The notes beneath the pieces were generated by a model. It was not told the origin of the DNA and did not search any database. It saw nothing but the letters and a program-made list of their open reading frames with translations. Below are positions 1-64,000 of a stretch of DNA of 64,000 nucleotides, piece by piece. Origin of the DNA: Azomonas agilis (lineage in GTDB: Bacteria; Pseudomonadota; Gammaproteobacteria; Pseudomonadales; Pseudomonadaceae); contig NZ_VLKG01000007.1 of assembly GCF_007830255.1 (NCBI RefSeq), positions 62,001 to 126,000 on the forward strand. Direction: 5' to 3'. Within the stretch, counting starts at the first letter, position 1. Each line of letters starts with the position of its first letter. The position numbers and the translations under genes are program-made.

Positions 1-1610
<1,610 letters not shown>

Positions 1611-1631
1611 TTGACTAACGTGTTTGGCGCT

Positions 1632-1657
1632 GAGCTGCTCTGGTTTTGGGGCAGCTC
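1632..1657 (+). terminator. Hairpin downstream of eno, possible attenuator
   Basis: GAGCTGC (1632-1638) pairs with GCAGCTC (1651-1657) around a 12-base loop in the eno-ftsB gap. No T-run follows, so this may be a processing or partial-termination site rather than a true intrinsic terminator. Confidence 0.25.
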
Positions 1658-1689
1658 TGGCAAACTTCTGTGCTTGATGGGTGCCCTGA

Positions 1690-1971
1690 ATGCTGAAATC
1701 CCACTTCTGGCTGTTTCCCGCACTGATTCTATTGCTGGTCGGTTTACAGTTTCGCTTATGGGTAGGCGAGGGTAGTTTGGCGCAGGTGGTAGACTTGACC
1801 CAACAAATTTCTGAGCAGCAGGACGAAAACGAGCGCTTGCTGGAGCGTAATCGCTTGCTAGAAGCTGAGGTGATGGAGCTTAAGCAGGGGATGGAAACCG
1901 TGGAAGAGCGCGCTCGCCACGAGTTGGGCATGGTCAAGCAGGGCGAGACTCTGTATCAGATGACCGAGTGA
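1690..1971 (+). CDS. ftsB: Cell division protein FtsB
   Basis: A 93-residue bitopic membrane protein with a short cytoplasmic end, one transmembrane segment (about residues 5-22) and a periplasmic coiled coil rich in Gln, Glu, Leu and Arg (about 30-70). FtsB forms the FtsQLB complex that activates septal peptidoglycan synthesis by FtsWI. The tail EERARHELGMVKQGETLYQ is the conserved FtsB segment that binds FtsQ. The gene overlaps ispD by four bases (GTGA), so translation is probably coupled. Confidence 0.93.
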   Translation: MLKSHFWLFPALILLLVGLQFRLWVGEGSLAQVVDLTQQISEQQDENERLLERNRLLEAEVMELKQGMETVEERARHELGMVKQGETLYQMTE

Positions 1972-2690
1972 GTAGCTTGTCTCAAATCCCTTCCTTTTGG
2001 TGTGTGATTCCCGCCGCCGGTGTGGGCAGTCGTATGCAGGCCGATCGGCCTAAGCAATACCTGCGCGTAGGCGAAAAGACCATCCTTGAGCACAGCTTAG
2101 ACTGCTTTTTAGATCATCCCAAGCTGCTTGGGGTGGTGGTCAGCCTGTCAGAAACAGATCCTTATTGGCCGCATCTGGCCTGTAGCCATGATAGACGTAT
2201 TCGCCGGGCTCCCGGTGGTTTAGAGCGCGCACATTCGGTACTCAATGCTTTGTTGGTTTTGGAGTATTCTGGAGCCGCCGCAGAGGATTGGGTGTTGGTG
2301 CATGATGCGGCCCGTCCTAATCTAGCTAGAGTGGATTTGGATCGCTTGCTGTCGGTACTGGCGGATGATCCTGTCGGTGGACTATTAGCCGTTCCGGCCC
2401 GCGATACCCTAAAGCAGGCCGGAGCCGATGGGCGAGTGGAGGCAACCTTAGACCGCTCAGTGATTTGGCAGGCTTATACGCCGCAGATGTTTCGTCTCAA
2501 AGTTCTGCGCCAAGCCTTACAGCAGGCTTTGGCTGTAGGATATTTGGTTACGGATGAGGCTTCAGCGATGGAGTGGGCGGGCTTTGCCCCACGTTTGATT
2601 GAAGGCCGAGCAGATAATTTAAAGGTCACTCGCCCCGAGGATTTACTCTGGTTGAGCCATCTGCAATCCTGTTCACAGGCTGCTGATTGA
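1968..2690 (+). CDS. ispD: 2-C-methyl-D-erythritol 4-phosphate cytidylyltransferase
   Basis: IspD couples CTP to methylerythritol phosphate in the non-mevalonate isoprenoid pathway. The 240-residue sequence has the nucleotide-binding loop PAAGVGSRMQADRPKQYL (about residues 15-32), the HDAARP motif near residue 107 and VTDEASAMEW near the C-terminus, all diagnostic. The GTG start overlaps the ftsB stop. In many genomes ispF follows directly. Here frmA, fghA and an old-yellow-enzyme gene separate the two. Confidence 0.95.
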   Translation: MSSLSQIPSFWCVIPAAGVGSRMQADRPKQYLRVGEKTILEHSLDCFLDHPKLLGVVVSLSETDPYWPHLACSHDRRIRRAPGGLERAHSVLNALLVLEYSGAAAEDWVLVHDAARPNLARVDLDRLLSVLADDPVGGLLAVPARDTLKQAGADGRVEATLDRSVIWQAYTPQMFRLKVLRQALQQALAVGYLVTDEASAMEWAGFAPRLIEGRADNLKVTRPEDLLWLSHLQSCSQAAD

Positions 2691-2754
2691 AGCTTAGGCG
2701 TTGGCGATTATGAAAGGCGGTAGATTAGACTCTTGTTTTTGCATTGAGTCCTAG

Positions 2755-3873
<1,119 letters not shown>

Positions 3874-3898
3874 GGAATTAACAGCGCGGAAGGCTTGA

Positions 3899-3928
3899 GG
3901 CTGAACGAGGGGGCTTTTTCGTCCAGCC
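3899..3928 (+). terminator. Possible intrinsic terminator after frmA
   Basis: GGCTG (3899-3903) pairs with CAGCC (3924-3928), and ACGA with TCGT inside it, across one mismatch, followed by TTCAGCTTTC. It lies between frmA and fghA, so it may cause only partial termination. Confidence 0.4.
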
Positions 3929-3968
3929 TTCAGCTTTCTGGCCTCTTTTTACGCTCATGGGGGCTTTA

Positions 3969-4817
3969 ATGGAGTTACTGTCCAGTAATAAGAGTTTTGG
4001 GGGTTGGCATCAGCGCTATAAACACCACTCAGCGGTGTTAAATTGCGAAATGGTATTCGCTGTTTACCTGCCGCCCCAGGTGGAGCAAGGGCAAAGGCTG
4101 CCGGTACTGTATTGGTTGTCTGGCCTGACCTGTACTGACGAAAATTTTATGCAGAAGGCGGGAGCCCAACGCTGGGCGGCAGAGTTAGGGCTGATTTTAG
4201 TCGCCCCCGATACCAGCCCTCGCGGCCCCGGTGTACCAAGCGATCCTGAGGGCGCTTGGGATTTTGGTTTGGGCGCAGGCTTTTACCTTAATGCTACCCA
4301 ACAGCCTTGGGCTAAGCACTACCAAATGCACGACTATGTGGTGCATGAGCTACCGGCTCTCATTGAGGCTAAGGTTCCCGTAACGGATCAGCGCGGTATT
4401 TCCGGCCACTCTATGGGAGGGCATGGTGCTTTGGTGTGTGCTTTGCGCAATCCGGGGCGCTATCAGTCGGTGTCAGCGTTTTCTCCCATTAGCCATCCCA
4501 GTGATTGCCCTTGGGGGGAAAAGGCGTTTTCCCGCTATTTAGGTGAGGATCGAGCCTGTTGGAATGATTGGGATGCCAGTCTGCTGCTGGCTAAAGCCTC
4601 GGAGCGGCTGCCGATTTTGGTCGATCAGGGTGAGCAGGATGGCTTTATGCAGGATCAGTTGAAACCGGAGGTTTTGGAAGCAGCGGCTAAGGCCATTGAT
4701 TATCCGCTGACCCTGCGTTTACAACCCGGCTATGACCACAGTTACTACTTTGTGGCCAGCTTTATTGAGGAGCACTTGCGATACCATGCACAGGCGCTCC
4801 AGCAACAACAGCCTTAA
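3969..4817 (+). CDS. fghA: S-formylglutathione hydrolase
   Basis: An esterase-D family alpha/beta hydrolase of about 282 residues that releases formate and glutathione from S-formylglutathione, completing formaldehyde detoxification begun by FrmA. The nucleophile Ser (about residue 148) sits in GHSMGGHG. Asp in VDQGEQDGF and His in GYDHSYYF complete the triad, and the oxyanion-hole region [12 protein letters not shown] is typical. An in-frame ATG at 3957 would add four residues. ATG 3969 is preferred because GGGGG lies just upstream. The stop overlaps the convergent flavin oxidoreductase gene by four bases. Confidence 0.94.
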
Positions 4818-5866
4818 ACAGGCAGTAGCGGGTAATCCAGATAGCCTGCTGCTCCGGGGGTGTAAAACTTTTCGGGGCGGGCTTCATTCAGTGCTGATTT
4901 ACGGCGGAAGCGTTCTACCAGATCAGGATTGGCGATAAAAGGCACCCCAAAAGCCACGGCTTCGGCTTTGCCGGTTTCGACCCATTCTTCGGCTTGCCCC
5001 TGGGTAAAGCGCTCGTTAGCGATGTAGGGGCCGCCAAAGGCTTCTTTCAGTAGTGGGCTGAGGCTGTCTGTATCCGGTCTTTCGCGGGTGCAGATAAAAG
5101 CGATTTTGCGCTTACCCAATTCACGGGCCAGATGACTGAAGGTTTCTGCGCGGGTGGAGTCGCCCATGCTGTGCAAATCAGCACGGGGTGACAGATGTAC
5201 GCCTACACGCCCAGCGCCCCAAACTGAAATGGCGGCATCAGTGACCTCTAGCATTAAACGGGCACGGTTCTCGATGGAGCCCCCATAGAGGTCAGTGCGT
5301 TGGTTGGTGGAGTCCTGTAGGAACTGATCCAGCAGGTAGCCGTTGGCCCCATGAATTTCTACCCCATCAAAACCGGCTTTCTTAGCATTCTCTGCACCCT
5401 GACGATAGGCTTCGACAATACCCGCGATTTCGGTAGTTTCCAGCGCACGTGGGGTGACAAAGGACTTTTGCGGACGCACCAGATTGACATGGCCTCCGGC
5501 TGCAATAGCGCTGGGTGCTACTGGTAATTCACCGTTCAGGTATATAGGGTCGGAGATACGCCCTACATGCCAGAGTTGCAGCACGATTTTGCCACCCTTG
5601 GCCTGTACCGCTTCTGTAACTTTCTTCCAGCCCTCAATTTGATCGGCTGACCAAATACCGGGCGTATCTGGATAGCCCACGCCCATAGGGGTGACGGCTG
5701 TAGCCTCGCTGATAATCAAGCCAGCCTCAGCCCGTAAAGCGTAGTATTTGGCCATATTATCGTTGGGAGTCCGGCCTTCCGCTCGGCAGCGGGTTAGGGG
5801 GGCCATGATGATGCGGTTGGCCAGTTGCAGCTCGCCCAGCGTGATGGGGTCAAAGAGTGTTGGCAT
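4814..5866 (-). CDS. Old yellow enzyme family FMN oxidoreductase (NemA-like)
   Basis: A 350-residue TIM-barrel flavoprotein. OYE enzymes reduce activated C=C bonds, such as N-ethylmaleimide and enones, and nitro compounds with NAD(P)H. Family features include the N-terminal [15 protein letters not shown], the active-site pair His172 and Asn175 in [14 protein letters not shown], and GSIENRARL. It is convergent with fghA and divergent from ispF. Context beside formaldehyde detoxification suggests electrophile defence, but the substrate cannot be read from sequence. No TetR-type regulator (NemR) is adjacent. Confidence 0.88.
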
Positions 5867-6030
5867 GGCAAACTCCTAAAAGGGGTATCGGTAACCACAG
5901 GTGTATGCACTATAAAGGCCGCACAGAATCTTCGGCATTGATTCATCTGATGATAGCCATTGATAAGGTCGATTCGCTCGGACTGGGGTAGAATGCGCGC
6001 GTCAATTCGGCTTTCTGGGCACTTCTCACC

Positions 6031-6504
6031 ATGCGTATCGGCCACGGCTACGACGTTCATCGCTTCGGCGATGGCAGCTTTATTACCTTGGGCGGCGTAC
6101 AGATTCCGCATACGGCGGGATTGATCGCCCATTCTGACGGTGATGTGCTGTTACATGCCCTGAGCGATGCCTTGTTAGGAGCAGCCGCCTTGGGGGATAT
6201 CGGTCGCCATTTTCCCGATACCGATCCGACCTATAAAGGTGCGGATAGCCGGGCTTTACTGCGCCATGTATTAGCCTTAGTACAGCAGCAAGGTTGGGTT
6301 GTGGGCAATGTAGATGCCACCATCGTGGCCCAAGCCCCCAAAATGGCCCCACATATTGAACTAATGCGCCAACGCATTGCAGAAGATTTGCAGATCAGTC
6401 TGCAACAGGTGAATGTGAAAGCCACAACCACCGAACAGCTAGGCTTTACTGGACGTAAAGAGGGCATTGCGGTACATGCTGTTGCTTTGTTGTTAGCTCA
6501 ATGA
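6031..6504 (+). CDS. ispF: 2-C-methyl-D-erythritol 2,4-cyclodiphosphate synthase
   Basis: IspF cyclises CDP-methylerythritol 2-phosphate, releasing CMP, in the non-mevalonate isoprenoid pathway. The 157-residue protein starts [12 protein letters not shown], where Asp and His bind the divalent metal, and contains [17 protein letters not shown] and the C-terminal [16 protein letters not shown] block. It is the first gene of the operon ispF-truD-surE-pcm and overlaps truD by four bases (ATGA). Confidence 0.96.
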
Positions 6505-7556
6505 CTGAACTCGAATTATTAGGGCCACTGGCTTATGCCAAGCCTTGCGGTCAGGCAGTACTCAAGGCAACCCCTGAAGACTTTCAGGTGGATGAAGTGC
6601 TGGATATACCCTTATCGGGCATGGGTGAGCACCTGTGGTTGTGGGTAGAAAAACGTCAGCTAAATACGGAGGAAGCCGCCCGTCGGTTAGCACGTGCTGC
6701 GGGTATATCGGCTAAGGCTGTGAGTTTTGCAGGGCTTAAAGATCGTCAAGCCCTAACGCGGCAATGGTTTAGCCTGCATCTACCCGGAAAAGCTGATCCT
6801 GATTTGTGTGGCGCTGAGGATGATAGCCTGCGTATTCTAAACGCCGTGCGCCACAGTCGTAAGCTGCAACGAGGAGCCCATTCCGCCAACGGATTTAGCC
6901 TGCGTTTGACCCAATGCAGCGCTCCAGCCGGTTGGATGGACGCACGTTGCACGCTGCTGCAACAACAGGGCGTTCCCAACTACTTTGGTATGCAGCGTTT
7001 TGGTTTCGAGGGTAACAACCTGCTGGAGGCTCTGCATTGGGCTGAGCAAGGTAGTTTCCCAGAACAGCGGAGTCGGCGTTCACGAGTGTTATCTGCGGCG
7101 CGCAGCTATTTGTTTAATCGACTGCTGGCCCAGCGAGTGGCTGAGGGGAGTTGGAATCAGGTACGGCCGGGTGATTTATTGTCGTTCACCGATAGCCACA
7201 GTTTTTTCGCCGCTACACAGGCTGATTGCCAAGACCCTCGCTTGGCTGCTTTGGAGCTACATCCTACCGGCCCCTTGTGGGGTAAGGATTTACCCAGTAG
7301 CTTAGAGGACACCTTACAGCAAGAGCTAGATCATGGTCTTGATGCTCATTCTGGTTTGATCCAATGGTTAGCAGAAGCCGGACTGACTCAGGAGCGCCGA
7401 ATCTTGCGCCTCCCCATTCGTAAGCTGTCATGGCATTATCCCCAGCCTGATCTCTTGCAACTGAACTTCGTTCTACCCGCCGGATGCTTTGCCACTGTGG
7501 TGGTGCGGGAGTTGGTCAATTTGGTAGAACCAATGGATATGACATGCGCATTCTAA
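6501..7556 (+). CDS. truD: tRNA pseudouridine(13) synthase TruD
   Basis: TruD converts U13 of tRNA-Glu to pseudouridine. The 351-residue protein has the TruD catalytic signature [14 protein letters not shown], where the Asp is the nucleophile, and the TruD segment [16 protein letters not shown]. Length agrees with the family. It overlaps ispF by four bases and surE by 13, showing tight operon packing. Confidence 0.95.
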
Positions 7557-8293
7557 TCTCTAATGATGATGGGGTTTACGCTCCCGGGCTGGCAGCACTG
7601 TACGATGCGTTAGCAGATTATGCTGAGTGCTCCGTGGTCGCGCCGATTCAGGATATGAGCGGTGTGAGCAGCGCTGTGACTTTGGACAGTCCACTGTACC
7701 CTGTCGAAATGCCCAACGGTTTTATTGGCTTGAATGGAACGCCTACCGATTGCGTGTATTTAGGCTCCAATGGGTTGTTGGAGTTTCCGCCCGATTTAGT
7801 GGTATCTGGGATTAATCTAGGTGCCAATCTAGGGGATGATGTTCTGTATTCAGGTACTGTAGCCGCGGCTTTGGAAGGACGCTTTAGTGGAAAACCTGCG
7901 TTCGCCTTTTCGTTGGTTTCGCGGCAAACCGATAACCTTTCAGCGGCTGCCCATATGGCTCGTTTATTGGTTGATCGCTTGGCCAACGCCGATTTGCCAG
8001 CCCGTACCGTATTAAATATCAATGTGCCTAACCTGCCTTTAGAACGTATTCGGGGCGTGTGTCTTACCCGTTTAGGGCATCGCCAGCGCACGCCCCCACC
8101 CGTCTGTGAAACCAGTCCCCGTGGTAAAAAAGGCTACTGGATTTCTGTGGCTGGTGATGTGGAAGATGGTGGGCCGGGAACAGATTTTCACGCCATTATG
8201 CAAGGTTATGTGTCCGTTACTCCGCTACGACTGGATCGAAGCTTTCAGGAGGCATTTGAAGGGCTGAAGCAGCCACTGAAGGATTTGCTGTAA
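7544..8293 (+). CDS. surE: 5'/3'-nucleotidase SurE
   Basis: SurE is a metal-dependent survival nucleotidase acting on nucleoside monophosphates and short polyphosphate. The 249-residue protein begins [15 protein letters not shown], whose paired Asp residues bind metal, and has the NGTPTDCV and [22 protein letters not shown] segments of the family. An in-frame upstream ATG at 7484 lies deep within truD. The ATG at 7544 fits the family N-terminus. The stop TAA shares its last base with the pcm start. Confidence 0.96.
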
Positions 8294-8973
8294 TGGATCG
8301 GCATCACCACCATGCACTGTTGCGTGGCGCTGGGATGACTTCCCAGCGTACACGAGATCGCTTGATTCAGCGCTTAATGGATGAGGGAATACAAAATTCT
8401 CAAGTGCTGGAGGTGATGCGCCATACCCCGCGTCATATGTTTATTGACGAGGCTCTGGCTAATCGAGCCTATGACGATACCGCCTTACCCATAGGGCATA
8501 ATCAAAGTATTTCCCAGCCTTATATCGTGGCCCGCATGACGGAAACTCTGTTGGCTGCTGGGCCTTTGGATAAAGTATTGGAAATAGGCACAGGCTCTGG
8601 ATATCAAACAGCTGTATTAGCTCAGTTGGTGGAGCGGGTGTTTTCTGTAGAGCGCATACAGAGCTTGCAAGATCGAGCTAAAAAGCGTCTACAGCTATTG
8701 GGGATACGCAATGCTGTGTTTCGTTGGGGAGATGGCTGGGAAGGTTGGCCCGCTTTAGCATCCTATAATGGGATTTTGGTAACGGCAGCGGCGGCTGAAG
8801 TTCCGGCCGCTTTGTTGGATCAATTAGCCTTGGGTGGGCGAATGGTGATTCCCGTAGGTATAGGCTCTTTGCAGCAACTCATGCTTATCACACGCGAGTC
8901 CTCTGGGTTTTCACAGCAGTGTTTGGGAGGCGTGCGTTTTGTGCCCCTGTTGAACGGTTCAGTTATTCTTTAG
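8293..8973 (+). CDS. pcm: Protein-L-isoaspartate O-methyltransferase
   Basis: Pcm repairs isoaspartyl residues in aged proteins using S-adenosylmethionine. The 226-residue sequence contains the SAM-binding loop [16 protein letters not shown], the substrate segment [15 protein letters not shown] and the C-terminal GRMVIPVG. The first residues include four consecutive histidines ([10 protein letters not shown]). An internal ATG at 8335 (MTSQRTRDR) is an alternative start closer to the core fold. The surE-pcm pairing is standard in gammaproteobacteria. Confidence 0.95.
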
Positions 8974-8987
8974 GCAATGAGGTTTGT

Positions 8988-9905
8988 GTGAAACGGCACT
9001 TCCTGCTCTATACCAAGGGTATAGCCATGGGTATGGCAGATGTTGTTCCCGGTGTTTCTGGAGGAACCATCGCCTTTATTAGTGGTATCTACGATCAGTT
9101 GTTACAAGCCTTAGCCGCTATACCTCGGGCTTTGCGGCTATTGTTGCAAGGACAGTTGAAAATGGCTTGGCAGAGTGCGCAGGCAAATTTTCTAGTCGTA
9201 CTTTTTGCAGGTGTCCTAACCAGTGTGTTTTCTTTTGCCAAACTGATTAGTTATTTATTAGATACTTATCCTATTTTTATTTGGTCGTTCTTTTTTGGGC
9301 TGGTGTTGATTTCGGTCTATCTCATTGCTCGTGAAGTTCGAGAAAAAATAAAGGTATCCAGTATTTTTCTTTTTGCACTGGGCAGCATCTTAGCCTATTG
9401 GGTGACGCAAGCTCCTCCTATAGCTGTAGATCAGGGGTATTTGAGCTTATTTTTTGCCGGCTATATCGCTATCTGTGCCATGCTGTTGCCGGGAATTTCT
9501 GGAAGCTTTGTACTGGTTTTACTGGGCCTCTATCCAGTGGTGCTGTCAGCCATTAAAAACCTAGAAGTTGGCATTTTGCTGGTTTTTATCTCAGGCTGTG
9601 TGCTGGGATTAATGAGTTTTTCCCGCATTCTTATTTGGATGCTTAATCGTTGGCACGACGCTGTTTTGATGTTTCTGACAGGATTGATGTTAGGTTCGCT
9701 TAACAAGATCTGGCCTTGGAAAGAAACCCTAAGCTGGCAAGAAATTTCAGGAGAAAAAGTGCCCCTGCTACAGCAAAATCTATGGCCGGATCATTACACG
9801 GCATTAACAGGGCAGGATGCTCTGCTCATCTGGGCTATTATGTTGGCTTTGATAGGGGCAGCCTTGGTTTTGGTTTTAGACTACCTTGCCAGCAGAAAAG
9901 CATAG
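8988..9905 (+). CDS. DUF368 membrane protein, putative polyprenyl-phosphate transporter
   Basis: A polytopic membrane protein of about 305 residues with many hydrophobic helices and the family motif GMADVVPGVSGGTIAF, repeated in inverted form as CAMLLPGISGSFVLVLLG. Some DUF368 proteins (PopT) have been linked to recycling of undecaprenyl phosphate across the inner membrane; assigning that role here is inference. GTG 8988 is preferred because it gives the conserved N-terminus and avoids overlap with pcm. The gene sits between pcm and nlpD, an envelope and stationary-phase context. Confidence 0.85.
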   Translation: MKRHFLLYTKGIAMGMADVVPGVSGGTIAFISGIYDQLLQALAAIPRALRLLLQGQLKMAWQSAQANFLVVLFAGVLTSVFSFAKLISYLLDTYPIFIWSFFFGLVLISVYLIAREVREKIKVSSIFLFALGSILAYWVTQAPPIAVDQGYLSLFFAGYIAICAMLLPGISGSFVLVLLGLYPVVLSAIKNLEVGILLVFISGCVLGLMSFSRILIWMLNRWHDAVLMFLTGLMLGSLNKIWPWKETLSWQEISGEKVPLLQQNLWPDHYTALTGQDALLIWAIMLALIGAALVLVLDYLASRKA

Positions 9906-9965
9906 GCTGCAAACAACAGAGTCTAAAACATAATAATTGCTTATCGACTTAGTTAGGAGTGAGCG

Positions 9966-10784
9966 TTGAACCTCACAGTTATAATCAGACATCGATTTTG
10001 TCGGAGCCTTTTCTCTAAGCCATTGCTAGCCCTTTGTGCTTTGACCTTAACGCTAGCGGGCTGCTCTAGCACTCCTTCTGAAAGTGTTTCAACCGTTACT
10101 GAGCAAAAGGAGCGGGTAACCACTGGAGCACACACCGTTAGGCAAGGCGATACGTTGTGGAGTATTGCTTTTCGTTATGGTTGGGATTGGAAAGATCTTG
10201 CACAGGCCAATAATTTAAAGCCTCCCTATGTGATCTATCCGGGACAGCAGCTTCGATTTGATGGGGGCTCAGGTACTATAGCGCCGCAACCTACAGTTGC
10301 AGCTTCTGCTTCCCCTACTACAGTGCGGCCTAATGTAGCACCTACCTCTGTAGCTCCAGTCGCTCCGGTGGTGCCTGTAGTGACTACAACCCCGGTAGCA
10401 GGTAAAGCCTCAGCTTCCGGTTGGGCTTGGCCTGCCACGGGTGCCTTAATCAGTCGTTTCTCTTCAAACGGAAGTTTGAATAAAGGGATTGATATTGCTG
10501 GGCAATTAGGTCAGCCTGTCCTAGCTGCTGGTGATGGTACGGTTGTATATGCTGGTAGTGGGCTTAGAGGTTATGGTGAGCTGATCATCATCAAGCACAA
10601 CGATACCTTTGTAAGCGCTTATGGTCATAATCAGAGGTTGCTGGTGCGGGAAGGACAGCAGGTCAAAACAGGACAGACTATTGCCGAAATGGGATCCACA
10701 GGCACTGACCGAGTAAAGCTACATTTTGAGATTCGCCGTCAAGGAAAGCCTGTAGATCCGTTAGAGTATTTGCCTAGCCGTTGA
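9966..10784 (+). CDS. nlpD: Lipoprotein NlpD, LysM and LytM domains
   Basis: NlpD is an outer-membrane lipoprotein that activates the amidase AmiC during daughter-cell separation. TTG 9966 is supported by AGGAG at 9955-9959. The lipobox LAGC places the lipidated Cys near residue 33. A LysM domain follows (HTVRQGDTLWSIAFRYGW), then a Pro/Ala/Val-rich linker and a C-terminal M23 fold. The first zinc-ligand position is not His (NKGIDIAG) while later YGHN and LHFEI remain, so this is a degenerate, regulatory LytM domain as in known NlpD proteins. rpoS is next downstream, and in other gammaproteobacteria a main rpoS promoter lies inside nlpD. Confidence 0.93.
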   Translation: MNLTVIIRHRFCRSLFSKPLLALCALTLTLAGCSSTPSESVSTVTEQKERVTTGAHTVRQGDTLWSIAFRYGWDWKDLAQANNLKPPYVIYPGQQLRFDGGSGTIAPQPTVAASASPTTVRPNVAPTSVAPVAPVVPVVTTTPVAGKASASGWAWPATGALISRFSSNGSLNKGIDIAGQLGQPVLAAGDGTVVYAGSGLRGYGELIIIKHNDTFVSAYGHNQRLLVREGQQVKTGQTIAEMGSTGTDRVKLHFEIRRQGKPVDPLEYLPSR

Positions 10785-10812
10785 TCACGTTGTTTACGCT
10801 CCAGCTCTATAA

Positions 10813-10860
10813 ATAAGCTCGGATCGTGCCCTAGGGATAGGGTTTTTACCCCGAGCTTAT
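10813..10860 (+). promoter_or_regulatory. Large stem-loop in the rpoS 5' leader
   Basis: A perfect 10-base-pair stem, ATAAGCTCGG (10813-10822) with CCGAGCTTAT (10851-10860), encloses a second hairpin CCCTA/TAGGG (10829-10833 and 10838-10842). It ends 26 bases before the rpoS ATG and just upstream of the Shine-Dalgarno AGGGGATAAG. No clean T-run follows. It could be a translational control structure of the rpoS leader or a termination/processing site after nlpD. Confidence 0.6.
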
Positions 10861-10886
10861 GTCGAACTCAGCAGGGGATAAGAATA

Positions 10887-11897
10887 ATGGCACTCGAGAA
10901 AGAAGCGCCGGAGTTTGACCTGGACGATGCGGTATTGTTCATGGAGTCTGATGACTTTTTGGACGTGCCGGATTGCCAAACAGGCCACCCGTTTGGAAGT
11001 ACGCATGAGCCTGTCGAGCGACAGGATGGAGTTCGGACACCAAGGCCCGCTATTGATAACAGCCGGTCTTTGGATGCCACACAGTTGTATCTTAGCGAGA
11101 TTGGTTTTTCGCCCCTCCTAAGTGCCGCTGAAGAAGTTCATTACGCCCGCCTTGCTCAAAAAGGTGATCCGCTGGGGCGTAAGCGGATGATCGAGAGTAA
11201 TTTGCGCCTTGTGGTGAAAATTGCTCGGCGCTACTTAAATCGCGGCCTAACCCTACTCGACTTGATTGAGGAGGGTAACTTAGGGCTGATTCGGGCGGTT
11301 GAGAAATTTGACCCGGAGCGCGGTTTCCGCTTTTCTACCTATGCCACTTGGTGGATTCGTCAGACCATCGAGCGGGCAATCATGAATCAGACGCGCACCA
11401 TTCGTCTGCCCATCCATGTGGTTAAAGAGCTCAATGTTTACCTGCGTGCTGCTCGGGAATTGACTCAAAAGTTAGACCATGAGCCAAGGCCTGAAGAGAT
11501 TGCTCAGTTGATGGAAAAACCCGTCAGCGAGGTCAAGCGCATGTTAGGACTGCATGAGCGCATTACATCCGTTGATGCCGTCTTTGGCCCAGATTCGGAT
11601 AAAACACTGCTAGATACCCTAACAGACGAGCATTCCTCTGATCCCTGCGAACAGCTACAGGATGATGATCTTTCGGCCAGCATTGACCAGTGGTTATCAG
11701 AGCTGTCTGAAAAGCAACGTGAGGTAGTGATTCGGCGCTTTGGGCTGCGTGGTCATGAGAGTGCAACTTTGGAAGAAGTTGGCCAAGATATTGGCCTCAC
11801 TCGGGAGCGCGTGCGGCAGATTCAAGTGGAAGCATTAAAACGCTTACGAGGCATTTTGGAGCGCAATGGGCTGTCTAGTGAGGCCCTATTTCAATAA
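10887..11897 (+). CDS. rpoS: RNA polymerase sigma factor RpoS
   Basis: This 336-residue sigma-70 family factor drives the general stress and stationary-phase response. It has the acidic N-terminus typical of RpoS, region 1.2 ([21 protein letters not shown]), region 2 with [20 protein letters not shown], region 3 and region 4 ending [17 protein letters not shown]. Position directly behind nlpD fixes the identity against RpoD or RpoH. The leader carries a strong hairpin (10813-10860). Confidence 0.97.
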
Positions 11898-11985
11898 GAT
11901 TGTGCTAAAGCTCGCCAAGGGCGCTAATAGTTGGAGCACTTTGCTGTGCTGAATCAAGCAGAACGCTCTGTAACTCGATAAGCTG

Positions 11986-12004
11986 TTATCAGTTTTACTG
12001 ATAA
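11986..12004 (+). promoter_or_regulatory. Hairpin abutting the pdxH ribosome binding site
   Basis: TTATCAG (11986-11992) pairs with CTGATAA (11998-12004) around TTTTA. The right arm runs directly into AAGGGG (12003-12008), the pdxH Shine-Dalgarno. It may weakly influence initiation, but no further support is visible. Confidence 0.25.
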
Positions 12005-12014
12005 GGGGTTATTT

Positions 12015-12668
12015 ATGAAGCGCTCTTTGGCGGATATGCGTCGTGATTATACGCGTGATGGTTTGATTGAGGCACAGGCTCCGAATGAGCCTTTTAGCCT
12101 GTTTGAGCAATGGTTTGCTGAGGCTATGGCAACAGAGCAAGAGCCCGTTGAAGCCAATGCGATGACCTTTGCAACCGTAGATGCTTTAGGTCGGCCCCAT
12201 TGTCGAGTCTTGCTGTTGAAGGCTTTGGATTCTAGGGGATTTACGTTTTTTTCGAATTACGAAAGCGACAAAGGGCAACAACTGGAGCATACCCCTTATG
12301 CTGCCATGACCTTCTTCTGGCCGACTTTAGAGCGCCAAGTACGTATTGAAGGACGAGTAGAGCGCGTCAGCCCCGAAGACTCTGAAGCTTACTATCAAGT
12401 GAGACCCTTAGGGAGCCGCCTAGGTGCCTGGGCATCCCCACAAAGTCGTGTGCTGCGTGATCGGGCAGAGTTAGAACACTTAGTCTTGCAAACGGAGCAG
12501 CGCTTTTTAGCAGAGCCTCCACATTGCCCACCACATTGGGGTGGGTATCGCTTGTTGCCAGATCGCTTAGAATTTTGGCAAGGCAGATCTAACCGTTTGC
12601 ACGATCGCCTTAATTACCGTCGCCCCGAGGGAGAAACACTTTGGGTGCGAGAGCGCCTAGCCCCTTAA
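12015..12668 (+). CDS. pdxH: Pyridoxine/pyridoxamine 5'-phosphate oxidase
   Basis: PdxH is an FMN enzyme that makes pyridoxal 5'-phosphate, the active form of vitamin B6. The 217-residue protein has the N-terminal RRDYTRDGL, the FMN-binding [20 protein letters not shown] and [17 protein letters not shown], and the C-terminal [12 protein letters not shown] signature. AAGGGG precedes the ATG by about seven bases. It is a single gene between rpoS and a convergent small membrane-protein gene. Confidence 0.96.
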
Positions 12669-12669
12669 T

Positions 12670-12927
12670 TTAGCTGAGTTTAGTTTCTGCAGAACCTAAA
12701 CTAGGCTGCTTTTTGCGCTCCTCAAGCCAGCGAGGGATGTCACGGTATTGGATCTTTTGCCGCTTAGCTTCTTGCAGTTGCTTAAGTACCCAAGCGCGCT
12801 TTTTGGGATCACCGTTGGCTAAAATAAGCGCTTGATCTCGATCCATCCACCGTTTGAAGCGAACAAATAACCAAGTATGAAATAGCAAGCCGATGAGGAG
12901 CGTGAGGGTAATGATGATGTAGTCCAT
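12670..12927 (-). CDS. Small single-pass membrane protein, unknown function
   Basis: An 85-residue product starting MDYIIITLTLLIGLLFHTW, with one N-terminal transmembrane helix followed by a positively charged cytoplasmic tail rich in Lys, Arg and Gln that ends in PSLGSAETKLS. An upstream in-frame start at 12969 would add fourteen residues that do not look like a membrane anchor. The gene is convergent with pdxH (1-base gap) and divergent from the lipoprotein gene. I do not recognise a functional family. Confidence 0.6.
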   Translation of the reverse strand: MDYIIITLTLLIGLLFHTWLFVRFKRWMDRDQALILANGDPKKRAWVLKQLQEAKRQKIQYRDIPRWLEERKKQPSLGSAETKLS

Positions 12928-13004
12928 GTGGAAACACTTACTCCCGTTATGAGGGCTGTAGGATGACAAAAATTGCTGACGAATTATTTGATGTGAGTAG
13001 CCTG

Positions 13005-13466
13005 ATGCGTGTTTTAGAGCGGTTGTTGTGCATTATTTTTTTGCTTGCATCAGTTGGATGCACTTCTGATTTGACCGGGGAGACCTACAGCCGCTCTGAG
13101 GCTAGGTCGGTGCAAACAGTGCGATTGGGTTCTATTGTTTCGTTGCGGCCTGTTCAGATTGAGGGAACTAAGTCGATTGTCGGTTCTGGAGCAGGAGCTG
13201 TAATCGGTGGTGTGGCTGCCAGTAATGTGGGGCAGGGGCGGGGCAGTACAGTTGCCTCCGTGGTGGGAGCTGTTACGGGGGGGCTGTTAGGAGCTGCTGC
13301 GGAAGAAGGGGTTACTCGTACGCAAGGCGTTGAAATTATGGTGTTAGAGGATGATGGGGTTACCAGAGCCTATGTTCAGCAGGTAGAGCCTGACCAAGTG
13401 TTTCGGGTTTCCCAGCGCGTTCGTATTTTGACGGTGCAAGGAACCAGTCGCGTGATCCCTTACTGA
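13005..13466 (+). CDS. Glycine-zipper outer-membrane lipoprotein, SlyB-like
   Basis: A lipoprotein of about 153 residues. The signal peptide MRVLERLLCIIFLLASVGC ends in a lipobox. The mature part has a glycine-zipper segment (about residues 58-100: GAGAVIGGVAAS ... VVGAVTGGLLGAAAEEG) and a C-terminal beta-rich stretch ending RVRILTVQGTSRVIPY, as in the SlyB/17-kDa antigen family. An ATG at 12963 is in frame but gives no signal peptide at the N-terminus, so 13005 is preferred. The family helps stabilise the outer membrane under stress; that role is inferred here. Confidence 0.75.
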   Translation: MRVLERLLCIIFLLASVGCTSDLTGETYSRSEARSVQTVRLGSIVSLRPVQIEGTKSIVGSGAGAVIGGVAASNVGQGRGSTVASVVGAVTGGLLGAAAEEGVTRTQGVEIMVLEDDGVTRAYVQQVEPDQVFRVSQRVRILTVQGTSRVIPY

Positions 13467-13562
13467 TCGTTCTTGCTCATATTTTAAAATTCTTTATCGA
13501 TAGTAACCCCCTTGACGTATGTGTTAATTAATACGCCACTGATTTGACTTACCCAATAAGCG

Positions 13563-13604
13563 GCCCCATTTTTGCTTGTTCTTCAAGCTTTTGGGTGCTG
13601 GGGC
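13563..13604 (+). promoter_or_regulatory. Nested inverted repeat in the mrpA leader
   Basis: An outer stem GCCCCA (13563-13568) with TGGGGC (13599-13604) encloses an inner stem GCTTG (13574-13578) with CAAGC (13584-13588). It ends 17 bases before the mrpA ATG, immediately upstream of the AGGGAG ribosome binding site. It could be a leader-RNA control element for the antiporter operon. Confidence 0.4.
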
Positions 13605-13621
13605 GATTTAGGGAGTTTTTC

Positions 13622-16411
13622 ATGGCGTTGTTACTCATTATCTTATTGCCCTTCCTTGGGATTGGTCTCTCCCGATGGTGGGGACGGCGGGGGCGATCTG
13701 CTTGTGCGTTGGGGGCCGCCTGTGCTCCTGCCGTAGCTTTGTGTGTTCTATTAGGGCAGTGGGGGAGTTTTGAGGAGCAAACCTACGTAACCCATCTCCC
13801 TTGGTTGCCTCAGTTAGGATTGAATCTAGCTCTGCGTTTAGATGGTTTAAGTCTGTTGTTTGGACTGCTCATTTTAGGGATAGGTTTGTTGGTAATACTC
13901 TACGCCCGCTATTACCTGTCTGAGCATGAGTCGATTGAGCGCTTTTTCGCGTTTTTCTTGATGTTTATGGGCGCTATGCTGGGGGTCGTGCTTTCTGAAA
14001 ATCTTCTTTTAATGCTGATGTTTTGGGAGCTGACTAGCCTATCTTCTTTCCTATTAATTGGGTTTTGGAGCCACAATCAAGAGGCCCGGCGAGGGGCTCG
14101 GATGGCCTTAGCAGTGACCGGTGGGGGGGGATTAGCGCTCCTTGCTGGAATCTTGCTGATTGGCCATATCGTTGGCAGTTTTGAGCTGTCGGTAGTGCTG
14201 CAATCTGGGGATCTTATTCGGGCACACAGTCTCTACCCCTTGGCTCTGATCTTTGTTTTGCTCGGGGTTTTTACCAAGTCGGCCCAGTTTCCGTTTCACT
14301 TCTGGCTACCTCGGGCTATGGCTGCTCCAACGCCAGTCTCTGCCTTTTTGCACTCGGCTACTATGGTAAAAGCGGGTGTTTTTTTACTGGCTCGGTTATA
14401 TCCCGCGTTGGCTCAATCTGAAATTTGGTTTTACTTAGTGTCTTTGACAGGGCTTATAACTTTGTTGATTGGTGCTTTGCTTGCCTTCTTTCAGCATGAT
14501 CTGAAGGGTTTATTGGCTTATTCCACCATCAGCCACTTGGGATTAATTACCCTGTTGTTCGGTTTAGATTCCTCTATGGGGAATGTGGCCGCTCTGTTTC
14601 ATATTATCAACCATGCCACCTTTAAAGCTTCTCTGTTTATGGCGGCCGGTATTATTGATCATGAAACGGGCACACGGGATATGCGCCAACTCAGGGGGCT
14701 TTGGCGTTATATGCCCCATACAGCCGCCTTGGCTATGGTGGCTTCGCTGGCGATGGCTGGGGTTCCGTTGCTAAACGGTTTCTTAAGTAAAGAGATGTTC
14801 TTTGCAGAGACATTGACTCAAGATTTACTCGGTAGCTTTTTCTGGGTAATTCCGGTGTTGGCTACTATGGCGGGTGCTTTTTCAGTGGCCTACTCTTTAC
14901 GCTTTGTCCATGACGTATTTTTTAACGGCCGCACCATTGATCTGCCTAAATATCCGCCCCACGAACCACCCCGCTACATGCGAATTCCGGTCGAGGTTTT
15001 GGCGTTGCTGTGTTTGTTGGTAGGGATATTACCGGCTTATACCGTAGCTCCTTTATTAGCGACAGCCGCCCAAGCGAGCTTGAATACGGTAATCCCTGAA
15101 TACAGTTTGGCTATTTGGCACGGCTTTAATCTGCCTTTATTGATGAGTCTTTTAGCTCTGTTGGGTGGCTTAGTTATTTACTTCTTAAGAAATGTTTTGT
15201 TCACTTGGTTTTATGGGTTGCCTCGTTTAGAAACCACTCAGATTTTTGAGCAATGCATAAAGTCAGTAGTGGAAACAGCAACTTGGGTTAATCAGCGTTT
15301 AGAGAATGGTTCCTTACAGCGTTATCTGAGTATTGTGTTGGTCAGTATGTTAGTTGTGGTGATCGTTGCCACGGCTCCTTTAAAGTCTTGGGTGGGTTCT
15401 ATACCCCATACAACGCCTGATGCACCCATGATATTAGGTATGCTGATTTTGATAGCTACTTCTTTAGGGGCCGCGGTACTGCATCGTCGACGCTTAGTTG
15501 CTCTGTCTGTGTTGGGGGTAACAGGGCTGACGGTTTCTTTAACCTTCCTCTACTTTTCTGCCCCTGATTTAGCCTTAACCCAATTGGTGGTTGAGGTGGT
15601 TACCATCATTCTCATTATCTTGGCCATATTTTTTATGCCCTATGAGGTACCTGCTGAATCTACGAGCTTGCGCCGGCTACGAGACTGGGTAGTGGCCATA
15701 GGCAGCGGTGTAATGATGAGCTTGTTGGTCTATGCCGTATTGACGCGCCCTTACGACAGTATCGCTCCGTTTTTCTTGGAAAATAGCCTAGTCGGAGGCG
15801 GCGGAACCAACGTTGTGAATGTGATTTTGGTGGATTTCCGGGGCTTTGATACCTTGGGTGAAATCACGGTATTGGCCATTGCAGGGCTGGGTATTTACGG
15901 CCTGCTGTATGGATTACACCTCGCACCTCCAACCAAAGACTATGGCGGACGTTCTTGGTCTTCAGACAGTCACCCGATGATTTTGGATGTGGTCTCGCGC
16001 ATGTTAATGCCGTTGGCCTTGCTGATCTCGGCCTTCGTCTTTGTGCGTGGCCATAATCTGCCAGGTGGCGGCTTTATCGCTGGATTGATTACTGCCGCTG
16101 CATTAATCCTGCAATTTATTGCCCACGGTGTGGATTGGACGCAGAAACGTCAGTCCATTAGCTACCATGCCATAACCGGTTTTGGGCTGTTGTTGGCGAC
16201 CTTAACCGGCTTGGGAAGCTGGTTGTTTGGGCAGCCATTTTTGACAACGGCCTTTGGACATTTCCATTGGCCTTGGGTTGGAGAGTTCGAGTTAGCCACA
16301 GCTATTTTGTTTGATCTGGGAGTGTACTTGGTGGTGGTAGGTTCTACCTTGCTGAGCCTGTCTAACCTCAGCCACGTTGGCCAAGACGAGTTGGCTAAGG
16401 AGATCCAATAA
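13622..16411 (+). CDS. mrpA: Mrp Na+(K+)/H+ antiporter subunit A, fused A-B form
   Basis: This polytopic membrane protein of about 929 residues is the largest subunit of the Mrp antiporter, which exports Na+ or K+ in exchange for protons and supports pH and salt tolerance. The N-terminal half is homologous to complex I NuoL (the FFAFFLMFMGAMLGVVLSENLL and KSAQFPFHFWLPRAMAAPTPVSAFLHSATMV region). The C-terminal third carries the MrpB domain (VNVILVDFRGFDTLGE ... HNLPGGGFIAGL). This fused type starts six-gene operons in proteobacteria. ATG 13622 follows AGGGAG; the longer in-frame start at 13544 is unlikely. Confidence 0.93.
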   Translation: MALLLIILLPFLGIGLSRWWGRRGRSACALGAACAPAVALCVLLGQWGSFEEQTYVTHLPWLPQLGLNLALRLDGLSLLFGLLILGIGLLVILYARYYLSEHESIERFFAFFLMFMGAMLGVVLSENLLLMLMFWELTSLSSFLLIGFWSHNQEARRGARMALAVTGGGGLALLAGILLIGHIVGSFELSVVLQSGDLIRAHSLYPLALIFVLLGVFTKSAQFPFHFWLPRAMAAPTPVSAFLHSATMVKAGVFLLARLYPALAQSEIWFYLVSLTGLITLLIGALLAFFQHDLKGLLAYSTISHLGLITLLFGLDSSMGNVAALFHIINHATFKASLFMAAGIIDHETGTRDMRQLRGLWRYMPHTAALAMVASLAMAGVPLLNGFLSKEMFFAETLTQDLLGSFFWVIPVLATMAGAFSVAYSLRFVHDVFFNGRTIDLPKYPPHEPPRYMRIPVEVLALLCLLVGILPAYTVAPLLATAAQASLNTVIPEYSLAIWHGFNLPLLMSLLALLGGLVIYFLRNVLFTWFYGLPRLETTQIFEQCIKSVVETATWVNQRLENGSLQRYLSIVLVSMLVVVIVATAPLKSWVGSIPHTTPDAPMILGMLILIATSLGAAVLHRRRLVALSVLGVTGLTVSLTFLYFSAPDLALTQLVVEVVTIILIILAIFFMPYEVPAESTSLRRLRDWVVAIGSGVMMSLLVYAVLTRPYDSIAPFFLENSLVGGGGTNVVNVILVDFRGFDTLGEITVLAIAGLGIYGLLYGLHLAPPTKDYGGRSWSSDSHPMILDVVSRMLMPLALLISAFVFVRGHNLPGGGFIAGLITAAALILQFIAHGVDWTQKRQSISYHAITGFGLLLATLTGLGSWLFGQPFLTTAFGHFHWPWVGEFELATAILFDLGVYLVVVGSTLLSLSNLSHVGQDELAKEIQ

Positions 16412-16740
16412 TGGAGATTTTATTTGCAATTACTCTAGGGATTATGACCGCTTGCGGCGTGTACTTGGTGTTGCGGGCGCGGATTTTCTCTGTGGTTTTG
16501 GGGCTGACGTTACTGTCCTATGCCGTCAACCTATTTATTTTTTCTATGGGCCGCCTAACCTCAGGAGCCCCTGCCGTCATTGGCAGTGTTGCGGAGCATG
16601 CAGATCCTTTGCCACAGGCTTTGGTGCTCACTGCTATTGTGATTGGTTTTGCAATGACCGCTTTTGTTTTGGTCTTAGCTTTGCGCAACCTTAAGCTATC
16701 TAATACCGATCATGTAGATAGTCAGGAGCCCACTCCATGA
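16411..16740 (+). CDS. mrpC: Mrp antiporter subunit C
   Basis: A 109-residue three-helix membrane protein homologous to NuoK. It has the segments LGLTLLSYAVNLFIFSMG and DPLPQALVLTAIVIGFAMTAF, which are diagnostic for MrpC/PhaC. Its ATG overlaps the mrpA stop by one base, and its stop overlaps mrpD by four (ATGA). It is required for assembly of the Mrp complex. Confidence 0.93.
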   Translation: MEILFAITLGIMTACGVYLVLRARIFSVVLGLTLLSYAVNLFIFSMGRLTSGAPAVIGSVAEHADPLPQALVLTAIVIGFAMTAFVLVLALRNLKLSNTDHVDSQEPTP

Positions 16741-18242
16741 ATCATCTACTGATTTTGCCCATTGTATTGCCTTTGTTGGTGGGTAGTTTCTTAGTCTTAG
16801 GGCATCGCCTGAAGATCAATGCTAAGCGTTACCTGTCCGTATTTAGCTGCATCCTGCTGTTGTTCTTTGCCGTTGCGTTACTGCATTTAGCGGGAGATGG
16901 ACAAATACGCCTGTACGTTTTAGGCGGTTGGCAGCCGCCCTTTGGCATTGTGTTGATGCTAGATCGTTTGGCCGCAGTAATGTTATTGGCTAATGCAGTG
17001 TTAGCACTCTTGGTTTTGCTGTATGCCATTCGTGGGGTGGATGAGAGCGGGCCTAACTTTCATGCACTGTTTCAGTTCCAGCTGCTGGGCATTAATGGTG
17101 CATTTTTAACCGGAGATTTGTTTAACCTCTTTGTATTCTTCGAAATTTTACTGATAGCCTCTTATGCTCTGCTGGTTTGGGATAACAGCCGAGCACAGTT
17201 AAAAGCCGGAATGCATTATGTGCTGCTGAATTTAGTGGGTTCAGCCATTTTCCTGATCGGTATTAGCCTGCTGTACGGTGTAACTGGAACGCTGAATATG
17301 GCCGATCTGGCTGGGCGAGTGGCCAGTGCTGAGGAGTCTGTGACCCCTTTATTGGCTGCTGCCGGCTTTTTATTGTTGATTGTGTTTGGCCTCAAAGCTG
17401 CGATGTTGCCTTTGCACTTTTGGCTGCCAGCTACCTATGCAGCGGCTGTTGGCCCAGTCGCGGCTTTATTCGCCATTATGACTAAAGTGGGCCTATACGC
17501 CATCTTACGAGTATTTAGCTTGATTTTCGGTGATTCGGCGGGGCCTATTGCAAACTTTGCACAGGCTTGGCTATGGGGATTGGCAGGCTTAACGATCATC
17601 ATGGGAAGCCTAGGTTTGTTGGCTGCTCGTTCGCTGCAGCATGTGTTGTCCTATTTAGTCATAGTGTCTGTGGGAACGCTGTTAGCGGGCTTCTCACTAG
17701 GAACCGTCCATAGCCTATCGGGCATGCTCTACTATCTATTGCACAGCACTTGGGTGATGGGAGGATTGTTCCTGTTGGTTGACTTGGTCGCGAGGCAACG
17801 AGGCTCTGCGGCAGGAGCTTTAATCACAACCTCTGCAGTACGCCAGCCCCTATTATTGGGCTCATTATTCTTTATGGCCGCTATTGCTGTTGTGGGTTTA
17901 CCGCCGTTTTCTGGGTTTTTAGGTAAGTTGATGCTATTGCAAGCAGCAGAAGGCTATCAGCGCTTTATGTTATGGCCAATACTCTTAATCGGTGGATTTG
18001 TAGCACTGGTGGTTTTAAGCCGGGCTGGCAGTTTAGTTTTTTGGCGCAGTAAAGATCCAGTAGAGCTGGTGTTAGTACCTAAAGCCGATAAAGTACAGTT
18101 TATTGCTTGTTTAACCTTGTTGTTAACCAGTGTCTTATTGGTGGTATTAGCCAATCCTCTATTGCACTACTTACAGGCCACCGCTGAGCAGCTATTGGAT
18201 GTGGCTCCTTATCTGGATTTAATCAAGCGGGGAGATGCCTGA
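16737..18242 (+). CDS. mrpD: Mrp antiporter subunit D
   Basis: A 501-residue membrane protein homologous to complex I NuoM/NuoN proton-channel subunits. It shows FELLLIASYALLV-like and LKAAMLPLHFWLPATYAAAVGPVAALFAIMTKVGLYAI segments, the latter carrying the conserved Lys of the proton path. Together with MrpA it is the likely ion-translocating core. ATGA overlap with mrpC and TGATG overlap with mrpE indicate coupled translation. Confidence 0.94.
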   Translation: MNHLLILPIVLPLLVGSFLVLGHRLKINAKRYLSVFSCILLLFFAVALLHLAGDGQIRLYVLGGWQPPFGIVLMLDRLAAVMLLANAVLALLVLLYAIRGVDESGPNFHALFQFQLLGINGAFLTGDLFNLFVFFEILLIASYALLVWDNSRAQLKAGMHYVLLNLVGSAIFLIGISLLYGVTGTLNMADLAGRVASAEESVTPLLAAAGFLLLIVFGLKAAMLPLHFWLPATYAAAVGPVAALFAIMTKVGLYAILRVFSLIFGDSAGPIANFAQAWLWGLAGLTIIMGSLGLLAARSLQHVLSYLVIVSVGTLLAGFSLGTVHSLSGMLYYLLHSTWVMGGLFLLVDLVARQRGSAAGALITTSAVRQPLLLGSLFFMAAIAVVGLPPFSGFLGKLMLLQAAEGYQRFMLWPILLIGGFVALVVLSRAGSLVFWRSKDPVELVLVPKADKVQFIACLTLLLTSVLLVVLANPLLHYLQATAEQLLDVAPYLDLIKRGDA

Positions 18243-18739
18243 TGTCGATTAACTGGCCTAAACCCTTTCCAGTATTTTTACTGACACTCATGTGGTTATT
18301 ACTTAACAACACTTTGAGCTTGGGGCATATATTATTAGGGCTAATACTGAGCACAGTCATCTGCATATTATGTCGAAACTTTTTAGTGGATCTTCCTCCA
18401 TTAAAGAAGCCCTTTGGTTTATGTGTGTTTGTGATTAGAGTTTTTTTTGACGTTGTACTGGCTAACTTACATGTGGCCCGCTTAGTTCTTGGGCCAGAGA
18501 AGAACTTGCATCCCGGCTTTATAGAAGTACCTATGTGCATTAAGGATGAGTTTTTATTAGCTACTTTGGCCTGTGTTGTTTCTTTAACGCCCGGCACAGT
18601 CTCTGCGGGGCTGAGCGCAGACCATACCAAACTGCTGATTCATGCCCTAGATGCTTCTCAGCCGGAAACTTTGATTAGCGATATCAAAGTGCGTTATGAG
18701 GCCCCTTTAATGGAGATATTTCGATGCTCGGCTACGTGA
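18242..18739 (+). CDS. mrpE: Mrp antiporter subunit E
   Basis: A 165-residue protein with two or three N-terminal membrane helices and a soluble C-terminus. Family features include the N-terminal WPKPFPVFLLTLMWLLLNNTL and the central SLTPGTVSAGLSADHTKLLIHALD. MrpE supports surface expression of the complex in other species. It overlaps mrpD by one base and mrpF by 16 bases. Confidence 0.92.
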   Translation: MSINWPKPFPVFLLTLMWLLLNNTLSLGHILLGLILSTVICILCRNFLVDLPPLKKPFGLCVFVIRVFFDVVLANLHVARLVLGPEKNLHPGFIEVPMCIKDEFLLATLACVVSLTPGTVSAGLSADHTKLLIHALDASQPETLISDIKVRYEAPLMEIFRCSAT

Positions 18740-18993
18740 TGGTATTTTGTGCCGCACTATTAGGGGTGGCGGTCATTTTAAATATGCTGCGTCTTTTTAT
18801 GGGGCCAGATGTGCCCGATCGTATTCTGGCCTTAGATACGCTTTATATTAATGCACTGGCTTTAATTATCTTGCTTGGAATTCAACAGCAGTCAACTTTG
18901 TATTTTGAGGCCGCGTTATTAATTGCGGTACTTGGGTTTATCAGTACGGTAGCCTTCAGCAAGCATCTGCTGCACGGCGATATTATTGATTAG
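18724..18993 (+). CDS. mrpF: Mrp antiporter subunit F
   Basis: An 89-residue three-helix membrane protein with the MrpF signature RLFMGPDVPDRILALDTLYINALALIILLGI. Its start lies inside mrpE. MrpF is a small structural subunit needed for antiport. Confidence 0.92.
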   Translation: MLGYVMVFCAALLGVAVILNMLRLFMGPDVPDRILALDTLYINALALIILLGIQQQSTLYFEAALLIAVLGFISTVAFSKHLLHGDIID

Positions 18994-19002
18994 GGAGTAA
19001 TA

Positions 19003-19338
19003 ATGATGCCGTTTTGGTTAGAGCTTCTGATCAGTTTTTTATTAATCGTAGGTAGTGTATTTGCCCTTATTGGTGCGGTTGGCTTATATCGTTTACCTGA
19101 TTTTTTCATGCGTCTGCATGGCCCAACTAAGGCAACTACTTTAGGGGTAGGTGGTATTATTCTGGCGGCCATGATCTTTTTTACCTATCATCGCCAAGAG
19201 TTTAGTGGGCATGAGTTATTAATTACGTTTTTCTTGTTTATTACCGCTCCAGTTAGTGCCCATATGATGGCTCGGGCGGCAATGCAACTTAAAGTTCGTT
19301 TAAGTGCCCGTACTCAAGGGCGGCCTTGGGAAGAGTAA
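19003..19338 (+). CDS. mrpG: Mrp antiporter subunit G
   Basis: A 111-residue three-helix protein with the MrpG pattern GAVGLYRLPDFFMRLHGPTKATTLGVGGII and a C-terminal APVSAHMMARAA. AGGGAG at 18992-18997 serves either of two adjacent ATG codons (19003 or 19006). It is the last gene of the operon and faces a convergent lipoprotein gene 40 bases away. No clear terminator is seen in that gap. Confidence 0.93.
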   Translation: MMPFWLELLISFLLIVGSVFALIGAVGLYRLPDFFMRLHGPTKATTLGVGGIILAAMIFFTYHRQEFSGHELLITFFLFITAPVSAHMMARAAMQLKVRLSARTQGRPWEE

Positions 19339-19378
19339 GGCGGCTTGTCGTTGTTTGTAGTAGGCTGAAGCGGTTTAT

Positions 19379-20074
19379 TTAAGGCTGTTGCCGTGTTTTG
19401 GCCTCGCCAAAGTAGGCGCAGCCTTGGTGTACTTGACCGTTAATTTGCAAACTGGCACTAAGGTGGGTGAGTGTTTTTTGCTGTGGGTTGAGGCAGCGTT
19501 GGGGGCTTATCCAAAGCTCAATCTCTAGGCCATTTGCGGCACTGCTAAAACTCAGTTGATCACCCGGAAGTTGTTCTTCTAAATAAGGTAGTGCCTGAGC
19601 TGGCTGACCTTCCTGCTTCAACAGTAAACCTTGGCTGGTAATAGTCATCGACCAAGCGGGCAGATTTCCCGAGGCCTGCAACATCAAAGATTGATCTTTA
19701 GCATTGAGGCAGCTTTGGGCATGAACGGGCTGAAGTTTATAGAAACGAGTCACCCTAAGCTGGCCGTCTCCCCCCTCTCCCGCAGGTGAGTTAGCTGCTG
19801 GGGCGGTGATATAACCTTGAATATCAGCAAATAAGCGAGGCTCGCCCGCATCGACGAAAAGATCGTAGGCATCTTGGGTAAAGGCGGGGTCTGTTTGTAA
19901 CAGGAATCGCCTTTGCTCCTGACAGGGACGTAACCAGAGTTGGTTTTGAATCAGCAGTAGTTCCCCTTGCCAACGTGTTTCTCCGTTACTGGGCTCTTTA
20001 GTGTTACTCCAAAAAGACTGGCAGCCTGCCAGCAGCAGAAGAAACGACAGGCTGATCAGTCTTTTTATGATCAA
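19379..20074 (-). CDS. Predicted lipoprotein, last gene of the purMN transcription unit
   Basis: A 231-residue lipoprotein. MIIKRLISLSFLLLLAGC gives a signal peptide and lipobox, with Cys at about residue 18. The mature part contains several further Cys residues (PCQEQRRF, QSCLNAKD, PQRCLNPQ, GCAYFGE), suggesting disulphides in the periplasm. It looks like the conserved Pseudomonas lipoprotein downstream of the DUF3108 gene, but I know no function. Gaps of three to five bases connect it to DUF3108, purN and purM on the same strand. Confidence 0.7.
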   Translation of the reverse strand: MIIKRLISLSFLLLLAGCQSFWSNTKEPSNGETRWQGELLLIQNQLWLRPCQEQRRFLLQTDPAFTQDAYDLFVDAGEPRLFADIQGYITAPAANSPAGEGGDGQLRVTRFYKLQPVHAQSCLNAKDQSLMLQASGNLPAWSMTITSQGLLLKQEGQPAQALPYLEEQLPGDQLSFSSAANGLEIELWISPQRCLNPQQKTLTHLSASLQINGQVHQGCAYFGEAKTRQQP

Positions 20075-20077
20075 GGA

Positions 20078-20794
20078 TTAACGTCCTTTAACGGGTTGTC
20101 CGTTTATAGAGCCTTGTTCGAGGACGATTTGATGCTCTTTACCGTCTTTTTCGACTTGACGCAGTTTTACCAGTAGATAGTTCCACTCTTTGGCAAACCA
20201 CATCTCAGTTTGGCGTTTACTTTGTGTGGGATCACGCACGCGCTCTACTTTAATGGCATCCACTTGGCCTGCGCGGGTAGTGACTTGCTCAGTACCTAAG
20301 ACTCGGAAGTCATAGGTTTCGATCTCGTCATCATCCACGACCTGATAGCTCATGCTGCGTTTGCCCGCTGCTACGTCCTGTTGTAGAGCCACTTGGTAGG
20401 TTGATTTATCCAAAAGGCCCGGATTAAGTGGCAACTTAACTGGATCACCTTCATCTTTGCCAGTGACTTGCTTGTTCGCCCAGTCAAAGTTGTGTTCAAC
20501 AGCTTTACCTCGTCCGAGGCCTGAGCGTTTTAAGCGGTACTGGGTGGGCAGTAATTGCTCCCCTTCAACGCGGAAAATGCTGTATTCGTTGAAGCTGGTG
20601 ACCAGCATGGAGGCGTCAAAGTTTAACTTCCAAGAACCGTCTGCTTGGCGTTCTAAGGTGCGTTTCGCTGTGCCACTGACAGGTGCTGCACTCCAATCTG
20701 CGGTGTAGCTTGCAGAAAAGCTTTTAAGCTCAGTAGCCTGTGTGGGCAAAGCCAGCAGAGCAAGGCTCAGTAGTAAAGCGCGTCGCATGGGCAT
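20078..20794 (-). CDS. DUF3108 periplasmic protein
   Basis: A 238-residue exported protein with signal peptide MPMRRALLLSLALLALPTQA. The mature sequence is a predicted beta-barrel-like DUF3108 domain (FSASYTADWSAAPVSGTAKRTL, then VDAIKVERVRDPTQSKRQTEMWFAKEWNYLLVKL). Function is unknown. It lies three bases downstream of purN and three bases upstream of the lipoprotein gene, so it is cotranscribed with purine genes, an arrangement also remembered from Pseudomonas. Confidence 0.8.
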   Translation of the reverse strand: MPMRRALLLSLALLALPTQATELKSFSASYTADWSAAPVSGTAKRTLERQADGSWKLNFDASMLVTSFNEYSIFRVEGEQLLPTQYRLKRSGLGRGKAVEHNFDWANKQVTGKDEGDPVKLPLNPGLLDKSTYQVALQQDVAAGKRSMSYQVVDDDEIETYDFRVLGTEQVTTRAGQVDAIKVERVRDPTQSKRQTEMWFAKEWNYLLVKLRQVEKDGKEHQIVLEQGSINGQPVKGR

Positions 20795-20797
20795 CTC

Positions 20798-21445
20798 CTA
20801 GGTATTGAGTACATAGCCGTTGGTCGGAAGTAATTTCCCGTCCAGCATTGCGCCTTGAGTGGCTAAGCGCAAGCGGCCTTCTGCAAACCACCGAGTTACC
20901 ATAGGGTAAATCTGGTGTTCTAACTCATGTACTCGGTGAGCGAGTGTATCTACAGACTCATTGGGCCAAACCCGAAGACGTGCCTGAGCAATGACCGGGC
21001 CGCCGTCTAGTTCAGCACTGACAAAGTGGACACTGCAACCATGCTCAGGTTCCCCAGCCTCTAAAGCACGCCGGTGGGTTTCCAGTCCTTTATATTTAGG
21101 CAATAGTGAAGGATGAATGTTGAGTAAACGTCCCTGATAATGCTCAACAAAACCTGCACTGAGAATCCGCATAAAGCCTGCCAGTACGACTAAATGGGGT
21201 TGGTATTGGTCGATGAGCTGTATCAGGGCCGCATCAAAGTCTTCACGGCTGGAGAAGTCTTTGTGGTTGAGCACCTGCGTAGGGACGTTGGCTTGAGCTG
21301 CTCGTTCCAAGCCATAGGCATCAGCGCGGTTGGAGATGACCGCGCTGATACGCAAAGGGTGCTCAGGAGTTTGGCTATCCAATAGCGCCTGTAAGTTGCT
21401 GCCGTTCCCTGAAATCAGTACCACCACATTGCAGGTTTGGGTCAT
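20798..21445 (-). CDS. purN: Phosphoribosylglycinamide formyltransferase (GART)
   Basis: PurN transfers a formyl group from 10-formyltetrahydrofolate to glycinamide ribonucleotide, the third step of purine synthesis. The 215-residue protein has VLISGNGSNLQALLD for phosphate binding, LAGFMRILS, the catalytic segment NIHPSLLPKYKGLETH, and the active-site Asp region GCSVHFVSAELDGGPV. It is five bases downstream of purM, the usual pairing. Confidence 0.96.
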   Translation of the reverse strand: MTQTCNVVVLISGNGSNLQALLDSQTPEHPLRISAVISNRADAYGLERAAQANVPTQVLNHKDFSSREDFDAALIQLIDQYQPHLVVLAGFMRILSAGFVEHYQGRLLNIHPSLLPKYKGLETHRRALEAGEPEHGCSVHFVSAELDGGPVIAQARLRVWPNESVDTLAHRVHELEHQIYPMVTRWFAEGRLRLATQGAMLDGKLLPTNGYVLNT

Positions 21446-21450
21446 CAGTT

Positions 21451-22503
21451 TTACTTCAAGTGGTTCAGTTGGACGCGGGCTTGCTCAGGAGCGCAGGAGG
21501 CAATTTGGCCAATCACCCAAGGTTGCTCTCCTGATTGGCGCAGGCTGTTTAATGCCGCTTCTTGGTGTTCTGGTGCGACGCAGATCACCATGCCTACGCC
21601 ACAGTTGAGTACCCGGTGCATTTCGGTTTCTTCAACATTTCCTTGCTCGCGCAGCCAATCAAAAATGGCCGGACGAGTCCAGCTAGCAACATCAATGATG
21701 GCCTGAGTGCCTTCGGGTAATACGCGGGGAATATTTTCCAGCAGACCACCGCCAGTAATGTGGGCCATAGCCTTAACCGCTTGGGTATCTTTGATCAGTT
21801 GCAGTAGGGGCTTGACGTAAATACGGGTTGGAGCCATCAGCAGTTCTGCTAGGGGTTTGCCATCCAGTTGCGTGGTGCCGGCATCGGTCTGGCTGATTTC
21901 CAAAATTTTGCGAATCAGCGAGTAACCGTTGGAGTGTGGGCCGGATGAGGGCAAGGCGATCAGCGTATCTCCGGCTTGTACCTTAGATCCGTCGATAATT
22001 TCGCTTTTTTCTACCACGCCGACGCAAAATCCGGCTAAGTCGTAATCTTCACCTTCGTACATGCCGGGCATTTCGGCGGTTTCACCGCCCACTAGGGAGC
22101 AACCGGCCAGTTCACAGCCAGCACCAATGCCGGTTACCACTTGAGCGGCGATATCGACATTCAGCTTGCCGGTGGCGTAGTAGTCGAGGAAGAACAGAGG
22201 CTCAGCCCCACAGACCACCAAGTCATTCACGCACATGGCAACTAAATCAATGCCGATGCTGTCGTGTAATCCCAAATTCATGGCGAGGCGCAATTTTGTA
22301 CCCACGCCATCGGTGCCAGAAACCAGCACCGGTTGGCGATATCCTGCGGGGATCTCGCACAGGGCTCCAAAACCACCCAGTCCTCCCATGACCTCAGGTC
22401 TAGCGGTACGCCGAGCTACGCCCTTGATACGTTCAACCAAGGCTTCACCAGCATCAATATCGACACCAGCATCTTTATAGGTTAAGGAGGGCTGTTTGCT
22501 CAT
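21451..22503 (-). CDS. purM: Phosphoribosylformylglycinamidine cyclo-ligase (AIR synthase)
   Basis: PurM makes aminoimidazole ribonucleotide from formylglycinamidine ribonucleotide with ATP. The protein of about 350 residues begins [20 protein letters not shown], with [29 protein letters not shown], and [11 protein letters not shown], all typical. A TTG at 22521 would add six residues. ATG 22503 matches the family N-terminus. It is the first gene of the minus-strand unit purM-purN-DUF3108-lipoprotein. The 251-base gap upstream separates it from divergent DUF2066 and should hold both promoters. I see no convincing sigma-70 pair there. Confidence 0.96.
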
Positions 22504-22754
22504 GGAAAGGGGGCCTGTCAAGGTGAAAAACGAGAGCGATGGAGTCCGTCAGAAGGGAACCGACTCTAAACAGATAGCGGCTCTATAAGGTGTAAATGTT
22601 ATCAGGCTTACTAAGGAGCAGCCATCCCATTGCTTTGTTGAGAAAATGTATCAACTAATTTTCTTATCTTGGTTGCTCTACTTTAGGGGGGTGTTTAAGG
22701 TATGGAGCTTTCTTTGGGGCCTGCTGTCCCGAATCCGTTTTGTGAGAGCCAGCC

Positions 22755-23759
22755 ATGCCTGTGATACTCCGTTATGTGACTGCCTGTTTTTTGTCTCTAG
22801 TAGTGCTGTACGCGCAAGCTAAACCCTTAGAAGGTTTATATCGGGTCGAGGAGCCTTTGCTTAATCAGCAACCGACTGAGCGTGATGAGGCATTACGGCG
22901 CGCTTTTGACACGCTGATTTTACGTCTGACAGGCAATACAGAGGCTGCACAAAACCCAGTTTTGGCTACGGTGAGGGCTAATCCTCAGCAATGGGTAACG
23001 CGCTTTGGTTACGAGCAATCCCGTTTGGTGGTGGATTTTGATCCCACCAGTGTGCAGCGGGGCTTGCGTCAAGCGGGTTTAAACCAGTGGGGCGCTGAGC
23101 GTCCTAGCTTATTGGTTTGGTGGTTAAACGATGCTCCGGAAGCCAGCCAACTGGTAGGGGATGGCCAACCAACGGCCACTTTATTGCGCTCCGCTGCTCA
23201 GTATCGCGGCTTGCCACTGCTGTTACCCTTGGGAGACTTGAGTGAGCAACTGGCGGTCAATGCCAGTGTATTACAAACAGGCGATCAGCAAGCCTTGCAG
23301 CCGGTATCCAGTCGCTATGCTGCGGATGGTTTGTTGAGCGTCTATGCCCAGAATGCCAATGGTAGCTGGCAAGCCAGTTGGAAGCTCGGATTGGGTACTA
23401 CTCAAACTCAAGGGCAGGTGGCTGCTAATAGCTTGCCTGATCTGGCCGATGCGGTGATGCGTGCGGTACAGGTGTTTTTGGCCCCCAGCTTTTTGACCAA
23501 ACCCACTGTTACTGAGCCGGTTTTAGTGGAAGTACAGGGCGCAAACCTAGCTCGCTTTGCCGAGTTGGATCGGTTATTAGCCGCCAATGGTCGATTGGTT
23601 TTAGTGGAAGGGGATCGCTTACTGTATCGCCTTGAGGCTTCTGTCGAACAATTACAAGCGCGCTTGCAGCAAGCACAGCTCCAAGCCATCTCTAATAACG
23701 AACAGGCTCCAGCGCCCTTAGCAACAGGTCGTACACCCTTGTTGCGCTATCGTTGGTAA
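22755..23759 (+). CDS. DUF2066 exported protein
   Basis: A 334-residue protein with signal peptide (cleavage after AQA, about residue 22). The DUF2066 features are LEGLYRVEEPLLNQQPTERDEALRRAF, VDFDPTSVQRGLRQAGLNQWGAERPSLLVWW, and a C-terminal Gln/Leu-rich helix. Function is unknown. The gene heads the string DUF2066, AI-2E family, hda, which is conserved in Pseudomonas. Confidence 0.82.
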   Translation: MPVILRYVTACFLSLVVLYAQAKPLEGLYRVEEPLLNQQPTERDEALRRAFDTLILRLTGNTEAAQNPVLATVRANPQQWVTRFGYEQSRLVVDFDPTSVQRGLRQAGLNQWGAERPSLLVWWLNDAPEASQLVGDGQPTATLLRSAAQYRGLPLLLPLGDLSEQLAVNASVLQTGDQQALQPVSSRYAADGLLSVYAQNANGSWQASWKLGLGTTQTQGQVAANSLPDLADAVMRAVQVFLAPSFLTKPTVTEPVLVEVQGANLARFAELDRLLAANGRLVLVEGDRLLYRLEASVEQLQARLQQAQLQAISNNEQAPAPLATGRTPLLRYRW

Positions 23760-23787
23760 GCCGAGCTCGCCTTATAAGGGGCGTTTT

Positions 23788-24864
23788 ATGTCGAGTTTGG
23801 GCCGTTGGTGGTGGCTGATTGGGCTGGTCGCTCTGGGTTGGTTGTTGCATCAGCTCTTACCCATACTTCCCCCGTTTCTGATTGCGGCCTTGTTAGCCTA
23901 TATGGGTGGGCCGTTAGTCAGCCGCTTAGAGCATGTTGGACTACCGCGCACGCTGGGGGTGTTGCTGGTATTTAGCGTGTTTTTCCTAAGCTGTTTACTG
24001 ATTTTGTTGGTGCTGGTGCCTCTATTGGGTAAACAGTTGATGGGGCTGTACCAGCTTACCCCCAAAGTAATTGATTGGTTGCAGACCGTTGCCTTACCTT
24101 GGTTACAAAGTGAGTTTGGGCTGGAAGAGGGCTTTTGGCGCTTGGATCAGCTACGCGATACCCTCATGTCCCATTTGGGAAGCACTACAGATACCCTGAG
24201 AACGCTGCTTTCCCGTTTAACAGCTTCAGGGTTAGCGATTTTGATTTGGTTTGGGAACGCCTTATTAGTCCCCGTAGTAGGTTTCTACCTGATGCGCGAC
24301 TGGGACAGTATGCTGCTCAAACTACAGGCTCTGCTTCCTCGGCGGCGGGAGGCCTATATCACCGACCTTGTTCGTGAGTGCCACGAGGTCTTGGGGGCTT
24401 TTCTGCGCGGTCAGTTGTTGGTGATGCTGGCTTTAGCCATTATTTATGCCATTGGATTGAACTTAGTTGGGCTCAACTTAGGGTTATTGATAGGCATATT
24501 GTCCGGATTAGCCAGCATTGTGCCCTATATGGGCTTTGTGGTGGGTATTGCTGCCGCACTCTTAGCCGCGCTGTTTCAATTTGGCTTGGATCTCTACCCT
24601 TTGCTGGGTGTAGTGGCTGTATTTGCAGTGGGGCAGGCGTTAGAAGGGGTTTTATTGACCCCTTGGCTGGTCGGCGATCGGATTGGTTTGCATCCTGTCG
24701 CGGTAATCTTTGCTATTCTGGCGGGCGGACAACTCTTTGGTTTTACCGGTGTATTGCTGGCATTGCCTGTAGCGGCTGTTATTATGGTTCTATTACGGCA
24801 CATACACGAATTTTATAAACTATCTCATCTTTATGCCGATCCGAGCGATCAGTCGGGTCACTGA
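23788..24864 (+). CDS. AI-2E family transporter (PerM-like)
   Basis: A 358-residue membrane protein with about seven or eight helices. It has the family arrangement of two N-terminal helices, a periplasmic helical segment, then the core GNALLVPVVGFYLMRDWDSM and the C-terminal GLASIVPYMGFVVGIAAALLAAL ... FAVGQALEGVLLTPWLVGDRIGLHPVAVIFAILAGGQLFG. Members include exporters of small molecules and Na+/H+ antiporters, so substrate remains unknown. It follows DUF2066 and precedes hda. Confidence 0.85.
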   Translation: MSSLGRWWWLIGLVALGWLLHQLLPILPPFLIAALLAYMGGPLVSRLEHVGLPRTLGVLLVFSVFFLSCLLILLVLVPLLGKQLMGLYQLTPKVIDWLQTVALPWLQSEFGLEEGFWRLDQLRDTLMSHLGSTTDTLRTLLSRLTASGLAILIWFGNALLVPVVGFYLMRDWDSMLLKLQALLPRRREAYITDLVRECHEVLGAFLRGQLLVMLALAIIYAIGLNLVGLNLGLLIGILSGLASIVPYMGFVVGIAAALLAALFQFGLDLYPLLGVVAVFAVGQALEGVLLTPWLVGDRIGLHPVAVIFAILAGGQLFGFTGVLLALPVAAVIMVLLRHIHEFYKLSHLYADPSDQSGH

Positions 24865-24877
24865 CCCCGGTTCCAGT

Positions 24878-25582
24878 ATGAACCCTATTCAGCTTCCTTT
24901 GGGTGTGCGTTTGCGGGACGATGCCACCTTGGTTAATTTTTACCCCGGTGCTAATGCAGTGGCACTGGGTTATGTGGAGCGGCTGGCCTCACCTCAAGTA
25001 AGTTGGACGGATGAGCTGATTTATCTGTGGGGAGGTATTGGTGTTGGGCGCTCGCATTTATTGCAAGCTGCGTGCTTGCAGGCGGATGAGTGGGCCGATC
25101 TGACACTGTATTTGCCCCTAGAGCAGTTGGCCCATTATGGCCCCTCGCTGCTGGATAACTTAGAGCAAGCGGATCTGGTGTGCTTGGACAACCTAGACGC
25201 TGTAGCCGGTGACCCTCAATGGGAGCTGGCTCTATTTCACCTGTTTAATCGTTTGCGTGATGCGGGACGGCGTTTGCTGTTGTCGGCCAGTTTATCGCCC
25301 CGAGCCTTACCCATAAAGCTGCCGGATTTAAGGTCACGTTTAACCTTGGCATTGGTATTTCAACTGCATCCTTTATCGGACGAGGATAAGCTGAGAGCTC
25401 TTCAGCTAAGAGCCTCACGGCGCGGTTTCAACCTGCCGGACGACGTGGGACGTTTTATCCTCAGTCGAGGTGGGCGCAGCATGACAGCCTTGTTTGATTT
25501 GCTGGAGCAGTTAGATCAGGCCTCGTTGCAGGCTCAGCGCAAACTGACCATTCCCTTTCTAAAAGAAACCCTGAATTGGTAA
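24878..25582 (+). CDS. hda: DnaA regulatory inactivator Hda
   Basis: Hda, a DnaA AAA+ paralogue, binds the DNA-loaded sliding clamp and stimulates ATP hydrolysis by DnaA to limit reinitiation. The 234-residue product carries an N-terminal clamp-binding type motif (QLPLGVRL), a Walker A in which Arg replaces the usual Lys (GGIGVGRSHLLQA, as is normal for Hda), Walker B LVCLDNLDAVAG, and the sensor region DLRSRLTLALVFQL. ATG 24878 is chosen over 24833 because the earlier codon lies inside the previous gene and precedes the clamp motif by fifteen extra residues. Confidence 0.93.
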   Translation: MNPIQLPLGVRLRDDATLVNFYPGANAVALGYVERLASPQVSWTDELIYLWGGIGVGRSHLLQAACLQADEWADLTLYLPLEQLAHYGPSLLDNLEQADLVCLDNLDAVAGDPQWELALFHLFNRLRDAGRRLLLSASLSPRALPIKLPDLRSRLTLALVFQLHPLSDEDKLRALQLRASRRGFNLPDDVGRFILSRGGRSMTALFDLLEQLDQASLQAQRKLTIPFLKETLNW

Positions 25583-25586
25583 GGGG

Positions 25587-26168
25587 TTAGGGTTCAACGT
25601 ACCAAATATTCTGCCAGTGGTTTATCACTTTGGCCGGATAATGGGGTTTACCTAAACTGCCATTGTAGCGACCTAGGGCACGCTCTAAGTTTCCCTGTTC
25701 CTTTTTCAAGTAGTAGCTCAGGATTGTGCAGCCATAACGTAGGTTAGTGGCAATATCTGTCAAGTTATCTTGTGGCCGCCCCAGTTCTTTTTTCCAAAAC
25801 GGCATCACCTGCATCATGCCCTGAGCACCAACGCGGGAAACAGCAAAGCGATCAAAGCGGCTTTCTACATGAATCAGGGCTAAAACCAGCTCAGGATTTA
25901 AACGGGCTTTTTGGGCCTCTTTGTGGACAAGGCGCAAAAAGCTGAGCCGTTCTTCGGCATCTTTCAGATAGCGTCCCAGTCGAGTCGACATATCCAACAA
26001 CCATACCTCAGCATCAAAACGATCCTGAAAACTATCGGCTTGGGCGATGGTTTGTTGCATCAGCTCGCGTAGTTCGGGCTCAGGCGCTTGGCGTAGGTTG
26101 GCCCATGCCTTGGGAGTAAAGCCTAAAACCAATAGGCAGAATACTAAAGGTAGATACCGAGGGCTCAT
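25587..26168 (-). CDS. Lytic transglycosylase, SLT domain
   Basis: A 193-residue exported protein (signal peptide ending WA-N at about residue 24). The SLT fold covers about residues 85-185, with catalytic Glu in ALIHVESRFDRFAVSR, then GAQGMMQVMPFWKKELG and a C-terminal ALGRYNGSLG. It cleaves peptidoglycan glycan strands to 1,6-anhydro products in the periplasm. It is convergent with hda with a four-base gap. Confidence 0.88.
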   Translation of the reverse strand: MSPRYLPLVFCLLVLGFTPKAWANLRQAPEPELRELMQQTIAQADSFQDRFDAEVWLLDMSTRLGRYLKDAEERLSFLRLVHKEAQKARLNPELVLALIHVESRFDRFAVSRVGAQGMMQVMPFWKKELGRPQDNLTDIATNLRYGCTILSYYLKKEQGNLERALGRYNGSLGKPHYPAKVINHWQNIWYVEP

Positions 26169-26265
26169 ATCGGATAGTTACCTATTTTGATGTTGGTATT
26201 AAATCTGAGCCGATAATAATGCTGGGTATATGCATTAACGTATTGTTGGGTGATGTTTGAATTAG

Positions 26266-26288
26266 GCCGAGCCGCTTTGCGGCTCGGC
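26266..26288 (-). terminator. Terminator hairpin downstream of the 106-residue gene
   Basis: GCCGAGCCGC (26266-26275) and GCGGCTCGGC (26279-26288) form a perfect ten-base-pair stem with a TTT loop, nine bases after the minus-strand stop at 26298. The following tract is only moderately T-rich. Confidence 0.5.
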
Positions 26289-26297
26289 TGATAAGTT

Positions 26298-26618
26298 TTA
26301 GGCTAGGTCAACTTCTAGATCGATTTCGTCTACGCACGTTTGTGGGCGAGAGTGATTTGTTCCCGTATGCCAAGTGCCAGCGCGTGAGCTTACATCAGAA
26401 AGCCCTTGGATGGGGATGCAGCGCCAATTGCCAGGAGAGTCTGGGACGATTGGCCCACTACTACTTGTACCACCGAACTGATAAAACAGGGCTTGTTCCC
26501 GCCCATTCTTGCGACCAATTACATGTGGGCACATTTCCCGTACATGATTTTGGTAAGTAGCAATGATAATCTCTTTATTGGCAATGGCGTTGCGGACAAT
26601 CTCATACACTGTGCGCAT
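26298..26618 (-). CDS. Conserved hypothetical protein, possibly WYL-like
   Basis: A 106-residue cytoplasmic protein starting MRTVYEIVRNAI, with a good GGAG ribosome binding site about eight bases upstream on its strand. Distinctive segments are REMCPHVIGRKNGREQALFYQFGG, NWRCIPIQGLSDVSS, WHTGTNHSRPQTCVDEIDLEVDL. I remember similar short proteins described as WYL-like, where a beta-rich ligand-sensing fold is suspected, but no function is established. It stands alone between the transglycosylase and proS genes, flanked on both sides by hairpins, like a single-gene insertion in a conserved neighbourhood. Confidence 0.7.
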   Translation of the reverse strand: MRTVYEIVRNAIANKEIIIATYQNHVREMCPHVIGRKNGREQALFYQFGGTSSSGPIVPDSPGNWRCIPIQGLSDVSSRAGTWHTGTNHSRPQTCVDEIDLEVDLA

Positions 26619-26753
26619 ACTATTATCTCCCTATGGTGTGGTGGTGGTACAGTGAAGAACAAACAATCTAACTCCAGCTATAGTGGGTCTAGCAGATGAG
26701 GCAAGATACTATCTTATCTACGCCAGCTCTCTAGTGAGTTGAAGCAAAGCTAG

Positions 26754-26776
26754 GGTAGCCATTTCCTATGGCTACC
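26754..26776 (-). terminator. Terminator hairpin downstream of proS
   Basis: GGTAGCCAT (26754-26762) pairs perfectly with ATGGCTACC (26768-26776) around a five-base loop, 22 bases beyond the proS stop on the minus strand. The downstream T content is modest. Confidence 0.45.
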
Positions 26777-26798
26777 TAATGTAAAATCTCAATGAGCC

Positions 26799-28517
26799 TT
26801 AGTTGAGATTCAACTTACCCTGAAAAAACTTCAAAGCCTCACCATAAGGCAAGCTTTCTACTTCACTGCTCCGGCGGTGTTTATATTCCAAAGTACCCTC
26901 AGCCAGTCCGCGCTCACTGACCACGATGCGGTGCGGAATACCGATCAGCTCCATATCCGCGAACTTAACGCCGGGGCTGGTTTTCTTGTCGCGGTCGTCC
27001 AACAGCACTTCAAAACCGGCGGCGGTTAGCTCGGCATAGAGTTGGTCGGTGGCTTGGCGCACGGCTTCGTTTTCGTACTTCATGGGCACGATGGCGATTT
27101 GGAAGGGCGCTAGAGCATCGGGCCAGAGGATGCCGCGCTCATCATAATTTTGCTCGATGGCGGCGGCGACCACGCGGGAAACCCCGATGCCGTAACAACC
27201 CATCACCAGTGTGGTAGGTTTGCCACTTTCGCCCAGCACCTTGCAGTTCATGGCTTCACTGTACTTGGTGCCAAGTTGGAAGATATGCCCGACTTCAATA
27301 CCGCGCCGAATCACCAGTGTGCCTTGACCGTCTGGGCTAGGGTCGCCTTCTACCACATTGCGCAGATCGGCAACGGCAGGTAAGGGCAGGTCGCGTTCCC
27401 AGTTCAGGCCGAAGTAGTGTTTGTCGTCTTGATTGGCTCCGGCGGCAAAGTCACTCATCAGGGCCACGGAGCGGTCGATGATGCAAGGAATCGACAGATT
27501 GACGGGGCCAAGGGAGCCGGGGCCAGCGCCAATAGCCGCACGAATTTCCGCTTCCGAGGCAAATATCAGTGGGTTAGCCACTTGCTCCAAGTTGGCGGCT
27601 TTAATTTCGTTTAGCTCGTGGTCACCACGCACGATCAGAGCGATGAGCTGGCCTTCTTCCACGCCCTGTACCACGAGGGTTTTGACGGTTTTTTCGATGG
27701 CCAGATCAAATTGCTCGACCAACTCGGCGATGGTTTTAGCGTTGGGCGTGTCCACCAACTGCATGGCTTGAGTCGCAGGGCCACGGCTGATTTCGCGCGG
27801 AATGGCTTCGGCTTTTTCCACGTTAGCCGCGTAGTCGGAAGTGTCGCTGAAGGCGATATCGTCTTCACCGGAGTCTGCCAGCACATGGAACTCGTGGGAG
27901 CCAGTGCCACCAATGGAGCCAGTATCGGCCTGCACGGGGCGGAAGTTCAGGCCCAGACGGGTGAAGATCGCGCAGTAGGCCGCGTGCATGCGGTCGTAGG
28001 TTTCTTGCAGTGAGGCTTGATCCATATGGAAGGAGTAGGCGTCCTTCATAATGAACTCGCGACCGCGCATCAGACCAAAGCGCGGGCGGATTTCGTCGCG
28101 GAATTTGGTTTGAATTTGGTAGAAGTTGATCGGTAGCTGCTTATAGCTGTTCAGCTCGTTGCGTGCCAGTTCGGTGATGACTTCTTCGTGGGTGGGGCCA
28201 ACGCAGAACTCACGGTCGTGGCGGTCGCGCACCCGCAGTAATTCGGGGCCGTATTGCTCCCAGCGTCCTGACTCTTGCCATAGTTCTGCCGGTTGGATGG
28301 CAGGCATCAACACTTCTAAGGCTCCGGCTTTGTTCATCTCCTCACGGACGATGGTTTCGGCTTTTTTCAGTACACGCAGGCCCATAGGCAGCCAGGTGTA
28401 AAGACCTGAGGCTAACTTGCGGATCATTCCAGCGCGGAACATCAGTTGGTGGCTGATGACGGTCGCGTCAGAGGGCGTTTCTTTTAAGGTCGAGAGCAGA
28501 TACTGGCTGGTGCGCAT
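26799..28517 (-). CDS. proS: Prolyl-tRNA synthetase
   Basis: A 572-residue class II synthetase, the same length as the E. coli enzyme. Motif 2 region [33 protein letters not shown] and motif 3 GCYGIGVSR(V) are clear. A YbaK-like editing insertion (about residues 230-385) hydrolyses Ala-tRNA-Pro, and the C-terminal anticodon domain has [25 protein letters not shown] 28517 ([15 protein letters not shown]) is the family start. An upstream in-frame start at 28601 is not supported. Confidence 0.97.
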
Positions 28518-28680
28518 GGGCAGGCGAGTCCGGTTTATAAAGGTTGGGGAAGTACGAGCTATTGTAAAGCGCCCTTTTAAGGGGCGTATAGCCATTTGCA
28601 TCCTCGCCGAATGCTTGTGGCCGTAGGAACCTTAAGACAGACTGTAGTCTTTGATGGCTTACCTCGCTCAGGAGTTATAG

Positions 28681-29106
28681 ATGTTTATACTGGATACACG
28701 TCTGGAGCAGGACACTCAGGTGCTGGGGGATTTTCCGCTCTCTCGTTTATTGCTGATGAAGGATGCTCAGTATCCTTGGTTTATTTTGGTGCCACGCCGT
28801 GAGGAAGTATCTGAGGTGTTTCAGCTCAGCACTGAAGATCAACGTCAGTTGTGGGCTGAGGCGTCTGAGCTGGCTGAGATCCTGAAAGACACCTTTGCAG
28901 CGGATAAAATGAACATCGCCAGCCTCGGAAATATGGTGCCTCAACTGCATGTGCATGTGATTGCTCGCCGTAAAGCCGATGCCGCTTGGCCTGCGCCGGT
29001 ATGGGGAAAGCATCCCGCCAAGCCCTACACAGAAGAACAAATTACGGCCCTGAAGGAGCGTCTGGCTTTGGTGCTACCCAGCCATTTTGTATGGAGTGAG
29101 GCATGA
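28681..29106 (+). CDS. HIT domain protein
   Basis: A 141-residue histidine-triad family nucleotide-binding protein. The active-site region reads NMVPQLHVHVIARR. Two His of the triad are present, and the position of the third is occupied by Ile, so it belongs to a divergent subgroup. The segment WPAPVWGKHPAKPYTEEQI is typical of this Pseudomonas-type group. Substrates are unknown, and catalysis of nucleotide hydrolysis is not assured. Its stop overlaps slyX by four bases (ATGA). Confidence 0.85.
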   Translation: MFILDTRLEQDTQVLGDFPLSRLLLMKDAQYPWFILVPRREEVSEVFQLSTEDQRQLWAEASELAEILKDTFAADKMNIASLGNMVPQLHVHVIARRKADAAWPAPVWGKHPAKPYTEEQITALKERLALVLPSHFVWSEA

Positions 29107-29315
29107 GTACCGAGTTGGAGCAGCGCTTGATTGAGCTGGAAACACGGCAAGCCTTTCAGGACGATACCCTGCAAACCCTAAATGATGTATTGGTTGACCA
29201 ACAGCGGCAGATTGATCGGCTTCAGCACCAACTGGGCCTTCTAGCGGCCCGTCAGGAAGCCTTGCAAACGCAGTTGGATCAGGAGCAACCAGAGCCTCCA
29301 CCGCCGCATTACTGA
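29103..29315 (+). CDS. slyX: SlyX family protein
   Basis: A 70-residue coiled-coil protein with heptads LEQRLIELETRQAFQDDTLQ and QQRQIDRLQHQLGLL and a Pro-rich tail ending EPPPPHY, typical of SlyX. Its function is unknown. It is coupled to the HIT gene by ATGA overlap. Confidence 0.88.
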   Translation: MSTELEQRLIELETRQAFQDDTLQTLNDVLVDQQRQIDRLQHQLGLLAARQEALQTQLDQEQPEPPPPHY

Positions 29316-29325
29316 TTTAGCTACT

Positions 29326-29347
29326 GGGAGAGTGGTGAGACTCTCCC
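29326..29347. terminator. Shared terminator hairpin between slyX and dps
   Basis: GGGAGAGT (29326-29333) pairs with ACTCTCCC (29340-29347) around six bases in the convergent gap. Poor T-runs on either side make this a moderate call. Confidence 0.45.
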
Positions 29348-29364
29348 AAAGCAGGCGGGATTAA

Positions 29365-29835
29365 TCAAGAGGCGAGTAGGCTGCGCAACATCCAAGCGGT
29401 TTTTTCGTGTACCTGCATCCGTTGCGTGAGCAGATCAGCGGTAGGTTCATCGCCGACTTTATCGACTAAGGGAAACAGGTGGCGCGCGGTGCGTACTACG
29501 GCTTCTTGGCCCTCTACCAGTTGTTGAATCATCATCTCAGCCTTGGGTACGTCTTCTTCCTCTTTGATGGAAGACAGGCGCGCATAGGCCGAATAGGTAC
29601 CGGGCGCAGGCATCCCCAAGGCGCGAATACGCTCGGCGATGAGATCAACTGCCAGAGCCAGTTCGTTATACTGAGCTTCAAACATCAGGTGCAGGGTGTT
29701 AAACATGGGCCCTGTCACGTTCCAGTGGAAATTATGGGTTTTTAGATACAGGGTGTAGGTGTCCGCCAAGAGGTGGGATAAGCCTTCAGCGATGGCGACC
29801 CGGTCGTTTTGGCTGATGCCGATGTTGATGTCCAT
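29365..29835 (-). CDS. dps: Dps-family DNA-binding ferritin
   Basis: A 156-residue Dps mini-ferritin that stores iron and protects DNA during oxidative stress and starvation. The intersubunit ferroxidase site residues lie in [28 protein letters not shown], followed by [19 protein letters not shown]. There is no long Lys-rich N-terminal tail, so DNA binding may be weak, as in several Dps proteins. The 188-base upstream gap to the divergent FmdB gene should contain its promoter. Confidence 0.93.
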
Positions 29836-30023
29836 AACCTGCTCCTTTGCTGTCGCGTTTTGGAGAGTGGAGAACTATTACAACTGCACGGTTAAACATT
29901 AGCACGGCCTTGAGGCAGTTTCGTGAAGCTTTTATCTATGGCCCAGATAGACTGACTGTGCGCTTAGGCTATTAAGCATATATAATCCCAGCCCCCTAAG
30001 TTTCCGATACAGCGGAGTAGCGC

Positions 30024-30293
30024 ATGCCTATTTATGAGTATCAATGCACTGCTTGCGGCCATCAGCTGGAAGCCATTCAAAAGTTCAGCGATGCGCCCTT
30101 GGTGGATTGTCCTAATTGCACAGCGCCTGAATTGAAAAAACTGTTGTCTGTACCCGGATTTCGCCTAAAAGGTGGCGGCTGGTACGAGACCGATTTTAAG
30201 ACCGGCAGTAAGAAAAATCTGGCCAGCAGTGATAACGCTCCGGCCTGTGCGGGTGGCTGTGCTAAAGCCAGCGCCTGCTCTGCTGCCGATTGA
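30024..30293 (+). CDS. FmdB-family zinc ribbon protein
   Basis: An 89-residue protein beginning MPIYEYQCTACGHQLEAIQKFSD with a Cx2C ... Cx2C zinc ribbon (CTAC, CPNC). The C-terminal tail is Cys- and Ala-rich (ACAGGCAKASACSAAD). The family is sometimes annotated as a regulator but its role is unproven. It lies 37 bases upstream of aspS, the conserved arrangement in gammaproteobacteria. Confidence 0.88.
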   Translation: MPIYEYQCTACGHQLEAIQKFSDAPLVDCPNCTAPELKKLLSVPGFRLKGGGWYETDFKTGSKKNLASSDNAPACAGGCAKASACSAAD

Positions 30294-30330
30294 ATTGTCT
30301 GATTGAGTAATCGAGAGAAGAATCACCATC

Positions 30331-32106
30331 ATGATGCGTAGCCACTATTGCGGCCAATTAAACGAAGGCCTGGAAGGTCAGGAAATCACGCTGTGCGGAT
30401 GGGTACACCGCCGCCGCGATCACGGTGGAGTGATCTTCCTCGATATTCGTGACCGGGAAGGTCTGGCCCAAGTGGTCTTTGACCCGGATCGCGCTGAAAC
30501 CTTTGCTAAAGCCGATCGTGTACGCAGCGAGTTTGTGGTGAAAATCACCGGCAAAGTGCGCCTGCGTCCTGAGGGTGCGCGCAACGCCAACATGGCTTCG
30601 GGTGCTATTGAAGTGCTGGGCTATGAGCTGGAAGTGCTGAACCAAGCCGAAACCCCACCGTTCCCGCTGGACGAATACTCCGATGTGGGCGAAGAAACCC
30701 GCCTGCGCTATCGCTTTATCGACCTGCGTCGCCCAGAAATGGCGGCCAAGCTGAAGTTGCGTTCGCGCATTACCAGCAGCATCCGTCGTTATTTGGATGA
30801 CAACGGCTTCTTGGATGTGGAAACTCCGATCCTGACCCGTGCTACGCCGGAAGGTGCGCGTGACTATCTGGTGCCGAGCCGTACCCATGCCGGTAGCTTC
30901 TTTGCCTTGCCGCAATCACCCCAACTGTTCAAGCAACTGCTGATGGTGGCCGGCTTCGATCGTTACTATCAAATCGCTAAGTGCTTCCGTGACGAAGACC
31001 TGCGCGCTGACCGTCAGCCCGAATTCACCCAGATCGACATCGAAACCAGCTTCCTCGACGAAGACGACATCATCGGTCTGACCGAAACCATGATCCGCAA
31101 CCTGTTCAAGGAAGTGCTGGATCTGGAGTTCGGTGAGTTCCCACACATGACCTTTGAAGAGGCCATGCGCCGCTACGGTTCCGACAAACCCGATCTGCGT
31201 ATTCCGCTGGAGCTGGTAGACGTTGCCGATCAGCTGAGCGGCGTAGAGTTCAAAGTATTCTCTGGCCCTGCCAACGATCCTAAAGGCCGCGTCGCTGCTC
31301 TGCGCGTTCCCGGTGCGGCGAGCATGCCGCGCAGTCAGATCGACGACTATACCAAGTTCGTCGGTAACTACGGTGCCAAAGGCTTGGCCTACATTAAGGT
31401 CAATGAGCGCGCTAAGGGTGTGGAAGGTCTGCAATCGCCCATCGTGAAATTCATCCCTGAAGCTAACCTGAACGTGATTTTGGATCGCGTCGGCGCAGTG
31501 GATGGCGATATCGTGTTCTTCGGTGCCGACAAGTTCAAAGTGGTTTGTGATGCCTTGGGTGCGCTGCGGATTAAGGTCGGTCATGACCTCAAGCTGCTGA
31601 CCTGCGAATGGGCTCCGATGTGGGTAGTCGACTTCCCGATGTTCGAAGAGAACGACGACGGCAGCCTGACTTCTTTGCATCACCCCTTCACCTCGCCGAA
31701 ATGCACTCCAGAAGAGCTGGAGGCCAACCCTGCCGCCGCTCTGTCCCGTGCCTACGATATGGTGCTGAACGGCACTGAGCTGGGCGGTGGTTCCATCCGT
31801 ATCCACGACAAGTCCATGCAGCAAGCAGTATTCCGTGTGCTGGGCATCAGCGAAGACGAGCAGCAAGAGAAGTTCGGCTTCCTGTTGGATGCGCTGAAAT
31901 TCGGTGCGCCGCCCCACGGTGGTTTGGCCTTCGGTCTGGATCGCTTGGTAATGCTGATGACCGGTGCCAGCTCCATTCGTGAAGTGATTGCCTTCCCGAA
32001 AACCCAGAGCGCGGCTTGCGTCATGACTCAAGCTCCGGGTGTGGTGGATGCCAAAGCCCTGCGCGAGCTGCACATTCGCCTGCGCGAGCAAGCCAAAACC
32101 GAGTAA
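30331..32106 (+). CDS. aspS: Aspartyl-tRNA synthetase (bacterial type, possibly nondiscriminating)
   Basis: A 591-residue class IIb synthetase with N-terminal OB fold ([24 protein letters not shown]), motif 2 ([23 protein letters not shown]), a bacterial GAD insertion, and motif 3 ([29 protein letters not shown]). His31 and Gly82 occupy positions that I recall being linked to recognition of both tRNA-Asp and tRNA-Asn in the P. aeruginosa enzyme. If so, Asn-tRNA is made through GatCAB. ATG 30331 gives the Pseudomonas-like start [11 protein letters not shown] start at 30334 is equally possible. Confidence 0.96.
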
Positions 32107-32116
32107 TGCCCTTAAC

Positions 32117-32143
32117 AGCCGATGCCTGCGTGAGGCATCGGCT
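32117..32143 (+). terminator. Terminator hairpin after aspS
   Basis: AGCCGATGCCT (32117-32127) and AGGCATCGGCT (32133-32143) form a perfect eleven-base-pair stem with loop GCGTG, eleven bases after the aspS stop. The following sequence CAGTCAGTCTTCCC has only a weak T-run. Confidence 0.6.
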
Positions 32144-32195
32144 CAGTCAGTCTTCCCAATTGTGTTGAACAGTTTAAGAATCCACGGAGTCAGTT

Positions 32196-32939
32196 ATGGC
32201 GGGTCATTCCAAATGGGCCAATATCAAACACCGCAAAGAGCGTCAGGACGCTAAGCGCGGCAAGATATTCACCAAGCTCATTCGTGAGCTGACCGTTGCA
32301 GCAAAACAAGGCGGAGGCAACCCCGCTGATAACCCCCGTCTGCGCTTGGCTTTGGACAAAGCGCTTACAGCTAACATGACCCGCGATACCATTGATCGTG
32401 CTATTGCGCGTGGGGCCGGCTCCACCGATACCGACAACATGGAAGAGCTGACCTATGAGGGTTATGCCCCGAGCGGTGTGGCCGTTTATGTTGAGGCTAT
32501 GACCGATAACCGTAACCGTACAGCGGCTGAAGTGCGCCATGTGTTCAGCAAGTGCGGCGGTAATTTAGGGACGGATGGTTCTGTAGCCTATTTGTTTGAG
32601 CGCAAAGGTCAGTTGCAGTTTGCTGTTGGAGTGAACGAAGACGCTTTGATGGAAGCTGCTTTAGAAGCAGGGGCTGACGATGTAGTGACCCATGAAGATG
32701 GCTCCATCGAAGTGCTGACCAGTTTTGCCGACTTCATCTCCGTCAATGAGGCCTTAATTAAGGCAGGCTTTAAGCCGGAAAATGCGGAAGTCACCATGAT
32801 TCCTTCCACCACTGCTGATCTGGATTTAGAGACCGCGCAAAAAGTCCTCAAGCTGATTGATATGCTGGAAGACTTGGATGACGTGCAGAACGTCTACTCC
32901 AACGCTGAAATTTCGGATGAGGTCATGGCACAACTGTGA
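32196..32939 (+). CDS. yebC: YebC/PmpR family protein
   Basis: A 247-residue protein with the invariant N-terminus [32 protein letters not shown], and [28 protein letters not shown]. Members were first described as DNA-binding regulators (PmpR). More recent work links the family to translation of proline-rich stretches. It precedes ruvC by 22 bases and probably belongs to the ruv transcription unit. Confidence 0.95.
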
Positions 32940-32961
32940 TGGATAGGCTGAGGTCTGCACA

Positions 32962-33486
32962 ATGACCGTGATTCTGGGCATTGATCCCGGATCGCGGGTG
33001 ACAGGCTATGGCTTGGTGCGTGATACAGGGCGTGGCTGTGATTATGTGGCCTCGGGCTGTATCCGTACTGGCAGCGGCGAGTTACACGAACGTCTGCAAG
33101 CCGTGTACCGAGGCATAAGCCAGATTGTGACGGCCTATAATCCCATCACCGTAGGGGTGGAGCGGGTTTTTATGGCGCGCAATGCTGACTCGGCTTTGAA
33201 GTTGGGACAAGCTCGTGGAGCCGCCATTGTGGCTTTAGCAGAACATGGGCTGGAGCTGGCCGAATATACCGCCACTCAAGTGAAACAAGCGATTGCCGGT
33301 AGCGGTGGGGCCGATAAGCACCAAGTACAGTTGATGGTAATGCACTTGCTGCGTTTACAGCAAAAGCCCCAATTGGATGCCTCGGATGCTTTGGCCATTG
33401 CTTTATGTCATGCCCATCATCGCCAAAGTCTCAAACCGCATGGCCTATTAGGTATGCAGCGACGAGCTGGGCGTTCGCGTTTTTAG
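32962..33486 (+). CDS. ruvC: Holliday junction endonuclease RuvC
   Basis: A 174-residue resolvase that cuts Holliday junctions as a dimer. The acidic catalytic residues lie in [24 protein letters not shown], and the C-terminal [15 protein letters not shown]. It acts with the RuvAB branch-migration motor encoded next. Length and start agree with the family. Confidence 0.96.
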
Positions 33487-33504
33487 TTCTGGGAGACTGA
33501 GTTC

Positions 33505-34116
33505 GTGATTGGACGCTTGCGAGGAACACTGGCAGATAAACAGCCCCCCCACATCATGCTGGATGTGGCCGGGGTTGGGTACGAATTAGAGGTTCCGCTT
33601 CCCACGTTGGGCCGTCTGCCGGCCTTAGGCGAACCCATAACCCTCTATACCCATTTGGTGGTGCGCGAAGACGCTCAATTGCTGTATGCCTTCAGTGAGC
33701 GACGAGAGCGTGATTTATTTCGCGAACTGATTCGCCTCAACGGAGTTGGCCCTAAGTTGGCCCTAGCCTTAATGGCGTTAGAGTTAGACGAGCTGGTGCA
33801 GTGTGTGCAACAGCAAAGTACCAGTACTCTGATGCGTATTCCGGGTGTGGGCAAAAAAACGGCTGAGCGTCTGTTGGTGGAGCTTAAAGACCGGCTCAAA
33901 GGTTGGGAGCCCATCATGGCTCCGGTGTTACCCTTGCTGGATGAGCCTCGTCGAACGATGACGCCAGAATCCCGCGCCGAGACCGATACCATCAGCGCCT
34001 TGTTAAGCTTGGGCTTTAAACCCCAAGAGGCTAGCCGCGCTGTAGCGGCTGTTGTGGAGCCGGGTTTATCGGCTGAAGAACTGCTCCGTCGCGCCCTGAA
34101 AGGAATGCACCTGTGA
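33505..34116 (+). CDS. ruvA: Holliday junction branch migration protein RuvA
   Basis: A 203-residue protein starting at GTG ([15 protein letters not shown]). It has an OB-fold domain, tandem helix-hairpin-helix motifs ([13 protein letters not shown] and [16 protein letters not shown]), and the C-terminal domain III that touches RuvB. It forms the tetramer that grips the junction. The stop overlaps ruvB by four bases (GTGA). Confidence 0.96.
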
Positions 34117-35132
34117 TAGAAGCCGATCGTTTGGTCGCTGCCGTCAGCCGAGACTCTGAAGATCAAGTTGACCGAGCTATTCGGCCCTTATCTCTAGCCG
34201 ATTATGTAGGCCAACCCAATGTGTGCGAGCAAATGGATCTGTTCATTCGAGCGGCGCGGGGCCGTCGGGAAGCCTTGGATCACACCTTGATTTTTGGCCC
34301 ACCGGGACTGGGTAAGACCACACTGGCCAATATCATCGCCCAAGAAATGCAGGTATCCATCAAAAGCACCTCGGGCCCTGTGTTAGAGCGTCCGGGCGAT
34401 TTAGCCGCGCTGCTGACCAATCTGGAGTCGGGGGATGTGCTGTTTATCGACGAAATTCATCGCCTATCGCCGGTAGTGGAAGAGGTGCTTTATCCGGCGA
34501 TGGAGGATTTTCAGCTCGATATTATGATCGGAGAAGGGCCCGCAGCACGCTCCATCAAACTGGATTTACCGCCCTTTACCTTAGTAGGAGCCACTACTCG
34601 CGCAGGTATGCTGACCAATCCGCTGCGGGATCGCTTTGGTATTGTGCAGCGCCTAGAGTTTTACAACACCGAGGATTTAGCCAGTATCGTGAGTCGTTCT
34701 GCGCGTATTCTGGGTTTATCTATGGAGCCCAAAGGTGCTTTAGAAATCGCCCGTCGAGCACGGGGTACGCCGCGTATTGCTAACCGTTTGTTACGGCGGG
34801 TGCGCGACTTTGCCGAAATACGCGGGCAAGGCGTGATTAGCAGTGAGATTGCTGATCAAGCCTTAACCATGTTGGATGTGGATGTCCAAGGCTTCGATCA
34901 TCAAGACCGTCGCTTGCTGCTGACTCTAATTGAAAAATTTGAAGGCGGCCCCGTGGGTTTGGACAACCTAGCCGCAGTCATTGGCGAGGAGCGCCACACT
35001 ATTGAGGATGTTTTAGAACCCTACCTCATCCAGCAAGGCTATTTGATGCGAACGCCACGAGGACGGGTTGCCACCCGACATGCTTACCTACACTTTGGGC
35101 TGCAACCCCATACACCGGAAGTAAATCCCTGA
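34113..35132 (+). CDS. ruvB: Holliday junction branch migration helicase RuvB
   Basis: A 339-residue AAA+ motor. Walker A is [12 protein letters not shown], Walker [10 protein letters not shown], with sensor 1 LVGATTRAG, the arginine finger region LRDRFGI, and a C-terminal winged-helix domain ([10 protein letters not shown] ... [13 protein letters not shown]). It drives branch migration with RuvA. The GTG start overlaps ruvA. Confidence 0.97.
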
Positions 35133-35212
35133 TGTAGAGCCTGAGCTTAGATCAGGATAAACAAAAAAATCTTTTGTTGCCGATTGGCAAGCTAAGGGTA
35201 GGGCACTAGAGT

Positions 35213-35659
35213 ATGCGCGCATCTGACGAAGATCAGGTTTTTGCCTATCACTGCCGGGTCTATTACGAAGACACCGATGCAGGAGGCATTGTTTTTTACG
35301 TTAATTATTTGAAGTTTATGGAGCGTGCGCGCACCGAGTTTCTGCGCCATATGGGCTATGCTCAGTCGCAATTGGTTGCTGAAGAGGGCGTATTGTTTGT
35401 AGTGCGCGCCGTTGAAGCACGTTATCACGCCCCGGCCCGCTTGGACGATGAACTGCGGATAACGGCTGAAGTAGTGCAGCTTAAGCGGGCCAGTTTGTAT
35501 TTTAAGCAGCAGGTGATCCGTGTGGCGACCGGACAGGTGTTGTGTGAGGGGCAAGTGCAAATAACCTGCGTCAATGCCCAAATTTTAAGACCTCAGGCCA
35601 TTCCTGAACGCATGAGGTTAGCCTTTGCACGTCAGGGTCTATCCATTGTGGGAGAGTAA
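35213..35659 (+). CDS. ybgC: Tol-Pal associated acyl-CoA thioesterase
   Basis: A 148-residue hot-dog fold thioesterase with the 4-hydroxybenzoyl-CoA thioesterase signature [28 protein letters not shown], in which the Asp is catalytic. YbgC acts on acyl-CoA or acyl-ACP and sits in the tol-pal operon of most gammaproteobacteria. Two bases separate it from tolQ. Confidence 0.94.
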
Positions 35660-35661
35660 GT

Positions 35662-36354
35662 GTGGAAGCCAATGTTGATCACATGTCCATGTGGAGTCTG
35701 GTCAGCAATGCCAGTCTTGTTGTACAGCTGGTGATGCTGTCTTTAGTTCTTGCCTCCCTGACCTCATGGATTTTGATTTTTCAGCGCAGCAGTATGCTGC
35801 GGGCGGCACGTCGCTCATTGGATGCGTTTGAGGAGCGTTTTTGGTCTGGGATTGATCTGTCTAAACTCTATCGTCAGATCAGTGCCCAGCCGGATTTAGA
35901 CTCCGGTTTAGAGCAGATTTTTCGCGCTGGATTTAAAGAGTTTTCTCGTTTACGCCAGCAGCCAAGCGTTGATCCTGATGCAGTGATGGATGGAGTCAAC
36001 CGAGCGATGCGGGTCGCCATTTCCCGTGAAGAGGAAAAGTTTGAGCAGAGTTTACCCTTCCTCGCGACAGTCGGTTCTACCAGCCCCTATGTGGGATTAT
36101 TTGGCACGGTATGGGGGATTATGAACTCATTCCGGGGGTTGGCTCAGGTACAACAAGCAACTTTAGCCACCGTAGCACCGGGCATTGCTGAGGCTTTGAT
36201 TGCTACGGCCATCGGTTTATTTGCGGCCATTCCAGCGGTGATTGCTTACAACCGCTTCTCGGCACGCAGCGAAATGCTGCTCGGTCGTTACTACACCTTT
36301 GCCGATGAGTTTCAAGCCATCCTGCATCGCAAAGTACATGCGGCGGACGACTGA
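35662..36354 (+). CDS. tolQ: Tol-Pal system protein TolQ
   Basis: A 230-residue inner-membrane protein of the MotA/ExbB family with three transmembrane segments (about residues 17-37, 130-155, 165-190). Family motifs are FLATVGSTSPYVGLFGTVWGIM and APGIAEALIATAIGLFAAIPAVIAYN. With TolR it forms the proton-driven motor that energises TolA for outer-membrane constriction at division. The GTG start is preceded by GGAG. Confidence 0.96.
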   Translation: MEANVDHMSMWSLVSNASLVVQLVMLSLVLASLTSWILIFQRSSMLRAARRSLDAFEERFWSGIDLSKLYRQISAQPDLDSGLEQIFRAGFKEFSRLRQQPSVDPDAVMDGVNRAMRVAISREEEKFEQSLPFLATVGSTSPYVGLFGTVWGIMNSFRGLAQVQQATLATVAPGIAEALIATAIGLFAAIPAVIAYNRFSARSEMLLGRYYTFADEFQAILHRKVHAADD

Positions 36355-36365
36355 GACCCTTATTC

Positions 36366-36818
36366 ATGGCCCGAATCCGTAATAGACGTAAACCCGTTGC
36401 CGAGATGAACGTGGTGCCTTACATCGACGTGATGTTGGTGCTGCTGGTCATCTTCATGGTAACGGCTCCGATGCTCAATCAAGGGGTTAAGGTGGATTTG
36501 CCCAAGGTAGCCAGTGAGCCCTTGCCGCAGGATACCAACGCCCAAGTGCTGACCATCTCCATCAAAGCCGATAAGACCTACTATTGGAATGTGGGTAAAG
36601 AAGTAGACGTAGATACGGCCCAAGATACCGCTGTTAGCTTAGACGCTTTGGTGGATGCTGTGAGTAAGATTGTGAGCCAAAATCAGGCACAAAATAAGCC
36701 GATTCAGGTCTTTGTGCGGGGTGATAAAACCGTTGATTACGGCACGGTTATGGCGGTTATGGCAGGCCTGCAACAAGCGGCTGTGGGCAATGTTGGCCTA
36801 ATCACTGAGGCACCCTGA
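36366..36818 (+). CDS. tolR: Tol-Pal system protein TolR
   Basis: A 150-residue ExbD/TolR family protein with a short cytoplasmic N-terminus (MARIRNRRKPVAEMNVVPYIDVMLVLLVIFM). The Asp in the single transmembrane helix is the proton-path residue. The periplasmic domain ends VMAVMAGLQQAAVGNVGLITEAP. Its stop overlaps tolA by one base. Confidence 0.96.
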   Translation: MARIRNRRKPVAEMNVVPYIDVMLVLLVIFMVTAPMLNQGVKVDLPKVASEPLPQDTNAQVLTISIKADKTYYWNVGKEVDVDTAQDTAVSLDALVDAVSKIVSQNQAQNKPIQVFVRGDKTVDYGTVMAVMAGLQQAAVGNVGLITEAP

Positions 36819-38254
36819 TGCAGTATCGTGAGCCTTCCCCTTCGGAAAGCTATTTTTGGCCAACGATTCTGGCGCTGATTCTGCACGCGCTGATTTTTGC
36901 TTTGCTCTTTGTGGGGCTTTCCAATAAACCGGAGCTGCCGGAACCTAAGCCTGTGGTTCAGGCCACTTTGTATCAGCTACCAGCCCAAAGCCCAGCAGAG
37001 CAACCTGCTAAACCTAAGATTGCCAGTGATGCAAAGCGAACGGCTGCTCCCCAGCATGAGCCTGATCAATTAGAGCAAAAGCGTTTAGAACAAGTAGCCG
37101 CCGTGGCTGCGGCCGCTGCTGCGGCTAAATTGGCCGCTCAAAAAGCTGAAGAGGCCAAGGAAGCTAAAAAGGCGGAAGAGGCTAAAAAAGCGGAGCAGGC
37201 TAAGAAAGCTGCTCAGGAAGCCCAAAAACAAAAGGAAGCAGCCTTAGCCAAAGAGAAGGCTGAAGCTCAAGCGAAGGCTGCTTCAGAGGCGGCAAAAGCA
37301 GAAGCAGCGAAAGCCGAAGCGGCAAAAGCCGAGGCAGCGAAAAAAGCGGCTGAAGAGGCCAAGAAGAAAGCCTCTGAGGATGCGGCTAAAAAAGCAGCAG
37401 AAACGGCCAAGAAAGCTGCTGAAGAAGCTGCTCAAAAAGCCGCCCTTGATGCAGCCGCCAAAAAGAAAGCGGCCGAAGAGGCGGCTAAAAAAGCCGCCGA
37501 GGAAGCCGCTAAGAAGAAAGCCGTTGCTGAAGAAACGGCTAAAAAAGCTGCTGAAGAAGCGGCGAAGAAGAAGGCTGCCGCAGAAGAGGCGGCTAAAAAA
37601 GCTGCTGAGGAAGCTGTTAAGAAGAAAGCCGCCGCCGAAGAGGCCGCTAAAAAAGCTGCTGAAGAAGCGGCGAAGAAGAAGGCTGCGGCCGAAGAGGCGG
37701 CCAAAAAAGCTGCTGAGGAAGCTGCTAAGAAGAAGGCTGCCGCAGAAGAAGCGACCAAAAAGGCAGTAGAGGAAGCCGCTAAGAAAAAAGCGGCCGCCGA
37801 AGAAGCCGCCAAAAAAGCCGCAGAGGATGCTAAGAAGAAAGCCGCCGCTGAAGCTGCAGCACGTAAAGCTCAAGAAGATAAAAAAGCCAAGGCTTTGGCT
37901 GAGTTACTGGCCGATGATGTTCAGCGCCAACAGGCTCCTGCGGATAATCGAGGTAGCCAAGTCACTGGCGAAATTGATGGCCTGATTCGGCAACTCGTCA
38001 GCCAGCAATGGCGGAGGCCACCTTCAGCGCGTAATGGCATGAGCGTTACCGTTCTGATTCAGATGCTTCCTGATGGTACTCTGATCGGGGCTTCCGTGGT
38101 GCGCTCTAGTGGTGATGTGCCCTTTGATAATTCTGCGGTGGCTGCGGTGCGTAACGTAGGACGTATCCCCGAAGTGCAGAAAGTAGATCGTGCTACCTTT
38201 GATCGGCTATACCGACAGCGTCAAGTCGTATTCAAGCCGGAGGATTTAGAGTGA
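36818..38254 (+). CDS. tolA: Tol-Pal system protein TolA
   Basis: A 478-residue protein linking the inner-membrane TolQR motor with Pal and TolB. It has one N-terminal membrane helix ([19 protein letters not shown]), a very long Ala/Lys/Glu-rich helical domain II (about residues 85-365), and a C-terminal domain III ([13 protein letters not shown]-type segment onward) typical of TolA, ending VVFKPEDLE. Domain II contains seven near-identical 18-residue repeats (see separate entry). The stop overlaps tolB by four bases. Confidence 0.93.
37460..37831 (+). repeat. Tandem 54-base repeat inside tolA
   Basis: Seven consecutive units encode variants of [18 protein letters not shown]: 17 residues in the first and last unit, 18 in the other five. 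Synonymous changes distinguish the units, so expansion is not very recent, but such an array is prone to unit gain and loss. The array lengthens the TolA periplasm-spanning helix. A long minus-strand reading frame across it is a by-product of the biased codons. Confidence 0.9.
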
Positions 38255-39552
38255 CTAAGTTAAGACATCTTGTTTTGATGGGATTTTTAATATTAGTAGC
38301 CCGTATCGGTTGGGCGGCTGACCCTCTGGTTATCACCTCGGGAACAGATCGCTCTACGCCTGTTGCTGTAGTGCCCTTTGGTTGGCAAGGCGGTAATGTA
38401 CTGCCAGAAGATATGGCTTCTATTATCGGAAATGACTTGCGTAACTCCGGTATGTTTGATCCGGTACCGCGTCAAAACATGATCAGCCTGCCGACGCAGC
38501 CTGCCGAAGTGGTGTATCGGGATTGGCAGGCGTTAGGGACTCAATACATTGTTGTAGGTCGTTTACTTCCCAGCGGCAGCCAATTTAATGTCCAATATGC
38601 TTTGTTGAATGTGGCGGCAGAGCAGGTCGTAGCCAGTGGCAGCATTAGCGGTACGGCTTCTCAGTTACGAGATATGGCCCACTATGTAGCGGATCAGGTA
38701 TTTGAAAAACTCACTGGGATTAAGGGTGCATTTTCTACCAAGCTTTTATACGTTACAGCCGAGCATTTAGGGCAGGGTAATACACGCTATACCTTGCAGC
38801 GTTCTGATTACGATGGCGCACGAGCCGTTACTTTACTGCAATCGCGGGAGCCTATTTTATCTCCCAACTATGCTCCTGATGGTCGGCGTATTGCCTATGT
38901 GTCTTTTGAGCAGAAGCGTCCGCGCATCTTTATACAGCACATTGATACGGGGCGACGGGAACAGATCACTAACTTTGAAGGTTTAAATGGGGCTCCTGCT
39001 TGGTCACCGGATGGAAGCCGCTTGGCCTTTGTGCTGTCCCGCGATGGTAACCCGGAAATCTATGTAATGGATCTGGGTAGCCGCCAATTACGTCGTGTCA
39101 CCAACCATATGGCCATTGATACTGAGCCATTCTGGGGTAAAGACGGACAAACGCTATACTTCACCTCAGATCGTGCCGGTAAACCCCAAATCTACAAAAC
39201 CAGTATCAGTGGGGGAGAGGCACAGCGAGTTACCTTCGCAGGTAACTACAACGCCAGCCCTAAACTATCAGCAGATGAGAAGACTTTGGTCATGGTACAC
39301 CGCCAAGAAGGCTACACGGTATTCCAAGTGGCTGCCCAAGATCTGCAACGGGGTACGGTGCGTGTGCTCTCCAGTACCAGCCTAGATGAGTCGCCCTCTG
39401 TTGCCCCCAATGGCACCATGCTAATCTACGCGACCCATCAGCAAGGACGGGGCGTGCTGGTGCTTGTGTCCACAAATGGGCGCGTTAAGACTCCCTTACC
39501 GACAGCCCAAGGTGAAATCCGGGAGCCCTCCTGGTCCCCGTACCTGAACTAA
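38251..39552 (+). CDS. tolB: Tol-Pal system protein TolB
   Basis: A 433-residue periplasmic protein with signal peptide ([22 protein letters not shown]), an N-terminal alpha/beta domain (about 30-165), and a six-bladed beta-propeller with repeated SPDG / YTS-type strands ([57 protein letters not shown]). TolB binds Pal and is released by TolA. GTG start overlaps tolA. Confidence 0.96.
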
Positions 39553-39605
39553 CTTAATTAATAACCTTAACTAATCAAGATGACACCCTGGGGTGAACTG
39601 ACATC

Positions 39606-40157
39606 ATGGAAATGCTGAAATTCGGTAAAGTCGCTGTGCTGGCTATGGCTCTGGCTGTTGCAGCGGGTTGTTCCTCTAAAGGCGGAGATGCCGCTGGAGA
39701 GGGAGCTGTGGGTGCAGAATCAGGCGTTGATCCTAATGCCGGATACGGTGCAGGCTCTGGTAGTGGCTACGGCTCTGGCAGTGGCTATGGTTCTGGCAGC
39801 GGTGGTGCCGGTGGCTATGATGAAGCGGCCCTGCGTTCTATGACCACTTTCTACTTTGAGTACGACAGCTCAGACTTAAAGCCTGAAGCCATGCGTGCCT
39901 TGGATGTACATGCCCGCGACCTTAAGTCCAGCGGACAGCGCGTTGTATTGGAAGGCCACGCCGATGAGCGTGGTACTCGTGAATACAACATGGCTCTGGG
40001 TGAGCGTCGTGCTAAAGCCGTGCAGCATTACTTAGTGTTGCAAGGCGTATCTCCTGCCCAATTGGAGTTGGTGTCCTACGGTGAAGAGCGTCCTGCGGTA
40101 ATGGGGCATGATGAGCAGTCTTGGGCTCAAAACCGCCGTGTTGAGCTGCGTCGCTAA
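39606..40157 (+). CDS. pal: Peptidoglycan-associated lipoprotein Pal
   Basis: A 183-residue outer-membrane lipoprotein (signal peptide with lipobox VAAGC, Cys about residue 22). A Gly/Ser/Tyr-rich linker (residues about 48-72, repeated GSGYGS) is followed by an OmpA-like domain with [12 protein letters not shown] and [24 protein letters not shown], whose Asp and Arg bind diaminopimelate. Pal anchors the outer membrane to peptidoglycan. The Gly-Ser linker is longer and more repetitive than in E. coli Pal. Confidence 0.95.
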
Positions 40158-40182
40158 TCGGTCAATAGATAGGTAGTATTCC

Positions 40183-40956
40183 ATGCATAAGCTTCGCTTA
40201 GTCTTGCTACTGTCGGTGATGGGGTTCTCTCAAGCTAGTATGGCCCAGAGTGCGTCATCGCCGGGCGTAGTGGGTGGAGCTTATGCAGGGGGGGGGGTAA
40301 ATACTCCATCTTCCTCAGAAAGTATGCTGTTTATGCAATTGCAGCAGATACAGTCGGAATTGGCCCAACTGCGGGGGATGGTGGAAGAGCAGCAAGAGCA
40401 AATTCGTCGTTTGCAGCGGGAAGGGCTAGACCGCTATCAAGACTTAGATCAGCGTATAAGCGCCGCCGCAAGCCAGAGTGTTTCAGCAGGGTCTCAGCAT
40501 TCAGCGAGCGAAGCTCCCGTAGCGCCAGTTGCTCCAACTAATAATACGGCTGCGGCAGCCCATACGCCGCAACAGTCGGCTGATCCTGAGCAAGAGCGCC
40601 TTTATTACGATGCCGCTTTTGATTTAGTGAAAGCCAAGGATTTTGATCGCGCCAGCCAAGCGTTTAACGCCTTTTTGCGTAAGTATCCGAGCAGCCAATA
40701 TGCCGCTAATGCGCAGTATTGGTTGGGCGAAATCAGCTTAGCTAAAGGAGATTTTAGAGGCGCTGCACAGGCTTTTGGTAGTGTGGTGCAAAACTATCCC
40801 AAGCACTCTAAGGTGCCAGACTCTCTGTATAAACTGGCTGATTCCGAACAGCGCCAAGGCAATACCGATAAAGCCCAAGGTATTTTGCGTCAGATTATTA
40901 GCCAGTATCCTGATAGTTCAGCCGCTCAATTGGCAAAACGTCAGTTAAAGTTATAA
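40183..40956 (+). CDS. cpoB: Cell division coordinator CpoB (YbgF)
   Basis: A 257-residue periplasmic protein with signal peptide (cleavage after SMA), an N-terminal coiled coil (LQQIQSELAQLRGMVEEQQEQIRRLQ) that trimerises, a Ser/Ala/Pro linker, and a C-terminal TPR domain (about 140-255; AAFDLVKAKDFDRASQAFNAFLRKYP). CpoB links Tol function to PBP1B-driven septal synthesis. A strong terminator follows at 40995. Confidence 0.93.
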   Translation: MHKLRLVLLLSVMGFSQASMAQSASSPGVVGGAYAGGGVNTPSSSESMLFMQLQQIQSELAQLRGMVEEQQEQIRRLQREGLDRYQDLDQRISAAASQSVSAGSQHSASEAPVAPVAPTNNTAAAAHTPQQSADPEQERLYYDAAFDLVKAKDFDRASQAFNAFLRKYPSSQYAANAQYWLGEISLAKGDFRGAAQAFGSVVQNYPKHSKVPDSLYKLADSEQRQGNTDKAQGILRQIISQYPDSSAAQLAKRQLKL

Positions 40957-40994
40957 GCACTAGCCGCACACCGCGTTGCTTGTGTTTTTTCGTG

Positions 40995-41027
40995 ACAAGG
41001 ACTCGTAACGAGTCCTTGTGTTTTTTT
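40995..41027 (+). terminator. Intrinsic terminator of the tol-pal operon
   Basis: ACAAGGACTCG (40995-41005) and CGAGTCCTTGT (41009-41019) form a perfect eleven-base-pair stem with loop TAA, followed by G and seven T residues (41021-41027). This is a textbook rho-independent terminator. It ends eight bases before the queE Shine-Dalgarno. Confidence 0.9.
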
Positions 41028-41043
41028 ATTGCACCGGAGGCGG

Positions 41044-41724
41044 ATGGCCTGTTTTGCTGTCGCGCCCGTGGCTGATATGCACTCTAAATTACGCATTACC
41101 GAAATTTTTTACTCGCTGCAGGGCGAGTCTCGAACCTGTGGTTTGCCCACGGTGTTTATCCGCTTAACGGGTTGCCCATTGCGCTGCCATTACTGCGATA
41201 CCAGCTATGCTTTTTCTGGTGGTGTACAGCGCACTTTAGAAGACATCCTGACCGAAGTTGCTTCCTTTGGTGCTTCCCATGTATGCGTCACCGGAGGAGA
41301 GCCCTTAGCCCAGCCAGACTGCTTACATTTACTTCGCCATTTAGCCGATGCGGGCTATCAGGTTTCCTTAGAAACCAGCGGTGCCTTAGACGTATCCGCT
41401 GTTGATGCTCGGATCAGTCGTGTACTGGATCTAAAAACCCCAGATTCAGGTGAGATGACACGCAACCGTTATGACAATCTCCGTCATTTAACCCTACAGG
41501 ATCAGATCAAGTTTGTGATTTGTTCCCGAGCGGATTACGAATGGGCGGTAGGTTGTATCCATCAATACCGTTTGTCAGAGCTTGTGGGAGAGCTGCTGTT
41601 TTCTCCAGCTTACGGGTTGATAGAGCCCAGCCTGTTGGCTGATTGGATTCTGGCCGATCGCTTGCCGGTTCGCTTCCAACTACAACTGCACAAACTGCTG
41701 TGGCAAGACGCACGTGGCCGCTGA
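41044..41724 (+). CDS. queE: 7-carboxy-7-deazaguanine synthase QueE
   Basis: A radical-SAM enzyme of about 226 residues that converts 6-carboxytetrahydropterin into 7-carboxy-7-deazaguanine on the path to queuosine. It has the cluster-binding Cx3Cx2C motif CPLRCHYCDT, the N-terminal RITEIFYSLQGESRTCGLPTVFIRLTG, and CVTGGEP. ATG 41044 follows GGAGG at 41036-41040 with short spacing. ATG 41077 would start at MHSKLRITEIF, nearer the family N-terminus, and is a real alternative. The gene begins almost inside the tol-pal terminator. Confidence 0.93.
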   Translation: MACFAVAPVADMHSKLRITEIFYSLQGESRTCGLPTVFIRLTGCPLRCHYCDTSYAFSGGVQRTLEDILTEVASFGASHVCVTGGEPLAQPDCLHLLRHLADAGYQVSLETSGALDVSAVDARISRVLDLKTPDSGEMTRNRYDNLRHLTLQDQIKFVICSRADYEWAVGCIHQYRLSELVGELLFSPAYGLIEPSLLADWILADRLPVRFQLQLHKLLWQDARGR

Positions 41725-41749
41725 CTAATCCATAAAGAGAGGTGTTCCG

Positions 41750-42424
41750 ATGTCTACAAAAAAAGCCATCATCTTACTGTCTGGTGGGTTGGATTCAGCC
41801 ACGGTAGCAGCGATTGCGCGTGCGGAGCAGTATGACTGCTACAGCCTAAGTTTTGATTACGGGCAACGCCATCGAGCCGAGCTGCAAGCCTCGGAGCGGG
41901 TAGCCCGGCATTTGGGAATGCGTGAACATAAAATCATTGGTTTGAACTTGGGCAGTATTGGTGGCTCGGCGTTAACGGATGAGCGCATTGCTGTACCCGA
42001 AACTCCTTCTCAGGGCATTCCGGTTACCTATGTTCCGGCACGCAATACGGTGTTTTTAGCCTTAGCTTTGGGCTGGGCTGAGGTTGTCGGGGCGCAGGAT
42101 ATTTTCATCGGTGTGAATGCGGTGGATTATTCGGGCTATCCTGACTGTCGTCCTGAGTTTATTAATGCCTTTGAACAATTGGCAAACTTAGCCACTAAAG
42201 CCGGTGTAGAAGGTCAGAGCTTTCACATTCGTACACCGCTGCAATATTGGACTAAAGCGCAGATTATCCAAGAGGGCGTTAAATTGGGGGTGGACTATCG
42301 CCTGACGGTTTCCTGTTATCAGGCGGATGCTCTAGGGCGAGCTTGTGGCAAATGCGATAGCTGCCGTTTGCGCGCTGCGGGCTTTGCCGCCGCCGGAGTT
42401 TTAGATCCTACAGAATATTTTTAA
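41750..42424 (+). CDS. queC: 7-cyano-7-deazaguanine synthase QueC
   Basis: A 224-residue ATP-dependent enzyme that forms preQ0 from 7-carboxy-7-deazaguanine and ammonia. It shows the PP-loop [15 protein letters not shown] and a C-terminal zinc site formed by Cys residues ([24 protein letters not shown]). It lies 25 bases after queE and upstream of a tRNA-Lys gene. Confidence 0.96.
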
Positions 42425-42441
42425 TTTTTTGGGTTTCATGG

Positions 42442-42469
42442 TTGATTTATTCAGTCAAATCAGTATCAT
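42442..42469 (+). promoter_or_regulatory. Promoter of tRNA-Lys
   Basis: TTGATT (-35, 42442-42447) and TATCAT (-10, 42464-42469) are separated by 16 bases and followed by a GC-rich discriminator (GCGCACCC), as expected for a stringently controlled stable-RNA promoter. The mature tRNA begins at 42485. Confidence 0.65.
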
Positions 42470-42484
42470 GCGCACCCACAAAAC

Positions 42485-42560
42485 GGGTCGTTAGCTCAGT
42501 CGGTAGAGCAGTTGGCTTTTAACCAATTGGTCGTAGGTTCGAATCCTACACGACCCACCA
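42485..42560 (+). tRNA. tRNA-Lys (anticodon UUU), CCA encoded
   Basis: A 76-base tRNA folds by eye: acceptor GGGTCGT / ACGACCC, D arm GCTC-GAGC, anticodon stem GTTGG/CCAAT with loop CTTTTAA (anticodon TTT at 42518-42520), T arm with GGTTCGAATCC, and an encoded 3' CCA. In Pseudomonas the tRNA-Lys after queC is, as I recall, an attachment site for PAPI-1-type integrative elements. Here it also marks the boundary of an accessory region. No repeat of the tRNA 3' end was noticed later in this window. Confidence 0.97.
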
Positions 42561-42624
42561 TAATCTCTTGGACTTGCTCCAGCGTATCAAACACATCCGC
42601 AATCGTCTGTTTCCTCAATACTGA

Positions 42625-42837
42625 GCGCCCCTTTCCTCGCCATGTTACGGCGTTTATTTGGTTTTAGCGCGGCGTATACACTTAGCCAAAACCCTATTGT
42701 TAAACAGCAATCGCTCAGTAGGGGATATTGTCAGTCGCTGTGGTTTTTCTGATGAGGCTTATTTTTCGCGGCGTTTTCGACAAGTCCACGGAGACTACCT
42801 CCGGGGCAATTCCGGCGGCGCGAAAGTGGCGTGCTAA
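42625..42837 (+). pseudogene. Remnant of an AraC-family regulator (C-terminal HTH)
   Basis: A stop-to-stop frame with no start codon encodes the second AraC-type helix-turn-helix: RRIHLAKTLLLNSNRSVG, then DIVSRCGFSDEAYFSRRF followed by RQVHGDYLRG. The match to the AraC C-terminal pattern (AKxLL...SVxxIAxxxGFSDxxYFxRxFR) is clear. The N-terminal sensor and first HTH are missing, and the tail is cut short after the second motif. It lies between tRNA-Lys and the iron alcohol dehydrogenase, so it is debris at a recombination boundary. Confidence 0.75.
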
Positions 42838-42842
42838 AGCCC

Positions 42843-42863
42843 AGCCCCAAATGAGCTGGGGCT
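42843..42863 (-). terminator. Terminator hairpin after the iron alcohol dehydrogenase
   Basis: AGCCCCA (42843-42849) pairs with TGGGGCT (42857-42863). On the minus strand it follows the dehydrogenase stop by about 60 bases and leads into GGGCTTTAGC. Confidence 0.4.
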
Positions 42864-42926
42864 TGAGAGATTGCAGTTGTGTTGGGTTTACAAGGATCCG
42901 CCCTGTAGAACTGTAAGTGAAAGTAC

Positions 42927-44075
42927 TTAAAGCGCCTTTCTTAGAATGCGGGTTACTGCATCGCGGGTATACAGCTCCGCCAGACCAAACCAATGCGCGT
43001 GGCTGAGCACATTTTCAATAGTATTAGGCAGTTGCGCTTCGGTGATGCCCAGTTGCGACAAGCGGGTGGGTGTGCCGATCTTATCGAACCAACGCTCCAG
43101 TGCTGCAATGCCTTCCTCGGCAGTTTTAAGGCCAAACACCTGCTGAGCAAAGCGCTCAAACTGCGCTGGATTACGCGCGCAATACCATTTCATCCAAGCC
43201 GGCATCACTACCGAAAGGCCCGCCCCGTGAGGCACGTTGAACAGCGCGGACAACGAATGCTCAATCATATGGTTGGGATAGCTAAAGCCAGAAGTCCCCG
43301 CGTAGGTGATGCCATTCAGCGCCAGCGTAGAGGCCCAAGCGAACTCAGCGCGGGCGGCATAATTCGTCGGGTCAGCTAACAGTGCCTCGGTGGTTTCAAT
43401 CACGGTGCTGATAACGGATTCAACCAAACGCGACTGAATCTTCGGCTGCACGCTGGCGGTGAAATAGCCTTCGATGGAGTGGGCGATGATATCGGCGGCG
43501 GAATACACCAAGTAATCGCGGGATACCGTCTGCATCAGTGCCGGATTGACGATGGATACTTTAGGAAAGGTATGCACCGAATTGATGGCGAACTTCTGCT
43601 GGGTTTCCTCGTTGGTGACCACCGCGCCGTTGTTCATTTCGCTACCGGTGGCGGCCAGCGTTAGGATGGCGAAAATGGGCAGCGCGGCTTCGATTTGCCC
43701 TGTACCGATGAATAAATCCCACACATCACCCGCATAAGGCGTACCGGCTGCAATGGCTTTGCTGCTGTCGAGAACTGAGCCGCCGCCGACACTGAGTACC
43801 GCCTCAACCTGATGCTCACGGGCCAGCGCAATGCCTTCCCGCACCTTGGATAACACCGGATTGCTGACGATGCCGCCGCATTCTACGAAGGCGATGCCCT
43901 GTTGTTGCAAACTGTTGCTGACGGTGGCGAACAGGCCATCGCGTTTTATGCGCTCGCTGCCGTAGGTCAGTAGCACTTTTTTGATGCCATGATGGGCCAA
44001 AATCTGGCCGATGCCTTGTTCTTTGCCTGCGCCAAACTCGATTTGGGTGGGGTTGTAAAAGCTGAAGTTATCCAT
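42927..44075 (-). CDS. Iron-containing alcohol dehydrogenase, YqhD/BDH-like
   Basis: A 382-residue group III alcohol dehydrogenase. Features are the N-terminal FSFYNPTQIEFGAG, the NAD(P)-binding GGGSVLDSSKAIAAG, the metal-binding Asp/His set in YSAADIIAHSIEGYF, and HMIEHSLSALFNVPHGAGLSVVMPAWMKW. YqhD-type enzymes use NADPH to reduce toxic aldehydes; the substrate here is inferred. It is transcribed divergently from a LysR gene, with a candidate operator between them. Confidence 0.9.
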   Translation of the reverse strand: MDNFSFYNPTQIEFGAGKEQGIGQILAHHGIKKVLLTYGSERIKRDGLFATVSNSLQQQGIAFVECGGIVSNPVLSKVREGIALAREHQVEAVLSVGGGSVLDSSKAIAAGTPYAGDVWDLFIGTGQIEAALPIFAILTLAATGSEMNNGAVVTNEETQQKFAINSVHTFPKVSIVNPALMQTVSRDYLVYSAADIIAHSIEGYFTASVQPKIQSRLVESVISTVIETTEALLADPTNYAARAEFAWASTLALNGITYAGTSGFSYPNHMIEHSLSALFNVPHGAGLSVVMPAWMKWYCARNPAQFERFAQQVFGLKTAEEGIAALERWFDKIGTPTRLSQLGITEAQLPNTIENVLSHAHWFGLAELYTRDAVTRILRKAL

Positions 44076-44122
44076 CTTGGATTTCCTGATAAAGGGGCTG
44101 TGTGCCGTCGATGGACTGCACT

Positions 44123-44141
44123 ATAGACAACCGATACCTAT
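44123..44141. promoter_or_regulatory. Candidate LysR-type operator
   Basis: ATAG (44123-44126) and CTAT (44138-44141) are inverted across eleven bases, fitting the T-N11-A rule for LysR-type regulators, in the divergent gap between the iron alcohol dehydrogenase and its LysR neighbour. Short repeats of this kind can arise by chance. Confidence 0.35.
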
Positions 44142-44205
44142 CAAAATAGACGTAAAATAGTGGAATCAGTTACAACTAAATAATGTAAATACTCGGAAGT
44201 CGAGC

Positions 44206-45168
44206 ATGATTAACGAACTGCGTTCCATCACCACCTTTGTCCGCACTGCGGAGCTGGGTAGCCTCAGTAAAGCCGCAGAAGCCCAAGGAATTACGCCCCA
44301 GGCGGCGAGCAAAGCCTTGGGGCAATTGGAGGCACACTTGGGTGTGCGTCTGTTTCATCGCACCACGCGCAGCCTATCTTTGACCGAAGAAGGGCAGCGT
44401 TTTCTGGAGGCAGCCCAGCCTTCCTTAATCGGCTTGCAGCAGGCGTTACAGGCGGCTCGTCAAACGCGCGAAGACATTGCCGGCCCGTTGCGTATCGTCG
44501 GCCCGCGCACCGCTTTGCAGCCCGTGATTGGCCCGGTACTGGATGAATATTGCCGCCTGTACCCTGAAGTGCAGCCGGACGTTCAGTTGGACGACCGCGT
44601 GGTTGATTGGGTGGCTGATCGAGTGGATGTAGGCTTTCGCCTCGGCAATGCGCCGCAAGAGGGCTTGATTGCGCGGCGCTTATTTCCGCTGCAACTGATC
44701 ATCTGTGCCAGTCCGGTGTATTTGCGTCGGCACGGCATACCGCGTGGGCTGCATGATCTGGCCTCCCATCGCTGTGGAGCCTTTCGCCGTACCAATGACG
44801 GGCGCTTGGTGCCTTGGTATGTGCGGATTGGCGACAGTGTTCAGGAGCAGCACGTCACGCCGACTTTTTCTACCAATGACGAAGACCTTGAGCTGCGTAC
44901 CGTGTTGGCGGGGGCCATCATCGGTCAAATCACCGGCCCGATGGCGGCTCCGCACATTCGTGCCGGACGGCTGGTGCCGCTGCTGCTGGAGCACGTCAAC
45001 GGTATTTACAGCTTTTATCTCTACTACGGCAGTCGTGCCGCGCAACCCACGCGAGTGCGGCATTTTATTGATTTAGCCATTGAGCGCTTGGTGGATAACA
45101 AGGATTTTGTCCTCAGCACTCAGGAGTTAGCACAAGCACAGGCTAAAGGCCTATCGGTGCTGGGCTAA
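44206..45168 (+). CDS. LysR-family regulator
   Basis: A 320-residue LysR-type regulator with an N-terminal winged helix-turn-helix (about 1-60; LGSLSKAAEAQGITPQAASKALGQLEAHLGVRLFHRTTRSLSLTEEG pattern) and a C-terminal substrate-binding domain. It diverges from the iron alcohol dehydrogenase and most likely controls that gene. Its stop overlaps the convergent second LysR gene by four bases. The inducer is unknown. Confidence 0.9.
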   Translation: MINELRSITTFVRTAELGSLSKAAEAQGITPQAASKALGQLEAHLGVRLFHRTTRSLSLTEEGQRFLEAAQPSLIGLQQALQAARQTREDIAGPLRIVGPRTALQPVIGPVLDEYCRLYPEVQPDVQLDDRVVDWVADRVDVGFRLGNAPQEGLIARRLFPLQLIICASPVYLRRHGIPRGLHDLASHRCGAFRRTNDGRLVPWYVRIGDSVQEQHVTPTFSTNDEDLELRTVLAGAIIGQITGPMAAPHIRAGRLVPLLLEHVNGIYSFYLYYGSRAAQPTRVRHFIDLAIERLVDNKDFVLSTQELAQAQAKGLSVLG

Positions 45169-46097
45169 GGTGATTGAGACTCCGCATAACCGGAGTTTTT
45201 AAGGCGCAATGCTTCCAGCACCAAGGAGAAGGCGGGCGAGGGCTGCCGACGGCTGGGGTAATACAGATGATAGCCCGCAAAAGAAGGACACCAGTCTTCC
45301 AAGACACGGATCAAACGACCCTGTTCCAGATAGGGCGAAAACTCCGGCTCCGGTAGATAGGCAATGCCTAAGCCACCCAGCATGGCGGCGGTGATGTGCA
45401 GTGAGGTGTTAAAAATCAGCGGGCCATCGACGTTGATGTTGAGTTTTTTGCCCTGTTTCTCGAACTCCCATACATACAGCCCGCCGTAGGTAGGCAGCCG
45501 AATATTGATGCAGCGGTGGTGCATCAAATCGCGGGGCGTTTTCGGTAGGGGATGTTGGGCGAAATAATCCGGCGTGGCCACAGCGGCCATGCGTAATTCC
45601 GGGCCAATGGGAATGGCGATCATGTCTTTATCAAGGCTTTCGCCCAAACGCACGCCAGCGTCGAAACGATCAGCCACGATGTCTCGAAATCCGTAATCAA
45701 TGTCGAACTCAACTTTGATGTCTGGATACTCATGCAGCAGCGGCATGAGTTTGGGTAACAGCGTGGTTTGGATGATGTTATCGCCACAGGTAATGCGCAC
45801 AGTACCGGCCGGTTTATCGCGCAGTTCGGTGAGGGCTTCCAGCTCTTGCTGAATGTCATCAAAGCGGTAGCCGATGGCCTGCATCAGCCGTTCACCGGCT
45901 AGGGTGGGGGATAGGCTGCGCGTGGTGCGCGTCAGCAAGCGGATTTTGAGTCGCGCCTCAAGGCCAGAAATAGCTTGGCTGAGCGCCGATTGGGTCACGC
46001 CTAAACGAGCGGCGGCACGGGTAAAACTGCCTTCGCGGGCCACGGTGACAAAGGCCAGAAGGTCGTTGAGGTTGTATCTCAGTGTGGGGCGGGACAT
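45165..46097 (-). CDS. LysR-family regulator
   Basis: A 310-residue LysR-type regulator. The N-terminal HTH reads FVTVAREGSFTRAAARLGVT then QSALSQAISGLEARL, and the effector domain includes RINIRLPTYGG-like strands (HRCINIRLPTYGGLYVWEF). It diverges from the Tat-type alcohol dehydrogenase and faces a 167-base control region with a direct repeat, so that operon is its likely target. It resembles regulators beside aldo-keto or alcohol dehydrogenase clusters in other proteobacteria. Confidence 0.9.
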   Translation of the reverse strand: MSRPTLRYNLNDLLAFVTVAREGSFTRAAARLGVTQSALSQAISGLEARLKIRLLTRTTRSLSPTLAGERLMQAIGYRFDDIQQELEALTELRDKPAGTVRITCGDNIIQTTLLPKLMPLLHEYPDIKVEFDIDYGFRDIVADRFDAGVRLGESLDKDMIAIPIGPELRMAAVATPDYFAQHPLPKTPRDLMHHRCINIRLPTYGGLYVWEFEKQGKKLNINVDGPLIFNTSLHITAAMLGGLGIAYLPEPEFSPYLEQGRLIRVLEDWCPSFAGYHLYYPSRRQPSPAFSLVLEALRLKNSGYAESQSP

Positions 46098-46114
46098 GGC
46101 CTAAGCTTCGATTA

Positions 46115-46157
46115 ATTCATTAGCTGAACTTATAAAGCCTTTAAGTATTCATTAGCT
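46115..46157. promoter_or_regulatory. Two direct repeats in the LysR/dehydrogenase control region
   Basis: ATTCATTAGCT occurs at 46115-46125 and again at 46147-46157, 32 bases apart, about three helical turns. The second copy runs into the palindrome ATTAGCTAAT (46151-46160). Such phased sites are expected for a LysR-type regulator binding as a tetramer. Confidence 0.55.
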
Positions 46158-46264
46158 AATCAATAGTACTCAATCCCACGAGAATACCAAGTACCCCAAA
46201 TCAGGCGGGATGCCCGTTCAAATTTCAACCCTTTTCCCAGTACTCCTATTTATCGAGGTGCGAT

Positions 46265-47500
46265 ATGTGCAATCAATGCGGTGATGCCAACAACCTCCAC
46301 CAAGCCCCCGCTACGCCAGAGTTAGGACGGCGCAAACTATTACAGGTAGCGGGTACAACTTTGGCTGCTGCCCCTTTGTTAGGCGCTTGGTTGCCGGCTA
46401 ATGCGCAGGCGCAAACCTCGGAGGCTTCCACGCTGGGCCAAAGTCCTTTTGCTGTTCAAGCCTATGGCGCTAAGAGCACAGGGGGGCGCATCGAGCCGCT
46501 GCACATCCAACGCCGAGCATTGGGGCCGAATGATGTTTTGTTGGATGTGCTCTATGCCGGCATTTGTCATTCCGATGTACATACGGTGCGCGGAGATTGG
46601 GGCGCGCCTGCCTTGCCCTGTGTGCCCGGCCACGAAATTGTGGGCCGAGTGATTGCGGTGGGTTCGGCGGTCACCAAATTCAGAGTGGGTGACGTGGGCG
46701 GTGTGGGCTGCATGGTGGATTCCTGCGGCACCTGCGAAAACTGTTTAGCCGACCGTGAGCAAATTTGCCTCAATCGCACCACCTTCACCTATAACGCCCC
46801 GGATAAAGTTTCGGGCGGCACGACCTTTGGCGGTTATTCAGACAAGATCGTCGTCACCGAAAAATTCGTGATTCGGATTCCACCGGGCATGGATTTGGCC
46901 TCCACCGCGCCGATTCTCTGTGCTGGAATCACCACCTTTTCGCCCATCCGCCACTGGCGGGTCACGCCGGGACAATCGGTGGCCGTGCTGGGCTTGGGGG
47001 GGTTAGGTCACATGGCGGTGAAACTGGCCGTGGCCCAACGTGCAGAGGTGACGGTATTTACCACCACACCGAGCAAAATCGCCGATGCCAAGCGTTTGGG
47101 CGCGCGCGAAGCCGTATTGTGGAATGACACGGCGGCCTTTAAGCGGCTGGCCAACCGTTTTGACCTGATGATCTCGACCGTGCCCTATGCCTTTGAAGTA
47201 CAGCCCTTTATGGAGGTACTGAAGCTGGATTCCACCTTCGTCAATGTGGGGTTGGGCGAGGCTAAAGGCATCAGCAGCATGGCTATGGCTTTTGGCCGCA
47301 AGAGCTTGGCCGGTTCAATGATCGGCGGCATCGCGGAAACTCAAGAAGTGATCGACCACTGCTTTGCCCGCAACATTCGGCCCGATATTGAGCTGATTCG
47401 CCCCGACCAAATCAACGCCGCTTTCGACCGTGTGGTGGGCAAGGACGTGCGTTACCGCTTCGTGATTGATTTCGCCTCCACTAAGAATAATGCCGCTTAA
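46265..47500 (+). CDS. Zinc alcohol dehydrogenase with a twin-arginine signal
   Basis: A 411-residue medium-chain zinc dehydrogenase of the cinnamyl-alcohol type. Residues 1-50 form a Tat-like leader: GRRKLLQVAG, a hydrophobic stretch, then ANAQAQ. The catalytic domain has AGICHSDVH and GHEIVG (catalytic zinc), a Cys cluster CGTCENCLADREQIC (structural zinc), and the Rossmann loop GLGGLGHMA. Enzymes of this family need NAD(P), which is absent from the periplasm, so export of this one is puzzling. GAGGTG precedes the ATG. The next gene starts within its last codons. Confidence 0.88.
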   Translation: MCNQCGDANNLHQAPATPELGRRKLLQVAGTTLAAAPLLGAWLPANAQAQTSEASTLGQSPFAVQAYGAKSTGGRIEPLHIQRRALGPNDVLLDVLYAGICHSDVHTVRGDWGAPALPCVPGHEIVGRVIAVGSAVTKFRVGDVGGVGCMVDSCGTCENCLADREQICLNRTTFTYNAPDKVSGGTTFGGYSDKIVVTEKFVIRIPPGMDLASTAPILCAGITTFSPIRHWRVTPGQSVAVLGLGGLGHMAVKLAVAQRAEVTVFTTTPSKIADAKRLGAREAVLWNDTAAFKRLANRFDLMISTVPYAFEVQPFMEVLKLDSTFVNVGLGEAKGISSMAMAFGRKSLAGSMIGGIAETQEVIDHCFARNIRPDIELIRPDQINAAFDRVVGKDVRYRFVIDFASTKNNAA

Positions 47501-48023
47501 TCGCTATTCGATAGGCCGGTGCCGATGGTGGCTGGCCTGCTGTTTGGCTATGGGAGTGGCTCAGGCTGCGCCCGAAACCACTGAACCAATCTGTAATCAG
47601 CCACTACGGGAGCAGTCGATGAAGATTCGTTTGACGATTGAGGGCCAAGTGCATTCGGCTTCCTTGGTGGACAACCCAACCAGCCGCGACTTTTTGGCCT
47701 TGTTGCCTTTAACGCTGGAGCTGGAGGACTACAACGCCACGGAAAAGATCGCGATGTTGTCGAGCAAGCTGTCTAGCGCCGAAGCTCCAGCCGGTATCAT
47801 GCCTTCGGTGGGCGACATTACCTACTACGCGCCTTGGGGCAATGTGGCCCTTTTTTATAAGGATTTCAGCTACTCCAAAGGGCTGATCTCGCTTGGACGC
47901 ATAGAAGGTGATCTGAGTTGGCTGCGCCGTTCTGGGCCGCTGAAAGCGCTGATTGAGCGCGAACCGGAGCCCGCAGAGCGCTGTGCTCCGCACATAAAAC
48001 CATCAGCATCCAATAGCTGTTAG
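47490..48023 (+). CDS. Exported cyclophilin-like fold protein
   Basis: A 177-residue protein starting MPLNRYSIGRCRWWLACCLAM with a signal peptide ending near QAAP. The mature domain (about 50-155) matches cyclophilin-like proteins: MKIRLTIEGQVHSASLVDNPTSRDFLALLPLTLELEDY, then GDITYYAPWGNVALFYKDF and LGRIEGDLSWL. Function is unknown. The gene overlaps the alcohol dehydrogenase by eleven bases, so translation is coupled. A decarboxylase remnant follows directly. Confidence 0.75.
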   Translation: MPLNRYSIGRCRWWLACCLAMGVAQAAPETTEPICNQPLREQSMKIRLTIEGQVHSASLVDNPTSRDFLALLPLTLELEDYNATEKIAMLSSKLSSAEAPAGIMPSVGDITYYAPWGNVALFYKDFSYSKGLISLGRIEGDLSWLRRSGPLKALIEREPEPAERCAPHIKPSASNSC

Positions 48024-48162
48024 TAACGGCTTGACCCAAGAGCAGGCTTCCGAGATGCTCACGTAACTGGCGTTCTACGCCGGTTGGCCTAAGATCTTTT
48101 CAGCGCTGCCTGTGGTTAAGGACGTATTCGAGAAGCGGGCCGCAGTCACTGTACCCAAGTAA
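48013..48162 (+). pseudogene. Remnant of a carboxymuconolactone decarboxylase family gene
   Basis: In a frame without a start codon the sequence reads NGLTQEQASEMLT, stop (TAA 48064-48066), LAFYAGWPKIFSALPVVKD, VFEKRAAVTVPK, stop. This is the C-terminal end of the carboxymuconolactone decarboxylase/AhpD-like family, where the motif normally continues T-H-LAFYAGWP without a break. The N-terminal two thirds, including the CxxC part, are missing. It is an eroded last gene of the dehydrogenase operon. Confidence 0.75.
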
Positions 48163-48238
48163 TGTACTGGCTCATGAGCTGGTGCAGCCTCTGCCTGTTT
48201 GCAAACCTATCTACTGTCGTTCAACCGAGGAATTATTG

Positions 48239-49447
48239 ATGACACACAGCGCTTCGCCTGTTCAGGCTTGGGGTGCCGTCTTTGCGATGTCACTGGCTGC
48301 CTTTGCCTTAGTGTCTTCCGAGTTTATGCCGGTCAGCCTACTCACACCCATTGCGACCGATTTACAGGTCACTGAGGGTCAGGCGGGGCAGGCGCTGTCC
48401 ATTTCAGGGGCTTTTGCGGTACTCACCAGCTTGTTGATCCCCTATTTAGCGGGAAATTTGGATCGAAAACGGGTGATTTTGTGCTTAACCTTCTTGATGT
48501 TGGTTTCGAGCGTAATTGTGACCTTTGCCCCGAACTATACGGTATTTATGCTGGGGCGCGCTCTGATTGGCGTGGCTGTCGGCGGCTTTTGGTCTCTGTC
48601 GGTATCGGTAGCCATGCGGCTGGTAGACAAGGAACATATCCCCCGAGCCTTGGCGATCTTAAACGCGGGTAATGCGCTGGCTTTGGTGTTAGCCGCCCCC
48701 TTAGGCAGTTTTTTAGGCGGATTGGTCGGTTGGCGCTGGGCGTTTTTTTGCCTGATTCCCGTGGCCGCCCTCACGTTGGCTTGGAAGTGGATCAGCCTGC
48801 CGACACTGAAAGCTGAGCCACCAGTCTCAGGCTCGCGTAATTTGCTCAAACTGCTGGCCCGTCCAGCGGTGGCTTTGGGAATGGCCGCCATGGCACTGTT
48901 TTTTATGGGTGAGTTTGCCTTGTTTACCTATTTGCGACCGTTCTTGGAGCAAGAGGCTCACCTGAGTGCGACAGGGCTTTCCCTGATACTTTTGCTAATG
49001 GGCGTAGCCGGGTTTTTTGGCACCCTTTGGATTGGAGCTTTTATTAATCGGGGCCTGTATGGAACCTTAGCGGCTATTCCCGCATTGATGGCGGTTATTG
49101 CCTTGTTACTGATGTATGTAGGGCATTCAATGGCCCTAAATGTCGTGCTGCTGGGAGTTTGGGGGCTGATTGCCACCGCTACTCCGGTCGGTTGGTGGAC
49201 TTGGTTAGCCCGCACCTTACCTAAAGAGGCCGAAGCCGGTGGCGGCTTGATGGTAGCGGTGATCCAACTGGCGATTATGCTGGGTGCCACCTTGGGCGGG
49301 GTTTTATTCGATGTTAGTGGCTATCAGGCCGCCTTTGGCCTCGCTGCGCTGTTACTGGTTGCAGCATCAGTGGTGACGCTGTGGGCGGCCCGTGTCGCTA
49401 CTCAAGCGGCCTCTAGCCATCCCGCTCCGGAGTTGGTGCTGGACTGA
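48239..49447 (+). CDS. MFS transporter, drug/sugar efflux type
   Basis: A 402-residue major-facilitator protein with twelve predicted helices, the N-terminal SSEFMPVSLLTPIATDLQVTEGQAG, motif A-like NLDRKRVI, and GRALIGVAVGGFWSLSVSVAMRLV. It resembles YdhP/AraJ-type exporters of sugars or drugs. ATG 48239 follows GAGG and gives the usual start; an upstream in-frame codon at 48182 is not supported. A strong bidirectional terminator follows. Confidence 0.88.
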   Translation: MTHSASPVQAWGAVFAMSLAAFALVSSEFMPVSLLTPIATDLQVTEGQAGQALSISGAFAVLTSLLIPYLAGNLDRKRVILCLTFLMLVSSVIVTFAPNYTVFMLGRALIGVAVGGFWSLSVSVAMRLVDKEHIPRALAILNAGNALALVLAAPLGSFLGGLVGWRWAFFCLIPVAALTLAWKWISLPTLKAEPPVSGSRNLLKLLARPAVALGMAAMALFFMGEFALFTYLRPFLEQEAHLSATGLSLILLLMGVAGFFGTLWIGAFINRGLYGTLAAIPALMAVIALLLMYVGHSMALNVVLLGVWGLIATATPVGWWTWLARTLPKEAEAGGGLMVAVIQLAIMLGATLGGVLFDVSGYQAAFGLAALLLVAASVVTLWAARVATQAASSHPAPELVLD

Positions 49448-49469
49448 TTTTTCCTGAAGCTAGGAACGA

Positions 49470-49496
49470 AAAAGGCCAATCTCAGATTGGCCTTTT
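49470..49496. terminator. Bidirectional intrinsic terminator
   Basis: AAAAGGCCAATC (49470-49481) and GATTGGCCTTTT (49485-49496) form a perfect twelve-base-pair stem with a three-base loop. T-rich sequence follows on the plus strand and the A-run gives T residues on the minus strand. It serves the MFS gene and the convergent glutathione S-transferase pair. Confidence 0.88.
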
Positions 49497-49511
49497 CTGT
49501 CTTTAACGCCA

Positions 49512-50216
49512 TCAATCTTCGTAGGCTTTAGGCGCTTTACGCGCTAATCCGTCGTAGGCATCCAGCATGCGCTCAATCCAAAGCCCGATGGGTTCTTCGG
49601 CGGGGAGCTTAATGCTGTCACTGACCAAGCGTGCCCACTGAAAAGCCCCAAATACGATGTGGTCGGCGAAGTTTGGCGCCTCTCCGGCTAAATAGGGCTG
49701 TAAAGCCAGCGTGTGATGCAAGGGCTTAAGAATCTGATAGAGGCTGATTAAGGCCGTTTCCTGTTGCTCGGCCAAGGTTTCTAGGGTGGCACCAAAGGCC
49801 GTTTCGCGGGTATGGCGGAAGTAGTCTTGGTCTTTTTCGTGCAGTATTTGAAAAATCTCCGGCAGGATCACTCCAGCAATGGCCGGATGCAGTACATCAT
49901 TAGTCCATTGATTGATGAAGCGGGCGAGGGCCTGTCCCTCGGCGGAACCAAACAGCGAGGGTGTTTCGGGATACTGCTGCTCCAGATACTCAGCAATAGT
50001 CCAACTGTCAGAGATCCAGCGCTCGCCATCCACCAGTACTGGGACTTTGCCTTGACCTGAGGCGGCAATGGCCTCTTTATCGGTGAAGCGCCAAGGTGGG
50101 GTTTCTACGGGTAATCCTTTGTGAGCCAGTGCCAGACGAATACGCCAGCAATAAGGACTAAAACGCACCCGATCATCCGCACCGGCCAGTTCAAACAGTT
50201 GTCGTGTCGAGGACAT
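49512..50216 (-). CDS. Glutathione S-transferase family protein
   Basis: A 234-residue protein with an N-terminal thioredoxin-like domain (FSPYCWRIRLALAHKGLPVET, then GKVPVLVDGERWISDSWTIAEYLEQQYP) and a C-terminal helical domain. The Ser/Cys in FSPYCW is where catalytic residues of beta-etherase-type GSTs occur. The substrate is unknown. It is the second gene of a pair, two bases after the upstream GST gene. Confidence 0.85.
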   Translation of the reverse strand: MSSTRQLFELAGADDRVRFSPYCWRIRLALAHKGLPVETPPWRFTDKEAIAASGQGKVPVLVDGERWISDSWTIAEYLEQQYPETPSLFGSAEGQALARFINQWTNDVLHPAIAGVILPEIFQILHEKDQDYFRHTRETAFGATLETLAEQQETALISLYQILKPLHHTLALQPYLAGEAPNFADHIVFGAFQWARLVSDSIKLPAEEPIGLWIERMLDAYDGLARKAPKAYED

Positions 50217-50218
50217 GA

Positions 50219-50920
50219 TTATTTTTCCTGTAGGTGAGCACCCGTTTGATTAAACAGCACGGAACGGGACTGATCGTTTACCGTAGGCGTGCTGTTAATG
50301 CGGCCCGCGAGGGCATAAGCCCGTTCAATGGCGGGTCGAGCCTGCAAACGCTCAAACCAGCGTTTTAGGTGTGGAAACTCCTCTAAATTCTGGCGTTGGC
50401 GCTCGTAAGGCACGATCCAAGGATAACAGGCCATGTCGGCAATGGAGTATTCCCCGGCAATAAAGGGCCGATCGGTAAGGCGTTTGTTCAAAACTCCGTA
50501 CAGGCGGTGGGTTTCCTTAACGTAGCGCTCAATGGCGTAGGGCAGTTGCTCCGGGGCGTACTGCACAAAATGATGATTTTGCCCCGCCATAGGCCCTAGT
50601 CCGCCCATTTGCCAAAACAGCCACTGCATGACCTCGGTGCGGGCCCGCACATCCTGCGGTAAAAATTGGCCGGTTTTATCCGCTAGATATTCCAGAATCG
50701 CCCCGGACTCAAACAAGCTGATCGGGTCGCCGCCATCCGCTGGTTCGGTATCTACGATGGCGGGAATACGGTTGTTGGGCGCAATGGCCAAGAACTCGGG
50801 CTTAAATTGCTCACCGGCACTGATATTGACCGGCAGCAGGCGGTAAGGAAGGCCGGTTTCTTCTAGGAAAATCGTGATTTTATGGCCGTTGGGGGTAGTC
50901 CAGTAATACAGATCAATCAT
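50219..50920 (-). CDS. Glutathione S-transferase family protein, YghU/YfcG-like
   Basis: A 233-residue protein starting MIDLYYWTTPNGHKITIFLEE, the N-terminus of the Nu-class (YfcG-type) GSTs, with Asn of the TPNGHK motif as the likely glutathione-activating residue, then NNRIPAIVD and SLFESGAILEYLADK. These enzymes show disulphide-reductase activity on glutathione disulphide. The reading frame continues upstream to 51100 only through the insertion element. No Shine-Dalgarno is visible before ATG 50920, probably because the element sits about 17 bases upstream. Confidence 0.85.
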   Translation of the reverse strand: MIDLYYWTTPNGHKITIFLEETGLPYRLLPVNISAGEQFKPEFLAIAPNNRIPAIVDTEPADGGDPISLFESGAILEYLADKTGQFLPQDVRARTEVMQWLFWQMGGLGPMAGQNHHFVQYAPEQLPYAIERYVKETHRLYGVLNKRLTDRPFIAGEYSIADMACYPWIVPYERQRQNLEEFPHLKRWFERLQARPAIERAYALAGRINSTPTVNDQSRSVLFNQTGAHLQEK

Positions 50921-50937
50921 CGTATTTGCGCGAGAGA

Positions 50938-50957
50938 CCCCGTACTTCAGTGCGGGG
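50938..50957 (+). repeat. Left-end imperfect palindrome of the IS605-type element
   Basis: CCCCGTAC (50938-50945) pairs with GTGCGGGG (50950-50957), one T-G wobble, loop TTCA. A second hairpin, GGCCAC/GTGGCC (50969-50984), follows. The first resembles the right-end hairpin in size and loop. Confidence 0.65.
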
Positions 50958-51046
50958 AGGGATAGCATGGCCACGCCAGTGGCCCCTGTTCTCGCTTCCT
51001 CCAGTTGATTGGCTATCTTTACAGCGGTTTTGATAAAATGTGACAC

Positions 51047-52168
51047 ATGGCTAACCGTGCGTACAAATACCGTTTCTACCCAACACCTGAGCAGGCTCAA
51101 TTACTGGCCCAGACGTTCGGCTGTACGCGCTTCGTTTATAACCATGTTCTGCGCTGGCGAACCGATGCGTTCTTCCAGCAGCGGGAGAAGGTCGGGTATC
51201 TGCAAGCCAATGCCGAACTCACCCGGATCAAGCGATCCGGTGAGTTTCCGTGGCTGAATGAGGTCTCCTGCGTCCCCTTGCAGCAGTGTCTTCGCCACCA
51301 GCAGGCGGCCTTCAAGAACTTCTTTGCAGGTCGCACGAAGTACCCGGTGTTCAAAAGCAAGAAACATCGGCAATCAGCTGAGTTCACCCGGTCGGCGTTT
51401 AGTTATCGGGACGGTCAGCTCTATATGGCCAAATCCAAAGTGGCTCTGAATATCCGCTGGAGTCGCCCACTTCCGTGCGAGCCTTCTACTGTTACGATTT
51501 CGAAGGACAGGGCGGGACGTTACTTCGTGTCCTGTCTGTGTGCGTTTGAACCCGAGGCCCTGCCCGTCACGCCGAACATGATCGGTATTGATCTGGGCCT
51601 GAAAGACCTGTTCGTCACCAGCGAGGGTGAACGCTTCGGTAATCCCCACCATACAGCTAAATACGCCAGCCGCTTGGCCAAGGCGCAGCGCCGACTCAGC
51701 CGTAAAAAGCTGGGTTCTGCCAACCGTGCTAAGGCTAGGCTGAAGGTCGCGCGTATTCACGCAAAAATCTCCGATGGCCGATTGGATCGCTTGCACAAGC
51801 TGTCCCGCAGACTGATTAACGAGAACCAAGTGGTCTGTGTCGAATCCCTTGCCGTGAAGAACCTGATCCGCAATCCGAAACTGAGCAAGGCTATTGCCGA
51901 TGCGGGCTGGGGCGAATTAGTGCGCCAAATCCAGTACAAAGGCGAATGGGCTGGACGGCAAGTTGTGCAGATCGACCGTTGGTATCCTAGCTCGAAGCGT
52001 TGCTCCTGCTGCGGGCATACGCTTGAGCACTTGCCTTTGGATGTGCGTAGATGGGACTGCTCGGAATGCGGAGCCGAACACGACCGCGATATAAATGCCG
52101 CGCTCAACATTAAAGCCGCCGGGCTGGCGGTGTTAGCCCTTGGAGAGCATGTAAGTGGCATCGGTTAA
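51047..52168 (+). CDS. tnpB: TnpB RNA-guided endonuclease (IS605 OrfB family)
   Basis: A 373-residue TnpB. The RuvC acidic triad is intact: Asp182 in GIDLGLKDLF, Glu266 in VVCVESLAV, Asp348 in HDRDINAALNI. A zinc ribbon uses Cys319/Cys322 and Cys338/Cys341 (CSCCG ... CSECG). The N-terminus MANRAYKYRFYPTPEQ is standard. TnpB proteins of this family cut DNA guided by an RNA (omega RNA) from the right end of their element. Because all key residues are present, this copy may be active. Confidence 0.92.
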   Translation: MANRAYKYRFYPTPEQAQLLAQTFGCTRFVYNHVLRWRTDAFFQQREKVGYLQANAELTRIKRSGEFPWLNEVSCVPLQQCLRHQQAAFKNFFAGRTKYPVFKSKKHRQSAEFTRSAFSYRDGQLYMAKSKVALNIRWSRPLPCEPSTVTISKDRAGRYFVSCLCAFEPEALPVTPNMIGIDLGLKDLFVTSEGERFGNPHHTAKYASRLAKAQRRLSRKKLGSANRAKARLKVARIHAKISDGRLDRLHKLSRRLINENQVVCVESLAVKNLIRNPKLSKAIADAGWGELVRQIQYKGEWAGRQVVQIDRWYPSSKRCSCCGHTLEHLPLDVRRWDCSECGAEHDRDINAALNIKAAGLAVLALGEHVSGIG

Positions 52169-52201
52169 GTACCGCTGTCCTGTGCTTGGTGAATTGGGAA
52201 T

Positions 52202-52221
52202 CCCCTTCCTTCTGGATGGGG
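52202..52221 (+). repeat. Right-end palindrome and likely 3' end of the TnpB guide RNA scaffold
   Basis: CCCC TTCC (52202-52209) pairs with GGA TGGGG (52214-52221) apart from one T-T mismatch, loop TTCT, followed by AGCAGTCAA. In studied elements the omega RNA covers the tnpB 3' end and this hairpin and continues into flanking DNA, which acts as guide. The guide here would start near 52231. Confidence 0.6.
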
Positions 52222-52419
52222 AGCAGTCAACCTATAGGGCTTGGGACTGAGGGGATAGCTCAAAATTCAGCGCTCAATTTGTCTATTAAGATATGCAAAA
52301 AATGAATTTCCCTCCCGGAAATATTCTATCTATTTTATATAGAAACAAGCCTTTTACCTCCTTTTTGGAATAAGCAAATGGCTTTTCGCGTATCCTGATA
52401 GACTGGCAGGGGAATCCTT

Positions 52420-53514
52420 ATGAGCGTTCAAATTCTCGGCATGATCGGTCACCGACTGTCCTCGGAAACCATCAGCCCCATCGGCCCGATTTTCGACAAA
52501 GATTACATCCGCAACTTTGCTCAGGCCCACGAAGACGCCGGATTTGATCGTATTCTGGTGGGGTACTGGTCGGATCAGCCCGACGGCTTTTTAGTCACCG
52601 CTTGGGCGGGTTTGGCTACTCAGCGCATCGGTTTATTGCTGGCCCATCGCCCCGGATTTGTAGCCCCCACGCTGGCCGCTCGTAAGCTGGTCACCTTGGA
52701 TCGCCTGCTGGATGGCCGTTTGGCGCTGAACGTCATCAGTGGTGGTAGCAATGTTGAACAGCGCAAGGACGGCGACTTTCTCGAACACGACGAGCGCTAC
52801 GCTCGCACCGACGAGTTTTTGGATGTACTGAAACAGGAATGGACTTCGGAAAAACCCTTTAACTACAAAGGCCAGTATTACCAAGTAGAAAATGCCTTTT
52901 CCGCGATTAAAAGTGAGCAAAAACCCCATTTGCCGGTGTTTTTCAGCGGTGCTTCGGAGGCGGCGATTCGCGTCGCGGCCAAGCACGCTGATGTGTACAT
53001 GCTGTGGGGCGAGTCTTTAGATAAAACCCGTGAGTTAGTGGAACAAGTCCGCACGGAAGCGGCGAAACAGGGACGTTCTATTGAATTTAGCGTTTCCTTG
53101 CGCCCGATTTTAGGCCGCACTGAAGAAGAAGCTTGGGCCAAGGCCGAGCAGATTCTGCACAGCGCCCGCGAGCGTCAGGAGCAAGAGGGGGATCTGGAAG
53201 TATCCCTAAAGCCCGAAAGCATTGGCGCACAGCGCCTGCGCGACACCGTAGCTTTGGGCGAGCGTGTAGACAAACGCCTGTGGACGGGCATTGCTAAGCT
53301 GGTGGGGGGTGGCCACAACTCTACCGCCTTAGTGGGCACGCCGGAGCAAGTCGCCGATGCGCTGCTGGATTACTACGATCTGGGCATTCGCTACCTGCTG
53401 GTGCGTGGCTTTGATCCTTTAAACGATGCCGCCGAATACGGCCAAGAGCTGCTACCACTGATCCGGGCTAAAGTCGCTGCCCGCGATGCCGAAACTGAGC
53501 AACGCCGCGCCTGA
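52420..53514 (+). CDS. LLM-class flavin monooxygenase, alkanesulfonate type
   Basis: A 364-residue bacterial luciferase-like TIM barrel that uses reduced FMN. Segments NVISGGSNVEQRKDGDFLEHDERYARTDEFL and PVFFSGASEAAIRVAAKHADVYMLWGE are typical of the SsuD/SfnG group, which releases sulfite or sulfinate from organosulfur compounds. N-terminal divergence from SsuD (MSVQILGMIGHRLSSET) argues for another substrate such as a dialkyl sulfone or aryl sulfonate. No flavin reductase gene is adjacent. It opens the organosulfur locus. Its upstream region (52231-52419) is AT-rich with no clear promoter match. Confidence 0.85.
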   Translation: MSVQILGMIGHRLSSETISPIGPIFDKDYIRNFAQAHEDAGFDRILVGYWSDQPDGFLVTAWAGLATQRIGLLLAHRPGFVAPTLAARKLVTLDRLLDGRLALNVISGGSNVEQRKDGDFLEHDERYARTDEFLDVLKQEWTSEKPFNYKGQYYQVENAFSAIKSEQKPHLPVFFSGASEAAIRVAAKHADVYMLWGESLDKTRELVEQVRTEAAKQGRSIEFSVSLRPILGRTEEEAWAKAEQILHSARERQEQEGDLEVSLKPESIGAQRLRDTVALGERVDKRLWTGIAKLVGGGHNSTALVGTPEQVADALLDYYDLGIRYLLVRGFDPLNDAAEYGQELLPLIRAKVAARDAETEQRRA

Positions 53515-53565
53515 TTGATCTGCTACCTCTGTTTTTGCCATTCCTCTTCAGCCACGCCTGCGCGA

Positions 53566-53607
53566 CCGTACCAACGGAGCGTCCTTTTTTCTTACGAAGG
53601 AGACGCT
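53566..53607 (+). promoter_or_regulatory. Two-hairpin leader with a buried Shine-Dalgarno
   Basis: Hairpin one is CCGT-ACCA-ACGG (53566-53577). Hairpin two pairs AGCGTC (53578-53583) with GACGCT (53602-53607) and CTT with AAG, covering AAGGAG (53597-53602), the only ribosome binding site for the short ORF at 53610. This arrangement could switch translation of the short ORF. Confidence 0.5.
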
Positions 53608-53609
53608 AC

Positions 53610-53684
53610 GTGAACACCTGCCTTGATTCGAGCACAGCCCTCAGCGCTTCCTTCGCCCCTTTCTGTTTTTCTCATCAGGTTTAG
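53610..53684 (+). CDS. Candidate 24-residue leader peptide upstream of a sulfonate-binding protein
   Basis: A GTG-started ORF with AAGGAG seven bases upstream encodes MNTCLDSSTALS then ASFAPFCFSHQV, ending in TAG three bases before the ATG of the binding-protein gene. It has two Cys residues and no recognisable domain. The SD is embedded in a hairpin. It may be a translated uORF controlling the downstream operon; no peptide function is claimed. Confidence 0.45.
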   Translation: MNTCLDSSTALSASFAPFCFSHQV

Positions 53685-53687
53685 GTC

Positions 53688-54650
53688 ATGAATCCATTCA
53701 ACGGCTGGCTGGCGGCTAGCCTGCTCGGTATCGCTTTGGCGTTTGGCGGCACTGCGTCAGCACAAACCCTGATTGTCGGCGATCAGAGCTTTAATAACCG
53801 CACTGTGATGGAGGCGGCGGGGGTTCTGGAAGGACTGCCCTACACTCTGGAATGGAAGCAATTTACCGCCGGCTCCCCCGTAGCCGAAGCCCTGAACGTG
53901 GGCAGCTTAGACATTGGCTTTTTGGGCGATGCGCCGCCGCTGTTTTTAGGCGCTTTGGGCGCGCCGATTAAGGTAATTGGCATCAGCCGTCAGGATTTGG
54001 ACGGTGTGGCTATTTTAGTGCGCAAGGATTCGCCGATCCAAAAACTCTCCGATCTGCGCGGTAAAAGTGCCGCCATCTGGAAAGGCTCTTGGAGTCAGCA
54101 ACTGCTGTTCACCGCCTTAGCTAAGGAAGGCATTGCCCCTTCAGAACTGGACTTACGCTATCTGGGCGCGCTGGATGCGTCCCATGCCTTGGAAGGCGGA
54201 TCGGTGGATGTGATCGCCACCTGGGAGCCCTATGTCACACAGCAGGAGCTGAGCGGCGCACGGGTGCTGGCTACCGCCAAGGGACTGATCCCCGCCCAGA
54301 GTTTTTTAGTGGCTACGGATAAGGCCATTGCTACTAAGCATGCCCTGTTGGGGGATTTTCTCCAGCGCCTGTACAAAGCCCGCGAATGGGCCCAGCAGCC
54401 GGGTAACAGTGAGCGTTATGCCAAGGCGTGGGTGGAGTTGACCAAAGCTGATGCCGAAGTCGCCCGCCGTTGGTTTGCCCGCGCCGCTATTCGCCTTGAG
54501 CCCATCAGCGATCAAAACATCAGCGAAGCTCAACAAACCGTCGATTTTTTCCACAGCATTAATCTGGTCAAAGGCTATCAGGCCCGCACCCTGTTTGACC
54601 CTTCGTTTAACCAGTATTTGCCCGCCACTAATCCTCAAGCTGCACGCTAA
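53688..54650 (+). CDS. Periplasmic sulfonate-type binding protein 1
   Basis: A 320-residue exported protein (signal peptide ending ASAQ, about residue 26) of the SsuA/NMT1 family: LIVGDQSFNNRTVMEAAGVLEGLPYTLEW, SLDIGFLGDAPPLFLGAL, and VIATWEPYVTQQELSGARVL. Such proteins deliver alkanesulfonates or related compounds to an ABC importer. It is the first of four similar proteins in the operon and lies three bases after a short leader ORF. Confidence 0.87.
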   Translation: MNPFNGWLAASLLGIALAFGGTASAQTLIVGDQSFNNRTVMEAAGVLEGLPYTLEWKQFTAGSPVAEALNVGSLDIGFLGDAPPLFLGALGAPIKVIGISRQDLDGVAILVRKDSPIQKLSDLRGKSAAIWKGSWSQQLLFTALAKEGIAPSELDLRYLGALDASHALEGGSVDVIATWEPYVTQQELSGARVLATAKGLIPAQSFLVATDKAIATKHALLGDFLQRLYKAREWAQQPGNSERYAKAWVELTKADAEVARRWFARAAIRLEPISDQNISEAQQTVDFFHSINLVKGYQARTLFDPSFNQYLPATNPQAAR

Positions 54651-54667
54651 GACGCAAGGAGTTGCCC

Positions 54668-55441
54668 GTGAACGCCCTTACCCAAATCCAGCCCGTTAAA
54701 GACCGCGTGACCCCGGAAGAATGGGAAGCCCGAGTCAAGTTAGCCGCCGCCTACCGTTTGGCCGCCTTAGAAGGCTGGACCGATCACATCTACACCCATT
54801 TCTCCATCCGTGTGCCCGGCCCGGATCGGCATTTTCTGATCAATCCCTATGGCCTGACCTTTGACGAAATCACCGCCTCCAGCTTGGTGAAGGTGGACAT
54901 TAACGGAGACCTAGTGGACGACCCCAGCGGTTTAGGCATCAACCCGGCGGGATTTGTGATTCACAGCGCCATCCACCGTGCCCGTGAACATACTCATGCC
55001 GTGCTGCACACCCACACCACCGCTGGGATTGCGGTTTCTGCGCAGAAAGAAGGGCTGCTGGCTATCTCCCAACACGCCGCACGCTTCTACAAACGCTTGG
55101 CTTACCACGATTACGAAGGCATTGCCCTAGAGCTGGACGAACAACAGCGCCTGATTGCCGATATCGGCGATAAGGATGCGTTGGTGTTGCGCAACCACGG
55201 CCTGCTGACTTCCGGTCGCACCATTGAAGAAGCCTTCTATAACCTGTTCTTCCTCGAACGGGCCAGCGCTGCCCAAATCGCCGCCCAAGCCGGTGGTGCA
55301 GAGCTGATCATCCTCTCCGATGCAGTGGCCGAGAAAGCCGCCCGAGGCTTCGAAAAGGCTGTGGCCAGCGAGCGTCCCAAGCTGCATTGGGATGCGGCGG
55401 TGCGCCGTTTAGAGCGCCTCGACCCCAGCTACGCCCACTAA
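54668..55441 (+). CDS. Class II aldolase/adducin family protein
   Basis: A 257-residue protein of the class II aldolase fold. Metal-binding histidines are visible in AVLHTHTTAGIAVSA and LRNHGLLTSG, with an N-terminal GWTDHIYTHFSIRVPG. Members are aldolases, epimerases or decarboxylases of phosphorylated or hydroxy acids. GTG 54668 is chosen because AAGGAG lies six bases upstream; a TTG at 54662 is too close to it. Lying between two binding-protein genes, it may process a carbon skeleton left after desulfonation, which is inference. Confidence 0.83.
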   Translation: MNALTQIQPVKDRVTPEEWEARVKLAAAYRLAALEGWTDHIYTHFSIRVPGPDRHFLINPYGLTFDEITASSLVKVDINGDLVDDPSGLGINPAGFVIHSAIHRAREHTHAVLHTHTTAGIAVSAQKEGLLAISQHAARFYKRLAYHDYEGIALELDEQQRLIADIGDKDALVLRNHGLLTSGRTIEEAFYNLFFLERASAAQIAAQAGGAELIILSDAVAEKAARGFEKAVASERPKLHWDAAVRRLERLDPSYAH

Positions 55442-55453
55442 TCGGAGGCCCGC

Positions 55454-56401
55454 ATGAAGGCTCAATTTGGCTGGCTGGCTTTAGTGGCGCTGTTGCACAG
55501 TGGTTTTGCAAGTGCAGCGGAGCCCATTACCCTGCGGGTGGCTGACCAAAAGGGCAACATGCGGGCGCAATTGGAAGCGGCGGGGGCACTCAAGGAGGAG
55601 CTGCCCTACAAGATTCATTGGGCCGAGTTTCCTGCTGCCGCACCCTTGGCCGAAGCCCTAAACGCAGGGGCGGTGGACATCGGCATCATTGGGGACGCGC
55701 CACTGCTGTTTGCCCTAGCAGCGGGTGCGCCCTTAAAAGCCATTGCGGTGAATAAATCCGATCCCTACGGCACCGCGCTGTTGGTGGTGTCGGAAAGCCC
55801 GTTAAAAAATGCAGCGGATTTGAAAGGCAAACGCATTGCCACCGGACGCGGTTCCATCGGTCATCTGGTGGCCTTAAAGGCTTTAGAGCAAGCCGGTTTG
55901 ACCGAGCAGGACGTGGAGTTTCGTTTCCTTGGCCCGGTGGATGCCAAAACTGCTTTGAATAACGGCTCGGTGGACGTTTGGTCAACTTGGGAGCCTTACA
56001 CGGCCTTGGTGGAAACCAGCCAGCAAGGGCGCGTGTTGGTCAACGGGCGTGGCTTGTGGGCCGGCAATAGTTTTATCGCCGCCACCCGCTCAGCGCTGGA
56101 AGATCCAGCCAAGCGCCAAGCCATTCAAGATTATCTGTACCGCCTGAGCGCCGCTCAAAAGTGGGCCTATCAGCATCTGGACAGCTACGCCAAAACCTTG
56201 GCCCAGATTATCGGCTTCCCGGAACAGGCCGCGCGGCTGTCCTTTGAGCGCCGTGCTTTGCATTGGCAGCAAGTGGATGATCCGGCCTTGATCCGCCAGC
56301 AACAAAGCACCGCCGATTTTTATCAGGCCCACGGCTTATTGGCTCAGCCCTTGGACGTCAGCAGCACCTTTGATCCCAGTTTTCAGATTGAGCGCCCCTA
56401 A
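55454..56401 (+). CDS. Periplasmic sulfonate-type binding protein 2
   Basis: A 315-residue exported protein (signal peptide ending ASAAEP, about residue 22) of the SsuA family: LRVADQKGNMRAQLEAAGALKEELPYKIHW, AVDIGIIGDAPLLFALAAG, VDVWSTWEPYTALVE. It differs from binding proteins 1 and 3 in the ligand loop (KGNMRAQ instead of SFNNRTV or NYYNVRA), suggesting another substrate. It follows the aldolase gene by twelve bases. Confidence 0.86.
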   Translation: MKAQFGWLALVALLHSGFASAAEPITLRVADQKGNMRAQLEAAGALKEELPYKIHWAEFPAAAPLAEALNAGAVDIGIIGDAPLLFALAAGAPLKAIAVNKSDPYGTALLVVSESPLKNAADLKGKRIATGRGSIGHLVALKALEQAGLTEQDVEFRFLGPVDAKTALNNGSVDVWSTWEPYTALVETSQQGRVLVNGRGLWAGNSFIAATRSALEDPAKRQAIQDYLYRLSAAQKWAYQHLDSYAKTLAQIIGFPEQAARLSFERRALHWQQVDDPALIRQQQSTADFYQAHGLLAQPLDVSSTFDPSFQIERP

Positions 56402-56434
56402 GCGTTCTCCCCTTATTAATGCACTGGAGCTTTC

Positions 56435-57382
56435 ATGAGTTTCTCGCGTGTTTTGCGCCTTGGTTTGACCAGTTTGTTATTTGCCGCGCCTCTGATTCAG
56501 GCCGCAGAGCCGGTGGTGCTACGCATCGGCGATCAAAATTACTACAACGTGCGCGCCTCGGTGGAAGCTTCCGGCGTGTTGGAAGGTGCGCCCTATCAGG
56601 TGGACTGGAAGCACTTTCAATCCGCCGCCCCAGTTGCGGAAGGTTTGGAAGCCGGAGCCTTAGATTTAGGCTTTCTGGGCGATTCTGGGTTTATTTTTCT
56701 GGCGGCTAAAGGCGCGGCGGTGAAGCTGATCGGCGTTTCGCGTCAGAACCCAGACACCATTGCCCTGTTAGTGCCCAAAGACTCACCCGCCAAAAGCATT
56801 GAGGACTTAAAGGGCAAAAAAGTCGCCTATTGGCCCGGTGCTTGGAGCCAGCAGTTGACCCTGCGCGCCTTGGAAAAAGCCGGACTGCCTCGCGACTACG
56901 TGCAGTTCGTCAAACTGATGCCGATTGATGCCGCTGCCGCATTACCCCAAGGCAGCATTGATGCCTTTCCGGTGTGGGAGCCCTACATTTCGCAGCAGAT
57001 TCTGTTCTCCGGTGCGCGCCCGATTTTGACCGCCCGCAACCTGATGCCGGGGCTGTCCAGCATTGCCGCCAATGCCAAATCCTTGGAGCCTAAACGAGCG
57101 GCCATCAGCGACTTTCTAGGCCGTCTGCAAAAAGCCCGCGCTTGGGTCGAGGCCAATAAAGAAGCCTACGCCGATCTCTGGGCCAAAAAAGCCAACCTCG
57201 ATCAAGCCGTGTCTCGGCACTGGATTGGCCACGCCAATATGACGGTCGGCCCAGTGGATGAATCGGCGGCTAAGGACTACCAAGGCACGGCGGACTTTTT
57301 GACCGAAACCGGCGCGCTGCCCAAGGCGTTCAAGGTCAGTGAAGTCATCGACACTTCCTTTAACTCCGCCTTTCAGCCCTAA
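56435..57382 (+). CDS. Periplasmic sulfonate-type binding protein 3
   Basis: A 315-residue exported protein (signal peptide ending QAAEP) of the SsuA family: LRIGDQNYYNVRASVEASGVLEGAPYQVDW, LDLGFLGDSGFIFLAAKG, WPGAWSQQLTLRALEKAGL and DAFPVWEPYISQQILFSGA. It is closest by eye to binding protein 1 (both share SWSQQL/AWSQQL and WEPY). It lies 33 bases after protein 2 and 12 before protein 4. Confidence 0.86.
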   Translation: MSFSRVLRLGLTSLLFAAPLIQAAEPVVLRIGDQNYYNVRASVEASGVLEGAPYQVDWKHFQSAAPVAEGLEAGALDLGFLGDSGFIFLAAKGAAVKLIGVSRQNPDTIALLVPKDSPAKSIEDLKGKKVAYWPGAWSQQLTLRALEKAGLPRDYVQFVKLMPIDAAAALPQGSIDAFPVWEPYISQQILFSGARPILTARNLMPGLSSIAANAKSLEPKRAAISDFLGRLQKARAWVEANKEAYADLWAKKANLDQAVSRHWIGHANMTVGPVDESAAKDYQGTADFLTETGALPKAFKVSEVIDTSFNSAFQP

Positions 57383-57394
57383 GGAAGCGCCGCC

Positions 57395-58408
57395 ATGAGA
57401 CTGCTTGCCCTCGCCACCCTCGCACTGGGACTCAGCTTCAACGCACAGGCCGCCGATGCTTTGCGCCTCGGTTATCTGCCCAGCACCGGCCACGCTAAAT
57501 TCTTCATCGCCAAGGAGCAAAATTTCTTCGCCCAAGAAGGGCTGGAGGTGCAGATGCTGGAGTTCGTCAACTCAGCGGACGGCCTGAACGCCATCATCGC
57601 CGACAAAATCGACATCGGTGCGTTTGGTACGACCGGCCCCTTGGTGCACATCGCCAAGGGCACGCCGCTGAAAATCATCGGCGGCATTGCCGGTGAGGAT
57701 GCCTCGCTGATTGCTAAACCAGAGCAGGCGGAAAAAATCCGTCAAATCAACGACCTCAAAGGCTTAAAAGTCGCCACTGTACGCATGGCTACCGGCGATG
57801 CGGTGGTGCGTAATGCCTTGCACCGCAGCGGACTGGATTGGAAAAAAGACGTAGAACTGTTCGAACTGAAAAGCCCACCTGCCGTGATTGAGGCGGTGAA
57901 ATCCGGCCAAGTGGATGTAGGCGTGGTGTGGGGGCCCCATGATTTGCGCGCCGAGGCCCAAGGCTTAAAAGTGGTGATCCGCTCCAGCGAATTGGAGCCG
58001 GGACACACTTGCTGCCGCTTGGTCGTTACCAGCCAGAAGTTGGCGGCAGAGCCCCAAGTGTGGGCCAAATTCCTGCGCGCCATTCTGCGGGCGGAGAAGT
58101 TCGCCAGCGAGCAGCGCGAAGCCACGCTGGATGCCCTCGCCAAATACGTAAAATTAGATCGGGAGCTGCTGGCTGCCGCCTATTACCAACCGCATTTAGA
58201 TCAAAGCAGCGATCCCAACCTCAAAGGCGTACAGTCCTTTTGGGAGGGCATGCAGGCCAGCGGTTTCGTCACCGCCGGTGGGGATATTCGCCAATCCGTA
58301 GACGTGAATATCTACGCCCAAGTGCTGGATCAACTAGCCAGCGAAAACCCCAACGATCCGTTCTGGAAAAAATTACAAACCGAATACCAGCGCAAGGACG
58401 TGCTATGA
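57395..58408 (+). CDS. Periplasmic binding protein 4, TauA/NMT1 type
   Basis: A 337-residue exported protein (signal peptide ending NAQAAD). It is more distant from the other three: LRLGYLPSTGHAKFFIAKEQNFFAQEGLEVQMLEF, KIDIGAFGTTGPLVHIAKGTPLKIIGG, and VVWGPHDLRAEAQGLKVV. An adjacent Cys pair occurs in EPGHTCCRLVV near residue 210. Its stop overlaps the ATPase gene by four bases (ATGA), so of the four it is the one most tightly linked to the transporter. Confidence 0.87.
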   Translation: MRLLALATLALGLSFNAQAADALRLGYLPSTGHAKFFIAKEQNFFAQEGLEVQMLEFVNSADGLNAIIADKIDIGAFGTTGPLVHIAKGTPLKIIGGIAGEDASLIAKPEQAEKIRQINDLKGLKVATVRMATGDAVVRNALHRSGLDWKKDVELFELKSPPAVIEAVKSGQVDVGVVWGPHDLRAEAQGLKVVIRSSELEPGHTCCRLVVTSQKLAAEPQVWAKFLRAILRAEKFASEQREATLDALAKYVKLDRELLAAAYYQPHLDQSSDPNLKGVQSFWEGMQASGFVTAGGDIRQSVDVNIYAQVLDQLASENPNDPFWKKLQTEYQRKDVL

Positions 58409-59208
58409 GCGGCCTCCACCTGCATGAGCTGAGTTTGAACTATGGCGCACAACCCATTTTAGAGCGCCTGAATCTGGAGATTCCCGAAGGGCAACTGGTA
58501 TCCATTTTGGGGGCCAGCGGCTCGGGTAAATCCAGCTTGCTGCGCTTGGTGGCCGGATTACAGTCACCCAGCAGCGGCCATTTGTTGTGGCGCGGCCAGC
58601 CCATCACCGAACCCTCGCCGCAATGCGGGGTGGTGTTTCAGGATTACACCTTATTCCCCTGGTTGACCCTGCGCGAGAACGTCAGTTTGGCCCTGAGCCA
58701 AACCCAGCCCCAGTTGTCACGCGCTGAAGTGCGCCGCCAAGCCGATGGTTTTTTGGTTCAGGTGGGCTTGGGCGCGGCGAGCAAAAACTACCCCTTTGAA
58801 ATCTCCGGCGGCATGCAACAGCGCGGAGCTTTGGCGCGGGCCTTTGCCTTGGGGTCGCCGCTATTACTGCTGGATGAGCCCTTTGGCGCACTCGATCCGG
58901 TCAACCGCGCCCATCTACAGGATTTACTGGCTCGGGTTTGGCAAGCCTCTAAACCGGCCAAGACGGTGCTGTTTGTCACCCATGATGTAGACGAAGCCCT
59001 GTATTTGGGCGATCGAGTGGTGATTTTAGGCTCCAATCCCGGTCGGGTGATTGCTGATCTTAGCGTGCCTTTGGAGCGCCCGCGCAGTCGCCAGCGTTTG
59101 TTGGACAGCCCAGAATTCCATGCTTTGCGGGAACAGATTAACGATCGGCTGGCGGTGGAGATTCTGCGCGGCCTGAACAGCCAGTCCCAACTGGAGCCTA
59201 GCCCATGA
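58405..59208 (+). CDS. ABC transporter ATPase, taurine/sulfonate type
   Basis: A 267-residue ATPase of the TauB/SsuB group. Walker A is GASGSGKSSLL, Q-loop QDYTLFPWL, signature ISGGMQQRGALARA, Walker B LLLLDEPFGALD, and H-loop VTHDVDEAL. The longer frame opening at 58009 is out of the real gene; ATG 58405 overlaps the previous stop. It powers uptake through the next gene's permease. Confidence 0.93.
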   Translation: MSGLHLHELSLNYGAQPILERLNLEIPEGQLVSILGASGSGKSSLLRLVAGLQSPSSGHLLWRGQPITEPSPQCGVVFQDYTLFPWLTLRENVSLALSQTQPQLSRAEVRRQADGFLVQVGLGAASKNYPFEISGGMQQRGALARAFALGSPLLLLDEPFGALDPVNRAHLQDLLARVWQASKPAKTVLFVTHDVDEALYLGDRVVILGSNPGRVIADLSVPLERPRSRQRLLDSPEFHALREQINDRLAVEILRGLNSQSQLEPSP

Positions 59209-60008
59209 CCGATACCAGTCTCAGCACACCGCTGACCGCACCCGCCAAAACAAACGCCTTTTTCTGGCCTCAGCATTATGAAGCTTGGTTGCTGTGGCCC
59301 GTTCTGCTGCTGGTTTGGCAATTGCTCAGCCAGTACCTGCCCTTGGGTGTGAATCCGCTGATTCCCTCGCCTTGGGTGACTTTCCAAGCGCTGCACGATT
59401 CTTGGCCGGAGTTATGGCAAGGCACTCTGTCCTCCTTGGGGATTTTGCTGCCCGGTTTTGCCTTGGCGCTGCTGTTGGGTACAGTTTTGGGGCTTTGGGT
59501 CGGTTCTAAGGAGCGAGCGGGGCGCATCTGGTTACCCTTTGCCCGCGTGGTCGCTCCTGTACCGCCCACGGTGTACATCCCCTATGCGATTGCGATTTTG
59601 CCCAGCTTTTTGGTCTCGGCGATCTTTGTGGTGTTCATCGGAGCTTTTTGGCCGATCTTCCAAAGCGCGGTAGCGGGAGCCCATGCGCTGGATCGACGCT
59701 ATCGGGATAATGCGCGGGCCTTGGGTTTACGCGGCTGGCGTTATTGGCGGTTGGTGCTGTTACCGGCAGCCTTACCGCATCTGTTTTCTGGTATGGGCGT
59801 GGGGCTAGGGTTTGCCTTTATCCTGCTCACCGTAGCGGAGCTGTTTGGAGCTAACGCGGGATTAGGCCGCTTTGTGCAGTATTACGCCGATTTTGCCGAT
59901 TATCCGCGCATGGTGGCTGGAATTCTCTACACGGGATTGATCACCTTCCTCAGCATGTCCTTGCTGGAAGCGGTGCGCCAGCGTCTGTTGTTTTGGGTGC
60001 GCCGCTGA
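59205..60008 (+). CDS. ABC transporter permease, taurine/sulfonate type
   Basis: A 267-residue inner-membrane protein of the TauC/SsuC group with about six helices. The cytoplasmic EAA loop contains AVAGAHALDRRYRDNARALGLRG. It overlaps the ATPase gene (ATGA) and the thioredoxin-like gene (TGATG). It is the only permease seen for the four binding proteins in this window. Confidence 0.91.
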   Translation: MTDTSLSTPLTAPAKTNAFFWPQHYEAWLLWPVLLLVWQLLSQYLPLGVNPLIPSPWVTFQALHDSWPELWQGTLSSLGILLPGFALALLLGTVLGLWVGSKERAGRIWLPFARVVAPVPPTVYIPYAIAILPSFLVSAIFVVFIGAFWPIFQSAVAGAHALDRRYRDNARALGLRGWRYWRLVLLPAALPHLFSGMGVGLGFAFILLTVAELFGANAGLGRFVQYYADFADYPRMVAGILYTGLITFLSMSLLEAVRQRLLFWVRR

Positions 60009-60499
60009 TGAAGCAGATTCTGTTATCTCTGGGATTAATTCTGTGCGCGGTGCCGGTTTCAGCCGCCCTGTTTAGTGAGCACACAGCGGATTTAGCCGCC
60101 CTTCAGCAACAGGCGGTCAGCCAAGGTAAACGCTTGGTGGTGGCCTTTGAATTGACGGATTGCCTCCAGTGCCAGCACATGCGCGATCAGGTGTTTGGGC
60201 AGGCGGCGGTTGAAGCGGCTTATCAGCCCTATTACCGCAGCGCGCCCGTGCTGTTGGATGATCTGAGACCGCTGCAAACGCCGGACGGTCAGCAGCGCAC
60301 TGCCGCTGAATGGGCTAAAACGCTGGGTGTGGTGGGGACACCGGCTTTTGTGTTTTTTGACGCTCAGGGTCAGTTAGAGACCCGTTATCAGGGCGTACTC
60401 AGTGCAGAGGATTTGATCCGTTTGGGTCGGTATGTACAGCACGTGGAGTACGAACAGCATCCCTTTCGTGCTCAGGCCAGTGCGGCTCATCAGCATTAA
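60008..60499 (+). CDS. Exported thioredoxin-like CxxC protein
   Basis: A 163-residue protein with signal peptide (MKQILLSLGLILCAVPVSAA) and a thioredoxin fold. The redox motif CLQC is at residues 52-55 in ELTDCLQCQHMRD, and the cis-Pro is in GVVGTPAFVFFDAQG (Pro112). A His-rich tail (SAAHQH) ends it. It resembles SoxW/thioredoxin-related periplasmic proteins. Its start overlaps the permease stop, so it is part of the importer operon. Role unknown: reduction of a periplasmic disulphide or of the Cys-containing binding protein 4 are possibilities. Confidence 0.82.
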   Translation: MKQILLSLGLILCAVPVSAALFSEHTADLAALQQQAVSQGKRLVVAFELTDCLQCQHMRDQVFGQAAVEAAYQPYYRSAPVLLDDLRPLQTPDGQQRTAAEWAKTLGVVGTPAFVFFDAQGQLETRYQGVLSAEDLIRLGRYVQHVEYEQHPFRAQASAAHQH

Positions 60500-60508
60500 T
60501 TTCTAGCT

Positions 60509-60567
60509 ACCCGAGGTTAACCATCGGGCACCTATTATTTTGGGCAGGTTTACCGGCACGCCACACG
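60509..60567 (+). promoter_or_regulatory. Leader motif copy A (candidate structured RNA)
   Basis: This region shares three blocks with 63539-63600: 22 bases at 60509-60530 (three differences), 13 at 60542-60554 (two differences), and 10 at 60558-60567 (one difference). Block one folds as CCCGA-(GGTTAACCA)-TCGGG. Blocks two and three frame a second stem: CCGG (60553-60556) with CCGG (60570-60573) and CG with CG around CCACA. It lies in the gap after the thioredoxin-like gene and upstream of the first TctC-type gene. Confidence 0.6.
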
Positions 60568-60584
60568 CTCCGGCTTCCCGCTGT

Positions 60585-60608
60585 ATGGATGGATTTTGCA
60601 GCACATGA
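60585..60608 (+). CDS. Candidate very short ORF coupled to the TctC-type gene
   Basis: ATG 60585 reads MDGFCST and stops at TGA 60606-60608, overlapping the ATG of the next gene (ATGA). The same frame extends upstream without a stop to a TTG at 60540, giving 22 residues with two Cys. No good Shine-Dalgarno is seen for either start, so this is tentative. Confidence 0.25.
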   Translation: MDGFCST

Positions 60609-61606
60609 GTATTTCTAAACGGCTGAGCGCCCGCCTGTTTCCGGTATTGGTCGCCAGTGTTCTTAGCACGACTTTTATCTTGCCCAGTGCTCAGGCACAA
60701 ACGGCTGAGGCTTGGCCGACTAAACCCATTAAGTACGTGGTGCCTTGGCCACCGGGCGGCCCGACCGACACCTTTGGGCGCACCATTGCCGCTGAATTGT
60801 CAAACATTCTCGGCCAGCCGGTGGTAGTGGAGAACAAGCCCGGTGCTACCGGAGCCATTGGCGCTCAGACCGTAGCCCGCAGCGCTCCCGATGGCTATAC
60901 CTTGCTGGCACCTAACACTACAGCCTTTATCGGCAACGTGGTGGCCAGTCCCAAAACCGCTAATTTTGATCCTTTGAAGGACTTCATTCCCATCGGCTTG
61001 TTTGTCGAGTCTTCTGTGGTGCTCTGGGCTCAGGTATCTACCGGCATCAAAACCTTTGACGAGCTGCTCAAGCGCGCGCGGGATGCAGGCAAAGAGCCGA
61101 TTTCTTTTGGTACTACCGGCAGCGGTTCCGTCTCTGAGCAATCGGTGGAGCAACTAGCGCGCCACTTCAAACTGAATTTGCTCAAGGTGCCCTATCAGGG
61201 TACTGCACCGCAGGTAGCGGATTTGGTGGCTGGGCACGTCAACATCGGCACGGCGGATTACCCGATTGCCAGCGGACATTACACCAAGGGCACGCTGGTT
61301 CCCTTGCTGGTCATTGGTAAGCATCGCCTGCCGGAATTGCCTAATGTGCCCACCAATTACGAATTAGGCATTAAAGAGCCTGACTTCACCATCTGGAACG
61401 GCCTGTTTGCGCCTGCCGGAACACCTGCGCCCATTGTAGAAAAACTGCGTAAAGCCACGGAGCAAGCCGCCCATAGCGAAGCCTTCCGTAAAATTGCTGA
61501 GGGGCAGGGTAATCGGGTGATCTTCCAAACGGGTGAGGAAGCCAGTGCGCGTTTGAAAGAAGAGTTTGACAGCCGTACCCGTTTCCAAGACAGCAACCGC
61601 CAGTAG
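60605..61606 (+). CDS. TctC-type (Bug family) periplasmic binding protein 1
   Basis: A 333-residue exported binding protein (signal peptide ending SAQAQ). The Bug-family pattern is clear: WPTKPIKYVVPWPPGGPTD then RTIAAELSNILGQPVVVENKPGATG, and VPYQGTAPQVADLVAGHVNIGT. These proteins normally serve tripartite TctAB transporters or signalling. No tctA or tctB lies in this window. TTG 60596 is an alternative start. The gene has a structured leader and is followed by a close paralogue. Confidence 0.88.
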   Translation: MSISKRLSARLFPVLVASVLSTTFILPSAQAQTAEAWPTKPIKYVVPWPPGGPTDTFGRTIAAELSNILGQPVVVENKPGATGAIGAQTVARSAPDGYTLLAPNTTAFIGNVVASPKTANFDPLKDFIPIGLFVESSVVLWAQVSTGIKTFDELLKRARDAGKEPISFGTTGSGSVSEQSVEQLARHFKLNLLKVPYQGTAPQVADLVAGHVNIGTADYPIASGHYTKGTLVPLLVIGKHRLPELPNVPTNYELGIKEPDFTIWNGLFAPAGTPAPIVEKLRKATEQAAHSEAFRKIAEGQGNRVIFQTGEEASARLKEEFDSRTRFQDSNRQ

Positions 61607-61618
61607 GGGATGGGATCT

Positions 61619-62629
61619 ATGTTCTTATCTCGACTGTCCCGAATGGCGACTTGGATGGCTGCCCTGATGGGCGCATTGCTGACGGGACTGACCTCAGTGG
61701 CTGTACAAGCCGCTGAGCCTTGGCCGACTAAGCCGATTAAATACGTGGTGCCTTGGCCTGCCGGTGGCCCGACCGATACCTTTGGCCGGGTGATTGCTGC
61801 TGAGCTTTCCGCTCAGCTCGGCCAGCCGGTGGTGGTGGAGAATAAACCCGGTGCTACCGGCTCCATCGCCACTCAGTTTGTGGCCCGCAGTGCGCCTGAT
61901 GGTTACACCCTGTTGGCTCCTAACTCCATTTCCTTTATCGGCAATGTGGTAGCAGCCCCAGAAATGGCCAACTTTGACCCCATCAAAGATTTCACGCCCA
62001 TCGGTATTTTTGTGGAGTCGGCGATCATCCTCTGGGCTCATCAATCCAGCGGCATCAAGACCTTTGAGGATTTTTTAGCCCGCACCCGTGACAGCAAGGC
62101 CAAGCCCGTCACGCTGGCTACCACCGGCAATGGCACGGTGTCTGAGCTGTTTGTGGACTTGTTAGCCCAGCATTACCGCACTCGTTTGAACCTGACCAAA
62201 GTGCCCTACAAAGGCACCGCGCCTCAAGTCGCTGATTTAGCAGCGGGCCATGTAGAGGCGGGGGGCACGGATTACGCCACCGCCAGCGGTCACTACGCCG
62301 CCGGAACCCTGATTCCGCTGTTGGTGATCGGCAAACAGCGTTTACCGGAGTTGCCCAACATTCCTACCAGCATCGAGTTAGGTATTGAGGGGCCGGACTT
62401 CAGCATTTGGAACGGCTTGGTGGCCCCAGCGGGTACGCCCGCAGAGGTTGTGGCGCGGTTGCGGGAAGCTACCGCCAAAGCAGCGCGCACTGAAGCTTTT
62501 CTAAAGGTGGCACAGGGCAATGGCAATCGGGTGATTTTCCAGACGGGAGCGGAAGCCAGCGCCCGCTTTAAACAGGAGCTTGAGAGCCGCCAGCGCTTTC
62601 AACAGGCCCTGAACAACAATCCACTCTAA
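61619..62629 (+). CDS. TctC-type (Bug family) periplasmic binding protein 2
   Basis: A 336-residue exported binding protein, clearly a tandem paralogue of the preceding one: WPTKPIKYVVPWPAGGPTD and GQPVVVENKPGATGSIATQF, then VPYKGTAPQVADLAAGHVEAGGTDYATASGHY. ATG 61619 is preferred because AGGGG at 61605-61609 is nine bases upstream; ATG 61610 is too close. It lies 12 bases after its paralogue and 17 before the dioxygenase gene. Confidence 0.88.
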   Translation: MFLSRLSRMATWMAALMGALLTGLTSVAVQAAEPWPTKPIKYVVPWPAGGPTDTFGRVIAAELSAQLGQPVVVENKPGATGSIATQFVARSAPDGYTLLAPNSISFIGNVVAAPEMANFDPIKDFTPIGIFVESAIILWAHQSSGIKTFEDFLARTRDSKAKPVTLATTGNGTVSELFVDLLAQHYRTRLNLTKVPYKGTAPQVADLAAGHVEAGGTDYATASGHYAAGTLIPLLVIGKQRLPELPNIPTSIELGIEGPDFSIWNGLVAPAGTPAEVVARLREATAKAARTEAFLKVAQGNGNRVIFQTGAEASARFKQELESRQRFQQALNNNPL

Positions 62630-62646
62630 CCCTAGGAGATCCATCC

Positions 62647-63510
62647 ATGTCACAAGCAGCCTTTGCCCACAGCCAATACCCTGAATTTTTGCGTTTGCAG
62701 ATCGAGCCTTACAGTCCGCACATTGGCGCGGTAATCCGTAATCTGGATCTTTCCGCCGCTTTGGACGAAACCACGGCGGCTGAGCTGAGCTTGGCCTTAG
62801 CCCACTATCAGGTGTTGTTTTTTCGGGATCAGCAGCTAACGCCTGCGCAACAGGTGGAAGTGGCCCGTGTGTTCGGTCAGCCGGAGAAGGCCAAGGCCTA
62901 TTTCCCGCGCAGTGCCGAACATGATCTGGTGGAGGTCATTGAATCTCGTCCCGATGGCCCGCGTTACACCACCGAGCAATGGCATTCGGACGTTAGCTAT
63001 TTGGCCAGCCCTCCGGCGGGTGCAGTGCTGCATGCGCAGGTGTTGCCCCCCAGTGGCGGCGATACCCTATGGTCGTCGGGACATGCGGTATTTGAGAGTT
63101 TACCCGGTGGTTTAGCCAAGGATTTGGAGCGCTTAACCGCCATTCACAGCATTGAAAAAAGTGGTTGGGGCGCGGTATTGCGGGCGCAGCCGGACGGGGA
63201 TCGCCGCTATCAGCAAATCCTCAGTGAGCAGCCACCGCGCCGCCATGCGCTGGTGCAAACCCATCCGGTCACGGGGCGTAAATTCATCTTTGCCAATCCC
63301 AAATACACCGCCTCTTTGGAAGGCTTATCGCGCCAAGACAGCGATGATTTGCTGAAGTTGTTATTCGCCCGTTTTGAGCGCCACGAGTTTCAAGCCCGTT
63401 TGCGTTGGGAGCTGGGCACGGTAGCCATTTGGGACAACCTGACCACCGTACATGCCGCTGTCGCGGATTATCAGCCCGCTGTGCGCCGGATGCATCGCGT
63501 CACCTTTTAA
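62647..63510 (+). CDS. TauD/TfdA-family 2-oxoglutarate dioxygenase
   Basis: A 287-residue Fe(II)/2-oxoglutarate oxygenase. The iron ligands are His113 and Asp115 (EQWHSDVSYLA) and His269 (NLTTVHAAVADY); the Arg of MHRVTF binds 2-oxoglutarate. Relatives release sulfite from taurine (TauD) or sulfate from alkyl sulfates (AtsK). Given the neighbours, an organosulfur substrate is likely but its identity cannot be told. It lies 17 bases after the second TctC gene. Confidence 0.9.
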   Translation: MSQAAFAHSQYPEFLRLQIEPYSPHIGAVIRNLDLSAALDETTAAELSLALAHYQVLFFRDQQLTPAQQVEVARVFGQPEKAKAYFPRSAEHDLVEVIESRPDGPRYTTEQWHSDVSYLASPPAGAVLHAQVLPPSGGDTLWSSGHAVFESLPGGLAKDLERLTAIHSIEKSGWGAVLRAQPDGDRRYQQILSEQPPRRHALVQTHPVTGRKFIFANPKYTASLEGLSRQDSDDLLKLLFARFERHEFQARLRWELGTVAIWDNLTTVHAAVADYQPAVRRMHRVTF

Positions 63511-63538
63511 TCCTCAGCGCTATTTTTGTGCAGCCATA

Positions 63539-63600
63539 ACCTGAGGCTAACCATCGGGTAAGGCGTTTTCGTATGGAGCAGGTCTACCAAACGCCAGACG
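63539..63600 (+). promoter_or_regulatory. Leader motif copy B (candidate structured RNA)
   Basis: This copy matches 60509-60567 in three blocks (63539-63560, 63576-63588, 63591-63600). Stem one is ACCTGA (63539-63544) with TCGGGT (63554-63559), where C-G in copy A becomes T-G here. Stem two pairs CCAAACG (63587-63593) with CGTTTTGG (63599-63606), against CCGG/CCGG in copy A, with loops CCAGA and CCACA. It lies in the leader of the acyl-CoA dehydrogenase-like gene. Confidence 0.6.
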
Positions 63601-63623
63601 TTTTGGCCCCTTGCTCGTACTAA
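63573..63623 (+). CDS. Candidate 16-residue leader peptide
   Basis: ATG 63573 opens MEQVYQTPDVLAPCSY, ending in TAA 63621-63623, fourteen bases before the next gene. TAAGG at 63559-63563 is a weak Shine-Dalgarno. It carries one Cys near its end, like the other short ORFs in this locus. The ORF overlaps leader motif copy B. Confidence 0.35.
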   Translation: MEQVYQTPDVLAPCSY

Positions 63624-63637
63624 CGGAAGACCTGTTC

Positions 63638-64000
63638 ATGACTATCCTGCGTTCTGTCGCAGTCGACACCCCCTCTGTTTTGGACAGAGCCCAGCAACTG
63701 GCAGAAACCCTCGCTCAAACCGCTGTAGAGCGGGACCGTCAAGGAGGACATGCGGCGTTGGAACGCCAATTGATCCGTGATTCGGGTCTGCTCAGCCTGA
63801 GTATTCCCAAGCGCTTCGGTGGGCCGGGAACGAGCTGGACGGAGATTCTACACACCGTCGCTATTCTGGCCGAAGCCGACAGCGCACTGGCCCACATCTA
63901 TGCCTTCCACCATATGCAGCATGCCAGCGTTCAGTTTTGGGGTACTGAAGAACAACAACAGCGGCTGTTGGGCGAGAGCCTGCGTTTAAACCAATTTTGG
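63638..64000 (+). CDS. Acyl-CoA dehydrogenase-fold flavoenzyme, SfnB/DszC-like, 5' part
   Basis: The frame starts at ATG 63638 with GGAAGA at 63625-63630 and runs open to the window end, giving 121 residues. It contains the acyl-CoA dehydrogenase N-terminal domain: RDSGLLSLSIPKRFGGPG, then SWTEILHTVAILAEADSALAHIYAFHHMQHASVQFWG. The SfnB/DszC branch consists of FMN-dependent oxygenases or dehydrogenases acting on organosulfur compounds and is often found with SsuD-like and TauD genes. The C-terminal catalytic part lies outside the window. Confidence 0.82.
   Translation, partial: MTILRSVAVDTPSVLDRAQQLAETLAQTAVERDRQGGHAALERQLIRDSGLLSLSIPKRFGGPGTSWTEILHTVAILAEADSALAHIYAFHHMQHASVQFWGTEEQQQRLLGESLRLNQFW

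Follow-up and report, generated by a model that had tools for sequence, protein, structure and literature searches.

A structured element of ~76 nt lies upstream of two genes in a sulfur gene cluster of Azomonas agilis and recurs at both orthologous sites in a congener. The element is real, conserved, structured and, to our knowledge, uncatalogued; it is most likely a cis-regulatory RNA. We describe its position, its two hairpins (P1 and P2) and its distribution, and weigh a sense RNA leader against a DNA operator and other explanations.

Position and gene context

The window, i.e., the whole analyzed stretch of 64,000 nt (positions 62,001 to 126,000 of contig NZ_VLKG01000007.1), holds two copies of the element, A and B. 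The genes of the sulfur cluster around both copies are all co-oriented:

60509..60583, + strand: copy A of the element; starts 9 nt after the stop of a thioredoxin-like gene
60605..61606, + strand: TctC family receptor 1 (Pfam PF03401, E 1.2e-52); first gene after copy A
61610..62629, + strand: TctC family receptor 2 (Pfam PF03401, E 1e-50)
62647..63510, + strand: TauD/TfdA family dioxygenase (Pfam PF02668, E 9.4e-64); does not reach the NCBIfam taurine dioxygenase cut-off
63539..63616, + strand: copy B of the element; starts 28 nt after the TauD stop
63638..64000, continuing beyond the window end, + strand: DszC/SfnB-like flavin monooxygenase; acyl-CoA dehydrogenase fold

The monooxygenase gene (63638..64000) matches the NCBIfam models for DszC (E 4.4e-100) and SfnB (E 1.5e-86), in each case short of the curated cut-off. 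Copies A and B stand at the head of two units, TctC-TctC-TauD and the DszC/SfnB-like monooxygenase, and the intergenic regions of the upstream sulfonate ABC unit gave no alignment comparable to the element. The ATG of TctC1 (60605) lies 22 nt after the end of the P2 hairpin of copy A, and that of the DszC/SfnB-like gene (63638) 21 nt after the end of copy B. Over the four copies known from two species, the distance from the end of P2 to the start codon is 15-22 nt (21-22 nt, and 15 in copy D), and the distance from the upstream stop to the element is variable (5 to 28 nt).

The tandem TctC-type receptor genes (60605-62629) are 69% identical, with no TctA/TctB permease gene seen adjoining them, and close relatives were found in one congener only (E ≤ 1e-60 in 57 relatives; E ≤ 1e-75 in 369 genomes of the class). 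At 53688-60008, four SsuA/NMT1-type SBP genes, assigned by sequence likeness (two of them HMM-tested), are located 5' of a single ABC ATPase and permease, with one of the four separated by a class II aldolase gene; this arrangement suggests a single transporter used by several binding proteins. An IS605-type OrfB/TnpB-like gene (51047-52168) is found directly upstream of the sulfur cluster. Genes encoding a TonB-dependent receptor, a further SsuA-like binding protein and a luciferase-family monooxygenase lie 3' of the DszC/SfnB-like gene (L065, 991-8036) and apparently extend the organosulfur locus.

Sequence and structure of the element

Copies A and B have three blocks in common and in the same order, ACCYGAGGYTAACCATCGGG, GCAGGTYTACC and ACGCCASACG, and their local alignment score is 37, with the next best alignments to unrelated window tiles at 29 and 31. 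An earlier note on this DNA, based on the sequence alone, had described two leaders with ordered common blocks; we find them at the places it gave, and the score is above that of any unrelated window tile. The starts that it assigned also hold, but the elements reach 60583 and 63616, past the proposed ends at 60567 and 63600-63606. The 3.28 Mb genome contains the P1 core, GAGGYTAACCATCGGG, just twice as an exact match, and with 3 mismatches allowed the matches are at background. The hairpins of the two copies are as follows:

60509..60528, + strand: copy A P1, CCCGAGG-UUAA-CC-(A)-UCGGG
60543..60582, + strand: copy A P2, outer helix P2a GGCaGG/CCcGCU, inner helix P2b CCGG/CCGG
63539..63558, + strand: copy B P1, CCUGAGG-CUAA-CC-(A)-UCGGG
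63577..63616, + strand: copy B P2, P2a GAGCAGG/CCUUGCUC, P2b CCAAACG/CGUUUUGG

Over the four copies (A and B, and C and D of the congener), P1 has 7 bp and the consensus CCYGRGG, loop NNAA, CC, a bulged A and YCGGG, and P2 is laid out as an outer helix (P2a), an internal loop and an inner helix (P2b). P2a is GGC-A-GG/CC-C-GCU in A, GGC-A-GG/CC-C-GCC in C, GAGCAGG/CCUUGCUC in B and GGACAGC/GCUGUCC in D, while P2b is CCGG/CCGG in A and C, CCAA..ACG/CGU..UUGG in B and a shifted GC-rich helix in D. Unpaired bases kept in all copies are the two A residues in the NNAA loop, the bulged A and a UYUW stretch. The earlier stems are present as described (CCCGA/TCGGG vs. CCTGA/TCGGG for the first, CCGG/CCGG vs. 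CCAA/TTGG for the second). The segment GGYTAACCA is likewise present in sequence, but it is better described as two more pairs (GG/CC) and the NNAA loop, with an A bulging from the 3' side.

Covariation

No leader is unusually stable on its own (z +0.3 to -1.8), and the case for structure is a comparative one, drawn from four sequences of two species. Over 21 pairs in the four copies, with helices that were partly picked after the sequences had been seen, 91.6% of the cells pair and 7 of the 21 pairs have changed on both sides, a result that none of 500 shuffles reached; this bears out the earlier reading of compensatory change rather than plain recent duplication. Three of the seven lie in P2a, the outer helix that the earlier two-stem description had overlooked. 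Slid controls gave 0-2 both-sides pairs, and pairing fell to 24-49% when the 3' side was slid. The alifold energy, relative to column shuffles, had z = -3.0 for the untrimmed alignment (A1) and -4.3 and -4.9 for trimmed alignments, the ends of which were chosen with P2a in mind. In a blind test, the structure derived from the TctC copies (A and C) fitted 35 of 38 cells of B and D in the trimmed alignment (slid, 9-19) and 40 of 48 in the untrimmed one. The element thus combines conserved secondary structure with compensatory change in a predicted mRNA leader, features by which riboswitches are recognized, with the caveat on strand given below.

Conservation in a congener and wider distribution

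Among three congeners, the TctC gene pair is present only in G003, which has the element at both orthologous sites, with copy C before TctC1 and copy D before the monooxygenase gene. Homologues beyond A. agilis therefore exist, in agreement with the earlier note. Cluster and element co-occur in the two species and a third congener, 99% complete, is without either; the element tracks the TctC-TctC-TauD-DszC-like cluster. Orthologous cluster proteins are 68-89% identical and their 4-fold sites only 33-52%, and the synonymous sites of adjacent orthologous genes are near saturation. Leader identity is 84% for A-C and 64% for B-D (P1, 90% and 80%; linker, about half to two thirds), and the strongly conserved block runs from the start of P1 to the end of P2. 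This conservation of the leaders despite near-saturated synonymous sites shows, at the level of sequence comparison, that the element is under selection.

A covariance model built from the four copies recovers all of them at E < 1e-15. No convincing match was obtained in congeners G001 and G002, and the extra matches in genomes sampled from the phylum (398), the order (304) and the class (274) were at chance level only, under strict search filters that could miss divergent members. Per-genome E-values of these extra matches equal chance for the numbers searched, and those inspected were mostly inside coding sequences, with none upstream of a comparable sulfur gene. The broad gammaproteobacterial spread for which the earlier note had proposed a search was thus not found with the model in ~1,000 sampled genomes. 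An exact pattern matched only the two species among 398 family genomes, and 45 exact P1-core matches among 84,980 genomes had no convincing P2 (best E 0.008). The element was also absent from 28 DszC/SfnB-like homologue loci (27 in other genera, 1 in congener G002) and from the plasmids and viral contigs searched. The element is of narrow distribution.

RNA leader or DNA operator

RNA is favored over a protein operator on the ground that the paired words are not the same in the copies of one genome, which is not predicted by a single DNA-binding specificity; since these copies change in step to different words, we argue for a folded single strand over duplex DNA. The main rival is a double-stranded DNA operator, in which the P1 inverted repeat CCCGA-N9-TCGGG would serve a dimeric regulator of internal promoters of both units and P2 would be a second imperfect site. 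We regard this as unlikely, though it deserves serious consideration: P1 is strongly conserved in sequence and near-palindromic, the position upstream of two related genes is common to both copies, and the preservation of pairing across the 21 pairs does not differ by strand (91.6% of cells on the + strand vs. 91.5% on the reverse complement), as duplex DNA would show. An operator accords poorly, however, with the P2 arms, which are separated by ~30 bp and, inside a single genome, change together to different sequences (CCGG/CCGG vs. CCAA/TTGG), with the asymmetric A in P1, which offsets its two dyads, and with a scan of 60300 to 63700, limited to sigma-70-like promoters, in which none was found. 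The earlier preference for RNA over a protein operator is favored by the differing paired words; the pair counts tie between strands.

Gene orientation and the near-constant distance between P2 and the start codon favor the + strand. We infer that the element acts as RNA on this strand, and rank a sense RNA first, an operator second and an antisense RNA last.

Control mechanism

We consider it rather probable that the sense RNA is a conserved cis-acting leader of two hairpins that controls the TctC-TctC-TauD and DszC/SfnB-like units jointly, acting on translation or on the mRNA, in response to a ligand or an RNA-binding protein. Joint control is proposed because those two units begin with the element and the sulfonate ABC unit upstream does not. 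Control is presumably exerted on translation and the signal may be a sulfur metabolite; the label ‘sulfur-responsive’ is a guess from gene context only. A lineage-restricted new riboswitch class, sensing an organosulfur compound or breakdown product and co-regulating an unusual TctC-TctC-TauD and DszC/SfnB-like uptake/desulfurization set, is a tentative suggestion.

As to intrinsic switch parts, no terminator was found at the elements. Copy B (63576-63637) has a 10-bp pairing, GAGCAGGUCU/AGACCUGUUC, between the 5' strand of P2a and the bases immediately 5' of the start codon (p = 0.001 vs. shuffles); alternative pairing of P2 with the Shine-Dalgarno region is strong in this copy only and was not supported as a common switch. 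A linker-Shine-Dalgarno helix that seemed persuasive when B and D were folded was no better than shuffles (Fisher p = 0.55) and was also rejected.

The hairpins could instead be processing or stability elements between cistrons of one operon, setting the relative amounts of segments without sensing. Their intercistronic location within a co-oriented gene array and the finding of no common switch are consistent with such a role, which we nevertheless think doubtful, as the conserved unpaired bases in all copies (the AA of NNAA, the bulged A, UYUW) suggest specific recognition. Less credible is a functional RNA of the minus strand (antisense or small RNA from both intergenic sites). In each of the four copies the minus strand gives the more stable P2, which drives a more stable consensus fold there (column-shuffle z -8.3 vs. 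-4.9), and A x C mismatches of the + strand turn into G-U on the minus strand; P1, however, is intact on the + strand (28 of 28 cells over four copies) and mismatched on the minus strand in B and C, the near-constant spacing to the downstream start codon agrees with a leader in sense orientation, and a minus-strand RNA would have to start from promoters within the downstream genes. A mobile or repetitive remnant (REP-like or IS200/IS605-type hairpin ends) around the TctC-TctC-TauD module, which would account for two same-orientation imperfect palindromes either side of a 3 kb module with an IS605-type OrfB-like gene ~8 kb upstream, is highly improbable, and a REP or IS element was rejected on copy number (only two per genome) and on conservation at orthologous positions in two species, where the sequence is kept despite near-saturated synonymous sites.

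Relation to known systems

At the gathering threshold, Rfam 15 found only a tRNA in the window, and copies A, B, C and D gave only chance matches at E up to 10. No Rfam family fits any copy, in line with the earlier impression that this is no known riboswitch class. The xanthine riboswitch (NMT1 motif RNA), the Rfam model of which matched no copy at E up to 10, is a small hairpin RNA of Proteobacteria with P2a and P2b that precedes dioxygenase and NMT1/tauA-type transporter genes and has almost no intrinsic terminators (PMC7373994). The present element is likewise a small hairpin element with P2a/P2b near similar genes, with no terminator found at its copies; unlike the NMT1 motif, which is described as a P1-P2 junction, it has a P1 that forms a closed hairpin of its own, with a linker after it. 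It also resembles the orphan structured-RNA motifs of Pseudomonas (e.g., gabT, rmf, gyrA and Pseudomon-groES; PMC2864571), the signals of which are mostly unknown, in being a small structured element confined to one bacterial group. It differs from them in its downstream genes, and those with Rfam models gave no match here. No description of a structured RNA associated with TctC, tauD or organosulfur genes was found in the open-access literature.

In such bacteria, the control of sulfur scavenging is generally attributed to protein regulators. CysB, Cbl and SfnR regulate sulfur-starvation genes (ssu, tau, sfn) by acting on DNA promoters. Their target gene class is the same as that of the element, from which they differ as proteins on DNA promoters. 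The two copies per genome provide a built-in internal control, and a structured leader common to two organosulfur units would add control at the RNA level and hint at the compound that these units handle.
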